DNA of 64,000 nt from Phytohabitans houttuyneae. GTDB lineage: Bacteria > Actinomycetota > Actinomycetes > Mycobacteriales > Micromonosporaceae. The stretch lies in contig NZ_BLPF01000003.1 in assembly GCF_011764425.1 (NCBI RefSeq), positions 310,001 to 374,000 of the forward strand, in the 5' to 3' direction. Below, one piece after another: positions 1-64,000 of this stretch. The translations under genes and the position numbers were made by a program. The notes beneath the pieces were generated by a model. The model worked only from the letters and a program-made list of their open reading frames with translations. It did no database searches and was not told the DNA's origin. Position 1 is the stretch's first letter, and each line of letters opens with the position of its first letter.

Positions 1-640
1 CGCTCGCGCCGATCTTCCTCGGCGTACCGCCGCAGAAGGTCCGGATCCGCGAGCGCATCCCGGCCTTCATGTTCGGCGACGGCGCCGGCGCCGTGGTCCT
101 GCGCCGGGACGACAGCGGTCCCGGCGGGCTGCTCGGCGGGGCCACCAGCGCGGTCGGACCCGGTCGGGCACCCGGCATCAAGGTGGTCGGCGGCGGCACG
201 CACGCCCCATCCACCGGCAGCAGGCGGCCAAGCGGCTGGTCACCCTCACCGTCGACGTGGTCTCCGCGGGCGCGTACGCCCCGGCGCTCGTCGCCGCCGC
301 CATCGGCGAGACGCTGGAGCGCTGCGGTGCGGCGCCGGAGAGCGTGGACGTGTGCGTGGTGCCGGAGGGCAACGCCGGGTGGATGCGCGACGCGCTGGCC
401 AGCGCCGACCTGGACCGGGACGAGTGGCGGCGGCTCGACGGCGAGTTCGTGGACAGCCTGTCCCGGCGCGGCGCCCTGGGCTGCGCCGGCCCGCTGGTCT
501 GCCTCGACGACGGCTGGCGCGCCGGACTGGTCAAGCCGGGCCAGCGCGTGCTGCTGGTGGGCGTGGAGAGCAGCAAGTGGGTGCACGCCGGCGTGCTCGT
601 CGACTGGACGCTGGCCGGACCGGACGGGGGTGCGGGGTGA
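1..640 (+). CDS. 3-oxoacyl-ACP synthase III-like enzyme, C-terminal part, frameshifted
   Basis: Only the C-terminal part is in the window; the active-site Cys lies upstream. The FGDGAGAVVL motif (from base 72) and the C-terminal block ending in LLVGVESSKWVHAG are typical of KASIII/FabH-fold ketosynthases found in secondary-metabolite clusters. The reading frame changes at the C run 205-208. Up to there frame 3 reads VVGGGTHAP, after it frame 2 reads IHRQQAAKRLVTLTVD, and one extra C joins them. Its stop overlaps the GTG of the next gene (GTGA), so the two are probably co-translated. Role inferred from family: decarboxylative condensation or acyl transfer that primes or extends an acyl chain on an acyl carrier protein. 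The exact substrate cannot be told. Confidence 0.75.
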   Translation, partial: ARADLPRRTAAEGPDPRAHPGLHVRRRRRRRGPAPGRQRSRRAARRGHQRGRTRSGTRHQGGRRRHARPIHRQQAAKRLVTLTVDVVSAGAYAPALVAAAIGETLERCGAAPESVDVCVVPEGNAGWMRDALASADLDRDEWRRLDGEFVDSLSRRGALGCAGPLVCLDDGWRAGLVKPGQRVLLVGVESSKWVHAGVLVDWTLAGPDGGAG

Positions 641-2223
641 AGACCGAGGCGGAGTACGACGTCGTCGTGGTCGGCGCCGGCCTGGGCGGGCTGTCGGTGG
701 CCGCGCTGCTCGCGCACAGCGGCGAACGGGTCGCCGTGCTGGAACAGGGCGAGGGGGTGGGCGGCCTCGCCCACGCTTTCGTGCGCGGCGGGTACACCTT
801 CGACCCGGCGGTGCACGGCATCCAGTCCGGGGAGATCGTCTGGAACCTGCTGGAGTACCTTGGCGTCGACGATCTGTGCCCGTACGTGCTGTCGCCGCAC
901 TTCTACGGCGCGGCCTTCCCGGACGGCGTCACGGTGTGCGCGCCGGCCGGCTGGGACGCCTTCGTGGAGACCAACGCCGACCTGCTCGGCGGGGCCGAGG
1001 GCGCCCAGGTGCGCCGCTTCTTCCAGGTGCTCCGCGACGTGCTGGACGAGATGGCCTGGCTCCAGATGCGGGCCGACCCGCGCGCGCTCGCGACGATGAT
1101 GGCGGAGCGGCCCACCTTCGCCCGGTACCGGTCCAGCCCGGTCAGCGACGCCCTGGACGACTACGTGCCGAGCCCGCTGGCCCGGGCCGTCTGCACCGCC
1201 GCCTGGCCGTTCCTGGGCACGCCGCCGTCCCGGCTTTCGCTGCTCAACTTCGCCCAGATGCTGAACACCTACCTGGAGGGCGTGCGATACCCGCTCGGGT
1301 CATTCCAGAAGCTCGCCGACGCGTTCGCCGCGGCTGTCACCCGGTACGGCGGGGAGATCCACGTCGGTACGCCGGTCGAGCGCATCCTCGTCGCCGGAGA
1401 CCGGGTCACCGGCGTGCGCACCGCCGACGGCGTCACGCGGCGGGCGCGGGTGGTGGTGTCCAACGCGGACGCCACGACGACGCTGACCGGGATGCTGGGT
1501 GAGGAGCACCTGCCCGAGCCCTACCTGCGGCGGCTGCGCCGCATGACGCCGTCGCTGTCGGCGTTCACCGTGTTCGCCGCCACCGACCTCGACCTGGGCT
1601 CGCTCGGGCTGGCACACGAGACGTTCCTGCACCCGCACTGGGACCACGAGGAGAACTGGCGGGACGTCCTCGCCGGCCGCCCTGCCTCGGCCTGGATGTC
1701 CAACACGACCCTCTGCGACCCCGGTCTCGCGCCCGCCGGCGAGCACACCGCGATCCTGACCGCCCTCGCGCCGTGGGACCCCGGCCAGCCGTGGCACGAG
1801 ATCAAGGAGAGCTTCGCGGACACGATGATCCGCCAGTTCGACCGGGTCGTGCCGGGTCTCTCCGACCACCTCACCTACCGCGAGATCGGCACGCCGATCA
1901 CCATGCACCGGTTCACCCGGGGGACGCGGGCCGCGATGTACGGCTGGGAGAACACGGCGAACCAGTTCGCCAACAAGCGGCTCCCGCACAGCACCCCGGT
2001 ACAGGGCCTCTACCTGTCGGGCCACTGGACCGAAGAGGGGTGCTCCTCGTACCGCGCCATCACGTCCGGTTTCACCAGCGCCAAGGCGGTCCTTGAGCAC
2101 CTCGGCAACGACATCGGCAAGACCCTGCCTCGCACGTTCCGGCAGCGGACCGGGTTCGTCGCGCCCGCCACGCGCAACTGGTACTTCGTCGACCACCACG
2201 CACCGGACCGGGAGGACACATGA
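637..2223 (+). CDS. CrtI/phytoene-desaturase-like FAD-dependent oxidoreductase
   Basis: 528 residues. The N-terminus carries a dinucleotide-binding fold, VVVVGAGLGGLSVAALLA, followed by the GGLAHAF region typical of the phytoene desaturase/CrtI and carotene isomerase family. The C-terminal LYLSGHWT-type segment is the second FAD-contact motif of the family. The GTG start at 637 overlaps the upstream KASIII stop, and the stop overlaps the FabD start (ATGA), so the three genes form one operon. No phytoene synthase or prenyltransferase is nearby. A redox or isomerisation step on a polyene or acyl chain built by the neighbours is therefore more likely than carotenoid synthesis. The substrate is inference. 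Confidence 0.82.
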   Translation: MKTEAEYDVVVVGAGLGGLSVAALLAHSGERVAVLEQGEGVGGLAHAFVRGGYTFDPAVHGIQSGEIVWNLLEYLGVDDLCPYVLSPHFYGAAFPDGVTVCAPAGWDAFVETNADLLGGAEGAQVRRFFQVLRDVLDEMAWLQMRADPRALATMMAERPTFARYRSSPVSDALDDYVPSPLARAVCTAAWPFLGTPPSRLSLLNFAQMLNTYLEGVRYPLGSFQKLADAFAAAVTRYGGEIHVGTPVERILVAGDRVTGVRTADGVTRRARVVVSNADATTTLTGMLGEEHLPEPYLRRLRRMTPSLSAFTVFAATDLDLGSLGLAHETFLHPHWDHEENWRDVLAGRPASAWMSNTTLCDPGLAPAGEHTAILTALAPWDPGQPWHEIKESFADTMIRQFDRVVPGLSDHLTYREIGTPITMHRFTRGTRAAMYGWENTANQFANKRLPHSTPVQGLYLSGHWTEEGCSSYRAITSGFTSAKAVLEHLGNDIGKTLPRTFRQRTGFVAPATRNWYFVDHHAPDREDT

Positions 2224-3173
2224 CCACCACCGCCTACCTTTTCCCTGGACAGGGTTCGCAGCGCCCCGGCATGGGCCGCGACCTGGCCGAGCGCTACCCC
2301 GAGGTGTGCGGCGAGGTGTTCGCTGCCGCCGACGACGTACTGGGCCTGCCGCTGTCGCGGCTGTGCTGGGACGGGCCGGCCGCCGAGCTGCAACGCACCG
2401 AGATAACCCAGCCCGCCGTCTTCGTCGCCAGCATCGCCGCGCTGCGGCTGCTGGAACGGAGCCTGCCCGAGCCGGGCATGGTCGCCGGGCACAGCCTCGG
2501 CGAGTACACGGCGCTGGTCGCCGCTGGCGTGCTCGACTGGACAGACGCGCTGCGGCTCGTCCGCCGGCGGGGGGAGCTGATGGCGGCCGTCAACGACCGG
2601 ACGCCCGGCGCCATGGTCGCGATCATCGGTCTGTCCACCCTGGACGTGATCAAGTGCTGCGGGGAGGCGATGGTCACCACTGGAGAGGTGGTCGAGGTGG
2701 CCAACTACAACGACGATACCCAGCACGTCATCTCCGGAACCTTGGCGGGAGTGGCAGCCGCCGCCGTGCGCGCCCGAGGCCGGTCCGCGAAGGTGGTCCC
2801 GCTGAACGTCGGGGCTCCGTTCCACTGCTCGCTCATGCGCGCCGCGCAGGAACACCTGGACGCTGAGCTGAGCCGCGTGCGCTTCCACGACCCGCGCGTG
2901 CCGGTGGTGGCCAACGTCTCGGCCACGGTCATACAGACCGGCGAGGCCGCCCGCGGTGCCCTGCGCCAGCAGTTGGTCGGTGCCGTCCACTGGCGACAGT
3001 CGCTACAGCGGCTGGTCGACCACGGCATCGACACGTTCGTCGAGGTGGGTCCGGGCCGGGTGCTGACCGGCATCTGCCGGCGCATGTATCCGGACCTGAC
3101 CGCCCACTCAGCGGCCGAGGCGCGCCGGGTGGAGCGGACGATCCACGAGCTGACCGCACTGCCGACCGGCTGA
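2220..3173 (+). CDS. Malonyl-CoA:ACP transacylase (FabD-type acyltransferase)
   Basis: 317 residues, full family length. It opens with FPGQGSQRPGMG and has the nucleophile elbow GHSLGE (Ser92) and the catalytic His in GAPFHCSLM (His202). It loads malonyl or a related extender from CoA onto an acyl carrier protein. Its start overlaps the oxidoreductase stop by ATGA. Because it sits with a KASIII-like enzyme and a CrtI-like oxidoreductase rather than with fabH-acpP-fabF, it probably serves a dedicated polyketide or lipid pathway. That assignment is inference from context. Confidence 0.88.
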   Translation: MTTTAYLFPGQGSQRPGMGRDLAERYPEVCGEVFAAADDVLGLPLSRLCWDGPAAELQRTEITQPAVFVASIAALRLLERSLPEPGMVAGHSLGEYTALVAAGVLDWTDALRLVRRRGELMAAVNDRTPGAMVAIIGLSTLDVIKCCGEAMVTTGEVVEVANYNDDTQHVISGTLAGVAAAAVRARGRSAKVVPLNVGAPFHCSLMRAAQEHLDAELSRVRFHDPRVPVVANVSATVIQTGEAARGALRQQLVGAVHWRQSLQRLVDHGIDTFVEVGPGRVLTGICRRMYPDLTAHSAAEARRVERTIHELTALPTG

Positions 3174-3174
3174 C

Positions 3175-3230
3175 ATGGCGGCGCTCGACAACCTCGTCGT
3201 CACCACCGCGCTCGCCGCGGTGGCGGTTGG
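3175..3230 (+). pseudogene. Possible N-terminal relic of an MFS exporter
   Basis: An ATG two bases after the FabD stop begins a frame reading MAALDNLVVTTAL. This closely resembles the first transmembrane helix of DHA2-type drug exporters (ALDNxVVxxALP). After about 15 codons the resemblance is lost and the frame runs into the hydrolase gene. It would fit an efflux gene at the end of the upstream biosynthetic operon, cut off by a rearrangement. The match is short, so this is tentative. Confidence 0.4.
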
Positions 3231-3241
3231 GGGCCACACCG

Positions 3242-4723
3242 GTGAACGCCGCGATGCTCCGCTCGGTGGCGTCCCTCGCCGTCGCATGCGCCGCCGGTGT
3301 GGTCGTGCTCAGCGTCGTCGGTGAGGCGCTCGCGCCCACGTGGCGGACTGCGCCGTACCGCGGGGAGCCCCTGGCGAGCCCGCCCGGCGGGTCGGACCAG
3401 CCGGTCGCGGACACCGAGCCGGCGGCGTCCTTTGAGGTACGGCGGGAGGACACTGAAGTGCCGGTGCGCGGCGCGCGGCTGGCCGCCACCGTGTTCGCGC
3501 CCGCCACCCCCGGGCGCCATCCCGCGGTGGCGTTCGTCCAGGGTGCCGGGTCCAACGGCCGCAACGCCTTCCTCGGCATGGCCGAGGACTTCGCGCGCGC
3601 CGGCATCGTCGCGGTCGCGTACGACAAGCGCTCCGACTACTCGTACCTCGGCAACCGCGACTTCGACCAGCTGGCCGAGGACGCCGCCGCGGTGGCGGCG
3701 ATGCTCCGGAGGCGCCCGGACGTCGACCCGGCGCGGGCCGGGCTGTGGGGGCTCAGCGAGGGTGGCCGGGTCGTCCCGCTGGCCGCCTCGCGGCACGCCG
3801 AGATCGGGTTCGCGGTCGTCGTCTCCGGAGCCGTGCGCGGTCCGCTGCGCAACACGATATGGTCTGTCCAAGAAGGACTTGCCAGAGCCGGATCTCCGTC
3901 CGGCGCCCGGCGGCTCGCCGCGCAGGTGCTCGGCGCCGGACGCATCGCCACCCTCCACCTGGATCCGCCACAGGACACCTGGGAGAAGGTGCGCCAACCC
4001 GTTCTCCTCGTATACGGGACCGAGGACTTCCTGGTCCCGCCGGCGGAGAGCACCCGCGCGGTGGCGGACGGGCTGCGCCGCGGCGGAAACACCTCGTACA
4101 CGGTCGCGTTCTTCGGCGGCGCCGACCACGGACTGCGGGTCGACGGAAAGCGCGCACCGGGGTACCTGCGCACGATAACCGACTGGATCACGGGCCTGCC
4201 GGCCAGCGGCGCGACGGGCGGGCGGGTGACCGGGCCGGCGCCGCGACAGCGGTTCGCGTCGGTGCCGTTGCCCGAACCACGTTGGTACGGTGGCATCCCG
4301 GCCCTTGCGGTGACCATCGGCCTGATGGTGGTGGGTTACCTCGTCGTGCCGGGGATCCTTCGGCGCCGGGCCCGCGCCGGTGGCGGGCCGTGGCCGGCGG
4401 TGGAGGCCCGAACGCGGATCCTCGCCCGATCCAGCACGGCGACGTTCATCGGTCTCTGGGTCTACATCGGACTCCTTGTCGGCCTCGGCTACACCCGCAA
4501 CGGTTCGGCGGTGCTGTTCCACGCCGGCTGGGGCGTCCTGAGATTCGCCGCGCTGGGCGCCGTGGTGCTCGCGGTGCTCGCCACAAGGGAGCTGATCGTG
4601 GCCCGGGCAGACGGCTGGAGCGCGACCGGGGCGCAACGGGCCACGCTGGCCGTATCGCTGGGCACCAGCGCCGTGCTCCTGCTCACAGCCGCGTACTGGG
4701 GACTCTACGGCCCTCGCTGGTAG
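3242..4723 (+). CDS. Alpha/beta hydrolase with C-terminal membrane helices
   Basis: About 493 residues. A hydrophobic N-terminal segment (SLAVACAAGVVVLSVVG) acts as signal or anchor. The alpha/beta hydrolase core has the nucleophile in GLSEGG, the acid in YGTEDFLVP and the His in GGADHGL, so the triad is complete. The last 150 residues contain about four hydrophobic helices (for example IPALAVTIGLMVVGYLVVP and LAVSLGTSAVLLLTAAYW). The hydrolase domain therefore probably faces outward from a membrane anchor. I chose the GTG at 3242 because a GGGGG tract lies about 8 bases upstream; TTG 3227 and ATG 3254 are in-frame alternatives. The substrate is unknown. It begins directly at the truncated MFS junction. 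Confidence 0.7.
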   Translation: MNAAMLRSVASLAVACAAGVVVLSVVGEALAPTWRTAPYRGEPLASPPGGSDQPVADTEPAASFEVRREDTEVPVRGARLAATVFAPATPGRHPAVAFVQGAGSNGRNAFLGMAEDFARAGIVAVAYDKRSDYSYLGNRDFDQLAEDAAAVAAMLRRRPDVDPARAGLWGLSEGGRVVPLAASRHAEIGFAVVVSGAVRGPLRNTIWSVQEGLARAGSPSGARRLAAQVLGAGRIATLHLDPPQDTWEKVRQPVLLVYGTEDFLVPPAESTRAVADGLRRGGNTSYTVAFFGGADHGLRVDGKRAPGYLRTITDWITGLPASGATGGRVTGPAPRQRFASVPLPEPRWYGGIPALAVTIGLMVVGYLVVPGILRRRARAGGGPWPAVEARTRILARSSTATFIGLWVYIGLLVGLGYTRNGSAVLFHAGWGVLRFAALGAVVLAVLATRELIVARADGWSATGAQRATLAVSLGTSAVLLLTAAYWGLYGPRW

Positions 4724-4736
4724 GCGCCGGTCGCGG

Positions 4737-5435
4737 TCACGTAGCTGTCTCGGCGACCGCCTTCACGCCGGCCAGCCAGGAGTCGACGCCGGCCTGCAGC
4801 ACGGCGCTGGAGATGAAGCGGGCCAGCACCGGCGCGGCCAGCGACTCGCGGCAGCGAAGCAGCGTGCCGCCTGCGCCGTCGGGCGTGAAGTCGTAGACGT
4901 GCGCGGCCCGCGCGCCGGGCACCACGCTGGTCCAGGTCAGCCGCTCGCCCGGGGTGACGATGCCCCACCGCGAGGTGAAGAGGTTTGCGCCGCCGCGCCA
5001 CGTGAACCGCACCCCGGGCGCGGCCGGCCCTTCCGCGTGCGCGTCGGAGATGTCCGCGCGGATGGCGGGCCAGGTCTCGACGTCGGCGAGGACGGCGAAC
5101 ACCCGTTCCGGTGGGGCCTGGATCGTGATCTGCCCTTGCGCCCGGGTGGGCGCGCGGTCGTCGACGAGGCCGCGCGCGGCGTGCTCCGCGTGGAGGGCGT
5201 CGGCGGCCGGGCCGGCGTAGGTGAGCTGGGCGACCGGGTCGTCCACTGAGTCGGCGCTCAGTGGGTCGGCCGACGTGTCGAGGATGACCGCACCCCGCGT
5301 GAAGCCGGCTTCCCGCACGGTCGCCAGCAGCGCGGGTGGGGCCGCCTCCTCGGTGACCGCGAGCCCGCCGGCCGCGGGCGCGACTGTGAGAAGCCTGCCC
5401 TCGGCGCCTCCGGGCGCGATGACGGCGTAACGCAT
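4737..5435 (-). CDS. SRPBCC-domain (START/Bet v1-like) protein
   Basis: 232 residues. An N-terminal region of about 95 residues of unknown fold is followed by a polyketide-cyclase/SRPBCC domain starting near GQITIQAPPERVFAVLADVE and running through W...RLTWTSVVPG to the C-terminal helix. Such domains bind hydrophobic ligands in a deep cavity. The ATG at 5435 has GGGAGGA about 7 bases upstream. It diverges from the TetR regulator at 5491, and the 55-base gap holds a palindrome, so it is probably under that regulator's control. The ligand is unknown. Confidence 0.75.
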   Translation of the reverse strand: MRYAVIAPGGAEGRLLTVAPAAGGLAVTEEAAPPALLATVREAGFTRGAVILDTSADPLSADSVDDPVAQLTYAGPAADALHAEHAARGLVDDRAPTRAQGQITIQAPPERVFAVLADVETWPAIRADISDAHAEGPAAPGVRFTWRGGANLFTSRWGIVTPGERLTWTSVVPGARAAHVYDFTPDGAGGTLLRCRESLAAPVLARFISSAVLQAGVDSWLAGVKAVAETAT

Positions 5436-5465
5436 GTGGGTCCTCCCTGGGTCGTTGCCGTACGT

Positions 5466-5488
5466 CGTACCGTACATGGTACGGCACG
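5466..5488. promoter_or_regulatory. Probable TetR operator between divergent genes
   Basis: An inverted repeat CCGTAC-ATG-GTACGG (5470-5484) extends outward to CGTA/CACG with one mismatch. It lies in the 55-base gap between the SRPBCC start (5435) and the TetR start (5491), where a repressor could block both divergent promoters. Position and symmetry are seen; TetR binding is inferred. Confidence 0.6.
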
Positions 5489-5490
5489 GT

Positions 5491-6207
5491 ATGGTGAACC
5501 CCGTGCCCATGCCCGCCGACCCCACCCGCTCCCTCGCGCTGCTGTGGCGCCGCGCCGAGCGCGCCACCCGCCGCGGCAACGACCTCTCCGTCGACCGCAT
5601 CGTCACGGCCGCGGTCGAGCTCGCCGACGCCGACGGGCTGGCGGCGGTGACGATGCGTTCGGTCGCCGCGCGGCTGGAGGTGGGCACGATGAGCCTTTAC
5701 ACGCACGTGCCCGGCAAGCCCGAGCTCGAGGTGCTGATGCTCGACCGCGCCTGCGGCGAGGGCACCGACGAGCCCGACGCGCCCGCGTGGCGCGCCCGCC
5801 TGGAGCGGGTGGCGCACCGCGACTGGGACCGGTACCACCGCCACCCGTGGCTGCTGGAGGTGGCGACCCGCCGCCCACCGTTCGGGCCGAACGTGGTGGC
5901 CAAGTACCAGCAGGACCTGCGCGCGATGGACGGCACCACCCTCACGCCGGCCGAGCGCAACGCGGTGCTCATGACGCTGGCGTCCTATGTGCACGGTGCC
6001 GCCCGCGCGTCGGTGGAGGCGGCCCGCACCGAGCGCGAGTCGGGCATCACGGAGCGGGAGTGGTGGGCCGCGCACCGCCCGTACGTGGAGTGGGCCGAAG
6101 ACCCGAGCGGCACGGGTGACCGCGAGGCCGACCACTGGTTCGCGTTCGAGTTCGGGCTGGCGCGCATCCTCGACGGCCTGGACGCCTTCGTCGGCCGCAC
6201 CGGTTGA
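5491..6207 (+). CDS. TetR-family transcriptional regulator
   Basis: 238 residues. The N-terminal helix-turn-helix reads IVTAAVELADADGLAAVTMR then VAARLEVGTMSLYTHV, the classic TetR pattern. The C-terminal domain resembles the TetR_C ligand-binding domain with its helical core. I chose ATG 5491 because it directly follows the operator-like palindrome and leaves about 27 residues before the helix-turn-helix. It is divergent from the SRPBCC gene, its most likely target. The ligand is unknown. The next coding relic begins 3 bases after its stop. Confidence 0.85.
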   Translation: MVNPVPMPADPTRSLALLWRRAERATRRGNDLSVDRIVTAAVELADADGLAAVTMRSVAARLEVGTMSLYTHVPGKPELEVLMLDRACGEGTDEPDAPAWRARLERVAHRDWDRYHRHPWLLEVATRRPPFGPNVVAKYQQDLRAMDGTTLTPAERNAVLMTLASYVHGAARASVEAARTERESGITEREWWAAHRPYVEWAEDPSGTGDREADHWFAFEFGLARILDGLDAFVGRTG

Positions 6208-6210
6208 CCC

Positions 6211-6608
6211 GTGGCACTCGCCGGCGGCCACCAGGTCGTGGGGGAGCGCGACGACGGCGGCGAGGTCGTACGGGCGGTGGCCGAGCACGCGCCGACGGTC
6301 GTCTGCATGGACGTGCGCATGCCCGGCACCGACGGCGTCGAGGCCACCCGCCGCGATTCCTACCGCCAGCTGGCCCCGCCGCGCGCCCGCCACCACGACC
6401 GGCTCGGCGCCCTCACCGAACGCGAGCTCGACGTCCTGCGCCTCACGGCCCGCGGCGCCTCCAACCGGGAGATCGCGAGCGGCTGTTCCTCGCCGAGACC
6501 ACCGTGAAGACCCACGCGGGCGCGCTCTTCCAGAAGCTCGGCGCCCGCGACCGGGCCGCCGCGATCGTCTTCGTGTACGACGCGGGACTCGTCCAGCCGC
6601 ACCGGTGA
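6211..6608 (+). pseudogene. Decayed NarL/LuxR-family response regulator
   Basis: From a GTG at 6211 the frame reads the middle of a receiver domain, with the phosphorylation-site block VVCMDVRMPGTDGVEATRR. It lacks most of helix 1 and everything from strand 4 to the linker, then enters a LuxR helix-turn-helix (LTERELDVLRLTARGASNREIA). One missing base near 6477-6482 moves the rest (RLFLAETTVKTHAGALFQKL) to another frame. Two internal deletions plus a frameshift make a functional protein unlikely. No histidine kinase is adjacent. Confidence 0.7.
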
Positions 6609-6649
6609 CGCTTTGCCATGATGGACACTTCCCGCGACGGAAGGGTCCG

Positions 6650-7123
6650 ATGAGTACCACTTGGCGCCACCTGCCCACCTCCGCCCGGGCGATCGCGGTC
6701 ACCGCCACGGACGCGGTCGCCGCCGCACAGGCGCACGACCGGGACGGGCTCGCGGCCGCCGCCGGCCCGCTCGCCGCCGCCGAGGGGTCCGGCCTTGTCC
6801 TGGGTACCGCCGTCCGCCTCCTGCTGGAGGAGGCACACCCGGACGGCCTGGCCGGCGACGACGTGCGCCACGTGATCGAGCAGTGCACCCGCGCCGCCGC
6901 CGCGTGGGAGCCGGCCGTCGACCCGCACGTGCTGCTCATCCTGCTGGCCGGCGCGCTGGGCGTGCACGACCCGGACGAGCAGGCGCCGCGCCCGGACCCC
7001 GAGGTGCTGGCCCGCCACGCGGCACTGCTTGTCGCGCACCTGCTGGCCGCGACACCACAGCCTTTCACGGGGTACCTGACGGCGGCGTTCGCCGAGATCG
7101 AACGCACCGAACTGCACGACTGA
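6650..7123 (+). CDS. Hypothetical protein
   Basis: 157 residues, starting MSTTWRHLPTSARAI with GGAAGGG upstream of the ATG. The sequence is alanine-rich and predicted helical, with no signal peptide and no membrane span. I recognise no family or catalytic motif. It is convergent with the VOC protein at 7145-7510, with a small hairpin spanning both stop codons. Confidence 0.55.
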   Translation: MSTTWRHLPTSARAIAVTATDAVAAAQAHDRDGLAAAAGPLAAAEGSGLVLGTAVRLLLEEAHPDGLAGDDVRHVIEQCTRAAAAWEPAVDPHVLLILLAGALGVHDPDEQAPRPDPEVLARHAALLVAHLLAATPQPFTGYLTAAFAEIERTELHD

Positions 7124-7148
7124 CCGCCGCCGGAGCGGTCCGGGTCAG
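7120..7148. terminator. Small bidirectional hairpin between convergent genes
   Basis: Nested inverted repeats CTGACC...GGTCAG (7120-7125/7143-7148) and GACCGC...GCGGTC (7122-7127/7135-7140) contain the stop codons of both convergent genes. There is no T-tract, as is common in actinomycetes. Confidence 0.4.
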
Positions 7149-7510
7149 GAAGGCCCGGCGGTCCGCGGGCCCTTGCTCATGTCCAGCAGCCCGACCGTGT
7201 TGCCGAACGGGTCCCGCAGGACCGCGCACTTGCCGATCGCGATGTCGAACGGTCCCTCGGCGACGACACAGCCGGCAGCCTCGGCGGTGAGCACCGCGCC
7301 GGGCACGTCGTCGACCAGGTAGTAGACGCTGCGCTCGGCCGGCAGGTCCAGCGTGTGCAGCACGATCTCCGCGTCGGTCTCGGGCATGCCCATGCCGACC
7401 GAGGTCTCGTCCTGCCAGAGCGGCCGCAGCCCGAACACCCGGCCGTAGAACTCGCTCGCCGCCGCCAGATCCGCGACCCTGACCATCACGCAGTCGATCT
7501 TCCGGAGCAT
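7145..7510 (-). CDS. VOC/glyoxalase-superfamily protein
   Basis: 121 residues, a single vicinal-oxygen-chelate module. It shows the paired beta-alpha-beta-beta-beta motifs: VMVRVADLAAASEFYGRVFG at the start and LRDPFGNTVGLLD near the end, the typical PxGN turn of the family. The family includes metal-dependent dioxygenases, glyoxalases and resistance binding proteins, so the reaction cannot be fixed. It is convergent with the hypothetical gene at 6650. Confidence 0.75.
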   Translation of the reverse strand: MLRKIDCVMVRVADLAAASEFYGRVFGLRPLWQDETSVGMGMPETDAEIVLHTLDLPAERSVYYLVDDVPGAVLTAEAAGCVVAEGPFDIAIGKCAVLRDPFGNTVGLLDMSKGPRTAGPS

Positions 7511-7547
7511 CCACCCATCATGGCCGCCCGCCGCGCGGCCCGCAGCG

Positions 7548-8765
7548 GTGCGCGAGGATGGCGAGGTGGAACGGGACGTGTTCGCGGCGCGGCTGGACGC
7601 GTCGGCCGAGGCGGCGTGGACGTTCGCGCGGTCACTGGTCCGCGAGGACCTGCCGTCCCGGCTGGTGTTCCGGGTCCGGCTGAACCAGTCCTACGACGGG
7701 CACCCGCGGCGCCCGGGTGAGCGGCGCTATCCCGGCGACGGCGCCGCCGACCGCGCTGCCGCGTTGCGCCGCTGCGACGCGGCGACCGCCGTGGGCGAGC
7801 TCTGGCGCGACGGCCGCGTGCCCGAGTGGGTCAACGTCGCCGTGGTCGGCGAGACCGGCGACGCGACCGTGGTCGAGCTTGTGTGCTGCGGCCGCTTCAC
7901 CGGCGACGACGCGCACCTGTACCACCTGCGGGAAGGCCGAGCGCCGTTTCACGTCCTCGGTCCGGCGCTGCCGCCGCTTCACGACGGGAGCCCGTTCAGC
8001 ATCCACACCCGCAGCGAGTGCTGGGATCGCGCGGACCTCGACCACTTGGCGCGCGTGGCCGCCAACGTGTGGTCGTTCGTGCTGATGACCGGCGACTTCG
8101 ACGGCGACCAGCTGCGCGCCCTGCCGCACCTGCCGAACGTCGCGCTCTTCGAACACCGCGCGTGCTCCCTCGGACCCGGGGCCATGTCTGCCTTCGCCCG
8201 CCTGCCGAAGCTGGCGAGGCTCCACCTGCGGCTGGCCACACCGACCGGCTTTCGGGTCAGCGCCGCCGACCAGCGTCTCGACACACTCACGAGCATGACG
8301 ATCGCCGGCCTGCCGCCGCGGCCGTGGGGGTTCGACGCGCTCGCCACGCTCGCGCCCGGCCTGACCCGCGTGGAGCTCACCGCCGCCCAGACGCTCTGGC
8401 TGGACGGCGGCTTCGGACCGTCGGTGCGCGACATCGGCCTTGGCGCCGCCACCGTCGCGGGAAAGACCCGCCTTCCGGAGCGCTTCGACCATTTGAGCGT
8501 CCGCCTCGGCCAGGGCACGGACGAGCAGGTCGCGGCGCTGCTGGAGAGCGTGGCCGGCCTGCGGACCCTGAGCCTGCGCGGAACACCGGTCAGCGACGCC
8601 ATCCTTCCCCTGCTGGAGCGGTACGAGCTGAGCCACCTCGACCTGGTCGACACCGCGGTCACGTGGGCGGCGCTGTCCCGGTTCCGCGCCGCCCATCCCG
8701 CGACCGACCTGCTCCCGCGCGAGCGGCCCTACACGCGCGACGACCTGACCATCATCGCTAGGTGA
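7548..8765 (+). CDS. Hypothetical leucine-rich-repeat-like protein
   Basis: 405 residues from GTG 7548 (GTG 7566 is an alternative start). The first half has no recognised domain. The second half has degenerate leucine-rich repeats such as LRALPHLPNVALFEH, FARLPKLARLHLRL and VAGLRTLSLRGTPVSDAILP, ending in a segment like LSHLDLVDTAVTWAAL. It lacks a signal peptide and is probably a cytoplasmic binding protein. Its last 8 bases overlap the stop of the ankyrin gene on the other strand. Confidence 0.6.
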   Translation: MREDGEVERDVFAARLDASAEAAWTFARSLVREDLPSRLVFRVRLNQSYDGHPRRPGERRYPGDGAADRAAALRRCDAATAVGELWRDGRVPEWVNVAVVGETGDATVVELVCCGRFTGDDAHLYHLREGRAPFHVLGPALPPLHDGSPFSIHTRSECWDRADLDHLARVAANVWSFVLMTGDFDGDQLRALPHLPNVALFEHRACSLGPGAMSAFARLPKLARLHLRLATPTGFRVSAADQRLDTLTSMTIAGLPPRPWGFDALATLAPGLTRVELTAAQTLWLDGGFGPSVRDIGLGAATVAGKTRLPERFDHLSVRLGQGTDEQVAALLESVAGLRTLSLRGTPVSDAILPLLERYELSHLDLVDTAVTWAALSRFRAAHPATDLLPRERPYTRDDLTIIAR

Positions 8766-10272
8766 GCTCGCTGAGGATGGCCGCCGTCGAGAGTTGGTGG
8801 AAGTGGCGGGCCCAGTCCAGGGGAGTGGCGTCGAAGCGGCGGTCGCGCAGGCTCGGATCGGCGCCCAGCGCCAGCAGGCGGCGGGTGAGCTCGACGTTGC
8901 CGTGGACCGCGCTCTGGTGCAGCGCGGTCTCCCACGGCTCCTCGACCGGTGCGTCGCCGCGGCCGTAGGCGTTCACGTCGAAGCCGAGCCCGGCCAGCAG
9001 CGTGGCCGTCTCGATGGGTGCCTGGGTGGCCGCCCACACCATGAGGCCCGGACGGGTGCGGCGGGCCTCGGCCACGGCGTCGGGGTGCTCGGCGCTGATG
9101 CGTTCCACAGTGGACCGGTCGGCGCGGAACGCCGCCGCGATCAGCTCCCGCACCGGGTCGGGGCCGAGCGGCGTGGCGCCCTGGGCGACGAGGTAGTCGG
9201 CGATCTCGGTGTCGCCGTTGAGCCAGGCCAGCTCTACCGGCGTACGGCCGTCGCCGGGGCTCCACGCCGGTCCGCTGCCCTCGAACGGCGAGCGAAAGTC
9301 GACGCCGTGCTCGACCAGCAGCCGTACCCGGGCGCGCTGGTGGTGTTCGATCGCCCACCGCAGCTGGATCCGCAGCATCCGCGCGGGCGGCGTGAGGTCG
9401 GCGATCCGGGCCTTCCACGGGCCGCCGTCGCCGGTGCCCAGCCCGTACTCGAACAGCAGCTCCAGATGGCCGTCGTCCGGCTCGAACATGCGGTTGTACA
9501 GCGCCTGCGCGTCGTTCGGGTCGGCGCCGGCCGCAAGCAGCATCCGGCCCAGCTCGCGCCAGTGCGGGTGGCTCGGCTGCCTCGGCCGGCCCTGCTCGCC
9601 GTGGCCGAACACCCCGGTCAGCAGCGTGAACGGGGACGGCAGCGCGTCGAACAGGTACCCCTCGTCGGGGTCCGCGCCGGCGTCCAGCAGCATCCGGGCG
9701 ACCGCGAGCACCGGCTCGGCGGGCACGGCGGGGTCGAAGCGCGAGTACACGAGGTAGAACAGCGGCCGCCACCGGAACGGCCCGCCTCGCGCGGTCGCCG
9801 CGCCCGGCCGCGCGGCCAGCAGGCGGCCGACGTCGTCGGGGCGGGCGGCCGCGGCGGCGGCCCAGATGTTCGCCGCGGTGAGGTCGGGATGGCGGGCGAG
9901 CAGCGCGCGGGCCTGCGCCCAGCGGGCCGGCCCGTCCTCGGCGCCGTACGTGAGGCAGGCCAGCCGGCAGAACTCGTCCGCCGGGTCGTCCGCCGGCGCG
10001 GCGCCGAGCGCGGTGTACCAGCCGTGCTCCTCGACGGTCCGCAGGTAGCGGGTGAGTCGGGGCCAGCTGCCGAACCCGTACTCGCGGGCGACGACGAGCT
10101 GCGCGGCGCTGAGCGGCAGCGCGGCGGGGTCGGCCGGCGCTCCGCCGGGGTGGTGGCGGTCCAGGCGGGCGACGGCCTCGGGCTCGCCGGCACGGGCCGC
10201 CCGCTGCAGGGCACGCGCCTGGCGGCGCAGGCTGTCGAGGTGGGGGCGGTCGGGCAGGTCCAGAGTGGGCAC
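8758..10272 (-). CDS. Ankyrin-repeat protein
   Basis: 504 residues. The GTG at 10272 is supported by AAAGGAGG about 6 bases upstream. Ankyrin-type units are visible, for example VARMLLDAGADPDEGYLFDA, LGRMLLAAGADPNDAQALYN, TPVELAWLNGDTEIADYLVA and LTRRLLALGADPSLRDRR. The repeat is a protein-binding scaffold, and I see no catalytic domain, signal peptide or membrane helix. The two facing genes, one leucine-rich and one ankyrin, overlap tail to tail. Confidence 0.75.
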   Translation of the reverse strand: MPTLDLPDRPHLDSLRRQARALQRAARAGEPEAVARLDRHHPGGAPADPAALPLSAAQLVVAREYGFGSWPRLTRYLRTVEEHGWYTALGAAPADDPADEFCRLACLTYGAEDGPARWAQARALLARHPDLTAANIWAAAAAARPDDVGRLLAARPGAATARGGPFRWRPLFYLVYSRFDPAVPAEPVLAVARMLLDAGADPDEGYLFDALPSPFTLLTGVFGHGEQGRPRQPSHPHWRELGRMLLAAGADPNDAQALYNRMFEPDDGHLELLFEYGLGTGDGGPWKARIADLTPPARMLRIQLRWAIEHHQRARVRLLVEHGVDFRSPFEGSGPAWSPGDGRTPVELAWLNGDTEIADYLVAQGATPLGPDPVRELIAAAFRADRSTVERISAEHPDAVAEARRTRPGLMVWAATQAPIETATLLAGLGFDVNAYGRGDAPVEEPWETALHQSAVHGNVELTRRLLALGADPSLRDRRFDATPLDWARHFHQLSTAAILSELT

Positions 10273-10505
10273 GGCGGCCTCCTTTCGTCTGCCTGATGTC
10301 CGCTCGGTCAGGCCGAAAGGAGAACGATGGCGACACGCGACGCACACCCCAGGCGGGCTGAGCCCGTTTCCGCGGACCGGTGGCTCCCTGGCAGCCGCCA
10401 CCCATCCTACGACCGGCGTGCCGGCTGCGAGGGGCGAGGTTTCCCGGGGGTACCAGGCGGGCGCAGCGAGCCCCAACGTCGGGGCAGATTAAGGGCGTTC
10501 CCGGA

Positions 10506-10511
10506 TATGAT
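10506..10511 (+). promoter_or_regulatory. Candidate -10 element of the serine hydrolase gene
   Basis: TATGAT lies about 55 bases before the ATG at 10567, in the 294-base gap after the ankyrin gene start. It matches the actinomycete TAnnnT pattern. No clear -35 is visible. I see nothing else in this gap. Confidence 0.3.
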
Positions 10512-10566
10512 CTTCGCTGGTTCTCCGTGAGGCTCGATCGTGGACAGCTACTCACGGGGGTTTGGG

Positions 10567-11652
10567 ATGAAGGTAGTGATGACCGCGGTGGCAGCGCTGG
10601 CGGTGGTCGCGGCGACGGCCGGCGCCGCCGCGGGCGGCGAGGACCGCGGGGAGTTGCGGCGCGGGCTGGACGGCGTGGTCGCCGCCGGCGCGGTGGGCGC
10701 ACTCGTGGAGGTGCGCGACGAGCGCGGCGTGTGGCGCGTGACAAGCGGCGTCGCCGAGCTGGGCAAAGCGCGGCCGGTCCCGGCGGAAGGCCGGTTCCGG
10801 GCGGGCAGCATCACCAAGACGTTCGTGGCGACGGTCGTGCTCCAGCTGGCCGCCGAGGGGCGGCTGCGCCTGGACGACCCGGTCGAGGCGTGGCTGCCCG
10901 GCGCGGTCCCGGACGGCGACAGCATCACCCTGCGCCACCTGCTCAACCACACCAGCGGCCTGTACGACGTCGTGCGCACCCTGCCCATGCCGCCCAGCCA
11001 GGAGTTCTTCGCCAACCGGTGGCGCACCTGGACCGCGTCGGAGCTTGTCGCGCGGGCGGTGGCCCACCCGCCGACGTCCGAGCGGCCGGGGACGACCTTC
11101 GGGTACTCCAACACCGGCTACGCCCTGCTCGGCCAGGTCGTGGAGAAGGCAACCGGCCGGCCCTACGGCGTCGAGATCGAACGCCGGCTCCTCCGCCCGC
11201 TGCGCCTGCACGGCACCTCCCTGCCGGGCACCTCACCGCACATCCCCGGCCCGCACCCGCACGGGTACGTGCCGCGCGACACCGAGGGCAACCTCGTCGA
11301 CTACACGCGCATGAACCCGTCGGTCTTCGGCGCGGGCGGCGAGCTCATCTCCACGGCCGCCGACCTCAACCGCTTCTTCGAGGCCCTGCTCGGCGGCCGC
11401 CTGCTGCCGGCCCACCTGCTCGACCAGATGCGCACGCCGGGCGTCGAGGGCCGCCGCTACGGGCTCGGCCTGGCCTGGTGGGACACCACGTGCGGGCTGC
11501 GGGTCTACGGCAACGACGGCGATGCCCTCGCCTACCAGTCGTGGTCGTTCATGACGCCGGGCCGCCAGGTCACGCTCGCGCTCACGCCGAACTTCAGCGC
11601 CGACCTGGACGACACCGTCGAAGCCTTCCTCGACGACGCCTTCTGCGGCTGA
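10567..11652 (+). CDS. Secreted serine hydrolase (class C beta-lactamase/DD-peptidase family)
   Basis: 361 residues with a cleavable-looking signal (MKVVMTAVAALAVVAATAG, then AAAGG). The penicillin-binding-protein-like core has SxxK as SITK (Ser81, Lys84), the Tyr motif YSN (180-182) and the HTSGLYD block shared with D-alanyl-D-alanine carboxypeptidases and esterase-type beta-lactamases. The third motif is probably the GNDG near the C-terminus. It is probably an extracellular carboxypeptidase or esterase; beta-lactam hydrolysis cannot be inferred. It ends directly against the BAHD-like gene on the other strand. Confidence 0.8.
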   Translation: MKVVMTAVAALAVVAATAGAAAGGEDRGELRRGLDGVVAAGAVGALVEVRDERGVWRVTSGVAELGKARPVPAEGRFRAGSITKTFVATVVLQLAAEGRLRLDDPVEAWLPGAVPDGDSITLRHLLNHTSGLYDVVRTLPMPPSQEFFANRWRTWTASELVARAVAHPPTSERPGTTFGYSNTGYALLGQVVEKATGRPYGVEIERRLLRPLRLHGTSLPGTSPHIPGPHPHGYVPRDTEGNLVDYTRMNPSVFGAGGELISTAADLNRFFEALLGGRLLPAHLLDQMRTPGVEGRRYGLGLAWWDTTCGLRVYGNDGDALAYQSWSFMTPGRQVTLALTPNFSADLDDTVEAFLDDAFCG

Positions 11653-13002
11653 TCAGAGGAGCTTGCGGACCTCGGTGGCCAGGGGTGGCAGCGGGTCCTC
11701 CGGGCGGCGGAAGCGGTGCAGGGCCGCGCGCCCCTCCGGCCCGCGCAGCCGGCCGGCGAGAGTGGAGGGCACCGCGATCGTGTAGAGGAAGCCGCTGTTG
11801 CCGAAGCCCTCCACCAGCCACGAGACCCAGGGCAGCTGGAACGTCGTGGCGGGGGAGAAGGCGGCCGGGTGGTGGCCGTCGAACGCGATGCCGTACGCCC
11901 CGAGCCGGCTCCAGTTGGAGACCGAGATGGCACGGTTGGCCGGGTCGAAGCCGACCGAGACGCATTCGCCGATGCGCGATGTGCCGATGCTGTCGACGAA
12001 CGCGCGGTTGGCCCGGAAGCTCAGGTGCGAGCGGGTGAAGTCGTCCAGCGCGGCCCGGATGGCGACCGCGAGCGTGGCCGGGCCGCCGGCGGGCGACCAG
12101 GGCAGGCTGACCTCGCTGAGCACGTTGCCGACCACGCCGGGCGGCAGTGCGTACCGGCGGCGCAGCTCGACCGGCAGCGTGAGGACGCGGGTCTGCGTGT
12201 CGCCGTCCAGGTGCCGCAGCGTGCTGACGAGGTGGGCGCAGAGCGCGCCGTTTCGCGAGAGGTTTTGCCCGGCGGCGGCGCTGAGCTCCTCCCGCATCCG
12301 GCCGACCTCCGCGTCGCCGAGGTAGACCTGCACGGTCCGGCTGGACCGGGCCGCCGCCTCCAGCTGCCGCTTCAGCTCGACGGCCTCGGCGGGATCGGGC
12401 AGGCGCAGGCCCGGCCGGCCGGAGTCCTCGCGCGGGAGCACCTCGTCCAGGTAGGCCTCCCGGTCCTCGACGATCCGCACTTCGGGTGGCGGGGTGCCCT
12501 CCACCGCCGCCGACCAGGCCCGCATCAGCAGCATGAACGTGCTGATGTCGCCCACCGCGTGGTGCCACGAGCAGCCGATCGCGGTACCGCCGCCGGCCAG
12601 CCGGCTGACCTGCACGGTGAGCAGCGGCTGCCCGCCGTGCCGCGCACCGGCCGCGTCGACGTGCGTGACCAGGCCCGACGCGGGCAGCGTGACCCGGCCG
12701 ACGGCCCCGGCGAGCGGTTCGTCGAGGTCGACGAACGTCATCGGTACGCCGGCGTCGTCGCAGACGATCTCCAATCTCCCGGCGCGGGTGCGCAGCCGGC
12801 CGGCGAAGACCGGCAGGTGGGCGAGCGCGCGGGCCAGCCCACCGGCCAGGCGTGCCTCGTCGAGGGCGTGTGCGAAGAGGAACACGACCGACACCGGCAG
12901 GTCGGCCAGCGTCGTGTCCATCAGCCCACATCGGACGATCGTGCCGGGCCGGTGACCCGCCCGGATCGTCCGGGTTTCCCGCACCTGCGACCAGCCGGCC
13001 AT
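11653..13002 (-). CDS. BAHD-like acyltransferase
   Basis: 449 residues. The catalytic HxxxD motif is present as HHAVGD (147-152) and the C-terminal half carries NWSRLGAYGIAFDG where plant BAHD enzymes have DFGWG. Length and the two-lobe layout fit the PF02458 transferase family, which moves an acyl group from CoA to an alcohol or amine. AGAGGAG precedes the ATG at 13002. The family is best known from plants and fungi and is sparse in bacteria. The acyl donor and acceptor are unknown and there are no pathway neighbours. Confidence 0.72.
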   Translation of the reverse strand: MAGWSQVRETRTIRAGHRPGTIVRCGLMDTTLADLPVSVVFLFAHALDEARLAGGLARALAHLPVFAGRLRTRAGRLEIVCDDAGVPMTFVDLDEPLAGAVGRVTLPASGLVTHVDAAGARHGGQPLLTVQVSRLAGGGTAIGCSWHHAVGDISTFMLLMRAWSAAVEGTPPPEVRIVEDREAYLDEVLPREDSGRPGLRLPDPAEAVELKRQLEAAARSSRTVQVYLGDAEVGRMREELSAAAGQNLSRNGALCAHLVSTLRHLDGDTQTRVLTLPVELRRRYALPPGVVGNVLSEVSLPWSPAGGPATLAVAIRAALDDFTRSHLSFRANRAFVDSIGTSRIGECVSVGFDPANRAISVSNWSRLGAYGIAFDGHHPAAFSPATTFQLPWVSWLVEGFGNSGFLYTIAVPSTLAGRLRGPEGRAALHRFRRPEDPLPPLATEVRKLL

Positions 13003-13062
13003 CGCCCACGCTCCTCTGTGGACAACGTATCGCGGCCCCCCTCGTGATCCGGTACAGATCCG

Positions 13063-15534
13063 CTAGTCGACCGTCAGGGGGACGTCGACAGGCTGGTCGG
13101 CGGTGCGGAACGTCAGCGCCGCGCCGTCCGCCTCGGGCTCGCCGTCGCAGTCGATGACGACGATCTGACCCGGTCGCAGGTCGTTGAAGAGGATCCGTTC
13201 GGCCAGGCTGTCCTCGACCTCCCGCTGGACGGTGCGGCGCAGCGGCCGCGCGCCCAACGACGGGTCGAAACCCTTTGTCGCCAGGTACCGCCTGGCTTTG
13301 TCGGTCAGCGTGAGGCCCATGTCCTTGCCGCGCAGCTGGGTCTCGACGCGGGCCACCATGATGTCGACGATGTGGAGCATTTCGCGCTGGGTGAGCTGGG
13401 GAAAGACGATCGTGTCGTCGATCCGGTTCAGGAACTCGGGCCGGAAGTGCTGCTTGAGCTCGTCGTTGACCTTCTGCTTCATCCGCTCGTAGTTCGACTC
13501 GGAGTCCTCCGAAGCCTGGAACCCCAAGCTGACGGCTTTGGCGACGTCGCGGGTGCCGAGGTTGGTGGTCAGGATGATCACCGTGTTCTTGAAGTCGACG
13601 ATCCGGCCCTGACCATCGGTCAGCCGCCCGTCCTCCAGGATCTGCAGCAGCGTGTTGAACACGTCCGGGTGGGCCTTTTCGATCTCGTCGAACAGCACCA
13701 CCGAGAACGGCCGCCGGCGGACCTTCTCGGTCAGCTGACCACCCTCGTCGTAGCCGACATACCCGGGTGGGGCACCGACCAGCCGGGACACCGTGTACCG
13801 GTCGTGGAACTCCGACATGTCCAGCTGAATCAACGCGTCCTCGGACCCGAACAGGAACTCGGCCAGGGCTTTGGACAACTCGGTCTTACCCACACCCGAC
13901 GGCCCGGCGAAGATGAACGAACCAGAAGGCCGCTTCGGGTCCTTCAACCCAGCCCTCGTGCGGCGGATCGCCTTGGACACCGCCTTGACCGCGTCTTCCT
14001 GCCCGACGACCCGCTTGTGCAGCTCGTCTTCCATCCGCAGCAGCCGCGAGGTCTCCTCCTCGGTCAGCTTGTACACCGGAATACCGGTCCAGTTCGCCAA
14101 CACCTCAGCGATCTGCTCGTCATCAACCTCGGACACCACATCGAGGTCGCCGGCCTTCCACTCCTTCTCCCGCTGCGCCTTCTGACCCAGCAGCTGCTTC
14201 TCCTTGTCCCGCAGCTGCGCCGCCCGCTCAAAGTCCTGCGCGTCGATCGCGGACTCCTTGTCCCTGCGCACCTGAGCGATCCGCTCATCGAAGTCCCGCA
14301 GGTCCGGCGGCGCCGTCATCCGACGGATCCGCATCCGCGCACCCGCCTGGTCGATGAGGTCGATGGCCTTGTCGGGCAGGAAACGGTCGGCGATGTAGCG
14401 GTCGGCGAGGGTGGCCGCGGCGACGATGGCGGCGTCGGTGATCGTGACCCGGTGGTGTGCCTCGTACCGGTCCCGCAGCCCTTTGAGGATCTCGATCGCC
14501 TGCGTCTGCGTCGGCTCGTCGACCTGGACGGACTGGAAGCGACGGGCCAGTGCCGCGTCCTTCTCGAAGTACTTCTGGTACTCGCCGATGGTGGTCGCGC
14601 CGATCGTCTGCAGCTCGCCTCGGGCCAGCATCGGCTTCAAAATCGAGGCCGCGTCGATCGCACCCTCCGCCGCTCCCGCGCCCACGAGCGTGTGGATCTC
14701 GTCGATGAAGAGGATGACGTCGCCGCGCGTGCGGCACTCCTTGACCACCTTCTTGAGGCGTTCCTCGAAGTCGCCGCGGTAGCGGGAGCCGGCCACCAGC
14801 GCCGAGAGGTCCAATGTGTACACCTGTTTGTGCTTGAGCGTCTCGGGCACCTCGCCCTTGACGATCCGTTGGCACAGCCCTTCCACGACGGCGGTCTTGC
14901 CGACGCCGGGCTCGCCGACCAGCACGGGGTTGTTCTTGGTGCGGCAGGACAGCACGATCATGACCTGCTCGATCTCGTGGTCCCGGTCGATGACCGGGTC
15001 GAGCTTTCCGGTGCGGGCGTCGTTTGTGAGGTTCTGCCCGAACTGGTCGAGCACCGTGGAGGTGGGCGGGGCGGGCTCGCCGGCCGGTGCCTTCTCCACG
15101 TGGCCGGACAGCAGCTGGATGACCTGCTGCCGCACCCGGTTGAGGTCGGCGCCGAGCTTGACCAGCACCTGGGCGGCGACGCCCTCACCCTCCCGGATCA
15201 GGCCCAGCAGGATGTGCTCGGTGCCGATGTAGTTGTGGCCGAGCTGCAACGCCTCACGCAGCGACAGCTCCAACACCTTCTTGGCCCGCGGCGTGAACGG
15301 AATATGCCCGCTCGGCGCCTGCTGACCCTGCCCGATGATCTCCTCCACCTGCTGGCGGACGCCCTCCAACGAGATACCCAGGCTTTCCAATGCCTTGGCG
15401 GCGACGCCTTCACCTTCGTGGATCAGGCCCAGCAGGATGTGCTCCGTGCCGATGTAGTTGTGGTTGAGCATCCGGGCTTCTTCCTGAGCCAGGACGACAA
15501 CCCGACGGGCGCGGTCTGTAAATCGCTCGAACAC
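13063..15534 (-). CDS. clpC: ATP-dependent Clp protease ATP-binding subunit ClpC
   Basis: 823 residues. I chose the GTG at 15534 because the protein then starts [20 protein letters not shown], as in other ClpC proteins. Order: two Clp_N repeats, AAA1 with Walker A GEPGVGKT near residue 210, a UVR domain near residue 420, AAA2 with GPSGVGKTE near residue 550, and the C-terminal small domain. It unfolds substrates and feeds them to ClpP in the cytoplasm. The partner genes clpP and clgR are not in the window. The upstream gap (15535-15811) contains GTTCGC at 15738, which resembles half of a ClgR site; this is weak. Its 15-kb antisense reading frames are not genes. Confidence 0.96.
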
Positions 15535-15811
15535 GACTCTCACGTCCTCGCGGCGGGGCCCCACGCACCCCGCCCGACAGACGCACGTGTGCGCACGACA
15601 AGGGCGGAGGTGGTGTGCGCTGAGTCAGAGCCTCTTGGCGTCGACGCGCGGCCCGCGTGGGGGGCCTCGCTACGCTCGTGCAGGCGCGCTGCCGGTCCAG
15701 CGTACAACGAACGGGGTACCCGCGGGGCCGCGCCGGCGTTCGCTCAGGGCCTGATGGCTCGGCCCGAACATTGCCGCCCTTGGGCCTACGATGAGCCGAG
15801 GGAGGACCGCG

Positions 15812-16675
15812 ATGGCCGGTGGCAAGCAACGACGACCCGTGCCCGATCGGGCCCGCAGGCGGGCGATCCGCGCGCTCGCGGCGCGGCTCGGCGTGGCGTA
15901 TTCGGTCGCCGCCCGCCTGCTCGACGCGCAGGACGCGCCCGCTGTCCGGCCGCTCAGCATCGACGAGCACTGGCGGTCGGTGTTCGCTTTGCGCGAACAC
16001 CGCACGTTCCACTCCCGGGTCTCCGACACGCGCCTGGCCACCGACCTGCCGCTGGGGCGGGCCACGCACCTGACCGAGCGGTTCCCACCGTGGCGGGCAC
16101 AGCGCATGTACGACGGCGCCGGCCGCCAGACCACCCTCGCCATGCTGTACGCCGTGGTGGCGCACGAGTCGCCGGCCCTCGTCCCCTCGGCGGACGAGCT
16201 GGCCTGGGTCGCCGAGCTCGGCGAGGAGACCGCCGTCGACATCACCTGCGACGCGCTGGACCGCGCCGCCCGCCTGCTGCTGGACGACGACAGGTGGCGG
16301 CTGTGGACCCGCGTCGACGCCGCGCTCGCCGCCGGTCAGTCCAATGCGGACTGGCGCGTGCGCGACGCGGCCCGGACGCTCGGCCGCGAGCTGCGCTCGG
16401 TGAGCCTGCGCGGCTCGCTCGACGGCGTCCGGCACATCCTGGACGCGCTGCTCGTCGCCGCGTACGAGGGCCATCCACCCGGCACGCGGGTCCGCGTCCT
16501 GTCCGGCCCTTCGCGCGACCTCACCGGCACGGTGGTCGGCGTCCGCTGGCCGGCGGCCGGCCCATTGATGGGGTACCAGGTCCGCCTCGACGCCGACCTG
16601 ACCGTCCACGCCTTCGCCGTCGACGACGTCGCCCCCCTCGACCAGCCCGCCGCACCCCAGCCCGCCACGACCTGA
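15812..16675 (+). CDS. Hypothetical protein with possible KOW-like C-terminus
   Basis: 287 residues from ATG 15812, chosen over ATG 15791 because GGGAGG lies about 7 bases before it. The N-terminus is basic and helical (RARRRAIRALAARLGVAYSV). The central part has no recognised family. The C-terminal GTRVRVLSGPSRDLTGTVVG resembles a small KOW or SH3-like beta-barrel. It has no signal peptide. The function is unknown; divergent from clpC. Confidence 0.55.
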   Translation: MAGGKQRRPVPDRARRRAIRALAARLGVAYSVAARLLDAQDAPAVRPLSIDEHWRSVFALREHRTFHSRVSDTRLATDLPLGRATHLTERFPPWRAQRMYDGAGRQTTLAMLYAVVAHESPALVPSADELAWVAELGEETAVDITCDALDRAARLLLDDDRWRLWTRVDAALAAGQSNADWRVRDAARTLGRELRSVSLRGSLDGVRHILDALLVAAYEGHPPGTRVRVLSGPSRDLTGTVVGVRWPAAGPLMGYQVRLDADLTVHAFAVDDVAPLDQPAAPQPATT

Positions 16676-16714
16676 CCCCCGCTCGACGCCTGGCTGCCCG
16701 CGGAACGCTGAGCG

Positions 16715-17218
16715 TCAGTAGGACGGGCAGATGTGCTGGCGCACCACGAGAAGGATCCTCGTGGCGGTCGACCGGTCAAACCCGTCCGGGCGCGCCGGCG
16801 ACGTAAACCGCTGGATCACGAGGTCAACGAGCTTCTGGTCGTCAAACCCGTCGGCGACGTTCGCACACTGGTCGCGGCCGCGGTCGACGGCCTTCTCCTC
16901 GTCCTTGCGCTTGTCGCCGCCGACGATCAGCGGGCTGATGGCGTTCAGGTCGGCGATGTAGGCGTCCCACGTCTTCTGGTCCGGCTCCGGCGGAACCCCG
17001 CCCGCCGCAGCCGCCGCGACGGTGGCTGCGGCCGTGGTGGTCGCGGTGGTCGCCGCGGGCGGTCCGGCGGTGCCCTGCTCCTCGCCACCGCCCAGCACCG
17101 CCAACGCCGCGACGATGACGAGGCCCAAGCCGAGCACGCCGCCGACGACCGCGAGCACGGTCACCACCTTCCGCCGTCGCCGCGCCGCCGCGGGCGGCTG
17201 CTGGTGCTGCGGATGCAT
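16715..17218 (-). CDS. Single-pass membrane protein, DUF732-like
   Basis: 167 residues. A short basic cytoplasmic head (ARRRRKV) is followed by one transmembrane helix (VTVLAVVGGVLGLGLVIVAA), a Thr/Ala-rich linker of about 35 residues and a helical extracytoplasmic domain with two cysteines (QCANV and HICPSY) that could pair. The domain layout resembles the small secreted DUF732 proteins of actinobacteria, but the match is weak. Role unknown. Confidence 0.6.
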   Translation of the reverse strand: MHPQHQQPPAAARRRRKVVTVLAVVGGVLGLGLVIVAALAVLGGGEEQGTAGPPAATTATTTAAATVAAAAAGGVPPEPDQKTWDAYIADLNAISPLIVGGDKRKDEEKAVDRGRDQCANVADGFDDQKLVDLVIQRFTSPARPDGFDRSTATRILLVVRQHICPSY

Positions 17219-17308
17219 GGCTCGATCCCCTTTCGGCCGTGTGGGAACCCGCGCAGGCTACCGCGTCGAGGGCGGAAGCGGTCGGCCGCGGGGTCTGGTG
17301 GCGCGGAG

Positions 17309-17360
17309 GGTGAGGCCGCGGGAGCAACGGTCCGGACCACCGCGGACACCGCGGCAGCTC
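17309..17360 (+). repeat. Dispersed intergenic repeat, copy A
   Basis: Element of about 50 bases with a GGTCCGGACC palindrome (17329-17338) flanked by CCGCGG boxes. Two more copies occur at 35756-35799 (minus) and 63823-63874. A and B match at about 40 of 44 positions. It lies in the gap between the ROK gene end and the DUF732-like gene start. Confidence 0.65.
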
Positions 17361-17414
17361 AGAGCTTGTCGGGCTGGCTTTTCGAAGGCGGCGCGGTCGC
17401 GGACCCGGAGGTCG

Positions 17415-18584
17415 CTAGTCGCGGCGGGGGGCGACCGGTGCGGAGAGGCCGGCGCTGAAGAGGCGGGCGTCCACCTCGTTGAGGGAAAGCTTCAGCGCGC
17501 CCAACGCGACCGAGTCCGCGCCCAGCGTGGAGGCGCGGACCTCCGGCATGCGCAGGCACAGGCGTTGCAGCTCGTTGCGCAGCGGGTCGAGCACAAGGTC
17601 GGCCGAGCGGGAGAAGCCGCCGCCGTAGACGACCACCTGGGGGTCGAGGGTGAGTACGAGCGCGGCCGCGCCCACCGCCAGGTCCTTGACGTAGCGGTTG
17701 ACGGCGCCGCGGGCGGCGCGGTCGCCCTCGCGGGCGGCGTTGAAGACCCAGGCGGCGGCGTCGTCGGGGCTGACGGTGGCTGGGACGCCGGGGCAGTTTT
17801 GCAGGTGGGCGGGGGCGTTGAGCCACCGTACGTGCCTGAGCGCGCCGATCTCGCCGGCCGCGCCGCCGAAGCCGCGGCGCAGTACCCCGTCGATGATGAG
17901 ACCGGCGCCGTTACGCATGCCGCCGAGCAGGTAGACGATGTCGTCGGCGTCCCTGGCGGCGCCCTTCCAGCGTTCGGCGAGGGCGGCGAGCTTGCAGTCG
18001 TTCTCCACAAGGACCGGGCAGGCGAACCGGTCGCCCAGGTGCGCGACGAGGTCGACGCTCTTCCAGCCGGGCAGCGGCGTGAAGAAGCGGGTCCGGCCGT
18101 CCTTGTCGACGGCGCCGGTGACCCCGACCGTGACGGCCCAGATGTCGGGCGGCGTCATGCCGGCCTTGGCCACGCAGGCGTCGATGACGTTGTCGAGCTC
18201 GGCGAGGCGCTCGGCGGGCTCGGCTTCGGCGTCGACGGACTGGCGCACGCTCTGCACGATGTTGCCGTCGAGGTCGCAGAGCAGGGCCAGGATCTTGTGT
18301 ACGCCCACGTCGACGCCGAGCACGTGGCCCGCCCCGGCGCGAAACTGGTACCGGCGCGCGGGGCGACCGACCGCGCTGCTCGCGCCGGGTTCCAGGACGG
18401 TGGCCCAGCCGTCGGCGACGAGCCCCTGGGCGATGACGTCGACGGCGGGGCGGGACAGTCCGGTGCGCTGGGACAGCTCGGTGACGGTGGACGGCGGGTG
18501 GTCGCGCAGCGCGCGGACGATGCTCAGGGAGTTGAGCTCGCGCAGGCGCGGCAGGTCCGTCCCGGTTGTTGCCTGTTCGGTCAC
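17415..18584 (-). CDS. ROK-family transcriptional regulator
   Basis: 389 residues. The N-terminal winged helix-turn-helix reads TVTELSQRTGLSRPAVDVIA. The sugar-kinase-like ROK domain follows with the phosphate-binding VLGVDVGVHKILALLCDL and the NDCKLAALAE block. The usual cysteine zinc cluster is reduced to one Cys (QNCPGVP), and the DGxGxG kinase motif is not evident, so it is probably a sugar-sensing regulator and not an active kinase. It is the last gene of the minus-strand carbohydrate block, just behind the alpha-galactosidase. I infer that it controls the sugar importer and possibly the secreted DUF4832 proteins. Confidence 0.85.
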   Translation of the reverse strand: MTEQATTGTDLPRLRELNSLSIVRALRDHPPSTVTELSQRTGLSRPAVDVIAQGLVADGWATVLEPGASSAVGRPARRYQFRAGAGHVLGVDVGVHKILALLCDLDGNIVQSVRQSVDAEAEPAERLAELDNVIDACVAKAGMTPPDIWAVTVGVTGAVDKDGRTRFFTPLPGWKSVDLVAHLGDRFACPVLVENDCKLAALAERWKGAARDADDIVYLLGGMRNGAGLIIDGVLRRGFGGAAGEIGALRHVRWLNAPAHLQNCPGVPATVSPDDAAAWVFNAAREGDRAARGAVNRYVKDLAVGAAALVLTLDPQVVVYGGGFSRSADLVLDPLRNELQRLCLRMPEVRASTLGADSVALGALKLSLNEVDARLFSAGLSAPVAPRRD

Positions 18585-18620
18585 GTTCGGTCCCTTGCTT
18601 TGCGGGCAGGTACGCTCCGC

Positions 18621-18650
18621 ATAATACGCTTCGATCTTTACAAATAGTTG
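18621..18650 (-). promoter_or_regulatory. Candidate promoter/operator of the ROK gene
   Basis: Read on the minus strand, an AT-rich island contains TGACAA, ATTT, CGAAG and a good -10, TATTAT (18621-18626), 37 bases before the ROK start. The same string of words (TGACAA, ATTT, CGAAG, ATTAT) recurs upstream of the importer operon at 23471-23501. The shared spacing-variable pattern suggests one regulator, plausibly the ROK protein. Confidence 0.4.
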
Positions 18651-20146
18651 TCAGGAGATTGGGTAGGCCTGCGCCGCCGGTGAGATCGCCGCGGTGAAGT
18701 CGGCCTCCCGCCCGTCGACGGTGTACCGGTACCGGCCCAGCCGCCGGATCTCCGGCCGCGCCGACAGGTAGCCGGCCATGTCCTCCAGCTCGGTGGGGGA
18801 CAGCCAGCTCGGCGGGTCGGAGACCGCGCGGAAGCGGCAGATGTCCGCGAGGTCGCGCAGCCAGGCCAGCTGCTGGTCGGTGAGCAGGTTGAGCCGGCTG
18901 CGGAAGTACACGACGTCGGGGTCGACCTCGGCCAGCGGCTGGTGCCACAGGCGGTGCAGCGTGTTGACGACGGCGTTGCGGGCCATGGCGTCGGAGGGGT
19001 CGTCGCTGGCGTAGTTCTGCCACATGGGCGCGACGTCGGGGCCGCTGCGCAGCCCGTCCAGGATGCCCAGCGAGGGCAGCAGGATCGCGCCGCTGCCCAG
19101 CAGGTACACGTCGTCTCCGGCGACCTCGCGGATGAGCGCGAGTGCGTCGCGGTAGCTCTGCTCGCGCTCGCCGCCGCCGGCGCGCACCCCGGGCACCGCG
19201 CCGGCGTTGACGAAGTCGAGCTTCAGGTACCGGAAGCCCCACTCGTGCACGACCCGCTGGGTCAGCTCGGCGAGGAAGTCGCGGGTGGCCGGCAGGGACA
19301 GGTCGAGGGCGTGGTAGCCGCCGCCCCAGTTGTGGCCCGCGACCACCGGCTCGCCGCGGGCGTCCCGCAGCAGCAGCGACGGGTACCGTTGGGCGAGCTG
19401 CGAACCCGGCAGCGCGATGAACGGGGCCAGCCACAGCCCCGGCGTCATGCCCGCGTCGGTAATGCGGTCGGCCAGTGCCCGCATGCCGGACGGGAACTTG
19501 TGGTTGGGCTGCCAGTCGCCGACCAGCCGCTCCCAGCCGTCGTCGACCTGGACGACGTCGAAGGGCAGGCCCCGCAGGTCGTCGACGTCCTTGGCGAGCT
19601 GCTGCTCGGTGATCGTCTCGTAGTACGCGTACCAGGAGCACCAGACGTTGCCGGCGCGGCGGGTGCGGCTGCCCAGCCGGTCGGCCAGCTGCCGGGCGTA
19701 CGCGGCGAACACCTCGTCCTCCGGCCCGTACGCGGCGAACCACGGCTGGGCGCCGTGCTCGTACCAGCCGGCGATGGTGTCGCGGTCGGCGGACAGCCGC
19801 GGCGTGCCGAGGCCGAGCGCGCCGAGCAGCAGCACGTTGCCGTCGCCGGCGTCGATGGCAGCCACGGCGGAGGAGTGGTGGCGGGCCGGGTCGTCCCAGG
19901 TGTCGTCGTCGGCGGTGACGCGGCGCCGCGGGTCGGCGATGCGCAGCGGCGGCTCGGCCAGGCGCCGCCATCCGCAGGGGCTCCACGAGTTCTGCCCGTG
20001 CCGGTAGAACAAGGCGTCGCCCAGTCCGTGCAGTAGGGCGACCCGACCGGGGGTAGGATCAGGCCCCCGTCGGCTGCTTGCGGGCTGCCGGGGCCGTCGT
20101 GTTCGAGGGCGAAGGTGCGCCCGGCGAGCGCGATGAGCAGTGCCAT
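18651..20146 (-). CDS. Alpha-galactosidase (melibiase, GH36-like), one frameshift
   Basis: About 497 residues after repair. The start MALLIALAGRTFALEHDGPG at 20146 has AAGGAGAA upstream. The frame breaks at the G run 20049-20053 and one added base joins it to GRVALLHGLGDALFYRHGQN. The TIM-barrel part shows DVVQVDDGWE, the nucleophile region YLKLDFVNAG and the probable acid/base Asp in GLRSGPDVAPMW, as in GH36/GH27 alpha-galactosidases. There is no signal peptide, so it probably acts in the cytoplasm on imported alpha-galactosides. It lies between the importer operon and the ROK gene. Confidence 0.82.
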
Positions 20147-20168
20147 TGTTCTCCTTGGCGGTTGAGAG

Positions 20169-20199
20169 CCCGTCCCCGGCCGCGAGGGCCGGGGACGGG
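20169..20199 (-). terminator. Strong hairpin after the sugar-binding protein gene
   Basis: A perfect 13-base-pair stem, CCCGTCCCCGGCC / GGCCGGGGACGGG, with a 5-base loop (GCGAG) lies between the solute-binding protein stop (20222) and the alpha-galactosidase start (20146). It can terminate or attenuate transcription, or protect the 3' end of the abundant binding-protein mRNA. Confidence 0.7.
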
Positions 20200-20221
20200 T
20201 GGAGTCGTAACCGGGAGCTAC

Positions 20222-21571
20222 CTACTTGAAGAGGGCGTTGACCTGCTCGTTGGCCTTCTTCAGGGCGGTGGCCGAGTCGGTCTGGCCGAGCACCGACGAC
20301 TGGATGGCGTCCTGCACGATCTGGCTGATCTCGGTGCCGTGTTCGGTGATGGGCAGGAAGAAGGTGCCGCCGGGCGCGGTGGCCTCGTCGATGAACGGCT
20401 GCACGTCGCGGCCCTTGCTCTGATGCGCGGCCAGGGCCTTGTCGCTGGCCGCCTTGATGGCGGGGAAGACGACACCGTTGCCGCCGACGATGTTCTGGCA
20501 GTCGGGCGAGGCGAGGAACTTGACCCACTTCCAGGCGGCGTCCTTGTGCTCGGTGCCGGCCCAGATCGCGTCGGAGAGGCCGTTGATCGCGGACTTGCGG
20601 CCCTGCGGCCCGGCCGGCAGCGGTGCGAACGCGAACTTCGCCTTCGCCGAGTCACCGAGGTACGTGTTGATCGTCCACGAGCCGGAGATGGTCATCGCGG
20701 ACTTGCCGGCGTTGAGCAGCGCGTCGATGCCGAGCGTCGACGCCTTGTCCAGCGGCGGGCTGTAGCCCTTGGCAATCAACGACTTGAACCAGTCGATGGT
20801 CTGCGCCAGCCGCGGGTCGTCGTACTTGTACTGCGTGCCCCACGGGTTCTTGTCCAGGTAGGTGAAGCCGAGGGAGGCGGCGAGGTTGCCCCAGCCGTTC
20901 TGGCCCTGCGAGCCGTCCTTCCACTCCGGCTGGTACCCGTAAATCTTGACCTTGGTCTTGTCGAAGGCGGGGTCGAGGCCGTTGCGGCCGTTGGCGTCGA
21001 CCGTGGCCTTGGCGATCACCTGCTGGAAGGTGCCGCCGTCGGTGGGGTTCCAGGTCAGATCCTTCAGCTGGGCCGGGTCGATGCCCTGCGCCTTGAAGTG
21101 GTCGGTGTTGTAGACGATCGCCATGGTGTCCCAGTCCTTCGGCAGGCCGTACCGCTTGCCGTCCTTGGTGAACAGGTCGGCCAGGCCCGCCTGGTACTGG
21201 GACAGGTCGACGCCGTCGGCGTCCACATAGGGCTGGATGTCCAGGATCTGTCCCGAGGTGACGAACTGCGGGTAGTACGAGCCCTGGTTGGTCCACACGT
21301 CCGGCGGCTCGCCGGCGGCGAGCTGGGTGGTGAGGTTCTGCCAGTACTGGTCCCACGCCGACTGCGAGATCTGGACGGTGATGGTGGGGTTGGCGGTGTG
21401 GAACGCGTCCGCGCAGGCCTGGTACGACGCCTTCTGGTTGTCGTCCCACAGCCAGTAGTCGAGGGTCACGTTTCCGCCGGAGTCGCCGCCGCCGGACTCG
21501 GAGCATGCGGCCAGGCCGGCCGTGACGGCCAGCGACAGCAACGCTGCCCCGGCGCGTGATCTGCGAATCAT
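20222..21571 (-). CDS. Sugar ABC transporter substrate-binding lipoprotein
   Basis: 449 residues. A lipoprotein signal ends in the lipobox LAAC (GLAACSESGGG), so the protein is anchored to the outer face of the membrane. The body is of the extracellular solute-binding family 1 (MalE/UgpB-like): VTLDYWLWDDNQKASYQACA, then the typical YGLPKDWDTMAIVYNT and a C-terminal SPDCQNIVGGNGVVFPA. It follows the two permease genes in the same direction. The ATPase is not encoded here, as is usual for actinomycete CUT1 systems that share MsiK. Probable substrate: alpha-galactoside or another oligosaccharide released by the neighbouring secreted proteins (inference). Confidence 0.9.
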   Translation of the reverse strand: MIRRSRAGAALLSLAVTAGLAACSESGGGDSGGNVTLDYWLWDDNQKASYQACADAFHTANPTITVQISQSAWDQYWQNLTTQLAAGEPPDVWTNQGSYYPQFVTSGQILDIQPYVDADGVDLSQYQAGLADLFTKDGKRYGLPKDWDTMAIVYNTDHFKAQGIDPAQLKDLTWNPTDGGTFQQVIAKATVDANGRNGLDPAFDKTKVKIYGYQPEWKDGSQGQNGWGNLAASLGFTYLDKNPWGTQYKYDDPRLAQTIDWFKSLIAKGYSPPLDKASTLGIDALLNAGKSAMTISGSWTINTYLGDSAKAKFAFAPLPAGPQGRKSAINGLSDAIWAGTEHKDAAWKWVKFLASPDCQNIVGGNGVVFPAIKAASDKALAAHQSKGRDVQPFIDEATAPGGTFFLPITEHGTEISQIVQDAIQSSVLGQTDSATALKKANEQVNALFK

Positions 21572-21620
21572 GGTTCCTCTTCTCTGGGGAGCGGTGGAAT
21601 CGATGGGAGCGGTGCGGGGT

Positions 21621-22504
21621 TCATTTGCTGCCGGTGAAGTTGAGGGACTGGACCAGCCGCTTGCCCACGAAGATGAGCAGGACCAGGACGGGGATGACGG
21701 ACAGCGTCGAGGCGGCCATCAGGCCGGTCCAGTCCGGTTGGGTGTTGGGTGACTGCTGCCGGAAGACGCCGAGTGCGACGGTGACGAGGCGGTTCTGCTC
21801 GCCGCGGCCGACCAGCAAGGGCCAGAGGAAGTCCTTCCAGGCCCACACGGTGGTGGTGAGCCCGATGGTGATCAGCGGGCCGCGGCTCATCGGCAGCGCG
21901 ATCCGCCAGAAGATCCCCATGCGCCGTTGCCGTCGAGGATCGCCGCCTCCTCGACGTCGCGCGGCAGCGACAGGAAGAACTGGCGCAGGAAGAACACGGC
22001 GAACGGGGTCATCAGGATGGTCGGCGCGACCATGCCGGCCATCGTGTTCATCAGGCCGAGCTCCTTGACCAGGATGAAGTTGGGCAGGAGCGTGAAGATC
22101 GGCGGCACCATGAGCGCGCCGATGACGATCGCGAAGACAAGGTCGCGGCCGGGGAAGCGCAGCCGGGCGAAGGCGTAGCCGGCCATCGCGCAGAACAGCG
22201 TCTGGAACGACGCGATCAGTCCGCAGTAGACGATCGAGTTGAGCAGGTAGCGGGCGAAGTTGATGTGCGCGCCGGAGCCGCCGGCGGCGCGCGCCTCGGC
22301 CTCGGTGGTCAGGCCGAGCACCCGGGCGAAGTTGACGAGCGTCGGGTCGCGCGGCAGCAGGCCGGCGTTGTCGGTGTAGAGGTCGGCGGCGGGGGTGAGC
22401 GCGGTGCGGACCATCCACCAGAACGGGAAGATGGTGACCACGATGACCGCGACGAGGACGGCCCACGCCAGCAGCCGGCCGGGGGTGAGTTTCTTGCGGC
22501 GCAT
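21621..22504 (-). CDS. Sugar ABC transporter permease (MalG-type), one frameshift
   Basis: About 294 residues after repair. It starts MRRKKLTPGRLLAWAVLVAV and has six hydrophobic helices. The EAA loop lies at VEEAAILDGNGAWG, and the frame breaks there at the C run 21915-21918. One added base continues it as IFWRIALPMSRGPLITIG through to the end SLNFTGSK. It pairs with the permease at 22517-23398, 12 bases upstream in transcription, to form the CUT1 channel. Confidence 0.85.
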
Positions 22505-22516
22505 GCGTCAGGCCTC

Positions 22517-23398
22517 CTACGCCAGATCCGACCGGGACGCGCGCAGCAGGCGCATCTGTATCGCGGTGAGTACGCCGAGGATGAGCGCGAGGCAGATGGC
22601 CGCGGCGGAGGCGTAGCCCATGTGGAAGTACGTGAATGCCTGCTGGTAGATGTAGTAGTAGATGACGCGGGTGGCGGAGACCGGTCCGCCGAACGTGGTC
22701 ACCGCGACGGTGTCGAAGATCTGGAACGACCCGATCAGGGAGACCACCAGCACCAGCGCCAGGACCGGGCGCAGCAGGGGCAGTGTGATGCGGCGGAACA
22801 TCCGCCACTCGCCGGCGCCGTCGATGGCGGCGCCTTCGTAGAGGTACTGCGGGATCTGCAGCATCCCGGCGTACAGCAGCAGTGCGGTGTAGCCGGTGTA
22901 CGCCCAGGTGTTGACGGCGGCGATGGACGGCATCGCCCAGGTCGCGTCGACGAAGAAGCCGACCGGGCCCGCGCCGAACGCGTTGAGCAGGTGGTTGACG
23001 AAGCCGAGGTTGGTGTCGAGCAGCCACATCCACAGCAGGCCGACGGTGACGTTGGGGACCAGCCACGGCAGCAGCAGCGTGGCGCGCAGCACGACCGACC
23101 GGGTCAGCCGGTGCATCAGCGCCGCGATGCCGAGGGCCAGCACCGTCTGCGACCCGATGTTGAGCACCACGTACCAGGCCGTGACGAGCAGCGCGTTCCA
23201 GAACTGGCTGTCGTGCGCGAGCTTGACGTAGTTGTCCGCGCCCACGAACGAGGGCGTGTTGAGCATGGTGTAGTCGGTCACCGAGTACCAGATGCCGCGG
23301 GCGGCCGGGTAGCCGTAGAAGATGGCGAACCCGAGCAGCACGGGCAGCAGGAACCACCACGCCGCGCGACGGTCGTCGCGCCGTTTTGTCGACCTCAT
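22517..23398 (-). CDS. Sugar ABC transporter permease (MalF/UgpA-type)
   Basis: 293 residues with six transmembrane helices beginning AAWWFLLPVLLGFAIFYGYP. The EAA-loop region is YEGAAIDGAGEWRMFRRITL, which contacts the ATPase. It is the first gene of the importer operon, and the promoter lies in the 147-base gap to the divergent DUF4832 genes. An 18-base sequence containing its GAGGCGAGG ribosome site is duplicated just upstream. Confidence 0.92.
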   Translation of the reverse strand: MRSTKRRDDRRAAWWFLLPVLLGFAIFYGYPAARGIWYSVTDYTMLNTPSFVGADNYVKLAHDSQFWNALLVTAWYVVLNIGSQTVLALGIAALMHRLTRSVVLRATLLLPWLVPNVTVGLLWMWLLDTNLGFVNHLLNAFGAGPVGFFVDATWAMPSIAAVNTWAYTGYTALLLYAGMLQIPQYLYEGAAIDGAGEWRMFRRITLPLLRPVLALVLVVSLIGSFQIFDTVAVTTFGGPVSATRVIYYYIYQQAFTYFHMGYASAAAICLALILGVLTAIQMRLLRASRSDLA

Positions 23399-23470
23399 CC
23401 TCGCCTCTGGTCCGATCCTCGCCTCTGATCCGGTGTCCGGGTTGGCTCTTGCCAGCCGCCCCGCTCTCGA

Positions 23471-23501
23471 ATAATGATGTAGTCCTTCGAAATTTTGTCA
23501 A
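23471..23501 (-). promoter_or_regulatory. Probable promoter/operator of the sugar importer operon
   Basis: On the minus strand there is a consensus -35 TTGACA (23496-23501), an 18-base spacer containing ATTTCGAAG, and a -10 like TCATTAT (23471-23477). The AT-rich words are shared with the ROK promoter. The site lies between the importer and the first secreted DUF4832 gene (ATG 23546), so a bound regulator could control both directions. Confidence 0.5.
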
Positions 23502-23545
23502 CACCTCTTCGTATTGCTTCGGTAACGCCAGGAGGGTGACCAGTC

Positions 23546-25452
23546 ATGAACTTCCGCGTACTCGGCGCCGCCATCGCCGGCGCCGCCCTGGTGCTCGCCG
23601 GCTCCGTCCCGGCTCAGGCGGCACCGGCCGGCCCGCCACCACGCCCCGCGCCACCGGCCAGCCCCGACCCGGCGCTGCAGGTCCACCCGCTGACCGCGGC
23701 CCCCGGACCGCTGGACAACCCGCTCAAGGGCTGGGCGAGGTTCTACTCACCCGGCGCCAACCAGAACGCCGGCTACCCCCACTCGCTGACCTGGGGCTAC
23801 TTCGGCCTGTCCGAGATCATGACCAGCGCGTCGAACTGCGCCGCGTACAACTGGTCCATCGTGGACAGCATGCTGGCCGAGACCGCCGGCTATGGCAACC
23901 AGGCCGCGATCCGCATCTACATGACCTATCCAGGCGGTACCGGCAGCCACCCCGCCAACGCGATCCCGCCCTGTTTCAACGGCAACGTCGCCAACCGCGC
24001 CGACACCTACTGGAACGTCACCCATCCCGACTACAACAGCCCGTTCCTGCTCAACGCTCTGAGAAGCTTCATCGCGGCGTTCGGCGCCCGCTACGACGGC
24101 GACCCCCGGCTCGGCTTCATCCACATGGGACTTGTCGGGCTGTGGGGCGAGTGGCACACCTGGCCGTACGACAGCGACACCGCCGACGGGCGCCCCAACT
24201 ACATGCCCAGCGACGCCAACGGCGCCCAGCTCGTGGCCGCGTTCGACAGTGCGTTCAACACCACCAAGCTGGAGATCAGGTACCCGGACGTGGCCGGGGG
24301 AGCGGCGAACAGCCGCGAGATCGGCTACCACGACGACTCGTTCTGCTACCGGGAAGGCTCACCGCTGCAGGGCGTCACCCTGCCCGCGTCTCTGGGCGGC
24401 GCCTCCTACGCGCAGCTGCAACGCACCCTCGCCGCCGGCACCGAAAACAAATGGACCACCAGCTCGATGGGGGCGAGGTCCGGCCGGAGATCCAGGCCAC
24501 GGCCTTCCAGCACTGGCCGGGCGGCGCCGGCAACGTCGACAACCTCAAGGCGTGCGTCGAGCTCGAGCACGCCACCTGGATGATCAACGAGCAGAGCGGC
24601 AACTACCCGGCCGGCGACGCGAACGTGGGCGCCGCCGTCCGGCTCATGGGCTACAACCTCACCGTCCACAATGCCTACTTCAGGAACACCGCCAGCGGTA
24701 CCACAAGCGTCGGCGTGCAGATCGGCAACAGCGGCGTGGCCCCGTTCTACTACCCGTGGACGGTCACCCTCGGCCTGAAGAACAGCGCCGGCACCGTCGT
24801 GCGCACCTGGGACACACCCTGGAACCTGCGCACGGTACAGCCGCTGACGATCCGCAACTTCCCCGAGTGGAACGCCGGCGCCGACCCCAGCTACCGCGAC
24901 TTCGGCTACCGGCAGTACTTCCAGCACACCGTCGACCTGTCCGGCGTCGCGCAGGGCGGCTACCAGTGGGTGATGCGGGTCAAGAACCCGCTCGAGGCGG
25001 TGAGCGCCAGCGCCAAGAAGCTGCGCTTCGCCAACGCCACGCAGCAGGCCGACGGCTGGCTCGGCCTCGGCTCCGTCACCGTCGGCACCGGCGGCGGCAC
25101 CCCCGTCACGTACGAGGCCGAGGCGTCCGGCAACACCCGCACCGGCGGCGCGGTCGTGGCCACCTGCGGCGCCTGCTCGGGCGGCGCGAAGGTCGGCTAC
25201 ATCGGCAACGGCGCCACGCTTGTCGTCAACGGTGTCCCCGCCGGCACCCGGAGCGTCACCATCCACTACCTGTCGGCCGTGGCGCGTACCGCGCTCGTGA
25301 ACGGCCAGTCGGTCAGCTTCGCCCCGACCGGCAGCTGGGACACGCTCGGCTCCACCACCGTCACGGTCACCGTCGCTGCCGGCGGCAACACGGTCACCAT
25401 CGCCAACCCCACCGGCTGGGCACCCGACATCGACCGCATCACCGTCACCTGA
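23546..25452 (+). CDS. Secreted DUF4832-type protein with C-terminal CBM35-like domain, one frameshift
   Basis: About 635 residues after repair. Sec signal peptide MNFRVLGAAIAGAALVLAGS...AQA, then a Pro-rich stretch, then the DUF4832-type core with DNPLKGWARFY, LVGLWGEWHTWPYD (Glu202), YHDDSF (His262) and GGEVRPEIQ (Glu311). The G run 24469-24473 lacks one base: the first frame ends KWTTSSMG, and adding a G gives GGEVRPEIQ as in its paralogues. The C-terminal 125 residues (VTYEAEASGNTRTGGAVV onward, ending DIDRITVT) resemble CBM35/CBM6 carbohydrate-binding modules. First of four tandem paralogues, divergent from the sugar importer. Glycosidase activity is my inference. Confidence 0.8.
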
Positions 25453-25472
25453 AGCCCCGAAGGAACCCCACC

Positions 25473-26825
25473 ATGAGAAGATCAGTGCGCCTCGCGGTCG
25501 CCGCGCTGGCGGCCCTCACCCTCGCGTCCGGCACCCCCGCGGTCGCCTCCGGTCCACAGTGGAAGCAGCTGTCCTACGCGCCCGCGCCGGCCGACAACCC
25601 GCTCAAGGGCTTCATGCCGTACGCCGGCAGCTACCAGACCTTCCCGTACAGCATGGAGTGGTTCTACCTGCCGCTTCGCGACGTCATGACCGGGCCGAGG
25701 CAGTTTCGCTGGGACGCCCTCGAACGGCAGCTCAACGACGTGGCCGCCCGCGGCCACCAGGCCGTCTTCCGGTTCTACGTCGACTACCCGGGCAAGCCCA
25801 CCGGCATCCCGCAGTACCTGCTGGACCAGGGCCTGCTCACCCGCCCCTACCCCGACTTCGGCAACAACGGGGTCAGCGTCGCCCCCGACTACAGCGACCC
25901 GCGGCTCGTCTCCGCCCTGGAAACGTTCGTCACCGCCCTCGGCCGCCGGTACGACGGCGACCCGCGCATCGGGTTCATCACCCTGGGCCTGATCGGCTTC
26001 TGGGGTGAGTGGCACACCTGGCCCTACGACGGCTGGACCCAGCCCGAAAACTGGATGCCCAGCACCGAGATACTCACCAGCCTGCTCGGCCGCTACGAGG
26101 CCGCGTTCGACAGGACCCGGCTGCTGGCCCGCTACCCGAGCCCGGAAAACAAGGACCTGGCGATCGGGTACCACGACGACTCGTTCGCGTTCGAGACGCT
26201 GCCACCCACGTCGTGGCACTTCGTGCAGCGCCTCATCGACCAGGGCGTCACCGAGAAGTGGCGCCAGGAGCCGATCGGCGGCGAGCTGCGCCCCGAGATC
26301 CAGTCCTGCCTGTGGGACCAGCCGGTCAGCTGCGGGCAGTACGAGGACTACGCCGAGTCCGTCGCGCAGACCCACGCCTCCTGGCTGATCAGCCACGCGG
26401 CGTTCGCCGGCGAGGGCTTCACCGGCGACAAGTACTTCCGCGCCCTGGCCGCCTCCAAGTCCCTCGGCTACGAGCTGACCGTCACCGAGGCGGCCCTGTC
26501 CCGCGACCGGGTGTCGGTGCGCGTGGCCAACCGCGGCGCCGCGCCGTTCTACTACGACTGGCCCGCCGAGCTGGCCGCCGTCGACAGCCAGGGGCGGATC
26601 GTCCGGCGCTGGCACACCTCCTGGAGCGTGGCCGGCATCCAGCCCGGCCAGGACCCCGCGCAGCTGTCCACCCGCATCGACACCCGCGGCCTGCGCGCAG
26701 GCGACTACGACCTCGTCATGCGGGTGGCGAACCCGCTGCGCGGCGGCATCCCGCTGCGCTTCGCGAACACCGCACAGGACAACCACTCCGGCTGGCTCAA
26801 CCTCGGCACCGTCACCACCCGATGA
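25473..26825 (+). CDS. Secreted DUF4832-type protein, single-domain paralogue
   Basis: 450 residues. Signal peptide RRSVRLAVAALAALTLASG with cleavage near AVAS. The same core as its neighbours follows: ADNPLKGFMPYAGS, FWGEWHTWPYD (Glu179), IGYHDDSFAF (His234) and IGGELRPEIQ (Glu271), ending in a beta-rich part with APFYYDWPAEL and RFANTAQDNHSGWLNLG. It carries no carbohydrate-binding or FN3 module. AAGGAACC precedes the ATG, 20 bases after the previous stop, so it is co-transcribed. It shows which residues are core to the family. Confidence 0.83.
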   Translation: MRRSVRLAVAALAALTLASGTPAVASGPQWKQLSYAPAPADNPLKGFMPYAGSYQTFPYSMEWFYLPLRDVMTGPRQFRWDALERQLNDVAARGHQAVFRFYVDYPGKPTGIPQYLLDQGLLTRPYPDFGNNGVSVAPDYSDPRLVSALETFVTALGRRYDGDPRIGFITLGLIGFWGEWHTWPYDGWTQPENWMPSTEILTSLLGRYEAAFDRTRLLARYPSPENKDLAIGYHDDSFAFETLPPTSWHFVQRLIDQGVTEKWRQEPIGGELRPEIQSCLWDQPVSCGQYEDYAESVAQTHASWLISHAAFAGEGFTGDKYFRALAASKSLGYELTVTEAALSRDRVSVRVANRGAAPFYYDWPAELAAVDSQGRIVRRWHTSWSVAGIQPGQDPAQLSTRIDTRGLRAGDYDLVMRVANPLRGGIPLRFANTAQDNHSGWLNLGTVTTR

Positions 26826-26839
26826 AGGGAGCACGGTTC

Positions 26840-29500
26840 ATGCCATCGGTACGCAAGCTGCTGCTCGCCACCACCGCGGCCGCAACGGCCCTCGTCCTGG
26901 TCTCCACCGGCGCGGCCGCGGCGCCCGCCGGTCCACCCACCCGCCCGCCGGCAGGACCCGGCCCCGACACGAGCCTCGCCACCCACACCTACGCCTACGC
27001 CGAGGCCCCGATCGGCCAGCCGCTGAAGGGCATCGCGCCGTACCTGTTCCCCGGCGACAACCTGTCCACGAAGTTTCCCGGCGGCCTGGTGTGGAGCTAC
27101 TTCGCCCTCAACGAGGTGATGAAGGACCCCAACAGCTGTTCGGTCTTCGACTGGAGCGTCTTCGAGAAGGCGCTGGACGAGGCCGCCGTCTGGGGCCGGC
27201 AGGTCGCGTTCCGCTTCTACGTCGAGTACCCCGGCGGCAGCGGCACCCACCCCGGCAACGGCATCCCGCCCTGCCTGAACGGCAAGATGGCGCTGCGCAC
27301 CAACGGCTTCTGGGGCACGGTCAGCCCCGACTACGACGACCCCGACGTCATCGCCGCGCTCACCAGCTTCATCAACGCCTTCGCCCAGCGCTACGACCAC
27401 GCCGGTCCCGGCGGCACCGCCGACCCGCGTGTCGGGTTCATGTCGCTGGGTCTGGTCGGCCTGTGGGGTGAGTGGCACACCTGGCCGTACGACCGCGACC
27501 CGGCCGACGGCTACCCCAACCTGATGCCCACCGACACCACGATCCGCACGCTCATCGGCGCGTACGACAGCGCGTTCGACAACATCCAGCTCGAGGTCCG
27601 CTACCCGCTCGCCGGCACCGAGAACGCGAACATCGGCTTCCACGACGACTCCTGGCCGTACAAGGAGTTTCGCGGCGGCCAGCTCAAGAGCATGACCCTG
27701 CCGGCCTCGATGAACGGCTGGGACGACGCGTTCCTCCAGCTCCAGCTCAACACCGGCACCGAAAACCGGTGGGTCACCCAGTCGATCGGCGGCGAGGCCC
27801 GCCCGGAGATCCAGGGGAGCCTGTACGCCAACTGGCCCGGCGGCTCCGGGCAGGTCGACGACGTGCTCGCCGCCACCGAGCTCACCCACATCACTTGGAT
27901 GATCAACCAGACCGGGGCCGGTGGGTACAGCACCAGTGACCCGAAGGTGGCCGCGGGCGTCCGCAAGCTGGGCTACAACCTGCACATCCCGCAGGCCAAC
28001 TTCAACGCCACCGCGTCCGGCACCTTCAAGGTCGGCGTCACGATGCAGAACAACGGCGTCGCACCGTTCTACTACCCGTGGACCACCGTGATCGGCCTGC
28101 GCAACTCCGCCGGCACGATCGTCAAGACCTGGGACACGAGCTGGGACCTGCGCCAGGTACAGCCGCTGCGGATCCGGGCCTTCCCCGACTGGGGCGTGGG
28201 CGCCGACCCCACCTACCTGGACTTCGGCCGCCCGGTCAACTTCTCGGCCAACCTCAGCACCGCTGGTGTTCCCGCCGGCTCGTACAGCCTCGTGCTCAAG
28301 GTCCGCAACCCCCTCGAAGCGGTCACCCCGGACGTGCTGCGCGCCCGGCCCGCCGCGAGCCGGCTGACCGACTGGATCATCGACCAGTGGCGCCCGGCGA
28401 TCCCGCTGTCGTTCGCCAACACTAACCAGGGCGCCGACGGCTGGGTCAACCTGGGCTCGCTGACCACCGGCTCCTGCACGGGTGACTGTGTGGCGCCGTC
28501 GGTGCCGTCGGGTCTTGTGGTGTCGGGGGTGACGAACACGAGTGTGTCGTTGTCGTGGTCGGCGTCTTCGGACAACGTTGGTGTGACGGGTTATCAGGTG
28601 TGGCGTGACGGTGTGCTTGCGGGTTCGCCGTCTGGTACGTCGTTCACGGACTCGGGTCGTTCGCCGGGTCAGTCGTATCAGTACGCGGTGCGTGCGGTGG
28701 ATGCCGCGGGTAACGTGTCCGGTTCGTCGGCTGCGGTGTCGGCGACGACGAGTGGTTGTTCCGGGGACTGCACGGCGCCGTCGGCGCCGGTGCTGTCGTC
28801 GCCGGGCAAGACGGACACGTCGGTGTCGTTGTCGTGGACGGCTGCTTCGGACAACGTTGGCGTGACGGGCTATGAGGTGTTCCGCGGGTCGACGTTGGTG
28901 GGCAGTCCGACTGGGACGTCGTTTACCGACATCGGTCTCGGCGCGTCGACCAGTTATGGCTACACGGTGCGGGCGCGTGACGCGGCGGGCAACCGGTCGG
29001 CGGCCAGCAACACCGTCACGGTCACGACCAACGCGGTGACGACCGGACTGGTGCTGGACAACTTCGACGGCACCCCGGCCTATCCGTCGGCTTCACAGAA
29101 TGACCTGGGGAAGTGGACCGGTGGCAACTGCTTCCTGGACGGTGGCGGCTCGGGTGTGGTGAGCGGTGGTGCCCTGAGTTTGCGGTACAACAACTGTGGT
29201 TGGTTCGGCTCTGACGTGGGGGTGGATCTGAGCGGCTACACCTATCTGGTGGTGCGGGTTAAGGGTGCGGCCGGGGGAGAGCAGGCCCACTTCAACCTCG
29301 GGCTGGGTGGGGTGACGAAGGTGTTCGGTGACTTCACTGTGGATGGTGGTGGCCGTCCGGTGATCACCACCGGCTATCAGGACATCCGGATTCCGTTGGT
29401 GGCGAACGGGATCAGTCGCAACTCGCCGTCTCAGCTGGCGATGGGCTTCTGGTACGGCGGCAGCTCCACCATCACCATCGACCAGATCACCTTCCAGTAG
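26840..29500 (+). CDS. Secreted DUF4832-type protein with two FN3 domains and C-terminal beta domain
   Basis: 886 residues. I chose ATG 26840 over ATG 26822 because AAGGGAGC lies about 8 bases before it. Signal peptide to about residue 28, then the core with LGLVGLWGEWHTWPYD (Glu211), GFHDDSW (His268) and IGGEARPEIQ (Glu319). From about residue 549 come two fibronectin type III domains, each closing with SYxYxVRAxDAAGN, joined by short Cys-containing linkers (CSGDCTAPSAP). The last 150 residues (LVLDNFDGTPAYPSASQNDL to TITIDQITFQ) look like a galactose-binding-fold carbohydrate module. Codons in the FN3 region are T/G-ending, unlike the C-ending codons of the core. The 3' kilobase is repeated in the next gene. 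Confidence 0.83.
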   Translation: MPSVRKLLLATTAAATALVLVSTGAAAAPAGPPTRPPAGPGPDTSLATHTYAYAEAPIGQPLKGIAPYLFPGDNLSTKFPGGLVWSYFALNEVMKDPNSCSVFDWSVFEKALDEAAVWGRQVAFRFYVEYPGGSGTHPGNGIPPCLNGKMALRTNGFWGTVSPDYDDPDVIAALTSFINAFAQRYDHAGPGGTADPRVGFMSLGLVGLWGEWHTWPYDRDPADGYPNLMPTDTTIRTLIGAYDSAFDNIQLEVRYPLAGTENANIGFHDDSWPYKEFRGGQLKSMTLPASMNGWDDAFLQLQLNTGTENRWVTQSIGGEARPEIQGSLYANWPGGSGQVDDVLAATELTHITWMINQTGAGGYSTSDPKVAAGVRKLGYNLHIPQANFNATASGTFKVGVTMQNNGVAPFYYPWTTVIGLRNSAGTIVKTWDTSWDLRQVQPLRIRAFPDWGVGADPTYLDFGRPVNFSANLSTAGVPAGSYSLVLKVRNPLEAVTPDVLRARPAASRLTDWIIDQWRPAIPLSFANTNQGADGWVNLGSLTTGSCTGDCVAPSVPSGLVVSGVTNTSVSLSWSASSDNVGVTGYQVWRDGVLAGSPSGTSFTDSGRSPGQSYQYAVRAVDAAGNVSGSSAAVSATTSGCSGDCTAPSAPVLSSPGKTDTSVSLSWTAASDNVGVTGYEVFRGSTLVGSPTGTSFTDIGLGASTSYGYTVRARDAAGNRSAASNTVTVTTNAVTTGLVLDNFDGTPAYPSASQNDLGKWTGGNCFLDGGGSGVVSGGALSLRYNNCGWFGSDVGVDLSGYTYLVVRVKGAAGGEQAHFNLGLGGVTKVFGDFTVDGGGRPVITTGYQDIRIPLVANGISRNSPSQLAMGFWYGGSSTITIDQITFQ
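28496..29500 (+). repeat. 1005-base direct repeat, copy 1 (FN3 pair plus C-terminal domain)
   Basis: Matches 31016-32020 without gaps at a fixed offset of 2520 bases, with about 18 mismatches (about 98 percent identity). The final 300 bases are identical. It encodes two FN3 domains and the C-terminal module of two neighbouring secreted proteins. The edges are sharp: just before base 28496 the two genes differ. Confidence 0.95.
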
Positions 29501-29512
29501 AGGGAAGGGACA

Positions 29513-32020
29513 ATGCTGACACGAACCCTGCGCACGCTCGCCGCGGCCGTCCTGCTCGCCGGCCTGGGAGCGGTGGCGGTCGGTGCCTCGCCCGCGCACG
29601 CCGCCACCGTCACCTACGAGGCCGACCTCGGCACCGCGTTCGCCAACCCGGAACGCGGCTACCACAACAGATACGAGATCATCAACGACCCGGCGGTCAA
29701 CGACTACGTCAACGCCGCCACGATCCCCGGATTCAACCCCGACCTGCTCGACCGGACCTTCGCCCGCGCCAAGGCCAACGGCAACACGCTCATCCACAGC
29801 TACGTGCACCTGGACAAGTACAAGACCCAGCCGCTGCCACAGGCCCTGCTGGACAACCTGGCGTCCGGGCTGGCGGCTGTCCGCGCGGCGGGCATGAAGG
29901 CTGTCCTGCGGCCGGCCTACACCTGGGACGGCTACGTCAACGTCGACGAAGCCCGGATCCTCGGCCACATCACCCAGATCAACGCCGTCATCAGCGCGAA
30001 CGCCGACGTCGTGCTGCACCTGGAGACCGGCTACCTCGGCGCCTGGGGCGAATGGCACACCGGCGGCCTGACCAACCCGTCCTCGGTCGAGGAGGCGCCC
30101 GCCCGCTACCGGATCATGAAGAGGATCGCGGACACCACACCGGCGAGCATCCCGCTCGCGATGCGCTACCCGATCTACATCAAGGAGATGGTCGAGCCCA
30201 CCACCTGCGTCGTCCCCGAAGGCTGCACGCTCACCCAGGCGCAGAAGGACCGGGTCAGCTTCCACAACGACTGCTTCCTCGCCGACTACAACGACATGGG
30301 CACCTACGACAACCCGTCCTGGATGGGCTGGTTCTACGTCGAGCAGAAGAAGCAGTGGATGTACGACCTGGCCACCTCGACCGGGCACAACAAGATGGTC
30401 GGCGGCGAGACGTGCGGCGCCGACGGCTACAACGACGCCGCCTGCGTCAACGCGCAGACCGAGATGCAGAAGCTCAACTTCACCGAGATCAACGAGGACT
30501 ACGCCGCGGTCAACACCGACAAGTGGAAGGCGGCCAACCTCGCCGCCAGCGGCAGCGATCCCGCCGAGACCTGCTTCGTGCGCATCAAGCGCAAGCTCGG
30601 GTACCGGCTACGGCTGCTCGACGCCACCTTCCCGACCACGGTCAGCCCCGGCGGCGGCCTCAGCCTCACCGCACACCTGCACAACGACGGGTGGTCCGGG
30701 CTGATCAAGAACCGACCCGTGTACCTGGTGCTCGAGAACGCCGGCCACCGCTACAACCTGCCGCTGCCCGCGGTCGACCCCCGCGCGTGGCTCGCCGGCC
30801 CGAGCACGATCAGCACGAGCGTCACGCTGCCGGGCGGCGCCGCGGCCGGCACGTACAAGCTGGCGCTCTGGCTGCCCGACCCCAGCACAGGCCTGCAGTC
30901 CCGTCCCGAGTACTCGATCCGGCTCGCCAACACCGGCACCTGGGACGCGGCCAAGGGCTACAACGTGCTGTCCAACGCGGTCACCGTCGGCTCTTGCACC
31001 GGCGACTGTGTCGCCCCGTCGGTGCCGTCGGGTCTTGTGGTGTCGGGGGTGACGAACACGAGTGTGTCGTTGTCGTGGTCGGCGTCTTCGGACAACGTTG
31101 GTGTGACGGGTTATCAGGTGTGGCGTGACGGTGTGCTTGCGGGTTCGCCGTCTGGTACGTCGTTCACGGACTTGGGTCGTTCGCCGGGTCAGTCGTATCA
31201 GTACGCGGTGCGTGCGGTGGATGCCGCGGGTAACGTGTCCGGTTCGTCGGCTGCGGTGTCGGCGACGACGAGTGGTTGTTCCGGGGACTGCACGGCGCCG
31301 TCGGCGCCGGTGCTGTCGTCGTCGGGGAAGACTGATTCGACGGTGTCGTTGTCGTGGACGGCTGCTTCGGACAACGTTGGTGTGACGGGCTATGAGGTGT
31401 TCCGCGGGTCGACGTTGGTGGGCAGTCCGAGTGGGACGTCGTTTACCGACATCGGTCTCAGCGCGTCGACCAGTTATGGCTATACGGTGCGGGCGCGGGA
31501 CGCGGCGGGGAACCGGTCGGCGGCCAGCAACACCGTCACGGTCACGACCAACGCGGTGACGACCGGACTGGTGCTGGACAACTTCGACGGCACCCCGGCG
31601 TATCCGTCGGCTTCACAGAATGACCTGGGGAAGTGGACCGGTGGCAACTGCTTCCTGGACGGTGGCGGCTCGGGTGTGGTGACCGGTGGGGCGTTGAGTT
31701 TGCGGTACAACAACTGTGGTTGGTTCGGCTCTGACGTGGGGGTGGATCTGAGCGGCTACACCTATCTGGTGGTGCGGGTTAAGGGTGCGGCCGGGGGAGA
31801 GCAGGCCCACTTCAACCTCGGGCTGGGTGGGGTGACGAAGGTGTTCGGTGACTTCACTGTGGATGGTGGTGGCCGTCCGGTGATCACCACCGGCTATCAG
31901 GACATCCGGATTCCGTTGGTGGCGAACGGGATCAGTCGCAACTCGCCGTCTCAGCTGGCGATGGGCTTCTGGTACGGCGGCAGCTCCACCATCACCATCG
32001 ACCAGATCACCTTCCAGTAA
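29513..32020 (+). CDS. Secreted DUF4874/DUF4832-type protein with two FN3 domains and C-terminal beta domain
   Basis: 835 residues. Signal peptide MLTRTLRTLAAAVLLAG...AHA. The core is more distant from the other three: it begins TAFANPERGYHNRYEI and has the fuller TIM-barrel-like half seen in DUF4874 proteins (THE Y.HLDKYKTQPLP and MKAVLRPAY stretches). It keeps GAWGEWHTGG (Glu180), SFHNDCF (His251) and MVGGETCGAD (Glu299), while RPEIQ is lost. A beta-sandwich part follows (LSLTAHLHNDGWSGL), then the FN3 pair and C-terminal module nearly identical to the previous protein. It starts 12 bases after the previous stop and is followed by a hairpin. Last of the four-gene array. Confidence 0.83.
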   Translation: MLTRTLRTLAAAVLLAGLGAVAVGASPAHAATVTYEADLGTAFANPERGYHNRYEIINDPAVNDYVNAATIPGFNPDLLDRTFARAKANGNTLIHSYVHLDKYKTQPLPQALLDNLASGLAAVRAAGMKAVLRPAYTWDGYVNVDEARILGHITQINAVISANADVVLHLETGYLGAWGEWHTGGLTNPSSVEEAPARYRIMKRIADTTPASIPLAMRYPIYIKEMVEPTTCVVPEGCTLTQAQKDRVSFHNDCFLADYNDMGTYDNPSWMGWFYVEQKKQWMYDLATSTGHNKMVGGETCGADGYNDAACVNAQTEMQKLNFTEINEDYAAVNTDKWKAANLAASGSDPAETCFVRIKRKLGYRLRLLDATFPTTVSPGGGLSLTAHLHNDGWSGLIKNRPVYLVLENAGHRYNLPLPAVDPRAWLAGPSTISTSVTLPGGAAAGTYKLALWLPDPSTGLQSRPEYSIRLANTGTWDAAKGYNVLSNAVTVGSCTGDCVAPSVPSGLVVSGVTNTSVSLSWSASSDNVGVTGYQVWRDGVLAGSPSGTSFTDLGRSPGQSYQYAVRAVDAAGNVSGSSAAVSATTSGCSGDCTAPSAPVLSSSGKTDSTVSLSWTAASDNVGVTGYEVFRGSTLVGSPSGTSFTDIGLSASTSYGYTVRARDAAGNRSAASNTVTVTTNAVTTGLVLDNFDGTPAYPSASQNDLGKWTGGNCFLDGGGSGVVTGGALSLRYNNCGWFGSDVGVDLSGYTYLVVRVKGAAGGEQAHFNLGLGGVTKVFGDFTVDGGGRPVITTGYQDIRIPLVANGISRNSPSQLAMGFWYGGSSTITIDQITFQ
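31016..32020 (+). repeat. 1005-base direct repeat, copy 2
   Basis: Second copy of the FN3 plus C-terminal module, collinear with 28496-29500. Upstream of 31016 the coding sequence returns to C-ending codons and is unrelated to copy 1. Homologous recombination between the copies would delete 2520 bases and remove the DUF4874-type core. Confidence 0.95.
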
Positions 32021-32029
32021 GGCAGGACA

Positions 32030-32066
32030 CCGCCGCCGGGTGGCGCGAGCCGTCACCCGGCGGCGG
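32030..32066. terminator. Terminator hairpin after the DUF4832 array
   Basis: A perfect 13-base-pair stem CCGCCGCCGGGTG / CACCCGGCGGCGG with an 11-base loop starts 10 bases after the last DUF4832-type stop. It also covers the end of the facing M20 pseudogene, so it probably works in both directions. Confidence 0.65.
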
Positions 32067-32918
32067 AGCTGGCCAGCCAGCCGGCATCGCCCGGACCCCG
32101 TGACCGTCGCCGCTCGTCCGGGTCGAACGTGCCCAGGTGCGGGTAGCCGCTCTCGATCGTGCCGCCCGGCCGGCGGACGCCGAGAAACGAGAACGTGCCC
32201 GGCACCCGGTCGAGGAAGAGTGCGAAGTCCCCACCGTTGAAGGGGATCGCCGCTTGCAGCCTCGCGACCCGGTCGCGGCCGACCGCCCGCCGCAGGTGCC
32301 GCTCCAGCGCCAGGCCCTGCGGCTCCGGGCAGATCATCGCGGGGAAAGGCGCGTTCGGGAACGCGACCGACGCCGCGTCGACGGTTGCCGCGAGGCGGTG
32401 GATGCCGGCGCGGACCTCGCGGTACCGGTCCTCGGGCCAGCACCTCCGCCACCCCGACGCCCACGGTGGTGTGGATGTCGTGGCCGCACAGGTGGGCCGG
32501 CTGGTCGCCGCCACCCTGCTGGGCGTCCGGCGGTACCGCGTCCATATCCGCGCGGTAGGCCACGGTCCGGCGCGGCCGGCGCCGGTCGGTGAGCACCGCC
32601 ACGACGCCGTGCCCGCCGACGCCGGTGGTGACGTCGAGGCCGGCCGCGCGGAGCCGCCGCGCGACGACGCCCGCGGTGCGGCGCTCCTGGCCCGCGGCCT
32701 CCGGATGCGCGTGGATGTCCCGGCGCAGCGCGACGAGCGAGCGCTCCAGCCGGGACGCGACGGCGTCCACCGGCTCCTGGTTGATGGGATGGATCCGCGC
32801 GGCGGCCGTCCAGCGGCGTTCGCCGCCCAGGCCGGTGCCAGCCCGGCCCCGGCCACCCCGGCGGCGGCACCGCCGAGCACCGCGCGCCGGCTGACCGTGC
32901 GATCTTGAACCGCGACAT
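32053..32918 (-). pseudogene. Decayed Tat-exported M20-family amidohydrolase/peptidase
   Basis: The ATG at 32918 has GGGGAAG upstream. The N-terminus becomes a Tat-like signal (TVSRRAVLGGAAAGVAG) only after a one-base shift. A second shift leads to INQEPVDAVASRLERSLVAL and the metal-site block AHLCGHDIHTT. Immediately after GVGVAEVLA the sequence jumps to the C-terminal part (RYREVRAGIHRLAATV ... FNGGDFALFLDRVPGTFSFL). About 160 residues, including the dimerisation domain and the catalytic Glu region, are missing. The large deletion makes this a real pseudogene even if the two single-base shifts are sequencing errors. Confidence 0.75.
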
Positions 32919-33107
32919 GCTTCCCCCGTCGATAGCGCCACTGCGACCGATCGATGAAAGCCTCTCCCATCCGGCCGGCGGCGCGCACTCCTCGCCAGCC
33001 GGCGTCCCGCCGGTAGGGCTGCCCGTACGACCGTCAATCCGTGCGCGCCGCACCTGGCTGTCCGACGGTCTCCCACCAGGCCCGACCGCCACGGTGGCCG
33101 TGCGTCG

Positions 33108-34352
33108 TCAGCGGGCCGCCGGGTGGAAGCGGCTCAGCTCCCCGACCGCCGCCACCACAGTGTCCACTTCGGACTCGGTGTTGTAGTAGTGCGGCGACAG
33201 GCGCAGCGCCCAGTCGACGTCCTTGTCGCCGAAGTCGAACTGGGCGAACTCGCGGAAGCTGAGCGCCGAGTTGACGCGGCGGGCGTCCATCGCGGCCTTG
33301 AACGGCTGGGGCAGCCAGTTGTCGATCGCGAACGTGACCACCGCACACAGCTGCGGCCCGCGGTCCAGCACGCGTACACCAGGGATCGCGGCCAGGCCAT
33401 CCCGCAGGCGGGCGCCGAGCGCGGGGCTGCGCGCGGCGATGGCGTCGATGCCGACCCCGCGGGCGTACCGGGTGGCGGCCGCGCAGCCGAGCACGGTCGC
33501 GTACGGGAACTCCCACTCCTCGAAGCGCGCCGCGGTGTCCACCGGCTCGTACTGCTCCGGCGCGGTCCAGCGGGCGCCGTGCATGTCGATGAACAGCGGC
33601 TCGTACTCCCCGCTCAGCACCCGGTCGGAGACGTAGAGGAAGCCGGAGCCGCGCGGGCCGCGCAGGAACTTGCGGCACGTGGCCGCCAGGAAGTCCGCGC
33701 CGATCTCGGCCACGTCCAGCGGCAGCTGGCCGACGGACTGGCAGGCGTCCACGATGTACAGCAGGTCGAGCTCGCGGCAGTGCCGGCCGATCTCGGCGAT
33801 CGGCTGTACCAGCCCGGAGTTGGTGGGCACGTGGGTGGCGGCGACGAGCCGCGGGCGGTGCCGCCGCATCAGGCCGGCCATCGCCGCCACGTCGACGCCG
33901 CCGCCGGGCAGGTCCGGTGCGTGCACGACGCGCACGCCGAAGCGCTTGCGCAGCGACAGGAACGCGATCTGGTTGGAGATGAAGTCGTCGCGGGTGGTGA
34001 GGATGACGTCGCCGGGCTCGAACGGGATCGACGACAGCGCGGTCGCGTACGCGTGGGTGCTGCTGCCGGCGAAGGCGATGTTGTCCGGTGAGGTGTTGAT
34101 GAGCGCGGCGAGCTGCTGGTAGAACTCGCGGACCGAGGCCGCCCGCGCCGCCGACGCCTCGTAGCCGCCGATGCTCGCCTCCAGCGTCAGGTGGTCGACC
34201 ATCGTGTCGAGCACCGGCCGGGCGAGCAGGCCGCAGCCGGAGTTGTTGAAATGGATGACCTGGTCCGCGCCGGGTGTGTCGGCCCGCAGGGCGTCGATGT
34301 CGAGCGGTAGCGGTGCATCGCCGAGCGCGATAGCGCTATCCTGTGGTCTCAT
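33108..34352 (-). CDS. Class V aminotransferase-like PLP enzyme
   Basis: 414 residues from ATG 34352. The fold is that of class V aminotransferases, cysteine desulfurases and isopenicillin N epimerases: VIHFNNSGCGLLARPVLDTM at the N-terminus, THVPTNSGLVQPI, YIVDACQSVGQLPLDV (Asp binding the pyridine nitrogen) and the PLP lysine in TCRKFLRGPRGSGFLYV. Its start codon overlaps that of the divergent MocR regulator in the tetramer CATG. MocR proteins often control a neighbouring PLP or amine gene, so this is the likely target. The substrate is unknown. Confidence 0.82.
   Translation of the reverse strand: MRPQDSAIALGDAPLPLDIDALRADTPGADQVIHFNNSGCGLLARPVLDTMVDHLTLEASIGGYEASAARAASVREFYQQLAALINTSPDNIAFAGSSTHAYATALSSIPFEPGDVILTTRDDFISNQIAFLSLRKRFGVRVVHAPDLPGGGVDVAAMAGLMRRHRPRLVAATHVPTNSGLVQPIAEIGRHCRELDLLYIVDACQSVGQLPLDVAEIGADFLAATCRKFLRGPRGSGFLYVSDRVLSGEYEPLFIDMHGARWTAPEQYEPVDTAARFEEWEFPYATVLGCAAATRYARGVGIDAIAARSPALGARLRDGLAAIPGVRVLDRGPQLCAVVTFAIDNWLPQPFKAAMDARRVNSALSFREFAQFDFGDKDVDWALRLSPHYYNTESEVDTVVAAVGELSRFHPAAR
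34329..34340. promoter_or_regulatory. Perfect palindrome, probable MocR operator
   Basis: GATAGCGCTATC is a perfect 12-base palindrome, 10 bases before the MocR ATG and inside codons 5-8 of the aminotransferase. It overlaps the probable -10 (TATCCT, 34337-34342) of the MocR gene, so binding would repress mocR and could affect the facing gene. Confidence 0.5.
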
Positions 34353-34363
34353 GTCAGAGAGTA
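34337..34363. promoter_or_regulatory. Two face-to-face -10 elements for leaderless divergent transcripts
   Basis: TATCCT (34337-34342, plus) lies 8 bases before the MocR ATG. TACTCT on the minus strand (34358-34363) lies 5 bases before the aminotransferase ATG. Both fit TAnnnT at the spacing expected when transcription starts at the A of the start codon. Each lies inside the coding sequence of the other gene. Inferred from spacing only. Confidence 0.4.
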
Positions 34364-35742
34364 GCACTTCTCAGGCGCTGGTCACGAGCCTGCGTGACCT
34401 GCTCACCGGCATGGCTCCCGGCGACCGCCTGCCGAGCAGCCGCGAGCTGGTCGAGCGCTACCGGGTCAGCCCGGTGACCGTTTCCCGGGCCATCGCCGCG
34501 CTCGCCGCCGAGGGAGCGGTGGTGACCCGGCCCGGCAGCGGGACGTACGTGGCGCCCCGCTCCGCGCGCGGCCTCGTGGTCGCCGACACCGCGTGGCAGA
34601 CGGTGGCGCTGGCCGACCGTTCGGTGGACACCCGGCACCTCGCCGACCCGCCGCCGCCGCCGGAGGGGACCGTGCGCCTCGACGGTGGGTACCCGAATCG
34701 TTCGCTGCAGCCGGTCCGCGCACTGAGCGCGGCGCTGGCCCGCGCCGCCCGCCGCCCGGACGCCTGGGACCGCGCACCGGCAAGCGGCCTGCCGGCCCTG
34801 CGCTCCGTCTTCGCCGCGCTCGTCGGCGGGGGAGCGACGGCGGACGACGTGCTCGTCACCGGCGGCGGGCAGGGCGCGCTGTCGGTCGCGTTCCGGGCGA
34901 TCGCGGGGCCGGGCAGCCCGATCCTCGTCGAGTCGCCGACGTACCCGGGCGCGCTCACCGCGGCGCGCGCCGCCGGCCTGCGTCCGGTGCCGGTGCCGAT
35001 GGACGCCGAGGGCATCCGGCCCGACCTGCTGGCCGACGCGTTCGCGATGACCGGTGCGCGCGTGCTCTACTGCCAGCCCACCCACCACAACCCCACCGGC
35101 GTGGTGCTCGCGCCGCGTCGCCGCGACCAGGTGCGGCAGGTCGCGCGGGCCGCCGGGGCGTTCCTGGTGGAGGACGACTTCGCCCGGCTGCTTGGCCACG
35201 GCACGCGGCCACCTCGCCCGCTGGCCGCCGACGACCCCGACGGCACGGTCGTGTACGTCACGTCACTGACCAAGCCCGCCGCGCCCAGCCTGCGGATCGG
35301 CGCGATCGTCGCGCGCGGCCCGGTGATGGAGCGGATGCGCGCTGTCCGCGCGGTGGACGACTTCTTCGTCACCCGCCCGCTGCAGGAGGCCGCCGTCGAG
35401 CTGGTCAGCGCACCCGCCTGGGAGCGGCACCTGCGCCAGCTCTCGCTGGACCTGCGCGAGCGGGCCGGCGCCCTGGCCGCCGCGCTCGTCCGCGACCGTC
35501 CAGACTGGACGGTCACGAGCATGCCGACCGGCGGGCTCCACCTGTGGCTGCAACTGCCCGCCGGCACCGACGTCACAGTCGTCGCCGACCAGGCCCGCCG
35601 CGCCGGGGTGACGGTGGACAGCGGCAACCGGTTCTTCGCCGCCGAGCCGCCCGCGCCGTACCTGCGCCTGACGTTCGCCGCGCCCGCCGACGGGGCCGAG
35701 CTGCTGGAGGGCGCCCGCCGCCTGGCCACGCTCCGGGAGTGA
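34351..35742 (+). CDS. MocR-type regulator (GntR winged helix fused to class I aminotransferase domain)
   Basis: 463 residues. The N-terminal GntR winged helix reads DRLPSSRELVERYRVSPVTV and SRAIAALAAEGAVVTRPGSG. An aminotransferase-I-like domain follows, with GGQGALSVAFRAIAGPG, QPTHHNPTGVVLAP, VEDDFARLLGHG and the PLP-lysine motif TSLTKPAAPSLRIG. This fusion defines MocR/PdxR/GabR regulators, which sense an amine or PLP adduct. It diverges from the class V aminotransferase, with overlapping start codons and a palindrome between their promoters. The effector is unknown. Confidence 0.9.
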   Translation: MSESSTSQALVTSLRDLLTGMAPGDRLPSSRELVERYRVSPVTVSRAIAALAAEGAVVTRPGSGTYVAPRSARGLVVADTAWQTVALADRSVDTRHLADPPPPPEGTVRLDGGYPNRSLQPVRALSAALARAARRPDAWDRAPASGLPALRSVFAALVGGGATADDVLVTGGGQGALSVAFRAIAGPGSPILVESPTYPGALTAARAAGLRPVPVPMDAEGIRPDLLADAFAMTGARVLYCQPTHHNPTGVVLAPRRRDQVRQVARAAGAFLVEDDFARLLGHGTRPPRPLAADDPDGTVVYVTSLTKPAAPSLRIGAIVARGPVMERMRAVRAVDDFFVTRPLQEAAVELVSAPAWERHLRQLSLDLRERAGALAAALVRDRPDWTVTSMPTGGLHLWLQLPAGTDVTVVADQARRAGVTVDSGNRFFAAEPPAPYLRLTFAAPADGAELLEGARRLATLRE

Positions 35743-35755
35743 CTCCATGATTCGG

Positions 35756-35799
35756 GCTACCGCGACGCCCGCGGTGGTCCGGACCGTTGCTCCCGCGGC
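35756..35799 (-). repeat. Dispersed intergenic repeat, copy B
   Basis: Minus-strand copy of the element at 17309-17360, with the central GGTCCGGACC at 35776-35785 and the same flanking CCGCGG boxes. It lies in the 388-base gap after the MocR gene, next to an Hsp70 relic. Confidence 0.65.
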
Positions 35800-35938
35800 A
35801 CCTGGGGTTGGTGAGGCCCTGTCCGGACGCCACGGCCGCGGCGACCCGCGCCTTCAGCCGCGACGGCACACGCGTGGCCGCCGGCTTCAGCGTCTGGAAC
35901 GCCACCAGCGGCGCCTCGAACCCGCCGGGCGTCCGCGG

Positions 35939-36105
35939 CCACCCGTCGCGATCAGGTCCGTCACCGGCACGTCCGCGCCGGCCAGCAGGACGGCGCCGTC
36001 GACGACGCGCCGCTTGGGATTGGGCTCGACCCCGGCCGGGTTGGCGCGCGCCAGGTGTACGGTCGTGGTGGTTCCAAAGTCGACACCCAACCGGTAGCCG
36101 GTCAT
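35939..36105 (-). pseudogene. Relic of an Hsp70/DnaK-like gene
   Basis: From an ATG at 36105 the frame reads MTGYRLGVDFGTTTTVHLAR, the phosphate-1 loop of Hsp70 ATPases. It then jumps directly to PAGVEPNPKRRVVDGAVLLA and VPVTDLIA. The intact Hsp70-like gene in this window (50545-52883) has the same two blocks (GVDLGTTHTV and FEPNPKRRIDDGNVLLGD), separated by about 45 residues that are missing here, and then continues for hundreds of residues. The rest of the gap to 35743 contains repeat B and no other recognisable coding sequence. Confidence 0.7.
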
Positions 36106-36130
36106 GAGGCGCCGCACATGGACACGGGGC

Positions 36131-36586
36131 TCAGGGGACGTAGCGGTAAATCACCTCGGCGGCCGCGACCGGCTTGTCGCCGCCCTCGCGTTCCACCGTC
36201 ATCGCGACGGTGAGGTCGACGGCGCCGGCGGCGGCCACGCGGACCGACTCGACGCGGGCGTGCAGCCGGATCTTCGAGCCGACCGGGAGCGGTGCGGGAA
36301 AGCGGACCTTGTTGAGCCCGTAGTTGACGCCCATGCCGATCCCGTCGATCCGCAGCAGCTCGCTCCACATCGGGACCAGCAGCGACACGGTCAGGTAGCC
36401 ATGCGCGATCGTCCCGCCGAACGGGCCGCCACTGGCGCGCTCCGGGTCGACGTGGATCCACTGGTGGTCGTCGGTGGCGTCGGCGAAGCGGTCGATCCGG
36501 TCCTGGGTGATCTCCCACCAGTCGCCGGGCCCGAGCGTGGTGCCGGCGAGGGAAGTGAGCTCTTCGAGGCCGTGGACGGTGCGCAT
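36131..36586 (-). CDS. MaoC-family (R)-hydratase/dehydratase
   Basis: 151 residues, a single hot-dog domain. It has the catalytic pattern FADATDDHQWIHVDPERA and GGTIAHGYLTVSL typical of MaoC-type enoyl-CoA hydratases, where Asp and His activate water. AGGAGG lies 8 bases before the ATG. It is the last gene of the nine-gene operon, 11 bases after the acyl-CoA synthetase, and would hydrate an enoyl-CoA intermediate. Confidence 0.85.
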   Translation of the reverse strand: MRTVHGLEELTSLAGTTLGPGDWWEITQDRIDRFADATDDHQWIHVDPERASGGPFGGTIAHGYLTVSLLVPMWSELLRIDGIGMGVNYGLNKVRFPAPLPVGSKIRLHARVESVRVAAAGAVDLTVAMTVEREGGDKPVAAAEVIYRYVP

Positions 36587-36597
36587 CCGGGCTCCTC

Positions 36598-38091
36598 CTA
36601 GGGTTGGTGGCGGGCGCGCAGCTCCTGCTTGAGGACCTTGCCGGACGCGGTCCGGGGCAGCCCTTCGGCGAGCACCACGCTCTTCGGGATCTTGTAGCGG
36701 GCTATCTTGCCGTCGAGGAAGGCGAGCAGCTGCGCCGGGTCGAGCCGCGCGCCGGCGCGGAGCACGACGACAGCCCGGCCGACCTCGCCCCACCGCTCGT
36801 CCGGCACGCCGATCACGGCGCACTCGGCGACGGCCGGATGCTGGTAGATCACGTCCTCGACCTCGGCCGGGTAGATGTTTTCGCCGCCCGAGATGATCAG
36901 GTCCTTGATCCGGTCGCGGATGTACAGGTATCCCTCGTCGTCGGCGACCGCGACGTCGCCGGTGCGCAGCCACCCGTCGCCGGTCAGCGCCGCGGCCGTC
37001 TCGGCCGGCTGCCCCCAGTAGCCGGCCATCACGTTGGGGCCCTGGATCTGCACCTCGCCGGGCTCGTGCGGCGCCACCGGCCCGCCGTCCGGCGCGGCCA
37101 GCCGCACGTCGGTGAAGAAGGACGGGGTGCCGGCCGAGCCGGCCTTGGCCGGGCTGTCGCCGGCCCGCAGGAACGTGGCGCCGGGCGCGGACTCGGTCAG
37201 GCCGTAACCCTGCATGAACGTCACGCCGCGCTGCCGGTACGTCGCGATGAGCGGCTCGGGCACCGGCGCGCCGCCGCAGATCGCGGAGCGGACCGAGGAC
37301 AGGTCGGCCTCCGCCCACCGCGGCGACCGCGCGATGGCCTGGAACATCGCCGGTACACCGAACAGGAACGTCACCCGGTGCCGCTCGATCAGCTCCAGCG
37401 TCGCGTCCGGGTCGAAGGCGGACACCAGGATGGCGGTACCGCCCTTGCAGAACGTCGGCAGCACGGTCTGGTTGAGCGCGGCGACGTGAAACATCGGCGC
37501 GCTGACCAGCGTCACCTCGGTGCTGGTGATGTCGACGTCGACGAGGAGGTTGACCGTGTTCCAGGTGACGTTGGCGTGGGTGAGCATCACACCCTTGGGG
37601 CGGCCGGTGGTGCCCGAGGTGTACATGAGCATGCAGGTCTCGTCCGGCGCGACGGGCAGGTCGAGCGGCTCGGGCTCCACCGTGGACAGTGCCGCCTCGT
37701 AGCCGTCGAGGGACAGCTCGTAGGGCACGGTGGCCTTCAGCTCCTCCACCACGCCGGCCAGCCGGGGTGACCAGATCAGTGCGGCGGCGCCGCTGTCGCG
37801 CAGGATGTACGCCAGTTCGGGCGCGGCGAGGCGGGTGTTCAGCGGGACGAACGCGGCGCCCAGCACGCCGGTCGCGAGCAGCATCTCCAGGAGTGTGGGG
37901 TGGTTGGGCCCGAGGTAGGCGACGCGGTCGCCGCGGCCGATCCCGCGCGCGGCCAGCACGTGGGCCAGGCGGGCGGTCCGCTCGGCCACCTCGCGGTACG
38001 TGTACTCCCGGCCGTCGTGGACGACCGCGACGCGCTCCGGTGACATGCGGGCGCGTCGGGCGGCCCAGGAGCCGACTCCCTGGTTACGCAT
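36598..38091 (-). CDS. Acyl-CoA synthetase (AMP-forming)
   Basis: 497 residues of the ANL adenylate-forming family. It has the P-loop YTSGTTGRPKGVMLTH, the A5 motif GYGLTESAPG, the A7/A8 region TGDVAVADDEGYLYIRDR then KDLIISGGENIYPAEVE, and the C-terminal catalytic lysine in PRTASGKVLKQEL. It converts a carboxylic acid, ATP and CoA into an acyl-CoA. It overlaps the amidohydrolase stop by 8 bases. In this operon it most likely activates the acid brought in by the Liv-type importer. Confidence 0.9.
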   Translation of the reverse strand: MRNQGVGSWAARRARMSPERVAVVHDGREYTYREVAERTARLAHVLAARGIGRGDRVAYLGPNHPTLLEMLLATGVLGAAFVPLNTRLAAPELAYILRDSGAAALIWSPRLAGVVEELKATVPYELSLDGYEAALSTVEPEPLDLPVAPDETCMLMYTSGTTGRPKGVMLTHANVTWNTVNLLVDVDITSTEVTLVSAPMFHVAALNQTVLPTFCKGGTAILVSAFDPDATLELIERHRVTFLFGVPAMFQAIARSPRWAEADLSSVRSAICGGAPVPEPLIATYRQRGVTFMQGYGLTESAPGATFLRAGDSPAKAGSAGTPSFFTDVRLAAPDGGPVAPHEPGEVQIQGPNVMAGYWGQPAETAAALTGDGWLRTGDVAVADDEGYLYIRDRIKDLIISGGENIYPAEVEDVIYQHPAVAECAVIGVPDERWGEVGRAVVVLRAGARLDPAQLLAFLDGKIARYKIPKSVVLAEGLPRTASGKVLKQELRARHQP

Positions 38092-38962
38092 CGTTGCCTT
38101 CCAGGCCGAGGAGGCGTGCGGCGTTCTGCTTGAGTATTTTGGGCCGCACCTCGGGCCGGATGTCCAGCTTTTCGAAGTCGGCCAGCCACCGGTCCGGCGT
38201 GATGAGCGGAAAGTCGGAGCCGAAGAGCACCTTGTCCGACAGCAGCGTGTTGGCGTAGCGCACGAGCTGCGGCGGGAAGTACTTCGGCGACCAGCCGGAC
38301 AGGTCGATGTGCACCAGCGGCTTGTGGGTGGCCACCGCGAGCGCCTCGTCCTGCCACGGAAACGACGGGTGCGCGATGACGATCCGCAGGTCGGGAAAGT
38401 CGGCGGCCACGTCGTCGAGGGCGAGGGGATTGGCGTACTTGAGCCGGATGCCACCCCCGCCCCGCACGCCCGCACCGATGCCGGTCTGTCCACTGTGGAA
38501 GAGAGCGACGGCGCCGGCGGCCTCGATCGCCTCGTACAGCGGGTAGCACATCCGGTCGTCGGGGTGGAACGCCTGCAGGCTGGGGTGGAACTTGAAGCCG
38601 CGCACGCCGTACCCGTCCAGCAGCGCCCGCACCTGGAGCAGGGCGTCGGCGCCGCGCCACGGGTCCACGCTGGCGAACGGGATGAGCACGTCGGCGTTGG
38701 CCGCGCAGGCCTCGGCGACCTCGTCGCTGGGTATCGGCGGGTGCCCGGTGGCGGTCCGCGCGTCGACGGTGAAGACGACGGCGGCCATCCGGCGCTCGCG
38801 GTAGTACGCCGCGATGTCCGCCACGGTGGGGGTGCGCGGGTGGTCGCCGCGGAAGTACCGGGCCGACGCGGCCATCAGCTCGGCCGGCAGCGACTGGTGG
38901 CCGTCCTTGCCGAGCTCGGCGTGTACGTGCACGTCGATGGCGACGAGCGCGCCGAGGTTCAC
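38084..38962 (-). CDS. Amidohydrolase-2 family metal-dependent hydrolase or decarboxylase
   Basis: 292 residues from GTG 38962, which overlaps the SDR stop (GTGA). The metal-binding TIM barrel shows IDVHVHAELG, KFHPSLQAF, LFHSGQTGIG, IVIAHPSFPW and LFGSDFPLITP. The family (ACMSD, gamma-resorcylate decarboxylase, lactonases) mainly processes carboxylated rings and their ring-opened products, which fits the aromatic or organic acid theme suggested by the PaaX regulator. The exact reaction is unknown. Confidence 0.8.
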   Translation of the reverse strand: MNLGALVAIDVHVHAELGKDGHQSLPAELMAASARYFRGDHPRTPTVADIAAYYRERRMAAVVFTVDARTATGHPPIPSDEVAEACAANADVLIPFASVDPWRGADALLQVRALLDGYGVRGFKFHPSLQAFHPDDRMCYPLYEAIEAAGAVALFHSGQTGIGAGVRGGGGIRLKYANPLALDDVAADFPDLRIVIAHPSFPWQDEALAVATHKPLVHIDLSGWSPKYFPPQLVRYANTLLSDKVLFGSDFPLITPDRWLADFEKLDIRPEVRPKILKQNAARLLGLEGNDA

Positions 38963-39843
38963 GGGCGGGTGTCCCGGTGGCCCAGCGCGGTGGACCAGAC
39001 GGCCGCGATGGTGGCGGCGTCCCAGCCGCCCTCGCGGATGGCGGTGGCCACCTCCTCGGGGTGGGACCAGAGCGTGAGGCGGTCGCCACCGATGCCGATC
39101 GCCTGACCGGTGATCTCGCCCGCCTCGGCCGAGGCGAGGAAGGCCACGAGCCCCGCCGCGTCGTCCGGCGTGCCGAAGCCTTCGCCGGTGCGCAGCCAGC
39201 CGGGCAGCGGTGTGCCGTCCGCCTGCCACGCCTCGACGTGCGGCGCGAAGGCGGGGATCGTCGCGGTCATCGCGGTCGCCGCGACGGGGATGACCGCGTT
39301 GACGGTGATCCCGGCGCGGGCGCATTCGAGGGCCCAGGTGCGCACCATGCCGACGATGCCCGCCTTCGCGCCGGAGTAGTTGGTCTGGCCGAGGTTGCCG
39401 CGCTGGCCGGCGGGGGAGCCCACGGCGATGATCCGGCCGCCCTGCCCCTGCTCGCGCATCCGCCGCACCGCCGCCCGCACGCAGGTGAACGTGCCGCGCA
39501 GGTGGACGGCGACGACCTCGTCGAAGTCATCGTCGGACATCTTCCACAGCATGCGGTCGCGCAGGATCCCGGCGTTGGTCACCAGCACGTCGAGGTGGCC
39601 GAAGGTGGCGACGGCCCGTTCGACGAGGCGTTCGGCGGTCTCGGTGGGGCCGACCGCGCCCGGCTCGGCGACCGCGGTACCCCCGTCGGCCTCGATCTGC
39701 TTGACCGCCGCGGCGGCCGCCGCCGGGTCGGCGTCGTTGACCACCACGCGGGCCCCGGCGGCGGCGAGCGCGGTCGCGTACGCCAGGCCGAGCCCGCGTC
39801 CCGCGCCCGTGACGACGGCCACCCGGCCGGTGAGGTCCACCAT
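38959..39843 (-). CDS. Short-chain dehydrogenase/reductase
   Basis: 294 residues. Rossmann motif TGAGRGLG near the N-terminus (VAVVTGAGRGLGLAYATALA), NAG at LVTNAGILRD, catalytic Ser in VGSPAGQRG and YxxxK as NYSGAK. The closest resemblance is to the hydroxyacyl-CoA dehydrogenase domain of multifunctional beta-oxidation enzymes, which often pair with MaoC hydratases. Probable NAD(P)-linked oxidation of a hydroxyacyl-CoA. It lies 25 bases downstream of the permease genes in the operon. Confidence 0.85.
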   Translation of the reverse strand: MVDLTGRVAVVTGAGRGLGLAYATALAAAGARVVVNDADPAAAAAAVKQIEADGGTAVAEPGAVGPTETAERLVERAVATFGHLDVLVTNAGILRDRMLWKMSDDDFDEVVAVHLRGTFTCVRAAVRRMREQGQGGRIIAVGSPAGQRGNLGQTNYSGAKAGIVGMVRTWALECARAGITVNAVIPVAATAMTATIPAFAPHVEAWQADGTPLPGWLRTGEGFGTPDDAAGLVAFLASAEAGEITGQAIGIGGDRLTLWSHPEEVATAIREGGWDAATIAAVWSTALGHRDTRP

Positions 39844-39868
39844 GCGTTGCTCCTTTCCGAGGATGCTG

Positions 39869-40825
39869 TTATCTGCGGAGGCGGATGCGGGCGTCCCGGG
39901 CGGCCGGCACGATCCCGCGTGGCAGGAACAGCACGACGAGCACGAGCACGACCGCGTAGACCGCGTACGAGAGCACGCTCGGCGCGTAGCTGGGCATGCC
40001 GGGCTGGGTGCCGATCGTGGTGAGCAGCTGGACGAGCAGCATGATCGCGGTGGCGCCGGCGACCGCGCCCCAGACGGTGCCCATGCCGCCGACGACGGCC
40101 ATCACCACGTACTCGATCGACAGCAGGATCGGGAACGAGCCGGGGGCCAGATAGCCGAGGTAGAAGGCGTAGACGCCGCCGGCGAGCCCGGCGAACGCCG
40201 CGGAGAGGGCGAACACGGCGAGGCGGTAGCGCCCCACCGGCACGCCGCTGGCCGCCGCGGCGACCTCGCTGGTGGCGAGTGCCCGCAGGCCGCGCCCGGG
40301 CCGCGAGGCCATCACGTTGGCGGTGACCAGCACGGCCAGGCCGAGTGCGGCCCAGGCGAGGTACGCGTAGCCGAGGTCGCCGGCGAGCTCGTATCCGCCG
40401 ATCGAGAGCCGGGGGATGCCCTGCAGGCCGATCGCGCCCCCGGCCCACTCGCCGCGGGCCAGCAGCGACAGCAGGATCAGCTGCGTGGCGAGGGTGGCGA
40501 ACGCGAGGTGGTGACCGCGCAGCCGCAGCAGGGAGACCCCCACGACGGTGGCGGACAGCGCCGCCACGACCGGGGCCGCCGCGAGGCCGGCGAGGGTGGG
40601 CGCGCCGTGCACGGACAGCAGGCCGGCGGTGTACGCCCCGATCGCGTAGAACGACGCCTGGCCGAGCGAGACCTGCCCGGCGTACCCCATCAGCAGCGAC
40701 AGGCCGACGGTGACGGTCGCGGCGAGGCCGAGCAGCGTGAAGACCGCGAGGTGGCTGCTGGACAGCAGCGGCGGCAGGGCCAGCACGAGCGCGACCGCCG
40801 CGGCGACCGGCAGGTGGCGTCTCAT
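39869..40825 (-). CDS. Branched-chain amino acid-type ABC permease (LivM)
   Basis: 318 residues, about ten hydrophobic helices, with LGQASFYAIGAYTAGLL and EYVVMAVVGGMGTVWGAVAG, the hallmarks of LivM. The C-terminus is basic. Its start overlaps the LivH stop (ATGA). Liv-type (HAAT) systems import amino acids, urea and many aromatic or dicarboxylic acids. The catabolic genes beside it favour an organic acid. Confidence 0.9.
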   Translation of the reverse strand: MRRHLPVAAAVALVLALPPLLSSSHLAVFTLLGLAATVTVGLSLLMGYAGQVSLGQASFYAIGAYTAGLLSVHGAPTLAGLAAAPVVAALSATVVGVSLLRLRGHHLAFATLATQLILLSLLARGEWAGGAIGLQGIPRLSIGGYELAGDLGYAYLAWAALGLAVLVTANVMASRPGRGLRALATSEVAAAASGVPVGRYRLAVFALSAAFAGLAGGVYAFYLGYLAPGSFPILLSIEYVVMAVVGGMGTVWGAVAGATAIMLLVQLLTTIGTQPGMPSYAPSVLSYAVYAVVLVLVVLFLPRGIVPAARDARIRLRR

Positions 40826-41688
40826 CCCGGCATCGCCTCCTGCTGTGAGGTCGGGGTCCGCGCGGCCTGGACCACCATGACCGCGAGCATCAGGCCGAGT
40901 GCCAGCTCCAGCTGGTACGCGCCGCCGCCGTAGCCGGCGATCACCGTCTGCGCGACGCCGAGCAGCAGCCCGCCGGCGAGCGTGACGGCGGGGCGTGTCA
41001 GTCCGCCGAGGACGGCGGCGGCGAAGCCGTTGACGATCAGGGTGACGTCGCTGTCGAACGTGACCTGCTGTACCGGCGTGACGAGCACTCCGGCGAGGCC
41101 GCCCAGCGCGCCGCCGAGCCCGAACGACAGCAGCCCCATCCGGGTCACGTCGATGCCGACGACCCGCGCGGCGTACCGGTTGGACGCGCAGGCGGACAGC
41201 GCCTTGCCCAGGTCGGTGCGGGCGAAGAAGGCGGCGAGGAGGGCGAAGACCGGCAGGGTCACGCCGATGACGAGCAGGTAGTGGGTGGGCACCCGGGCGC
41301 CGGCGACGTGCGTCGAGCCGGCCAGGCCGGGAAAGGACCGGGGCTGGTCGCCCCAGATCAGGACCTCGACGGCGTACGCGAACACGCCGAGCCCGAGCGT
41401 CACGATGAGCGCCGCGCGGGGGCTGGTGCCCGGCTTGCCGATGGCGATCACGCCGACGACGAGGCCGACCGCGGCCGCCGCGGCGACGGCGACAAGCTCC
41501 GCGGCACCGTGCGGCAGCCCGCTCGCGAGCAGTGTCGAGGTGAGCATGGCGGCGATGACCGCGAACGCGCCCTGCGCGAAGTTGACCACGCGGGTGACCC
41601 GGTAGATGACCACGAGGCCGCTGCCGACCAGCGCGAAGCCCGCGCCGATGCCGGCGCCGGTGAGCAGGTACTCCAGCAGCTGGCTCAC
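40822..41688 (-). CDS. Branched-chain amino acid-type ABC permease (LivH)
   Basis: 288 residues from GTG 41688, chosen because it overlaps the preceding ATPase stop (GTGA) and gives the family start LLEYLLTGAGIGAGFALVGS. Other family marks are RVTRVVNFAQGAFAVIAAML and NGFAAAVLGGLTRPAVTLAG. It forms the channel with LivM. Confidence 0.9.
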   Translation of the reverse strand: MSQLLEYLLTGAGIGAGFALVGSGLVVIYRVTRVVNFAQGAFAVIAAMLTSTLLASGLPHGAAELVAVAAAAAVGLVVGVIAIGKPGTSPRAALIVTLGLGVFAYAVEVLIWGDQPRSFPGLAGSTHVAGARVPTHYLLVIGVTLPVFALLAAFFARTDLGKALSACASNRYAARVVGIDVTRMGLLSFGLGGALGGLAGVLVTPVQQVTFDSDVTLIVNGFAAAVLGGLTRPAVTLAGGLLLGVAQTVIAGYGGGAYQLELALGLMLAVMVVQAARTPTSQQEAMPG

Positions 41689-42365
41689 CGTGCCGCCTCC
41701 ACCGGTCCGCCCAGGTAGGCGGCGGCGACCCGGCTGTCCGCCGCGAGCTGGGCTGCCGGGCCTTCGGCGACCACCCGGCCGGCCTCCAGCACGTACGCCC
41801 GGGTGCACAGCTCCAGCGCCATCCGCGCGTTCTGCTCGATGAGCAGCACGGCCAGCCCGCGCTCGCGGTTGAGCTCGCGCAGGTGCCGGACGAGGCTGGC
41901 GACGACCATCGGTGCCAGACCGAGGGAGAGCTCGTCGACCGCGAGCAGGTCCGGGCGGGCCATCAGCGCCCGGCCGACGGCGACCATCTGCTGCTGGCCG
42001 CCGGAGAGCCGCCCAGCGCGCTGGCGGCGCAGCGGGGCCAGTTCGGGGAACACCTCGTAGACGTGGCCGGTGTCCCGACCGCGCCGCCCGTTGCGCCAGC
42101 CGCCCAGCCGCAGGTTGTCGTCGACGGTCAGGTCGGCGAACATCTCCCGCCCTTCCGGCACGTGGGCCAGCTGCCCTCCGATGTGGACGGTGCCGCTCGC
42201 CGGCCGGACGATGCCGGAGAGGGTGTTGACCAATGTGGACTTTCCGGCGCCGTTGGGTCCGATCAGCGCCACCAGCTCGGCCGCCTCGACGGCGAGGGTG
42301 ACGCCGTCGAGCGCGGTCGCGGCGCCGTAGCGCACGACGAGGTCGTCGACCTGGAGCAGGCTCAC
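41685..42365 (-). CDS. ABC transporter ATP-binding protein (LivF)
   Basis: 226 residues. Walker A GPNGAGKST, signature LSGGQQQM, Walker B region DLLAVDELSLGLAP and the switch histidine replaced in family fashion near LLIEQNARMALELC. Length and the ending PVEAAR fit LivF. It drives import together with LivG and overlaps both neighbours by 4 bases. Confidence 0.92.
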   Translation of the reverse strand: MSLLQVDDLVVRYGAATALDGVTLAVEAAELVALIGPNGAGKSTLVNTLSGIVRPASGTVHIGGQLAHVPEGREMFADLTVDDNLRLGGWRNGRRGRDTGHVYEVFPELAPLRRQRAGRLSGGQQQMVAVGRALMARPDLLAVDELSLGLAPMVVASLVRHLRELNRERGLAVLLIEQNARMALELCTRAYVLEAGRVVAEGPAAQLAADSRVAAAYLGGPVEAAR

Positions 42366-43132
42366 GCGGCGGCCTCCTCGCCCAGGTACGCCGAGACGAC
42401 CGCGGGATCCGCGCGGACCTGGGCGGCGGTGCCCTCGGCGAGGACCCGGCCCAGGTGCAGCACGGTGACCCGGTCGGCGAGCCGGGCGACGAAGGCCATG
42501 TCGTGCTCGACCAGGATCATCGCGAGGCCACCGGCGCGCAGCGCGTCGAGGAGGGTGGCGAGGGCCTGCCGCTCACCGGCGCGCAGGCCGGAGGCGGGCT
42601 CGTCGAGCAGGAGCAGCCTGGGCCGGCCGCACAGCGCGCGGGCCAGCTGCAGCGCGCGCTGCTGCCCCAGCGGGAGCGTCTCGGCGGGCCGGTCCGCCCA
42701 GTCTTCGAGGCCGACCCGCTCCAGGCACTCGGCCGCCCGGTCGCGGATCTCGCGCTCCTCCCGGCGGTGGGAGGGCGCCCGCAGCGCGGCGGCGACCAGG
42801 CCGGACCGGGTGGTCGCGTGGGCGCCGACCATCACGTTTTCCAGGGCGGTCATGCCGTGGAAGACCCGCGCGGCCTGGAAGACCACGCCGACGCCGAGGG
42901 CGGCGCGGCGGTGCGGGGCCAGCCGGTCGATCCGCTGCCCGTCCAGCGTGACGGTACCGGCGTGCGGGGGCAGCTGGCCGCCGACGAGGTTGAACACCGT
43001 GGACTTGCCCGCCCCGTTGGGGCCGATGAGGCCACGGAGCTGGCCGGGCGCGACGTCGAGGTCGACGTCGCGCACGGCGTACACGCCGCCGAAGGAGCGG
43101 CTGAGCCCGCGCACGGCCAGCAGAGGCGCCAT
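42362..43132 (-). CDS. ABC transporter ATP-binding protein (LivG)
   Basis: 256 residues from ATG 43132. Walker A GPNGAGKSTVFNLV, the long LivG insertion GAHATTRSGLVAAAL, signature replaced by LPLGQQRALQLARAL, Walker B LLLLDEPASGL and ILVEHDM. The first signature residues (LPLG instead of LSGG/LPYG) match the LivG subfamily. It starts 4 bases after the substrate-binding protein stop. Confidence 0.9.
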   Translation of the reverse strand: MAPLLAVRGLSRSFGGVYAVRDVDLDVAPGQLRGLIGPNGAGKSTVFNLVGGQLPPHAGTVTLDGQRIDRLAPHRRAALGVGVVFQAARVFHGMTALENVMVGAHATTRSGLVAAALRAPSHRREEREIRDRAAECLERVGLEDWADRPAETLPLGQQRALQLARALCGRPRLLLLDEPASGLRAGERQALATLLDALRAGGLAMILVEHDMAFVARLADRVTVLHLGRVLAEGTAAQVRADPAVVSAYLGEEAAA

Positions 43133-43136
43133 CGAC

Positions 43137-44327
43137 TCAGCCACCGGTGAGCGAGGCGAGCTGGGACTTGGCCCACTCGGTCGGCACGAACGCGCCGCCG
43201 GTGACCGTGTTGATGGAGATGAAGTCCGGCTTGAGTCCACTGTGGTCGGTGGCCGAGTAGGCGTAGGTGCCGTTGGGGGTGAGCAGCCGCAGCCCTTCCA
43301 GTGCGGCGCGTACCTCGGTGCGCTCGGTGCCGCCGGCCGCCTCGACCGCCGCGACGAGCAGCTTGACCGCGCTGTACCCGTCCTGCGCGAACTGCGGCGG
43401 CGCGTAGCCGTACTTCTGGGTGAACGCGGTGGTCAGCTCGTCGACCGCCTCCCGCTGCTTGCCCGCCGGCAGGTGGGGGCCGACGACGCCGATCGAGCTG
43501 GAGACGGTGACGCCTTCGGCGGCCGCGCCGGCGGGGTCGAGGAACAGCTTGCTGGCCTGCGCTCCGGTCAGCATGAGCGGGATGTCGAGGCCGGCCGTCG
43601 CGTACCCCTTGGTGAACGCGACCGCGGGCGGGCCGGTGGCCCACACGGTCAGTGCCTGCGCCCCGGACGTGCGCACGTGGGCGTAGACCGCGCCGAACTC
43701 GGTGGCCGTGGTCTGGAACTCCTCGGTGGCGACCAGGTTTACGCCGTAGCCGCCGGCCTTGTCCCGCATGCCCTTGAAGCCGGCGACGGCGTACGAGCTG
43801 CGGGTGTCGTAGGCGACGGCGACCTTCGTGATGCCGGTCGCCTTGTAGTACTGCAGCATCCGCTCGGCGTACGTGGCTGAGGTCGCGGGCACCACGAACA
43901 CGTACGGATGGACCGGGTTGACCTGCTCGTCGGCCGGGGTGAGCGACAGGTAGGGGATCTGCTCGCGGTCGACGAGGGGGATGGTCGCCAGCGCCGAGTT
44001 GGAGAACGGCGACCCGATGATCGCGTCGGAGCGCTCCTTGAGCTGGTTGAAGGCGAGTACGGACTGGTCCGGCTGGCTCTTGTCGTCCAGCACGGTCAGC
44101 TCTATCTTGCGGCCGAGCACGCCGCCGGCGCCGTTGATCCGCTCGACCGCCAGCTCGACGGACTTCTTGTTTTCCGTGCCGAGCGCGGAGTAGTTGCCGG
44201 TGAGCGAGACGATCTGCCCGACCCGGATCGGCCCGTCACCGCCGGCGGAGCCGGAGTCGTCGCCGCAGGCGGTGGCGAGGGTGGTGGCGAGGGTGAGTGT
44301 GGCGAGAAGCGGCATGTATCTGCGCAC
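43137..44327 (-). CDS. Liv-type substrate-binding lipoprotein
   Basis: 396 residues from GTG 44327. The lipobox is TACG (TLATACGDDSGS). The periplasmic-binding fold type I follows: IRVGQIVSLTGNYSALGTEN, VERINGAGGVLGRKIEL, IIGSPFSNSALATIPLV and the C-terminal YAYSATDHSGLKPDF. It is the first gene of the nine-gene operon and faces the PaaX gene. Its ligand would define the pathway. The fold also binds aromatic acids, dicarboxylates and amides in related systems. Confidence 0.9.
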   Translation of the reverse strand: MRRYMPLLATLTLATTLATACGDDSGSAGGDGPIRVGQIVSLTGNYSALGTENKKSVELAVERINGAGGVLGRKIELTVLDDKSQPDQSVLAFNQLKERSDAIIGSPFSNSALATIPLVDREQIPYLSLTPADEQVNPVHPYVFVVPATSATYAERMLQYYKATGITKVAVAYDTRSSYAVAGFKGMRDKAGGYGVNLVATEEFQTTATEFGAVYAHVRTSGAQALTVWATGPPAVAFTKGYATAGLDIPLMLTGAQASKLFLDPAGAAAEGVTVSSSIGVVGPHLPAGKQREAVDELTTAFTQKYGYAPPQFAQDGYSAVKLLVAAVEAAGGTERTEVRAALEGLRLLTPNGTYAYSATDHSGLKPDFISINTVTGGAFVPTEWAKSQLASLTGG

Positions 44328-44429
44328 GAGTACCTCCCAGTACTACGAGTGCGCGGGCCGTGGGGGCGGCCGACTCGCACCGCCGATGTGTGTTGCCATC
44401 TTGTTTCGGCCTGCGCTTCGACATTGAAG

Positions 44430-44467
44430 TTAGGCGTTCTTGCGGCGGCCGTCAACGATGTGCCTAA
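44430..44467. promoter_or_regulatory. Inverted repeat between the Liv operon and PaaX gene
   Basis: TTAGGC (44430-44435) and GCCTAA (44462-44467) form a 6-base inverted repeat with a 26-base spacer in the 180-base divergent gap. The stretch CCTAATATCATCTGA is the only AT-rich part. It is a candidate operator for PaaX, but short repeats like this can arise by chance. Confidence 0.3.
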
Positions 44468-44507
44468 TATCATCTGAGTCGTTACGTTGCCGTGAGGAGG
44501 CCGCCCG

Positions 44508-45311
44508 GTGCCCAGCCCTCAGTCGCTGCTGCTGATGCTGTTCGGCGACTACGTGCTGGACCGGGGCGTCTGCGTCTTCTCCGGCAGCATCATCGACGTG
44601 CTGGGCCGGCTCGGCGTCTCCGAACACGCCGCTCGTTCGACGCTGACCCGCATGGTCAACCGCGGCCTGCTGCGCCGCCAGCGCGACGGCCGCCGCATGT
44701 ACTTCGGGCTCACCCCGAGGTCGGTCGCCCTGCTGCACGACGGGCAGCACCGCGTCTGGAAGGTGGGCGCGGTCAACGACCGGTGGGACGGCACCTGGAC
44801 GCTGCTCTGCTTCTCGCTGCCCGACGCGTGGCACCGCGAGCGGCACGGCCTCCGCTCGCAGCTGGCGTGGGCCGGCTTCGGCCCGCTGCAGGGCGGCCTC
44901 TGGATCGCGCCCGGCCACGTCGAGGTCGGCGACATCGTCGGCGGCCTCGACGCCGAGGCGCAGGTGCGGGTCTTCCGGTGCCGGGCCGACGAGCTCACCG
45001 ACGTCGACCGCATGGTGCGCGACGCGTACGACCTGGACGGGCTCGCCGCCCGGTACGAGGAGTTCCTGTCCCGCTGGGGCGACGGCGGTCGGCCGCCCGC
45101 CGACCCGATCGCCGCCCGGCTGTCACTGGTGGCCGAGTGGCTGCGGGCGATCCGCCGCGACCCGCGCCTGCCGGTGCGGCACCTGCCGCCGGACTGGCCG
45201 GCCGTCCGCGCCCAGAAGGTGTTTCGCGACCTGGACGTGGCGCTCGACCCGCCGGCCCGGGCGCTGGCCGCGACGCTGCTCGACACCCGCCCGGCCCTGC
45301 CGCCGGGGTAG
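44508..45311 (+). CDS. PaaX-family transcriptional regulator
   Basis: 267 residues from GTG 44508, with GAGGAGG about 8 bases upstream. The N-terminal winged helix (SLLLMLFGDYVLDRG and LGVSEHAARSTLTRMVNRGL) and the central PaaX domain (WDGTWTLLCFSLPDAWHRER, LRSQLAWAGFGPLQGGLWIA) are clear. PaaX proteins repress CoA-thioester catabolic genes and are released by the acyl-CoA product. Divergent position and the downstream acyl-CoA synthetase make the Liv/CoA operon the likely target. Confidence 0.9.
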   Translation: MPSPQSLLLMLFGDYVLDRGVCVFSGSIIDVLGRLGVSEHAARSTLTRMVNRGLLRRQRDGRRMYFGLTPRSVALLHDGQHRVWKVGAVNDRWDGTWTLLCFSLPDAWHRERHGLRSQLAWAGFGPLQGGLWIAPGHVEVGDIVGGLDAEAQVRVFRCRADELTDVDRMVRDAYDLDGLAARYEEFLSRWGDGGRPPADPIAARLSLVAEWLRAIRRDPRLPVRHLPPDWPAVRAQKVFRDLDVALDPPARALAATLLDTRPALPPG

Positions 45312-45354
45312 GGGCGGCGCGGGCCGGCGAAGCCATCCGGGCGAGGATGGGCTG

Positions 45355-46248
45355 GTGAGTGGTGAGCCCGGGACCATGGGCGACCTCGACGAGGCGGCGG
45401 CCCTCTTCACGAGCCTGCGGCCGCGCCTGTTCGGGATCGCCTACCGCATGCTGAGCAGCGCCGCCGAGGCCGAAGACCTCGTGCAGGAGGTCTGGCTGCG
45501 CTGGCAGGGGACCGACCGCGGCGCGGTGGTCAACCCCGGCGCGTTCCTGGCGACCACCACCACCCGGCTGGCCATCAACGCGCTGCAGTCGGCGCGGGTG
45601 CGGCGCGAGACGTACATCGGGCCGTGGCTGCCCGAGCCGGTCGACACCAGCGCCGACCCGTACCTGGGCGCCGAGCGCGGCGAGGCGCTGGCCTTCGCCA
45701 CGCTGCTGCTGATGGAACGGCTCACCCCCAACGAGCGCGCCGCCTATGTGCTGCGCGAGGCGTTCGACTACCCGTATGCGCAGATCGCCGACATCCTGCG
45801 GGTGAGCGAGCCGGCCGTGCGCCAGTTGGTCAGCCGGGCGCGCAAGCACGTGACCCGGGAGCGGCGCACGCCGGCGAGCGCCGAGGCGCAGAAGGAGCTG
45901 CTGGGGACGTTCATCGCGGCCGCCCGTTCCGGCGACCTGGGCGCGCTGGAGCGGCTGTTGGCCGCCGACGTGACGAGCCTGTCCGACGGCAACGGCGCGT
46001 ACCAGGTGTCCCGGCGGCCGGTGGTGGGCGTGCCGCGCGTGTCGCGGTTTCTGGCCACGATCTCCGGCTGGTTCTGGGACGGTGTGGAGGTGCGGTGGGT
46101 CAGCGCGAACGGGCAGGCTGCCGCCGTGCTGAGCCGCGAGGGCACAACGCTCGCCGTGCTCACGGTCAGCGCCTGCGCCGAGGGCGTCGACCAGGTGCTG
46201 TGGATGGTGAACCCGGCGAAGCTCGCGGCGATCTCCGCGCCGGGCTGA
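45355..46248 (+). CDS. ECF41-type RNA polymerase sigma factor (SigJ-like)
   Basis: 297 residues. Sigma region 2 is RPRLFGIAYRMLSSAAEAED then LVQEVWLRW, and region 4 is ERAAYVLREAFDYPYAQIAD then VSEPAVRQLVSRARKHV. The C-terminal 100 residues form a SnoaL-like domain that senses a signal and modulates activity in ECF41 factors, ending WMVNPAKLAAI, close to the family's NPxKL motif. No anti-sigma gene is present, as expected for this group. The next gene is preceded by an ECF41-type promoter. Confidence 0.88.
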   Translation: MSGEPGTMGDLDEAAALFTSLRPRLFGIAYRMLSSAAEAEDLVQEVWLRWQGTDRGAVVNPGAFLATTTTRLAINALQSARVRRETYIGPWLPEPVDTSADPYLGAERGEALAFATLLLMERLTPNERAAYVLREAFDYPYAQIADILRVSEPAVRQLVSRARKHVTRERRTPASAEAQKELLGTFIAAARSGDLGALERLLAADVTSLSDGNGAYQVSRRPVVGVPRVSRFLATISGWFWDGVEVRWVSANGQAAAVLSREGTTLAVLTVSACAEGVDQVLWMVNPAKLAAISAPG

Positions 46249-46298
46249 CCGGCTGGCGCCGGTTGCCCGGCCTTCGGGTGGGAAAACCTCGCGCGGGC

Positions 46299-46325
46299 TG
46301 TCACAAGCCGGAGGGCTGTCCGGTC
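46299..46325 (+). promoter_or_regulatory. Probable ECF41-dependent promoter
   Basis: TGTCACA (46299-46305) is followed after 16 bases by GGTC (322-325), close to the published ECF41 pattern TGTCACA-N16-CGTC. It lies 51 bases upstream of the oxidoreductase ATG and right after the sigma factor gene, the usual ECF41 layout. Confidence 0.6.
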
Positions 46326-46375
46326 CTCGCTGGTACACGGGAGCGACCGACGCCCGGCGGACACGGAGGTTTGTC

Positions 46376-47131
46376 ATGAAGGTTGTGGTTATCGGCGGTA
46401 CCGGCCTGATCGGGTCGAAGGTCGTGGCCAGGCTCGGTGAGCACGGCCACGAGGCGGTGGCGGCGGCGCCGAACACCGGCGTCAACGCGCTCACCGGCGA
46501 AGGGCTCGCCGAGGCGCTGGCCGGCGCGGACGTGGTGGTCGACGTGTCGAACTCGCCGTCGTTCGAGGACGCGGCGGTGCTGGAGTTCTTTACGACCTCC
46601 ACCCGCAACCTGCTGGCGGCCGAGGCCGCGGCGAGTGTCGGGCACCACGTGGCGCTGTCGGTGGTGGGCACCGAGCGGCTGCAGCAGAGCGGCTACTTCC
46701 GGGCCAAGGCCGCCCAGGAGAAGCTGATCGAGGACGGGGCGGTTCCGTACTCGATCGTGCGCGCCACGCAGTTCTTCGAGTTTGTGAAGGCCATGGCGGA
46801 TGCGGCCGCCGAGGGGGACAGCGTCCGGTTCGCGCCGGTGCTGTTCCAGCCGATCGTGAGCGACGAGGTCGCGCAGGCGGTGGGCCGGACCGCGGTGGGC
46901 TCCCCGGTCAAGGGGATGGTCGAGGTGGCCGGGCCGGAGCAGTTCCGGATGGACAGGTTCTTCCGCGAGGCGCTGGCCTTCCGCGGCGATCCGCGCGAGG
47001 TGGTCACCGACCCGCAGGCGCGCTACTTCGGCGCCGAGGTCGGTGAGCGCACGCTGCTTCCCGGTGCGGAAGCGACGCTCGGCGAGGTCCGCTTCGGCAC
47101 CTGGCCCGGGCGGGACGGCGCGGGCAGGTAA
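46376..47131 (+). CDS. NAD(P)H-binding atypical SDR protein
   Basis: 251 residues. The N-terminal Rossmann motif VVVIGGTGLIGSKVVARL (GGxGxxG) and the NmrA/atypical-SDR pattern (ALSVVGTERLQQSGYFRAKA with Tyr and Lys, YSIVRATQFFEF) are present. Such proteins bind NAD(P)H and act as reductases or redox sensors. It is probably the direct target of the ECF41 sigma factor upstream, as in other genomes where ECF41 sits next to an oxidoreductase. Confidence 0.82.
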   Translation: MKVVVIGGTGLIGSKVVARLGEHGHEAVAAAPNTGVNALTGEGLAEALAGADVVVDVSNSPSFEDAAVLEFFTTSTRNLLAAEAAASVGHHVALSVVGTERLQQSGYFRAKAAQEKLIEDGAVPYSIVRATQFFEFVKAMADAAAEGDSVRFAPVLFQPIVSDEVAQAVGRTAVGSPVKGMVEVAGPEQFRMDRFFREALAFRGDPREVVTDPQARYFGAEVGERTLLPGAEATLGEVRFGTWPGRDGAGR

Positions 47132-47144
47132 CCCCGGTATCACT

Positions 47145-47157
47145 GTCCACTATGGAC
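47145..47157. promoter_or_regulatory. Short palindrome upstream of the LAL regulator
   Basis: GTCCA-CTA-TGGAC is a perfect 5+5 inverted repeat in the 151-base gap between the oxidoreductase and the LuxR-type gene. It is a candidate operator only; no promoter elements are clear. Confidence 0.25.
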
Positions 47158-47282
47158 TGTGGTGTGTGACCAGGTCCTGACCCGGACGACCCGCTGAAAC
47201 CTTCGACCGGATGGCCGCTTCGCCGGCCGCGACCGCCGGTCTACGGTGTGCGTGCGGTCGTGCGCGGGAAAGGGCCTGGCGG

Positions 47283-50030
47283 ATGGGGTTGACGGGTCGG
47301 GCCGCTGAGCGCGCACGGCTGGACCGGCTCGTCGCCGGGCTGGCAGACGGGATCAGCGGGGTGCTGGTGCTGCGCGGCGATGCGGGCGTCGGCAAGACCG
47401 CCCTGCTGGAGCATGCCGCCGGTCGGGCCGCCGGGGTGCGGGTCGTCCGGGTGGCCGGCCTCGAGGCGGAGGCCGGTTTTCCGTACGCGGCGCTGCACCG
47501 GCTGCTGATCCCGTTTCTGGACGGCGTCCGGAAGCTGCCCGAGGCGCAGGACCGGGCGCTGCGCGTGGCGTGCGGGCTGGCCGAAGGGCCGCCGCCGGAC
47601 CGGTTCCTGGTCGGGCTCTCGGCACTGACGCTGCTGGCCGAGGCGGCCGCGGGCGGGCCGCTGCTGTGCTGCGTGGACGACACGCAGTGGCTGGACGCCG
47701 AGTCGGTCGAGGTGCTGGCGTTCGTCGGGCGGCGCCTGCACGCCGAGGGCATCGGCATGGTCTTCGCCGCGCGGGGCGAGTTCGACGGGCTGGCCGGCCT
47801 GCCCGTGGCCGAGATCGGCGGCCTGGACGAGCCGGACGCGCTGGAGCTGCTGCGGTCGTCGGCGGCGGGCCAGATCGACCCCCGGGTCGCGGCGCGCATC
47901 GTGGCCGCGACGGGCGGCAACCCGCTCGCGCTGATCGACCTGGCGCGGGAACTGTCGGCCGACCAGCTGGCCGGTGCGCGTTCGCTGGCCGATCCGCTGC
48001 CGGTCGGCAGCCGGCTCGAGGAGCACTACCAGCGGCAGGTGCGCGGGTTGCCCGAGCCGGCCCGCCAGTGGCTGCTGCTGGCCGCGGCCGAGCCGGCCGG
48101 CGACCTCGGATACGTGGCCGCCGCGGCGACGGAGCTGGGGATCGGCGCCGACGCCAGCGGGCCCGCGGAGGAGGCGGGGCTGGTGGTGCTCCGGGCACGC
48201 ACGCGGTTTCGCCACCCGCTGGTCCGCTCCGCCGTGTACGGGGCGGCGTCGGGCGCCGAGCGCCGACGCGCGCACGCCGCACTCGCCGCCGTGACCATCC
48301 GGCCCGGCGACGGCGACCGCCGCGCCTGGCACCTGGCCGAGGCGTGCGCCGGCGTCGACGAGAGCGCCGCGTCCGCCCTGGAGGAGATGGCGGACCGGGC
48401 CGGTGCCCGCGGCGGCTACGCGGCCCGCGCGGCGTTCCTGGCCCGGGCGGTCGAGCTCACCGCGAACGGGCCGGCCCGTGCCGCCCGCCAGCTCGGCGCC
48501 GCCGAGGCCGCCTTCCGGGCGGGAGCGCCGCTGCAGGCGCGGACGCTGGCCGAGACCGCCGATCCGCGCGACGCCGTGGGGCGCGGGCGAGCCCTCATGG
48601 TCCGCGCCGGCGCACTGATCGCGCTCGGCGTGGAAGGCTCGTTCGCGCAGGCGTCGGCGATGCACGTGAGCGCGGCACAGATGTTCGGCCAGCAGGCGCC
48701 GGACCGGGCCCGCGACGCGCTGCTGAGGGCGATCGACCGGGCGATCACCGCCGAGCACCGCATCGCCGGTACCACGCCCGGCGAGATCGGCCAGATGATC
48801 AAGGAGGTGGTGGGCGACGCGGGGCCGGACACCGGCCCGGACCTGATCCTGCGCGCCTACCGCACTCTCGTGCAGGGCGGGTACGAGCAGGCCGTGCCCG
48901 ATATCCGCCGGGCCTGCGCGTACATCGTCGACCCGGAGACCGCCGACGACGACGTGCTGCGTGGCTACCTGCCGGCGGTGACGCTGAGCATGATGCTGTG
49001 GGACGCCGAGCTTCACCGCGCGGTGATCCGGCGGGCGTCCGAGGTCGCCCGCCGCACCGGCGCGCTCTGGCAGCTCGACAGCGCCCTCTACTGCGCGACG
49101 ATGGCCGAGACAAACCTGGGCAACCTGGCCGCCGCCGAGGACCTCGTCGCCGACGGCCACGAGATCCGCGCGGCGATGGGCGCGACCGACGAGGTGTGGG
49201 CGATCTACCGGCACCCGGAGCTGCTGGCCTGGCGTGCCGACCGGGACGGGCTGCCCGAGATCTTCGACGGGTCGATCCAGGCCGCCACCTGGCTCGGTAT
49301 CGGCGCGGTCGAGTCGATCGGCGGCATCGGCCACCTCGTCCTGGCCCTCGGCCACGGTGACTACGCCAAGGCCCGCGCGGTCGCGCACCGGCTCGTCGAG
49401 TCCGACACCGTCGGTGTGCACTCGCGCCTGCTTCCGCACCTCGTCGAGGCGGCGGCCCGCTCCGGTGATCGCGTGCTGGCGGCGTCGACCCTGCGAACGC
49501 TGGCCTCCCGCGCCGACGCCAGCGGCACACCGTGGGCACGCGGACTGCTGGCCCGGTCGCAGGCCCTGCTCGCGCCCGCGGACGAGGCGGAGCCGCACTT
49601 CCAGCGGGCCGTCGCCACGCTCGCCGGCACCCCGGCGCGCACCGACCACGCGTGGGCCCACCTGCTCTACGGCGAGTGGCTGCGCCGCCGCAAGCGCCGC
49701 CGGGACGCCCGCGACCACCTGCGCATCGCCCTGGCGAGTTTCGACGAGATCGGCGCCACCGCGTTCGCGGCGCGCGCCGCCCAGGAGCTGACCGCGACCG
49801 GCGAGAGCCTGGACCGCCGGACGGCCGGCGCGGCCACCGCGCTCACCGCCCAGGAGCACGCGGTCGCCCGGCTCGCGGCGGCCGGCGCCACCAACGCCGA
49901 GGTCGCCGCGCAGCTGTTCATCAGCGCCGCCACCGTCGACTACCATCTGCGCAAGGTCTTCCGGAAGCTCGGCATCGCCTCCCGCCGGCAGCTGACCGCG
50001 GTCTTCTCCGGGGTCCGCCCGCAGACCTGA
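47283..50030 (+). CDS. LAL-type LuxR regulator (AAA ATPase plus C-terminal LuxR helix-turn-helix)
   Basis: 915 residues. I chose ATG 47283 because it gives the standard start ([15 protein letters not shown]). Walker A GDAGVGKT (32-39), Walker [11 protein letters not shown], a long helical TPR-like middle, and a C-terminal LuxR helix-turn-helix ([20 protein letters not shown] then [20 protein letters not shown]). Such proteins are ATP-dependent activators of catabolic or antibiotic genes. A palindrome sits across its stop codon. The small gene at 50067 follows closely and may be a target. Confidence 0.9.
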
Positions 50031-50045
50031 CACAAGATGTCAGGT
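50025..50045. promoter_or_regulatory. Perfect inverted repeat across the LAL regulator stop codon
   Basis: ACCTGACA-CAAGA-TGTCAGGT is a perfect 8-base inverted repeat that contains the TGA of the regulator. It lies 21 bases before the next ATG (50067). TAGCGT at 50055-50060 could be a -10 for a leaderless transcript. The repeat could be an operator (for the LAL protein itself) or a short hairpin. Confidence 0.45.
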
Positions 50046-50066
50046 AGGTGCGCCTAGCGTGCGCGC

Positions 50067-50528
50067 ATGACGAACACCGATTTCGACTTCCTCATCGGCA
50101 GCTGGGACAGCCGCCAGCGCCGGCTCAGCAAGGTACTTGTCGGCAGTGACGAGTGGTACGAGTTCGACGCCACGCTCGACTGCCAGGTGTATCTGGACGG
50201 CAACGGCGTCTTCGACGTGCTCCGCGCGCCCGAGCGGGGCATGGAAGGGCTGACCCTGCGCCTGTACAGCCCGGACGAGAAGGTCTGGCGGATCTGGTGG
50301 GCTTCGGCCGCCAGCGGCGGGCAGCTGGACGTGCCGGTGGTCGGCCGGTTCGAGGACGGGGTGGGCGTCTTCGAGTGCGACGACACGTGGGAGGGCACCC
50401 CGATCCGGGTGCGCTACCGGTGGTCCGCAGTCGACACCCCGCACCCGCGGTGGGAGCAGGCGTTTTCCACGGACGGCGGGCAGACGTGGGAGGTCAACTG
50501 GGAGGCCACGTTCACCCGCCGCGCGTAG
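50067..50528 (+). CDS. Hypothetical protein, DUF1579-like
   Basis: 153 residues, start MTNTDFDFLIGSWDSRQRRL. The pattern of a beta-barrel with W-x-x-x-D and repeated aromatic strands (VWRIWWASAASGG, WEGTPIRVRYRWS, TWEVNWEATFTR) resembles the small lipocalin-like DUF1579 proteins. No catalytic motif. It follows the LAL regulator and precedes the Hsp70-like gene on the other strand. Function unknown. Confidence 0.65.
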   Translation: MTNTDFDFLIGSWDSRQRRLSKVLVGSDEWYEFDATLDCQVYLDGNGVFDVLRAPERGMEGLTLRLYSPDEKVWRIWWASAASGGQLDVPVVGRFEDGVGVFECDDTWEGTPIRVRYRWSAVDTPHPRWEQAFSTDGGQTWEVNWEATFTRRA

Positions 50529-50544
50529 TGGTCGAGGTCGCCGG

Positions 50545-52883
50545 TCAGGGCGCGAGGGTGAACGGGATGTCCTTGGTCCTGGCCGGCGACGGGTCGTCGT
50601 GGTTGAGCCAGCCGAGGTCGAGCAGCTGCAGGGCGTACTCGCCGGGTGCCGGCCAGGTCAGCGTGAACACCAGGTACTGACCCTTGCCCACCTCGTTGGG
50701 GTTGAGCAGGTCGATGGGGGCGTCGGTCGGCGCCTCCACGGTCTGCTTGTCCGGCAGGCGCAGGCGGAAGTTGGTGTCGTCGATGTTCTGCCCGCCCGGC
50801 CGGTCGTCGGCGCCGTGGTACTTGATGTCGGCCACGCACGCAAGGAACCGCTGGCCGTCCTTGACCTGCTGGCCGGCCTTGACGTTGTCGGCGCGGATCT
50901 CGCAGGTCGTGACCGTCATCGACAGCGCGCCGGCCCGCACGGTCTGGTTGGTCACCACCGGCTTGGGCTCCAGCGAGACGAAAGTGCCGGCCCCGTCGCT
51001 GAACGGCACCACCGCCTTGAGCTCGCCGCCCCCGCCGACGGTCAGCACCCCGGCGGACAGCTGCGACGGCGCGTCCTGGACGCGGAAGCCGAAGGTCACG
51101 TTGCTCTTGGCGTTGGCCGGCACCGACTCCGAACCCTGGGGGCTGCCCTGGAAGCTCTGGCCGTCGATGCTGAGGGACATGTCGATGCCGGGGTACACCG
51201 GGCGGTTGGTCAGGTTTTCCATCGCCGTCTTGACCAGCAGCGGCGGGTCCTGCGCGGCGTTGTAGGTCGCTTCGCCGAAGGTGATCTTGCGGCCGCCGTA
51301 CCAGACGGTCTTGTCGATCTTCGCGGTCTGCTGGGGGCACCAGGGTCGGTGTTTTCCTGCGGCTTCTGCCCGATGGTGAGGCTGTTGGGGCTGCTCGTGG
51401 GGTTGCCGCTGGAGCTGCCGCGGTTGCCGTTGCCGGTCGGGTCCTCCTCGGACAGCAGCTGGTAGGTCGTGACGCCGCCGACCGAGAGCAGCAGCACGGC
51501 CGCCGCCGCGGCGGCGATGCCCAGACCGAGCCGGCTGCGCCCGCGGCGCGGGGTGCCGGGCTTGTACGCCGGCCCGACCGGGTCGGGCCACAGCGGCATC
51601 GGCGGCCCGGACGTGGGCGCGCCACCGCCGGGCGGTGCGGAGATCGGGCTGCCGGACCCCGGGCTGGCGGACACCGGGGTGCCCGACACCGGCATCGCGG
51701 CGGCCGGAGACATCGGGGTGGCCGGGGGCGCCGACGCCGGTGACGGCGGCGGCGCGGGGTAACCCGGCGCGGGCGACATGCGCGGCGGCGCCGGGACCGG
51801 CGGTCCGCCCGGCACGGCCGAGAGGCTGCCCAGCGCCACCACCAGCTCCGGCTGCTCGATCACCGTCGGCGGCACGCCGAGGCGCTGGTGCAGCATCGTG
51901 CTGACCAGCGGGATCCGGCTCGACCCGCCGACCAGGAACAGCCCGGCGATCTGGCCGGGGGCCAGCCCCGCGCGGGCCACCGCGACCGCGGTCAGCTCCA
52001 CCGTGCGGGCCAGCCACGGCCGGGCCCGCGCCTCGAACTGCTCCCGCGTCACGTGCGCGTGCGTGTCGAACAGCGGCACGTGCACGGCCGCGGACGGCGC
52101 CCGGGACAGCTGCTCCTTGGCGGCCCGCGCGTCGTCCCACAGCGCGCGCCGCATGCGGCGCACGCCCTCGTCGCCGGAGTCGGTGAGCCGGGCCCACTGC
52201 GCGGCGTCACGCGCGGTCATCGCCTCACCCACGACCGCGACGACCTCGGCGTCGAGGTCGAGTCCGCCGACGTCGACGCCCTCGCTGGCCAGCACCTCCC
52301 ACCCCTGGTCGGGGCGGCGGCGCAGCACGCTGGTGTCGAACGTGCCGGCGCCCAGGTCGTAGACGACCAGCCCGGCGCCGGGCGGCACCGGCCGGCCGAG
52401 CACGGTGGTGAAGTAGGCCGCCGCGGCGATCGGCTCCGGCACCAGGGTCAGCGACCGCAGGCCGGCCCGCTGCGCGGCGTCCGCGAGCACGCCGCGGCGG
52501 GTGGTCGCCCAGTTTGCCGGGTAGGTGAGCACGGTCGAGCCCGGCGAACCGCCACCGACCCGGGCGGCCTCCTCCGCCACCCGCCGGAGGATCGCGGCCA
52601 GCAGCTCGGCGACCGGCAGCTCCCGGTCGCCCAGCAGCACGTTGCCGTCGTCTATCCGACGCTTCGGGTTGGGCTCGAAGCGGGTGGGGTCGATGCGCGC
52701 CGCCCGCTCCGCGTCACGCCCGGCGATCAGCGGGCGGCCCACCTCGGCGTACACCGCGGAGGAGAGCAGCGGGCTGGAATCGAAAAGCAGCTGCTGCACG
52801 CGCGCACCCTGCACCGCGAGTGCGGCGACGGTGTGCGTCGTGCCAAGGTCGACGCCGAGGCGGGAGGGTTCTATTCCGAGCAC
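50545..52883 (-). CDS. Membrane-anchored Hsp70-like protein, one frameshift
   Basis: About 779 residues after repair. The Hsp70 ATPase part has GVDLGTTHTV, VVYDLGAGTFDTSVL and FLVGGSSRIPLV, and covers about 360 residues. No peptide-binding domain follows; instead there is a Pro/Ala/Ser-rich linker of about 75 residues, one transmembrane helix (LGLGIAAAAAAVLLLSVGG) and a beta-rich extracytoplasmic part of about 250 residues. The frame breaks at the G run 51333-51337 (plus strand) and one base joins TDPGAP to QQTAKIDKTVWYGGRKITFG. GTG 52883 is chosen; GTG 52904 is also possible. The layout suggests transmembrane signalling or envelope function. A relic of a related gene lies at 35939-36105. Confidence 0.78.
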
Positions 52884-52949
52884 GCCGCCACCGTAGCGAC
52901 GCACGTCAACGCCCCATATTGGCCGGTCAGACGGTTCTGTCCAGTCTGG

Positions 52950-53879
52950 TCAGTCGAGCCGGGCGCAGCCCACGAGATGATCGCCGTCCGCGCTCGCCAG
53001 CGCGGGCGGGCCGCCGGGCTCGCAGGGCTCGTCCGGGCGCAGTTCGTGGTACACGCACCGCTCGGCGCCGGCGACCGGCCCGGCCGGCGTGCGCTCCCAC
53101 TTGGTGTGCAGCTGCGGCACCGACGACAGCAGCGTCCGGGTGTATGGGTGCAGGGGCTCGCCGAACACCTTCCCGGTCGGGCCCATCTCGACGACCACTC
53201 CGCGGCGCAGGATCACCGCGCGGTCGCTGATGTAGTGGCCGAGCGACAGGTCGTGGGTGATGAACAGGATGCCCAGGCCGCGGGCCTTGAGGTCGCCGAG
53301 CAGGTTGAGCACGTCGATGCGGGTGGAGGCGTCGAGCATGCTGATGATCTCGTCGGCGATGAGCAGCCGGATGTCGAGCAGCAGCGCCCGCGCGATCAGC
53401 ATCCGCTGCAGCTGGCCGCCGCTGAGCTGGTGCGGGTACTTGTCGAGCACCTGCCGCGGGTCCAGCCGCACCGACTCCAGCGCGGCGTCGACCCGCTTGC
53501 GCCACTCGGCGGCGCCCACCTCCGGGAAGAGGCCGGACCGGATCGTGTGCAGCACCCGGTCGGCCTTGAAGATCGGGTTGTAGCTGCTGAACGGGTCCTG
53601 GAAGACGCCCTGCACGTTCCGGTAGTACCCGGCGAGCCCGCGGCCGGTGAGCGCGGACACGTCCTGGCCGTCGTAGGTGATGGCGCCCTTGGAGACCGGC
53701 GTCAGGCGCAGCGCCATCCGGCCGATCGTGGTCTTGCCGCTGCCGCTCTCGCCGATGAGCGAGACGAGCTCGCCGGGCCGGACGGCGAAGCTCGCGTCGC
53801 GCACCGCGGTCAGCTCCCTGCCGCCGAACGCGCCGACCCGGTACGACTTCCACACGCGGTCCAGTGTCAGCATGCTCAT
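52950..53879 (-). CDS. Opp/Dpp-type ABC transporter ATPase (OppF)
   Basis: 309 residues from ATG 53879, which overlaps the OppD stop (ATGA). Walker A GESGSGKTT, signature LSGGQLQRM, Walker B LLIADEIISMLD, then the C-terminal Opp zinc/Cys region (CVYHELRPDEPCEPGG) that lies after the catalytic core in this subfamily. It powers import together with OppD. Confidence 0.9.
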   Translation of the reverse strand: MSMLTLDRVWKSYRVGAFGGRELTAVRDASFAVRPGELVSLIGESGSGKTTIGRMALRLTPVSKGAITYDGQDVSALTGRGLAGYYRNVQGVFQDPFSSYNPIFKADRVLHTIRSGLFPEVGAAEWRKRVDAALESVRLDPRQVLDKYPHQLSGGQLQRMLIARALLLDIRLLIADEIISMLDASTRIDVLNLLGDLKARGLGILFITHDLSLGHYISDRAVILRRGVVVEMGPTGKVFGEPLHPYTRTLLSSVPQLHTKWERTPAGPVAGAERCVYHELRPDEPCEPGGPPALASADGDHLVGCARLD

Positions 53880-54826
53880 TGGGCCTTCCAGCAGGCGACG
53901 TGGTGGTCCTTGTCGACCTCGACGAACGGCGGCTCCTCCGCGCACCGGTCGAAGGCGAGCGGGCACCGGTCCCGGAAGCGGCAGCCGGCCGGTGGGTTGA
54001 GCAGCCCGGGCGGGCGGCCGGGGATGCCGGTCAGCCGGTTGTCCGCGTACCGGACGCCGACCTCGGGCAGGGACGAGATGAGCATCTGGGTGTACGGGTG
54101 CCGCGGCGCGTGTACGACGGTGTCGGCGGGCGCCTTCTCGGCCAGCTTCCCGGCGTACATGACCATGATGGTGTCGGCGATCTGGTACACCAGCGAGATG
54201 TCGTGCGTGACCACGATCATGCTGCTGACGAAGCCGCGGTCGCGGAACTCCACGAGTGTCTGCGCCACCGCCCGCTGGGTCGACACGTCCAGCGCCGAGG
54301 TGACCTCATCCGCCACGAGCAGCCGCGGATCGAGCAATGTGGACAGCACCATGACCGCGCGCTGCTTCATCCCGCCGGACAGCTCGATCGGATAGTTGCC
54401 GAGCACCGCGGGGGAGAGGCCGACGAGGTCGAGGCGGCGTTCCAGCTCCGGGCGCACCGCCTTGTAGTCGACCCCGCGCGCGGCCAGCAGCTCGGCGATC
54501 ATCTTGCCGATCTTGCGGGTGGGGTTGAGCGCGCTCATCGCGTACTGCGGGATGAGCGAGACCTTGCCGAACCGGTACGCGTTCATCGCGTCGTCGTCGG
54601 CGATCGGCAACCGCTCGCCGTCGAGCGTGACCGTTCCGTCGACGTGCCGCATGCGGGCGTCCAGCCGGATCAGGCTCTTGCCCAATGTGGACTTGCCGCA
54701 GCCGGACTCGCCGGCCAGCCCCATGATCTCGCCGTCCGCGACCGTGAACGTCACGCCGTCGAGGGCCTTCACGTCGCCGCGCAGGGTCCGGTAGTGGACC
54801 CGCAGGTTGTCGACCCGCAACGCCAT
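53876..54826 (-). CDS. Opp/Dpp-type ABC transporter ATPase (OppD)
   Basis: 316 residues. Walker A GESGCGKST, signature ELSGGMKQRAVM, Walker B LLVADEVTSALD, C-terminal oligopeptide-transporter domain GCRFRDRCPLAFDRC. It abuts OppC (stop at 54827) and overlaps OppF by 4 bases. Opp-type ATPases serve peptide importers and, in actinomycetes, many oligosaccharide importers. Confidence 0.92.
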   Translation of the reverse strand: MALRVDNLRVHYRTLRGDVKALDGVTFTVADGEIMGLAGESGCGKSTLGKSLIRLDARMRHVDGTVTLDGERLPIADDDAMNAYRFGKVSLIPQYAMSALNPTRKIGKMIAELLAARGVDYKAVRPELERRLDLVGLSPAVLGNYPIELSGGMKQRAVMVLSTLLDPRLLVADEVTSALDVSTQRAVAQTLVEFRDRGFVSSMIVVTHDISLVYQIADTIMVMYAGKLAEKAPADTVVHAPRHPYTQMLISSLPEVGVRYADNRLTGIPGRPPGLLNPPAGCRFRDRCPLAFDRCAEEPPFVEVDKDHHVACWKAQ

Positions 54827-55759
54827 CTACATCTCCCTCAGCTTCGGGTTGAACACCTCGTCGAGGCCGACGTTCATGATGTACAGCGCGCCCACGATCA
54901 CGGTGATCCCGAGCCCGGGCGGGATGAACCACCACCACAGTCCCAGCTGCAGGGCGCTCCAGTGCACGGCGTTGTTCATCATCAGCCCGAGCGACACGCT
55001 CCCGGTGGGGCCGAGGCCGATGAAGTCCAGCGTGGCCGCGAAGAGTACCGCGCCGCCGAAGAGCAGGATGAACGTCATGAACAGGTAGGAGCTCATGTTC
55101 GGCGCGATCTCGCGGCGGATGATCGCGCCCGAGCTCATCCCGCTGAGCCGGGCCAGGTCGACGAAGTCGCGGTTGCGCAGCGAGAACGTCTGCGCGCGTA
55201 CCGCCCGGGCCACCCACGGCCAGGAGAACAGGCCGATGAACAGCGCCTGGGACGGGACGCTGGTGATCCCGATGTACGTGTGCAGGATGATCAGCACGGC
55301 GAGTGCGGGCAGCACCAGCACGATGTTGGTGAGCATGTTGAGGAACTCGTCGACGAGCCCGCCGAAGTAGCCGGCCATGAAGCCGATCGTCATGCCGATG
55401 AGGGCGGCCAGCGCGCCGCCGAGCAGCCCGACCAGGAACGTCGACCGGATCCCGTGCGCGAACTGCAGGAAGACGTTCTGCCCGAACGTCGTGGTGCCGA
55501 ACCAGTAGTCGGCCGACGGCGGCGCGCTCGGCGGCCCGACGTACTCGCCGTGCCCGTAGTCGAAGAACAGCGGCGCGACAAGGCCGACGGCCAGGAACGC
55601 GAGGATGACCGCGGACCCGCCGACGACCTTCTTGTTGCGCAGCGCGAAGTGGAGCCCGTCGCGGACCCGGCGGCGGCCGGCCGGCTCGCCGCCGACCGCG
55701 GTGGCCACCGGCACCGAGGGTGCGGCGACGACGTCGGATTCGGGATTGATGTCGGTCAT
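54827..55759 (-). CDS. Opp/Dpp-type ABC transporter permease (OppC)
   Basis: 310 residues with six helices: NKKVVGGSAVILAFLAVGLV at the N-terminus, then LVGLLGGALAALIGMTIGFM. The permease motif region DFVDLARLSGMSSGAIIRRE contacts the ATPase. Its ATG overlaps the OppB stop by ATGA. Confidence 0.9.
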   Translation of the reverse strand: MTDINPESDVVAAPSVPVATAVGGEPAGRRRVRDGLHFALRNKKVVGGSAVILAFLAVGLVAPLFFDYGHGEYVGPPSAPPSADYWFGTTTFGQNVFLQFAHGIRSTFLVGLLGGALAALIGMTIGFMAGYFGGLVDEFLNMLTNIVLVLPALAVLIILHTYIGITSVPSQALFIGLFSWPWVARAVRAQTFSLRNRDFVDLARLSGMSSGAIIRREIAPNMSSYLFMTFILLFGGAVLFAATLDFIGLGPTGSVSLGLMMNNAVHWSALQLGLWWWFIPPGLGITVIVGALYIMNVGLDEVFNPKLREM

Positions 55760-56750
55760 GCGGCACCACCTTGCATGCCGGTCCGGGTCCGCGGGTCGAC
55801 CAGGACGTAGACGATGTCGATGACGAAGTTGGCCAGCAGGACGCCGATCACGATGAACAGGAACGCGCCCTGCAGCAGGAAGAAGTCCTGGTTCTGGATG
55901 GCCTGCAGGATCAGCCGGCCCAGGCCCGGGTAGCCGAACACGATCTCGGTCACCAGCGCGCCGGCCACCAGCACGCCCAGCTGCAACGCCAGGCCGGTCA
56001 GCTGGGGAGCAGCGCGTTGCGGAAGGCGTACCGCCGGATCAGCCGGCGCGGGGCGCCCAGGGCCTCCAGGTAGTTGGCGTAGTCGGCTTCGAGCTCGTAG
56101 ATGATGAGGTTGCGCATGCCGATCGCCCAGCCGCCGAACGCCACCAGGAACAGCGACAGGAATGGCAGGAACCAGTGCTGGAGCAGGCTGTTCAGGAACG
56201 TCAGCGACCAGGACGGCTCCAGGTCGAAGGCGTACCCGCCGGAGACCGGGAAGATGCCGGCCACGATCGCCAGGCTCCAGGCCAGCAGGATCGCCAGCCA
56301 CATGTACGGCGTCGCGGTCAGCGCGTACCCCAGGGGCAGGACGCTGTTGTCGAGCCACTTGCGGCGGGCGGCCAGCGCGCCGACCTTGTTGCCGGCGTAC
56401 CAGCTCAGCAGGATGGACGGGATGAGGAGGGCGAGCGTGTACGGGACCGCACCCATGATCACCTCGGTGACCGGGGCCGGAAAGAGCCACACGCTGATGC
56501 CCATGTTGCCCTGCAACAGCTCGGCCCAGTAGTTCAGGTACTGCCGCCACAGCGGCACGTCCAGGCCGAACACGTTGTTGTAGTACTCGCGCATCGGCGC
56601 GACCGCCTCCGGGTTGGCCACTGACTGGCGGGTCAGCATCCGGAGCACCGGGTCCCCCGGCATGAACCGGGGGATGATCCAGTTGATCGTCACCGCCACG
56701 TAGAACGTCAGCAGGTAGATCGCTACCTTCCTGGCGAAGTACCGGCCCAC
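55756..56750 (-). CDS. Opp/Dpp-type ABC transporter permease (OppB), one frameshift
   Basis: About 331 residues after repair. GTG 56750 has GAGGAGGG about 7 bases upstream, start GRYFARKVAIYLLTFYVAVT. The EAA-type loop is DYANYLEALGAPRRLIRRYA. At the G run 56004-56007 (plus strand) the frame stops after RNALLPS; one added base gives RNALLPQLTGLALQLGVLVA and the rest of the permease. The gap to the binding protein (56836) is filled by a 20-base tandem repeat. Confidence 0.86.
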
Positions 56751-56764
56751 GCGCGCCCTCCTCT

Positions 56765-56842
56765 ACCATCTGCGGTCTACTTTGACCATCTGCGGTCTAC
56801 TTTGACCATCTGCGGTCTACTTGACCATCTGCGGTCTACTTG
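56765..56842. repeat. Four tandem copies of a 19-20-base unit across a stop codon
   Basis: ACCATCTGCGGTCTACTTTG is repeated: 56765-56784, 56785-56804, 56805-56823 and 56824-56842, the last two one base shorter. On the coding (minus) strand the first copy met contains AAG-TAG, the stop codon of the peptide-binding-protein gene. So the repeats grew from the end of that gene into the gap before OppB. Confidence 0.9.
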
Positions 56843-58545
56843 CTCGCGACGGGCCGGATCTGGGTGAGCATCTTGACCGCGCCCAGCTCCCAGATGTCGT
56901 TCCAGGTGCACGGGAAGTGCTTGGGCGCGCCGGGTGCCGAGGAGGGCCAGTTGGTCCAGACGGACTCGCTGTACTGGGCCCACATGCCGTTGTACCAGAG
57001 GGGAATCGCCGGCAGCTCGGTCAGGTGGATCTTCTGCAGCTCGCCGATCGTCGCCTTGTAGGCGGGGTCGTCGCTCGGCGTGCGGGCCAGCTGCTGCACG
57101 AGGTTCCAGGCCTGCGGGTTCTCGTACCGCTCGAAGTTCGCGCTGAACTGGTCCTGCTGCACCGGCAGCTGGAACAGGTAGTTGTAGTAGGTCCACGGCG
57201 TGTTGCTGACCTGGGTCCAGTTGTTCAGCAGCAGGTCGAACGTGCCGCGGGTACGGGCGTCGTCCAGCGCCGCCGCGTCCGGGAACTCGGCGGTCACGTT
57301 GATGCCGGCCGCCTGCGCGCCCTCGGCGATCACCCGGGCCGCCTCCATCCAGTCGGTCCAGCCGGACGGGACGATGAGCTTGAGGCTGATCGCCTTGCCG
57401 CCGGGCGCCTCGACCTTGCCGTCGCCGTTGGTGTCCCGGTAGCCCGCGCCGGACAGCGTGGACTTGGCCGCGTTGGTGTCGTACGTGAAGCCGGACTGGC
57501 TGGCCACGCTTTGGTCGACGTACTGGTCGAACACCGGCAGCAGCCCGGTCGGGTTGACCGCCTTGACGATGTTGCTGTAGACGCCCTCGACGATCTTCTT
57601 GGTGTCGATCGACTGGGCGAGCGCGCGGCGGAACGCCTTGTCGTTCAGCGGCGCCTTCTTGGTGTTCGGGATGAGCATCGCCGTGTTGGCCGAGAGCATG
57701 TACGGCGGCTCGGGGTAGAACGTCTTGATCTTGAAGTCGCCCTTGACCAGGTTGGTCACGCCGGGCAGGAAGTTGTTGCTCAGGTCGAGCCGGCCGGAGG
57801 TGAGCAGGCCGAGCGCCACCTCGTTGCTGGAGTTGACGATGTCGACCACGTAGGTGGGCTTGACCTCGAGGTTGAGCGCCTTCTCGGCCCACCAGCCGTC
57901 CCGCTTCTTCCACACCATGCGGTCCTGGGCGTGGGTCTGGTACACGTACGGGCCGGTGCCGATCGGCTTCTCGTTCTTGTGGGTGGTGAGGTCCTGCTCG
58001 GACCGGGACTGCCAGATGTGCTTGGGCAGGATCATCCGGTCGTAGAGGAAGTTTTCGAACTCCTGCACGCGCGGGTCGGAGAAGGTGTAGCGCACCGTGC
58101 GGGCGTCCACGGCGTCCACACTGGACAGGTAGTTCCACAGGTTGCTGAACGGCACGGCCTTGATCTTGCCGAGCTCGGTGGTGTATTTGACGTCCTCGGC
58201 GGTGAAGTCCTTGCCGTCGCTCCACTTCACGCCTTCGCGCAGCGTGATCGTGTACGTCTTGTTGTCCGCGGCCCACTCGCCCTTTTCGGCCAGCCACGGG
58301 TCGAGCTTGAGCGTCTCGGGGTTGAACAGGAACAGCGGCTCGTACACCAGGCCCTGCGTGCCGGTGGCGATGCCGGGCACGATGGGGTTCCAGTTCGTGG
58401 GCGGCTCCCAGGCGTTGCCGCTCGTGTAGAGGGTCTCGTTGCGCGGGTACTGGCCGCCGCCGGACGACCCGTCCTCGCCGGTGCACGACGTCGCCACCAG
58501 TCCGACCGCCAGCAGTGCTGCCAGGTACCGCAACCGGCTTGTCAT
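56836..58545 (-). CDS. Solute-binding protein family 5 lipoprotein (Opp-type)
   Basis: 569 residues from ATG 58545, with GGAGGAGGGG upstream. Lipobox ATSC (GLVATSCTGEDGSS). The family-5 core has the DPWLAEKGEWAADNKTYTIT and LREGVKWSDGKDFTAEDVKY blocks and GTGPYVYQT. Such proteins bind peptides or, in several bacteria, cello- and manno-oligosaccharides. Because a glycosidase gene diverges from this operon, oligosaccharide uptake is plausible (inference). First gene of the Opp operon. Confidence 0.9.
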   Translation of the reverse strand: MTSRLRYLAALLAVGLVATSCTGEDGSSGGGQYPRNETLYTSGNAWEPPTNWNPIVPGIATGTQGLVYEPLFLFNPETLKLDPWLAEKGEWAADNKTYTITLREGVKWSDGKDFTAEDVKYTTELGKIKAVPFSNLWNYLSSVDAVDARTVRYTFSDPRVQEFENFLYDRMILPKHIWQSRSEQDLTTHKNEKPIGTGPYVYQTHAQDRMVWKKRDGWWAEKALNLEVKPTYVVDIVNSSNEVALGLLTSGRLDLSNNFLPGVTNLVKGDFKIKTFYPEPPYMLSANTAMLIPNTKKAPLNDKAFRRALAQSIDTKKIVEGVYSNIVKAVNPTGLLPVFDQYVDQSVASQSGFTYDTNAAKSTLSGAGYRDTNGDGKVEAPGGKAISLKLIVPSGWTDWMEAARVIAEGAQAAGINVTAEFPDAAALDDARTRGTFDLLLNNWTQVSNTPWTYYNYLFQLPVQQDQFSANFERYENPQAWNLVQQLARTPSDDPAYKATIGELQKIHLTELPAIPLWYNGMWAQYSESVWTNWPSSAPGAPKHFPCTWNDIWELGAVKMLTQIRPVASK

Positions 58546-58602
58546 ATCCCCTCCTCCAGCTTGATGCTGAGGCCTGCGATTGATCGACATGTCCAGATGG
58601 GA

Positions 58603-58709
58603 ACTGAACCGGGTAAGTAACGTCACTGAAACATCGTGGATCGCGGCCGTCAAGAGCCGTTTGGGCGAGCGTTGCCATGCTGCAACCGAGGTTGACACTG
58701 AACCGGTTC
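58603..58709. promoter_or_regulatory. Paired operator candidates between the Opp operon and the glycosidase gene
   Basis: ACTGAACCGG occurs twice in direct orientation, at 58603-58612 and 58697-58706. The second continues to the perfect palindrome GAACCGGTTC (58700-58709), followed by GGTGA. The layout resembles LacI-family operators (inverted repeat with central CG). It lies in the 215-base divergent gap. No LacI gene is in this window. Confidence 0.55.
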
Positions 58710-58760
58710 GGTGATGTCATCGGCCCGTCCGCACCTCGCCGGCCGTCAAGGAGCCCATCA

Positions 58761-60680
58761 ATGCGCCGCCCCTTCGCCATGCCTCCCGCCGACCGCGTCT
58801 GGCTCGGGGTCAACTTCTGGTCGCGGATCGGCGGGCCGCGCATGTGGCCGCGCTACGACGCCCAGACGGTGGCGAAGGAACTGCAGGTGCTGGCCGACCA
58901 CGGCCTCACCATGACCCGCTCGTTCTTCTTCTGGCCCGACTTCATGCCCACCCCGGACACCCTCGACGAGGCGCTGCTCGACCGGTTCGCCGACTTCTTG
59001 GACCGGCACGAGGCCATCGGCATGCGGACCGTGCCCACGCTCATCGTCGGCCACATGTCCGGCGAGAACTGGGATCCGGCCTGGCGCGGCGGCCGCGACC
59101 TGTACGGCGACGTGTGGTTCGTCGGCCGGCAGGCGTGGTTCGCCGAGCAGGTGGCCCGGCGCTTCGCCGCCCACCCGGCCGTCGCCGGATGGCTGCTGTC
59201 AAACGAGATGCCGCTGTACGGCGGCACCGGCACCGTGCCCGAGGTGACCACCTGGGCCCAGCTGCTCATCCAGGGCCTGCGCGCCGGCGGCGCCCACCAG
59301 CCGGTGTCGATCGGCGACGGCGCCTGGACGATCGAGACGACCGGCGTCGCCAGCGGGTACCGGCTGCGCGACCTCGGCCCGCTGGTCGACTGGGTGGGCC
59401 CGCACGTGTACCCGATGGGCGACGACGAGGTGCGCCAGCACCTGCGCGCGGCGTTCCTGTGCGAGCTGGCCGCCGTGGCCGGCAAGCCGGTCGTGCTGGA
59501 GGAGTTCGGCGCGTCCACCGACTTCGTCTCCGAGGAGAACCTCGGCCACTGGTACCGGCAGATCCTGCACAACTCGCTGCTGGCCGGCTCGACCGGCTGG
59601 GTCGCGTGGAACAACACCGACTTCGACGACCTGCTCGACGAGCCGCCGTACTCGCACCATCCGTTCGAGCTGCACTTCGGCGTGACCGACAGCAACGGCA
59701 CGCCGAAGACCGCCCTGCGCGAGCTGGCCGACTTCCGCGCCGTTCTGGACACTGTGGACATCGCCCGCTGCACGCGCGCGGACGCCGAGGTCGGCCTCGT
59801 CGTGCCGGCGCACGTCGACAGCGCCCACCCGTTCACCGACGAGCGCGACCAGACCGCCGCGCTGGCCGCGATCGAGCAGGCGTACCTCACCGCCCGGGAA
59901 GCCGGCACGCCGGCCGCGATCGTGCGCGAGAGCGAGGGGATCGGCGACGACTGCCGGCTCTACCTGCTGCCCTCGGCCAAGCAGCTGACCGGACCGGGCT
60001 GGCGGCGCCTGGAAGCCCTCGCCCACGCGGGCGCGACCGTCTACGTCTCGTACTGCCCGGGCGGCACCGACAACCAGCGCGGCCCCTGGTACGCCGGGCT
60101 CAACGCGATCTTCGGCGTCCGCCACAAGCTGCGGTACGGGATCGTCGACCGGATCACCACCGACACCGTCGAGATCACCATGCGCGGTGACCTCGGTTCG
60201 CTGGCCGCCGGCACGACCCTGACGTTCGCCGCCGGCGGCAACCCGCACCAGCGGGCGTTCCTGCCGGTCGAGCCGGTCGAGGCGCAGGTGCTCGCCACAG
60301 ACGCCGAGGGCCGGCCCGCGCTGCTGCGGCGCGCCACCGGCAAGGGCGCGCTGATCCTGAGCACGTACCCGTTCGAGGCGATGGCCGCCGCCACACCGCA
60401 GGTCAACCCCGAACAGACCTGGCGGCTCTACGCCGCGCTCGCCGAGCACGCCGGGATCCGCCCGGCCGTCCGCGCCGGCGACCCGCGGGTGCTCGTCGAC
60501 CTTCTCGACCGGGCCGACGGCGCCCGGTTCGTGTGGCTTGTCAGCCAGGCCGGCGAGCCGCTGGCCATCACGCCGGACGTCGCGGGCGGCGCCACCCTCA
60601 GCGCGCTCGACACCGGCGCGCCGGTGACCACCGTGGAGCTTCCCGCGTACGGTGTCCAGGTGCTGCGCGTCGGCGGCTGA
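58761..60680 (+). CDS. Clan GH-A-like glycoside hydrolase (GH5/GH42-like), cytoplasmic
   Basis: 639 residues from ATG 58761, with AAGGAGCCC upstream. No signal peptide. The TIM barrel shows the acid/base glutamate at GWLLSNEMPL (Glu149), HVYPMGDD and the nucleophile at KPVVLEEFGAS (Glu248), the clan GH-A pattern. A middle glutamine-amidotransferase-like region and a C-terminal beta part (LPAYGVQVLRVGG), as in beta-galactosidase-type enzymes, follow. The divergent Opp importer suggests it hydrolyses imported beta-linked oligosaccharides such as mannosides, glucosides or galactosides. The linkage is not known. Confidence 0.78.
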   Translation: MRRPFAMPPADRVWLGVNFWSRIGGPRMWPRYDAQTVAKELQVLADHGLTMTRSFFFWPDFMPTPDTLDEALLDRFADFLDRHEAIGMRTVPTLIVGHMSGENWDPAWRGGRDLYGDVWFVGRQAWFAEQVARRFAAHPAVAGWLLSNEMPLYGGTGTVPEVTTWAQLLIQGLRAGGAHQPVSIGDGAWTIETTGVASGYRLRDLGPLVDWVGPHVYPMGDDEVRQHLRAAFLCELAAVAGKPVVLEEFGASTDFVSEENLGHWYRQILHNSLLAGSTGWVAWNNTDFDDLLDEPPYSHHPFELHFGVTDSNGTPKTALRELADFRAVLDTVDIARCTRADAEVGLVVPAHVDSAHPFTDERDQTAALAAIEQAYLTAREAGTPAAIVRESEGIGDDCRLYLLPSAKQLTGPGWRRLEALAHAGATVYVSYCPGGTDNQRGPWYAGLNAIFGVRHKLRYGIVDRITTDTVEITMRGDLGSLAAGTTLTFAAGGNPHQRAFLPVEPVEAQVLATDAEGRPALLRRATGKGALILSTYPFEAMAAATPQVNPEQTWRLYAALAEHAGIRPAVRAGDPRVLVDLLDRADGARFVWLVSQAGEPLAITPDVAGGATLSALDTGAPVTTVELPAYGVQVLRVGG

Positions 60681-60720
60681 CCTCTCACGGACGGTGCCGG
60701 CGGCGCGGGCACCGGAGGTC
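60679..60720 (+). terminator. Hairpin between the glycosidase and the PaaK-like gene
   Basis: Nested inverted repeats GACCTC (60679-60684)/GAGGTC (60715-60720) and GGTGCC (60693-60698)/GGCACC (60708-60713). The repeat starts in the glycosidase stop codon and ends just before the GGGAGG of the next gene. It may attenuate read-through. Confidence 0.45.
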
Positions 60721-60736
60721 GCGGGAGGCAGCGGTG

Positions 60737-62242
60737 ATGGACACGGGACGGCCGGCGCGGGTGCTCGACGGGCTGCGGGCGTTCTACGAGGCGCCGGCGT
60801 CCTCCGGCCCGGACGCCGGCCCCGCGGCGGCGCTCGCGCTCTTCCACGAGGCGGCCGCGACCGTGCCGGCGTACCGCGCCTTCCTGGCCGCGCGCGGCGT
60901 CGACCCGGCGGCGGTGCGCGACGCCGAGAGCTTCGGCCGGCTGCCGCTGATGACCAAGGCGGACTACCACGAGCGGTACCCGCTGCCGGAGCGCTGCCGC
61001 GGCGGTCGCCTCGACGCCTGCGACATGGTGGCGGTCTCCTCCGGGTCCTCGGGCCGGCCCACCGTGTGGCCGAGGTCGGTGCTGGACGAGCGGCTCGTCG
61101 CGGCCCGCTTCGAGCAGGTCTTCCGGGACGGCTTCGAGGCTGACGGGCGCAGCACGCTCGCCGTCGTCTGCTTCGCGCTCGGCAGCTGGGTCGGCGGCAT
61201 GTACACCGCGGCGTGCTGCCGGCACCTGGCCGCGAAGGGCTACCCGATCACCGTCGCCACGCCCGGCAACAACGTCGAGGAGATCCTGCGCGTGGTGGCC
61301 GAGCTGGGGCCGCACTACGACCAGGTGGCGCTGCTGGGCTACCCGCCGTTCGTCAAGAACGTGGTCGACGCCGGCCTCGCCGCGGGCCTGGACTGGCGGC
61401 GGCTGCGGATCAAGCTGGTGCTGGCCGGCGAGGTGTTCAGCGAGCAGTGGCGCGACCTGATGGCCGAGCGCGCCGGCATGAACCGCCCGTACGCGGACGC
61501 CGCCTCCCTCTACGGCACCGCCGACGCCGGCGTGCTGGCCAACGAGACACCGCTGAGCGCCCGGATCCGCCGCTTTCTCGCCGACCACCCCGACGCCGGG
61601 CGGGAGCTGTTCGGCGAGTCGCGGCTGCCGACGCTCGCGCAGTACGACCCGGCGGCCCGCTACTTCGAGACCGACGGCGGCACGCTGCTGTTCACCGGCG
61701 ACGGCGCGGTGCCGCTGGTCCGGTACCACATCGCGGACGAGGGCGGCCTGGTGCCGCACGACCGGATGCTCGCCTTCTGCCGCGACCACGGCTTCGACCC
61801 CGCCAGCGAGCTGGCCGCCGCAGGGGTACGCCCGCCGCTTGCCCAGCCGTTCGTGTACGTCTTCGGGCGCTCGCTGTTCACCGTCTCGTTCTTCGGCGCC
61901 AACATCTACCCGGAAAACGTCACCGTCGGCCTGGAGCGGCCCGGCGTCCGTGACTGGGTGACCGGAAAGTTCGTGCTCAGCAGCGTCGAGGACGCCGACC
62001 GCGACCGCCACCTGTCGGTCGTCGTCGAGCTCGCGCCGAGCGTGGCGGCGACCCCGGACCGGCAGCGGGCCGCCGCCGAGTCGATCCGCGCCGAGCTGCT
62101 GCGCCTGAACAGCGAGTTCGCCAACTACGTGCCGGCCGCCTTCCAGATGCCGCTGGTCGAGCTGCGCCCGGCCGGCGACCCCGAGCACTTCCCGCCGGGC
62201 GTGAAGCACCGCTACACGCGCCCGACCGCACCGGGTCTTTGA
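60737..62242 (+). CDS. Phenylacetate-CoA ligase/CapK-like adenylate-forming enzyme
   Basis: 501 residues. The P-loop is VSSGSSGRPTVWPRS, with AGVLANETP in the place of the usual aromatic recognition motif and YHIADEGGLV near the hinge. The fold matches PaaK/CapK proteins of the ANL superfamily, which activate an acid as an adenylate and pass it to CoA or another acceptor. GGGAGG precedes ATG 60737 (GTG 60734 is the alternative). It follows the glycosidase after 56 bases. Substrate unknown; no pathway partner is adjacent. Confidence 0.75.
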   Translation: MDTGRPARVLDGLRAFYEAPASSGPDAGPAAALALFHEAAATVPAYRAFLAARGVDPAAVRDAESFGRLPLMTKADYHERYPLPERCRGGRLDACDMVAVSSGSSGRPTVWPRSVLDERLVAARFEQVFRDGFEADGRSTLAVVCFALGSWVGGMYTAACCRHLAAKGYPITVATPGNNVEEILRVVAELGPHYDQVALLGYPPFVKNVVDAGLAAGLDWRRLRIKLVLAGEVFSEQWRDLMAERAGMNRPYADAASLYGTADAGVLANETPLSARIRRFLADHPDAGRELFGESRLPTLAQYDPAARYFETDGGTLLFTGDGAVPLVRYHIADEGGLVPHDRMLAFCRDHGFDPASELAAAGVRPPLAQPFVYVFGRSLFTVSFFGANIYPENVTVGLERPGVRDWVTGKFVLSSVEDADRDRHLSVVVELAPSVAATPDRQRAAAESIRAELLRLNSEFANYVPAAFQMPLVELRPAGDPEHFPPGVKHRYTRPTAPGL

Positions 62243-63004
62243 CCCGGTACGCCTCGACGCTGCGCGGCATCGAGGAGGCGGCGCGGCTCAACGGGGGCTG
62301 GCGGTCGGCGTGCGGCGCTGACCACCGTGCGGATGGACTTCGTCGCGCTGGGCCGGGCCTGCCCGGCCGCCGTCGCGCCGTGGGGCCGTCCGAGCCCGCG
62401 CTGGCCGCGCCCGCCTGATCGTGCGCGAGTCGACCGCACTCCCGCCGCGACGCTGGCCGGCACCACGGCGTCCTCACGTCAAGACCGCTGTCAGGATCGA
62501 CGCGACGGCCGTCACCGTCGCGGCGCAAACCGTTGCCACAGCGGCGATCGCGGCACACATCACCATCACAATCCAGGCCGTCCGGTGCCCCTGGGGAGTG
62601 GGTGTCTCGGTCATGGGAAACCACCATGGGGTACCGAGGTGGCGGGCCTAGAGGGCGCACGTGAACGGAAGGTGAACAGAGCCATCTGCCGGGGTGGCGC
62701 AGAGCTGAGAGCCAGATTGATTTTGACTCCCGACGAGGCGGTCGGCTGGCAGCCCGATCCGCGGTTCATGCCGTGGCTCGGGCGTCCGTATGACCGCTTC
62801 GATGCCCGGCGTATCCGTACCCAGGCCCGCGATCTGGACACCTTGCCGCTCAACCTCTTCCGGGTCTCCAGCGCCGGCCTCTACCTCAACGACTGTCACC
62901 TCCTCTTCGCGTACGTCCTCGTCATGAGCCTGCCGCTCGTCGCCGTCTTCGCGGTCGCCCAGCGCAGGATCATCTCAGGCATCACGAGCGGCGCCGTGAA
63001 GTAG
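62243..63004 (+). pseudogene. Relics of a MalG-type sugar ABC permease
   Basis: Two pieces fit one gene. At 62243-62305 the frame reads YASTLRGIEEAARLNGGW, like the EAA loop of CUT1 permeases. At 62840-63004 another frame reads TLPLNLFRVSSAGLYLNDCH, then LLFAYVLVMSLPLVAVFAVA and QRRIISGITSGAVK, the standard permease C-terminus. Between them the sequence is not recognisable as permease (a stretch ending MPWLGRPYDRFDARRIRTQA has no known family). The C-terminal piece is the more secure. The gene has decayed or been rearranged. Confidence 0.5.
62474..62614 (-). CDS. Possible small single-pass membrane protein
   Basis: 46 residues, too short for most gene finders. ATG 62614 begins MTETPTPQGHRTAWIVMVMC and continues into one hydrophobic helix (AAIAAVATVCAATVTAVASI) ending LTAVLT. 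A polar head followed by one clean transmembrane helix is the look of a small membrane protein. There is no strong ribosome site, and it lies antisense within the decayed permease region, so it may be a chance frame. Confidence 0.4.
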   Translation of the reverse strand: MTETPTPQGHRTAWIVMVMCAAIAAVATVCAATVTAVASILTAVLT

Positions 63005-63559
63005 CAGCACGGACGGGTCCGACCAGGCGTACCGCAGCCCGACGATGCGGCCGCCACCGGCCGGCTCGGCGACCTCACTGCCGACGCACTCACCCCCGCG
63101 CGCGGTGTAGAACGCCTGCGCGGCCGTGTTCTGTCGCAGGACCATGAGGTACAGCCGCTGGTGGGAGCCGCGGGCCAGCGCGGTCGCCGCCGAGCGGGCC
63201 ATCAGCCCGGTGCCCACGCCGCGGCGCTGCGCGTCCGGCAGCACATGCAGGTTGTCCAGCAGGGTGCCCCACACCGGGTCGCGGTCGAGGACCGTGTGGA
63301 CGAACCCGACGATCCGGCCGCCCGACTCGGCGACGACGGTCTCGTGCAGCGGGTGCGGCCTTGTCAGGCGCGCGGTCCAGACGGCGAGCCGGTCGTCGAA
63401 GACCTCCTCGTCGAGAAACGCGTCCGAGTAGGCGCCGCGGTAGTTGGTGCGCCAGCCTTCCGCGTGGATCGCCGCGATCGCCTCGATGTCGCGTACGCCC
63501 GCCCCCCGATACTCCACGGCACCATGGGTACCGGCTCGTTGCGCCGATGGCCACCGCAT
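62975..63559 (-). CDS. GNAT-family N-acetyltransferase
   Basis: 194 residues from ATG 63559; the GTG at 63517 (EYRGAGVRDIEAIAAIHAEG) would give the more usual family start. The acetyl-CoA-binding motif A is LHVLPDAQRRGVGTGLMARS, followed by LYLMVLRQNTAAQAFYTARG (motif B). It acetylates an amine of a small molecule or protein; the substrate cannot be told. It overlaps the end of the permease relic by 30 bases. Confidence 0.8.
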   Translation of the reverse strand: MRWPSAQRAGTHGAVEYRGAGVRDIEAIAAIHAEGWRTNYRGAYSDAFLDEEVFDDRLAVWTARLTRPHPLHETVVAESGGRIVGFVHTVLDRDPVWGTLLDNLHVLPDAQRRGVGTGLMARSAATALARGSHQRLYLMVLRQNTAAQAFYTARGGECVGSEVAEPAGGGRIVGLRYAWSDPSVLLLHGAARDA

Positions 63560-63893
63560 TTCCCGCGAGCGTCCGGCAGATGATTGCCCGGGTCCGCGTC
63601 AGCGGCGGACCGTCGCTCCCGCCGGAGACCGCTGCGGTCGGCGGCTCGCCAGCGCTCGCCGAGATCCCCGACCTCCGCTGCCACCTCCGCGCGCCAAGGT
63701 CTTGCGGGTGATCGTGGACCGGGGCTGCCCCTGCAGGGGCGGTAAACGTTCACGATCCGTGAGGGGCCGGCGCCGCGCGGCCCCGAGCGGAGCCAGCGCC
63801 CCGACCGTGACCGGCGGCGGACGGTGAGGCCCCGGGAGGAACGGTTCGGACCACGACGGGCGTCGCGGCAGCTCCCTGCTTGATCTGGATCTT
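63560..63893. other. Gap without a recognisable gene
   Basis: Several frames are open here on both strands, as expected at this GC content, but none has a recognisable family, a good start region or typical third-position bias. The only clear element is copy C of the dispersed repeat (63823-63874). A short palindrome-like stretch CCCCTGCAGGGG lies near 63729. Confidence 0.5.
63823..63874 (+). repeat. Dispersed intergenic repeat, copy C
   Basis: Third copy of the 17309-17360 element, matching copy B at about 38 of 44 positions. The central palindrome is degenerate here (GGTTCGGACC, 63843-63852). It lies 20 bases before the stop of the gene that runs off the window end. Confidence 0.6.
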
Positions 63894-64000
63894 TCAGGCG
63901 CCCGTCCTGGACGCGGCGCGGGCGGCCCACTCCTCGTCTGCCGCCTGCTTCCTGGCGAGCCCGTCGCGGCCGTCGTAGCGCAGGAAGGCGGGCAGCGCGG
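63894..64000 (-). CDS. C-terminal end of a gene running out of the window
   Basis: The last 34 codons plus stop: they read ALPAFLRYDGRDGLARKQAA, then DEEWAARAASRTGA. The codon bias fits a real gene. Too short to name a family. Confidence 0.5.
   Translation of the reverse strand, partial: ALPAFLRYDGRDGLARKQAADEEWAARAASRTGA

Follow-up and report, generated by a model that had tools for sequence, protein, structure and literature searches.

Four related genes, A, B, C and D, lie in tandem on the forward strand at positions 23546-32020 of the window (the whole 64,000-nucleotide stretch of DNA from Phytohabitans houttuyneae, a soil-type actinobacterium, that was analysed), as an earlier note on this DNA had described, and each opens with a stretch that, judged by eye, resembles a signal peptide. 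Gene B (25473..26825, 450 aa) encodes one putative catalytic unit, as delimited by Pfam, alignment and an AF2 model. Gene C (26822..29500, 892 aa) overlaps the stop codon of B in an ATGA, with an alternative start at the ATG at 26840, and encodes a putative catalytic core with a pair of FN3 domains behind it and a beta module at the C-terminus; gene D (29513..32020, 835 aa) has a canonical DUF4874 plus DUF4832 core, also followed by this FN3-FN3-beta arrangement. The FN3-FN3-beta cassettes of C (28473..29500) and D (30993..32020), compared base by base, are identical at 1004 of 1028 positions. The earlier note took all four proteins to be intact, which holds for B, C and D, but A is split over two reading frames with a break near 24470. 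The 5' piece of A (23546..24472), in a frame that runs from the ATG at 23546 to a stop at 24583, holds the signal peptide, the barrel past beta6, the WGEWH motif with the beta4 glutamate (24149-24151) and the YHDDS block; the 3' piece (24469..25452), in the frame that ends at 25452, holds the GGE motif with its glutamate (24475-24477), the C-terminal part of DUF4832 and a weak CBM35/CBM6-like module. Both pieces are matched by one open frame in 14 relatives, a count that leaves out two partial ORFs (L055, L063).

On the reverse strand, the domain scan confirmed the sugar ABC importer, alpha-galactosidase and ROK regulator that the note had placed beside the four genes: permease 1 (22517..23398; BPD_transp_1, 1.6e-16), permease 2 (21621..22504, frame broken near 21915 in the assembly), the solute-binding protein (20222..21571; SBP_bac_8, 2.8e-28), a GH36 (melibiase-type) alpha-galactosidase (18651..20173, frame broken near 20050 in the assembly) and a ROK-family regulator (17415..18584; PF00480, 9.9e-40). 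The nearest solved structure to an intact GH36 homologue in locus L008, from Catellatospora paridis, is 6lcj (5.4e-107), and the 11.3 Mb genome of the organism itself has four melibiase matches, the copy at this locus included. Three genes of the locus (A, permease 2 and GH36) are frameshifted in the assembly, so decay of the locus in this strain is possible. The divergent intergenic region contains a conserved element (23469..23514) that reads TTGACAAAATTTCGAAGG on the reverse strand and is likely to be a shared promoter/operator; the 9-mer TTGACAAAA occurs in 16 of the 18 intergenic stretches scanned, that of the window among them (either strand, unaligned), 4 of the 22 intended stretches having been left out where flanking genes were not called.

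Assignment of the four proteins to DUF4832/DUF4874 was sustained for the first domain in all of them and for the second, above the cut-off, in D only. D has strong Pfam matches to DUF4874 (9e-30, 103.8 bits) and DUF4832 (4e-50, 170.9 bits). The 3' piece of A (32.3 bits), B (30.6 bits) and C (34.5 bits) pass the curated cut-off of 29.2 bits for DUF4832 (PF16116), and A (16.8 bits), B (16.9 bits) and C (20.1 bits) fall below that of 30.1 bits for DUF4874 (PF16173); profile-profile comparison links B and C to D with probabilities of 99.7% and 99.4%, respectively. Among the accessory modules, the FN3 domains of C and D were found by Pfam, and the CBM35/CBM6-like module of A stayed under the Pfam cut-off (17.6 bits for CBM35, 16.3 bits for CBM6).

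The three common motifs reported previously, WGEWH, [YF]H[DN]D[SC] and GGE, are present in A, B, C and D. The spacing between the WGEWH and GGE glutamates is 92 residues in B (Glu179 at 26007-26009 and Glu271 at 26283-26285, with His-Asp-Asp at residues 234-236), 108 in C (Glu217 at 27470-27472 and Glu325 at 27794-27796) and 119 in D (Glu180 at 30050-30052 and Glu299 at 30407-30409), all as previously given; the spacing of 109 given for A is valid only across the frame break. By alignment, both glutamates are kept in 81 of the 82 rows of the B family, in 36 of the 37 C rows and in all 39 D/DUF4832 rows, and a motif search without alignment found both in 27 of 27 DUF4832 proteins of Bacilli, so the loss of these residues in most family members, which the earlier note had named as telling against its proposal, is not seen. 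The exceptions among the B and C rows are fragments of 207 aa (L072) and 119 aa (L055), and one of the 37 C-assigned ORFs has no alignable region. These counts set aside the ORFs of L001-L005 (the window's own genome), and A-type rows stood outside the alignment; a further B alignment comprised 56 of the 82 rows, and the D-type alignment 39 rows, with rows picked for diversity. The conservation of WGE in B is partly ascertained, since the B loci were gathered by six peptide patterns of which one contained WGEWHTW; no pattern contained GGE. In the H-[DN]-D block the Asp is nearly universal and the His is not.

The structure prediction that the earlier note had proposed as a check returned a TIM barrel in which beta4 and beta7 each bear a glutamate of catalytic type. 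In the AF2 models of B (pLDDT 94.7, pTM 0.92) and D (pLDDT 85.8, pTM 0.88), DSSP places the glutamates at these strands, the beta4 glutamate sitting nine residues beyond the strand end. DUF4874 and DUF4832 would be one (beta/alpha)8 barrel divided by Pfam into two domains, plus a beta-sandwich. Among the rescored fold matches of B the best is to GH14; as modelled, this best-modelled member of a barely studied family folds most like beta-amylase. GH14 enzymes are inverting and act on alpha-1,4 bonds, and their active-site motif is G-x-[SA]-G-E-[LIVM]-R-Y-P-S-Y. Of this motif the window proteins, which read G-[FLA]-W-G-E-W-H, have only G-x-x-G-E in common; they lack R-[YF]-P-S-Y, whereas three GH14 loci read GELRFPSY. 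They also differ from beta-amylase in having an extra beta-sandwich and no significant sequence similarity (hhalign against three GH14 sequences only: P 0.031 for D, 0.13 for B and 0.59 for C), and D, for which GH5 and GH14 tied, does not single out GH14.

The mechanism originally suggested was that of a clan GH-A retaining enzyme, with the beta4 glutamate as acid/base and the beta7 glutamate as nucleophile, acting on a beta-linked backbone (galactomannan, arabinogalactan) from which the alpha-galactosidase removes side groups. Clan GH-A enzymes retain the anomeric configuration with carboxylates about 5.5 A apart, and their usual hallmark is an Asn before the acid/base glutamate. The barrel and the glutamates on beta4 and beta7 are as in GH5, GH35 and GH42, but the residue before the beta4 glutamate is Gly in all 81 B, all 36 C and all 39 D-type rows that have a residue there. 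Because of this Gly, the GH14 match of B, which scores clan GH-A at lower Z, and the lack of significance in profile comparison of B and D with GH5 or GH42 (hhalign, P 0.016 to 0.1), retaining chemistry of this type is weakened; because GH5 ties as the best match of D, it keeps a place, and the proposal as a whole is judged unlikely.

Among relatives, 50 of the 78 loci have both an alpha-galactosidase and an ABC importer no more than about 10 kb from B; the 78 loci are not independent, many being from a few related genera. In 37 of these 50 loci (Actinomycetota) the alpha-galactosidase is a GH36 enzyme, and the other 13, from Bacillota, Chloroflexota and one Bacteroidetes-labelled MAG, have the GH31 type, two families occupying the same slot; the nearest structure to the GH31 proteins of L045 and L051 is 8j50, described as a GH31 alpha-galactosidase (1.6e-127 and 3.7e-155), and a second, melibiase-like protein of L065 has weak PDB matches (4e-10). 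The fetched stretch lacks an alpha-galactosidase in 28 of the 78 loci, some of them on short contigs: four of Dactylosporangium, from the window's own family (L016, L017, L019, L029), L026 and L028, seven of Cohnella/Bacillota (L055, L056, L058, L059, L063, and L052 and L054 with the importer only), and fifteen loci of archaeal, marine or other MAGs (L067-L069, L071, L073-L083). The locus shares its importer, alpha-galactosidase and regulator (ROK or other) with known importer loci that carry a GH31 or GH36 alpha-galactosidase, and differs in having DUF4874/DUF4832 proteins as its secreted part. The conserved context is suggestive of alpha-galactosides.

Uptake of raffinose/stachyose or of plant galactomannan side chains, with the alpha-galactosidase as the main worker and the secreted proteins as accessories, would accord with the match of the partner enzyme to 1zy9, a raffinose-active alpha-galactosidase of T. 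maritima type. Small soluble sugars should need no secreted, module-bearing set of barrels, however, and both the retention of B beside importer and alpha-galactosidase in those 50 loci and the presence of the same two glutamates in pel-operon relatives make this explanation improbable.

The statement that the family has no assigned activity is outdated: according to a 2025 report, SIR_1591, a DUF4832 protein of the Streptococcus intermedius pel operon, has hydrolase activity and breaks up Pel aggregates, as the PelA hydrolase does (PMC12345266). As described there, SIR_1591 resembles the window proteins in being predicted at the extracellular surface with a TIM barrel and beta-sandwich, and differs in having two domains and a transmembrane helix and in belonging to a polymer-making operon (PMC12345266), whereas the window proteins are multi-copy, three with FN3/CBM-like modules, and their locus is one for uptake that includes an importer and an alpha-galactosidase. 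Their putative kinship rests on pel-linked relatives in Bacilli: PelF, PelG and a PelA-type (DUF2194) gene occur in 6 of 11 Bacilli regions around other DUF4832 genes, and in a tree of 60 selected rows (with L094 filled to only 30% and several of the long branches flagged) four pel-linked rows fall on the A/B/C side and not the D side (98/90), without being well supported as a separate group (71/50). No pel genes were among the scanned neighbours in the window, and in a tblastn search of the stretches fetched for the 78 B loci, the PelA-type, PelF and PelG proteins of L238 had no match scoring over 80 bits. The Pel and galactosaminogalactan hydrolases GH114, GH135, GH166 and GH191 are also TIM barrels and possibly act on the same alpha-1,4-galactosamine polymer class, but use an Asp/Glu pair (PMC12054363) where the window family has an invariant Glu/Glu. 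Because the nearest solved GH36 and GH31 structures are named as alpha-galactosidases and not as alpha-N-acetylgalactosaminidases, the substrate here may be something other than Pel itself.

That A-D are secreted non-catalytic sugar-binding barrels is very improbable: the C-terminal beta-sandwich and the FN3/CBM-like modules suggest binding, and the description of 7upv, a GH14 entry among the top fold matches of B, calls it a noncatalytic adaptation, but the acidic pair on beta4 and beta7 is kept across groups, and a hydrolytic effect is reported for SIR_1591 (PMC12345266).

The preferred reading is that the four secreted proteins, the importer and the alpha-galactosidase probably work together in breaking down a polymer of galactose or galactosamine type, the gene block being the putative extracellular arm of a polymer-utilisation locus. 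A-D, as DUF4874/DUF4832 glycoside hydrolases, would cleave an alpha-linked polymer of galactose, galactosamine or N-acetylgalactosamine outside the cell, with the glutamate after beta4 and that in beta7 as the catalytic pair, assisted by the beta6 Asp; the oligosaccharides would be imported by the ABC importer and finished by the alpha-galactosidase (GH36 here, presumed cytoplasmic), and the ROK protein would govern the divergent operons. Pel-like biofilm polymer or fungal galactosaminogalactan would be the leading candidate substrates. The predicted fold, the residue invariance, the association with alpha-galactosidase and importer and the pel-operon kinship were computed; catalysis, the substrate, its alpha-1,4 linkage and the regulation are inferred, as would be either mechanism, inverting (as in GH14) or retaining. 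That A-D are active glycoside hydrolases is predicted with high confidence, an alpha-galacto-configured product is reasonably probable, and the polymer-utilisation reading as a whole is only slightly less so; an alpha-1,4-galactosaminan-type substrate is a tentative candidate, and an inverting mechanism a similarly tentative one. More doubtful is the full extension, in which DUF4874/DUF4832 would be an unclassified family of beta-amylase-like barrels, inverting on alpha-1,4-galactose/galactosamine chains, with one branch serving biofilm-making pel operons and another enabling actinobacteria, Paenibacillaceae and Chloroflexota to use Pel or fungal galactosaminogalactan as food by way of an importer and interchangeable GH36/GH31 alpha-galactosidases; its image is a "beta-amylase of galactose polymers".

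If the preferred reading is right, a widespread domain pair still named for its unknown function would gain a testable catalytic pair, and importer loci whose GH31 or GH36 alpha-galactosidase is an orphan would gain a suggested kind of substrate. One enzyme family would connect polymer-making pel operons with scavenging loci, and research on Pel or galactosaminogalactan would have new secreted enzymes.

The ABC importer, alpha-galactosidase and ROK protein that the earlier note placed beside the secreted DUF4874/DUF4832-type proteins A-D are present on the minus strand (ROK, 17415-18584; GH36, 18651-20173; solute-binding protein SBP, 20222-21571; permease 2, 21621-22504; permease 1, 22517-23398) and recur in relatives: the set ROK-GH36-SBP-permease-permease adjoins A/B/C/D members in many Micromonosporaceae and also in Streptosporangiaceae and Kribbella, and an equivalent set adjoins B in Cellulomonas, Agromyces and Microbacterium. 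Tblastn finds an alpha-galactosidase in 50 of the 78 loci that a collection scan with B yielded (GH36 type in 37, GH31 type in 13), which are not independent because many come from related species, and an importer gene in 52, including all 50. The fetched stretches of the other 28, in which tblastn found no alpha-galactosidase, come from Dactylosporangium (4), Cohnella and other Bacillota (7), Streptosporangiaceae at short contig ends (L026, L028) and archaeal, marine or other MAGs (15). B-type proteins of Euryarchaeota/Thermoplasmata bins (L073-L077) have neither alpha-galactosidase nor importer in the fetched stretch. The GH36 of Catellatospora paridis has a 461-residue match to 6lcj; its KLDF and GPD stretches line up with the corresponding stretches of 1zy9. 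The partner in Chloroflexota and Bacillota is GH31; in the two loci tested (L045, L051) its nearest solved structure is 8j50, named a GH31 alpha-galactosidase, and its gene is contiguous with B and SBP on the same strand. Locus L065 has GH31 plus a melibiase-like protein with weak PDB matches only. The organism's own genome has four melibiase matches in 11.3 Mb, this GH36 counted. The block is patchily distributed between genomes: of the 200 genomes sampled from the family, 53 contain DUF4832 (G000 is one of them), and the five other members of the genus among those listed do not. Comparison of intergenic stretches reveals a conserved divergent-promoter element common to relatives (23469-23514) between the importer and secreted operons; TTGACAAAA is found in 16 of 18 such stretches, a pattern consistent with joint control of both operons, and the element is a possible ROK operator.

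The three motifs described for the tandem set occur in all four plus-strand genes, but A is not the single open frame that the earlier description implied. Its first frame runs from ATG 23546 to a stop at 24583. A second frame, entered by a switch near 24470 and extending to 25452, encodes GGE, the C-terminal part of DUF4832 and the CBM35-like tail. B (25473-26825), C (26822-29500) and D (29513-32020) are intact; C starts either at ATG 26840 or, through an ATGA overlap, inside the stop codon of B. When proteins of Catellatospora sichuanensis are aligned to the window, GH36 and permease 2 have the same kind of break (near 20050 and 21915), and one main frame covers each of ROK, SBP, permease 1, B, C and D. 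The C. sichuanensis locus is intact where GH36, permease 2 and A each break once, and both pieces of A are best matched by one open frame in 14 relatives. A single break in each of three genes of one locus suggests assembly indels; alternatively, the locus may have decayed recently in this strain. An amidohydrolase-like gene (32053-33092) also seems, from the list of reading frames, to be spread over more than one frame. The FN3-FN3-beta cassettes of C (28473-29500) and D (30993-32020) are 97.7% identical over 1028 bases, in contrast to the distant relationship of the catalytic cores, which suggests that the cassette, and not the rest of the gene, was recently duplicated or subject to gene conversion. 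A fifth, partial DUF4832 match (profile positions 148-216) lies on contig 2 of the same genome, at about 2553277.

AlphaFold2 models of mature B (confident; pLDDT 94.7, pTM 0.92) and the D core (good; 85.8, 0.88) bear out the proposed barrel, with eight strands followed by a C-terminal beta-sandwich and glutamates at beta4 and beta7. On our assignment the barrel strands of B are residues 23-25, 38-44, 73-79, 143-147, 193-196, 209-215, 245-249 and 281-283 in mature numbering (full numbering minus 23 for B, minus 29 for D). Glu156 of WGEWH lies nine residues past beta4, Glu248 of GGE within beta7 and the HDD block within beta6; the equivalents in D are Glu151, Glu270 and H222-D224. The Pfam matches to D, DUF4874 at model residues 16-191 and DUF4832 at 218-444, divide the barrel between beta5 and beta6, so that in the model the two are halves of one predicted catalytic unit, not two domains. 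Loss of both glutamates from most family members is not seen: they are kept in 39/39 aligned D/DUF4832 rows (as YGE and [ST]GE in four rows from two genomes of the same phylum), 36/37 C rows and 81/82 B rows, the B and C exceptions being fragments of 207 and 119 residues, and WGE conservation, not that of GGE, being partly ascertained in the B set since one of the six search peptides includes WGEWHTW and none includes GGE. An unaligned motif search finds WGE plus GGE or SGE in 27/27 Bacilli DUF4832 proteins. The beta6 aspartate is kept in 82/82 B, 36/37 C and 38/39 D/DUF4832 rows; the preceding histidine is not universal, some Bacilli members having F-N-D.

Bacilli DUF4832 genes of about 470 codons lie beside genes for PelF, PelG, a PelA-type DUF2194 protein and CotH in five loci (L238, L241-L244), and beside diverged PelA-type, PelF and PelG genes in L245. 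Pel-type neighbours, identified by Pfam on L238 and by tblastn with L238 proteins on all 11 regions, thus occur in 6/11 Bacilli DUF4832 regions fetched, in agreement with a study that reports DUF4832 among the accessory genes of pel loci in streptococci and clostridia (PMC7112168). In a tree with a midpoint root only and unsure placement of some long branches, four pel-linked rows group with A, B and C (98/90), A pairs with C (100/99), and D and canonical DUF4874+DUF4832 rows stand apart from these (99/100). That the family has no assigned activity, as the earlier note had it, is outdated: purified SIR_1591, a DUF4832 protein of the Streptococcus intermedius pel operon whose TIM barrel is similar to those of beta-amylases and beta-galactosidases, is reported to disrupt aggregates of this species, an effect shared by PelA hydrolase, and a SIR_1591 deletion mutant to have no phenotype (PMC12345266). 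The abstract of that paper describes the polymer as GalNAc-rich; the word "catalytic" is absent from its main text, and its passages on SIR_1591 name no catalytic residues. Pel is described as alpha-1,4-linked GalN/GalNAc (PMC9135694). Two Paenibacillus loci have a gene of the beta-N-acetylgalactosaminidase family GH123 near the B homologue (L057, 18342-20129, beside a second importer; L062, 18293-20077). That the partner enzymes are alpha-galactosidases speaks for galactose in the polymer; galactosaminogalactan, composed of Gal, GalN and GalNAc, would therefore fit as substrate at least as well as Pel.

The literature lists a cellulosomal DUF4874-DUF4832-dockerin protein (PMC7480376) and a DUF4832 gene near exopolysaccharide genes in Klebsiella oxytoca (PMC6258164). 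In the openly accessible full-text papers that mention DUF4832 or DUF4874, the passages on these domains describe neither the uptake locus nor the two-glutamate pair nor the half-barrel nature of the DUFs. Thus, activity in the wider DUF4832 family is not new; what does appear new is the scavenging branch with its alpha-galactosidase partners, together with the residue assignment. Alongside the fold, residues, association and kinship of A-D established by computation, we infer their catalysis, substrate, linkage, stereochemistry and regulation as follows: the barrel clefts and accessory modules of secreted A-D would bind an alpha-linked galactose-type polymer, the beta4 and beta7 glutamates would cut it, the ABC importer would take in the released oligosaccharides, GH36 would remove their alpha-galactosyl residues, and the ROK protein would act as the sugar sensor.
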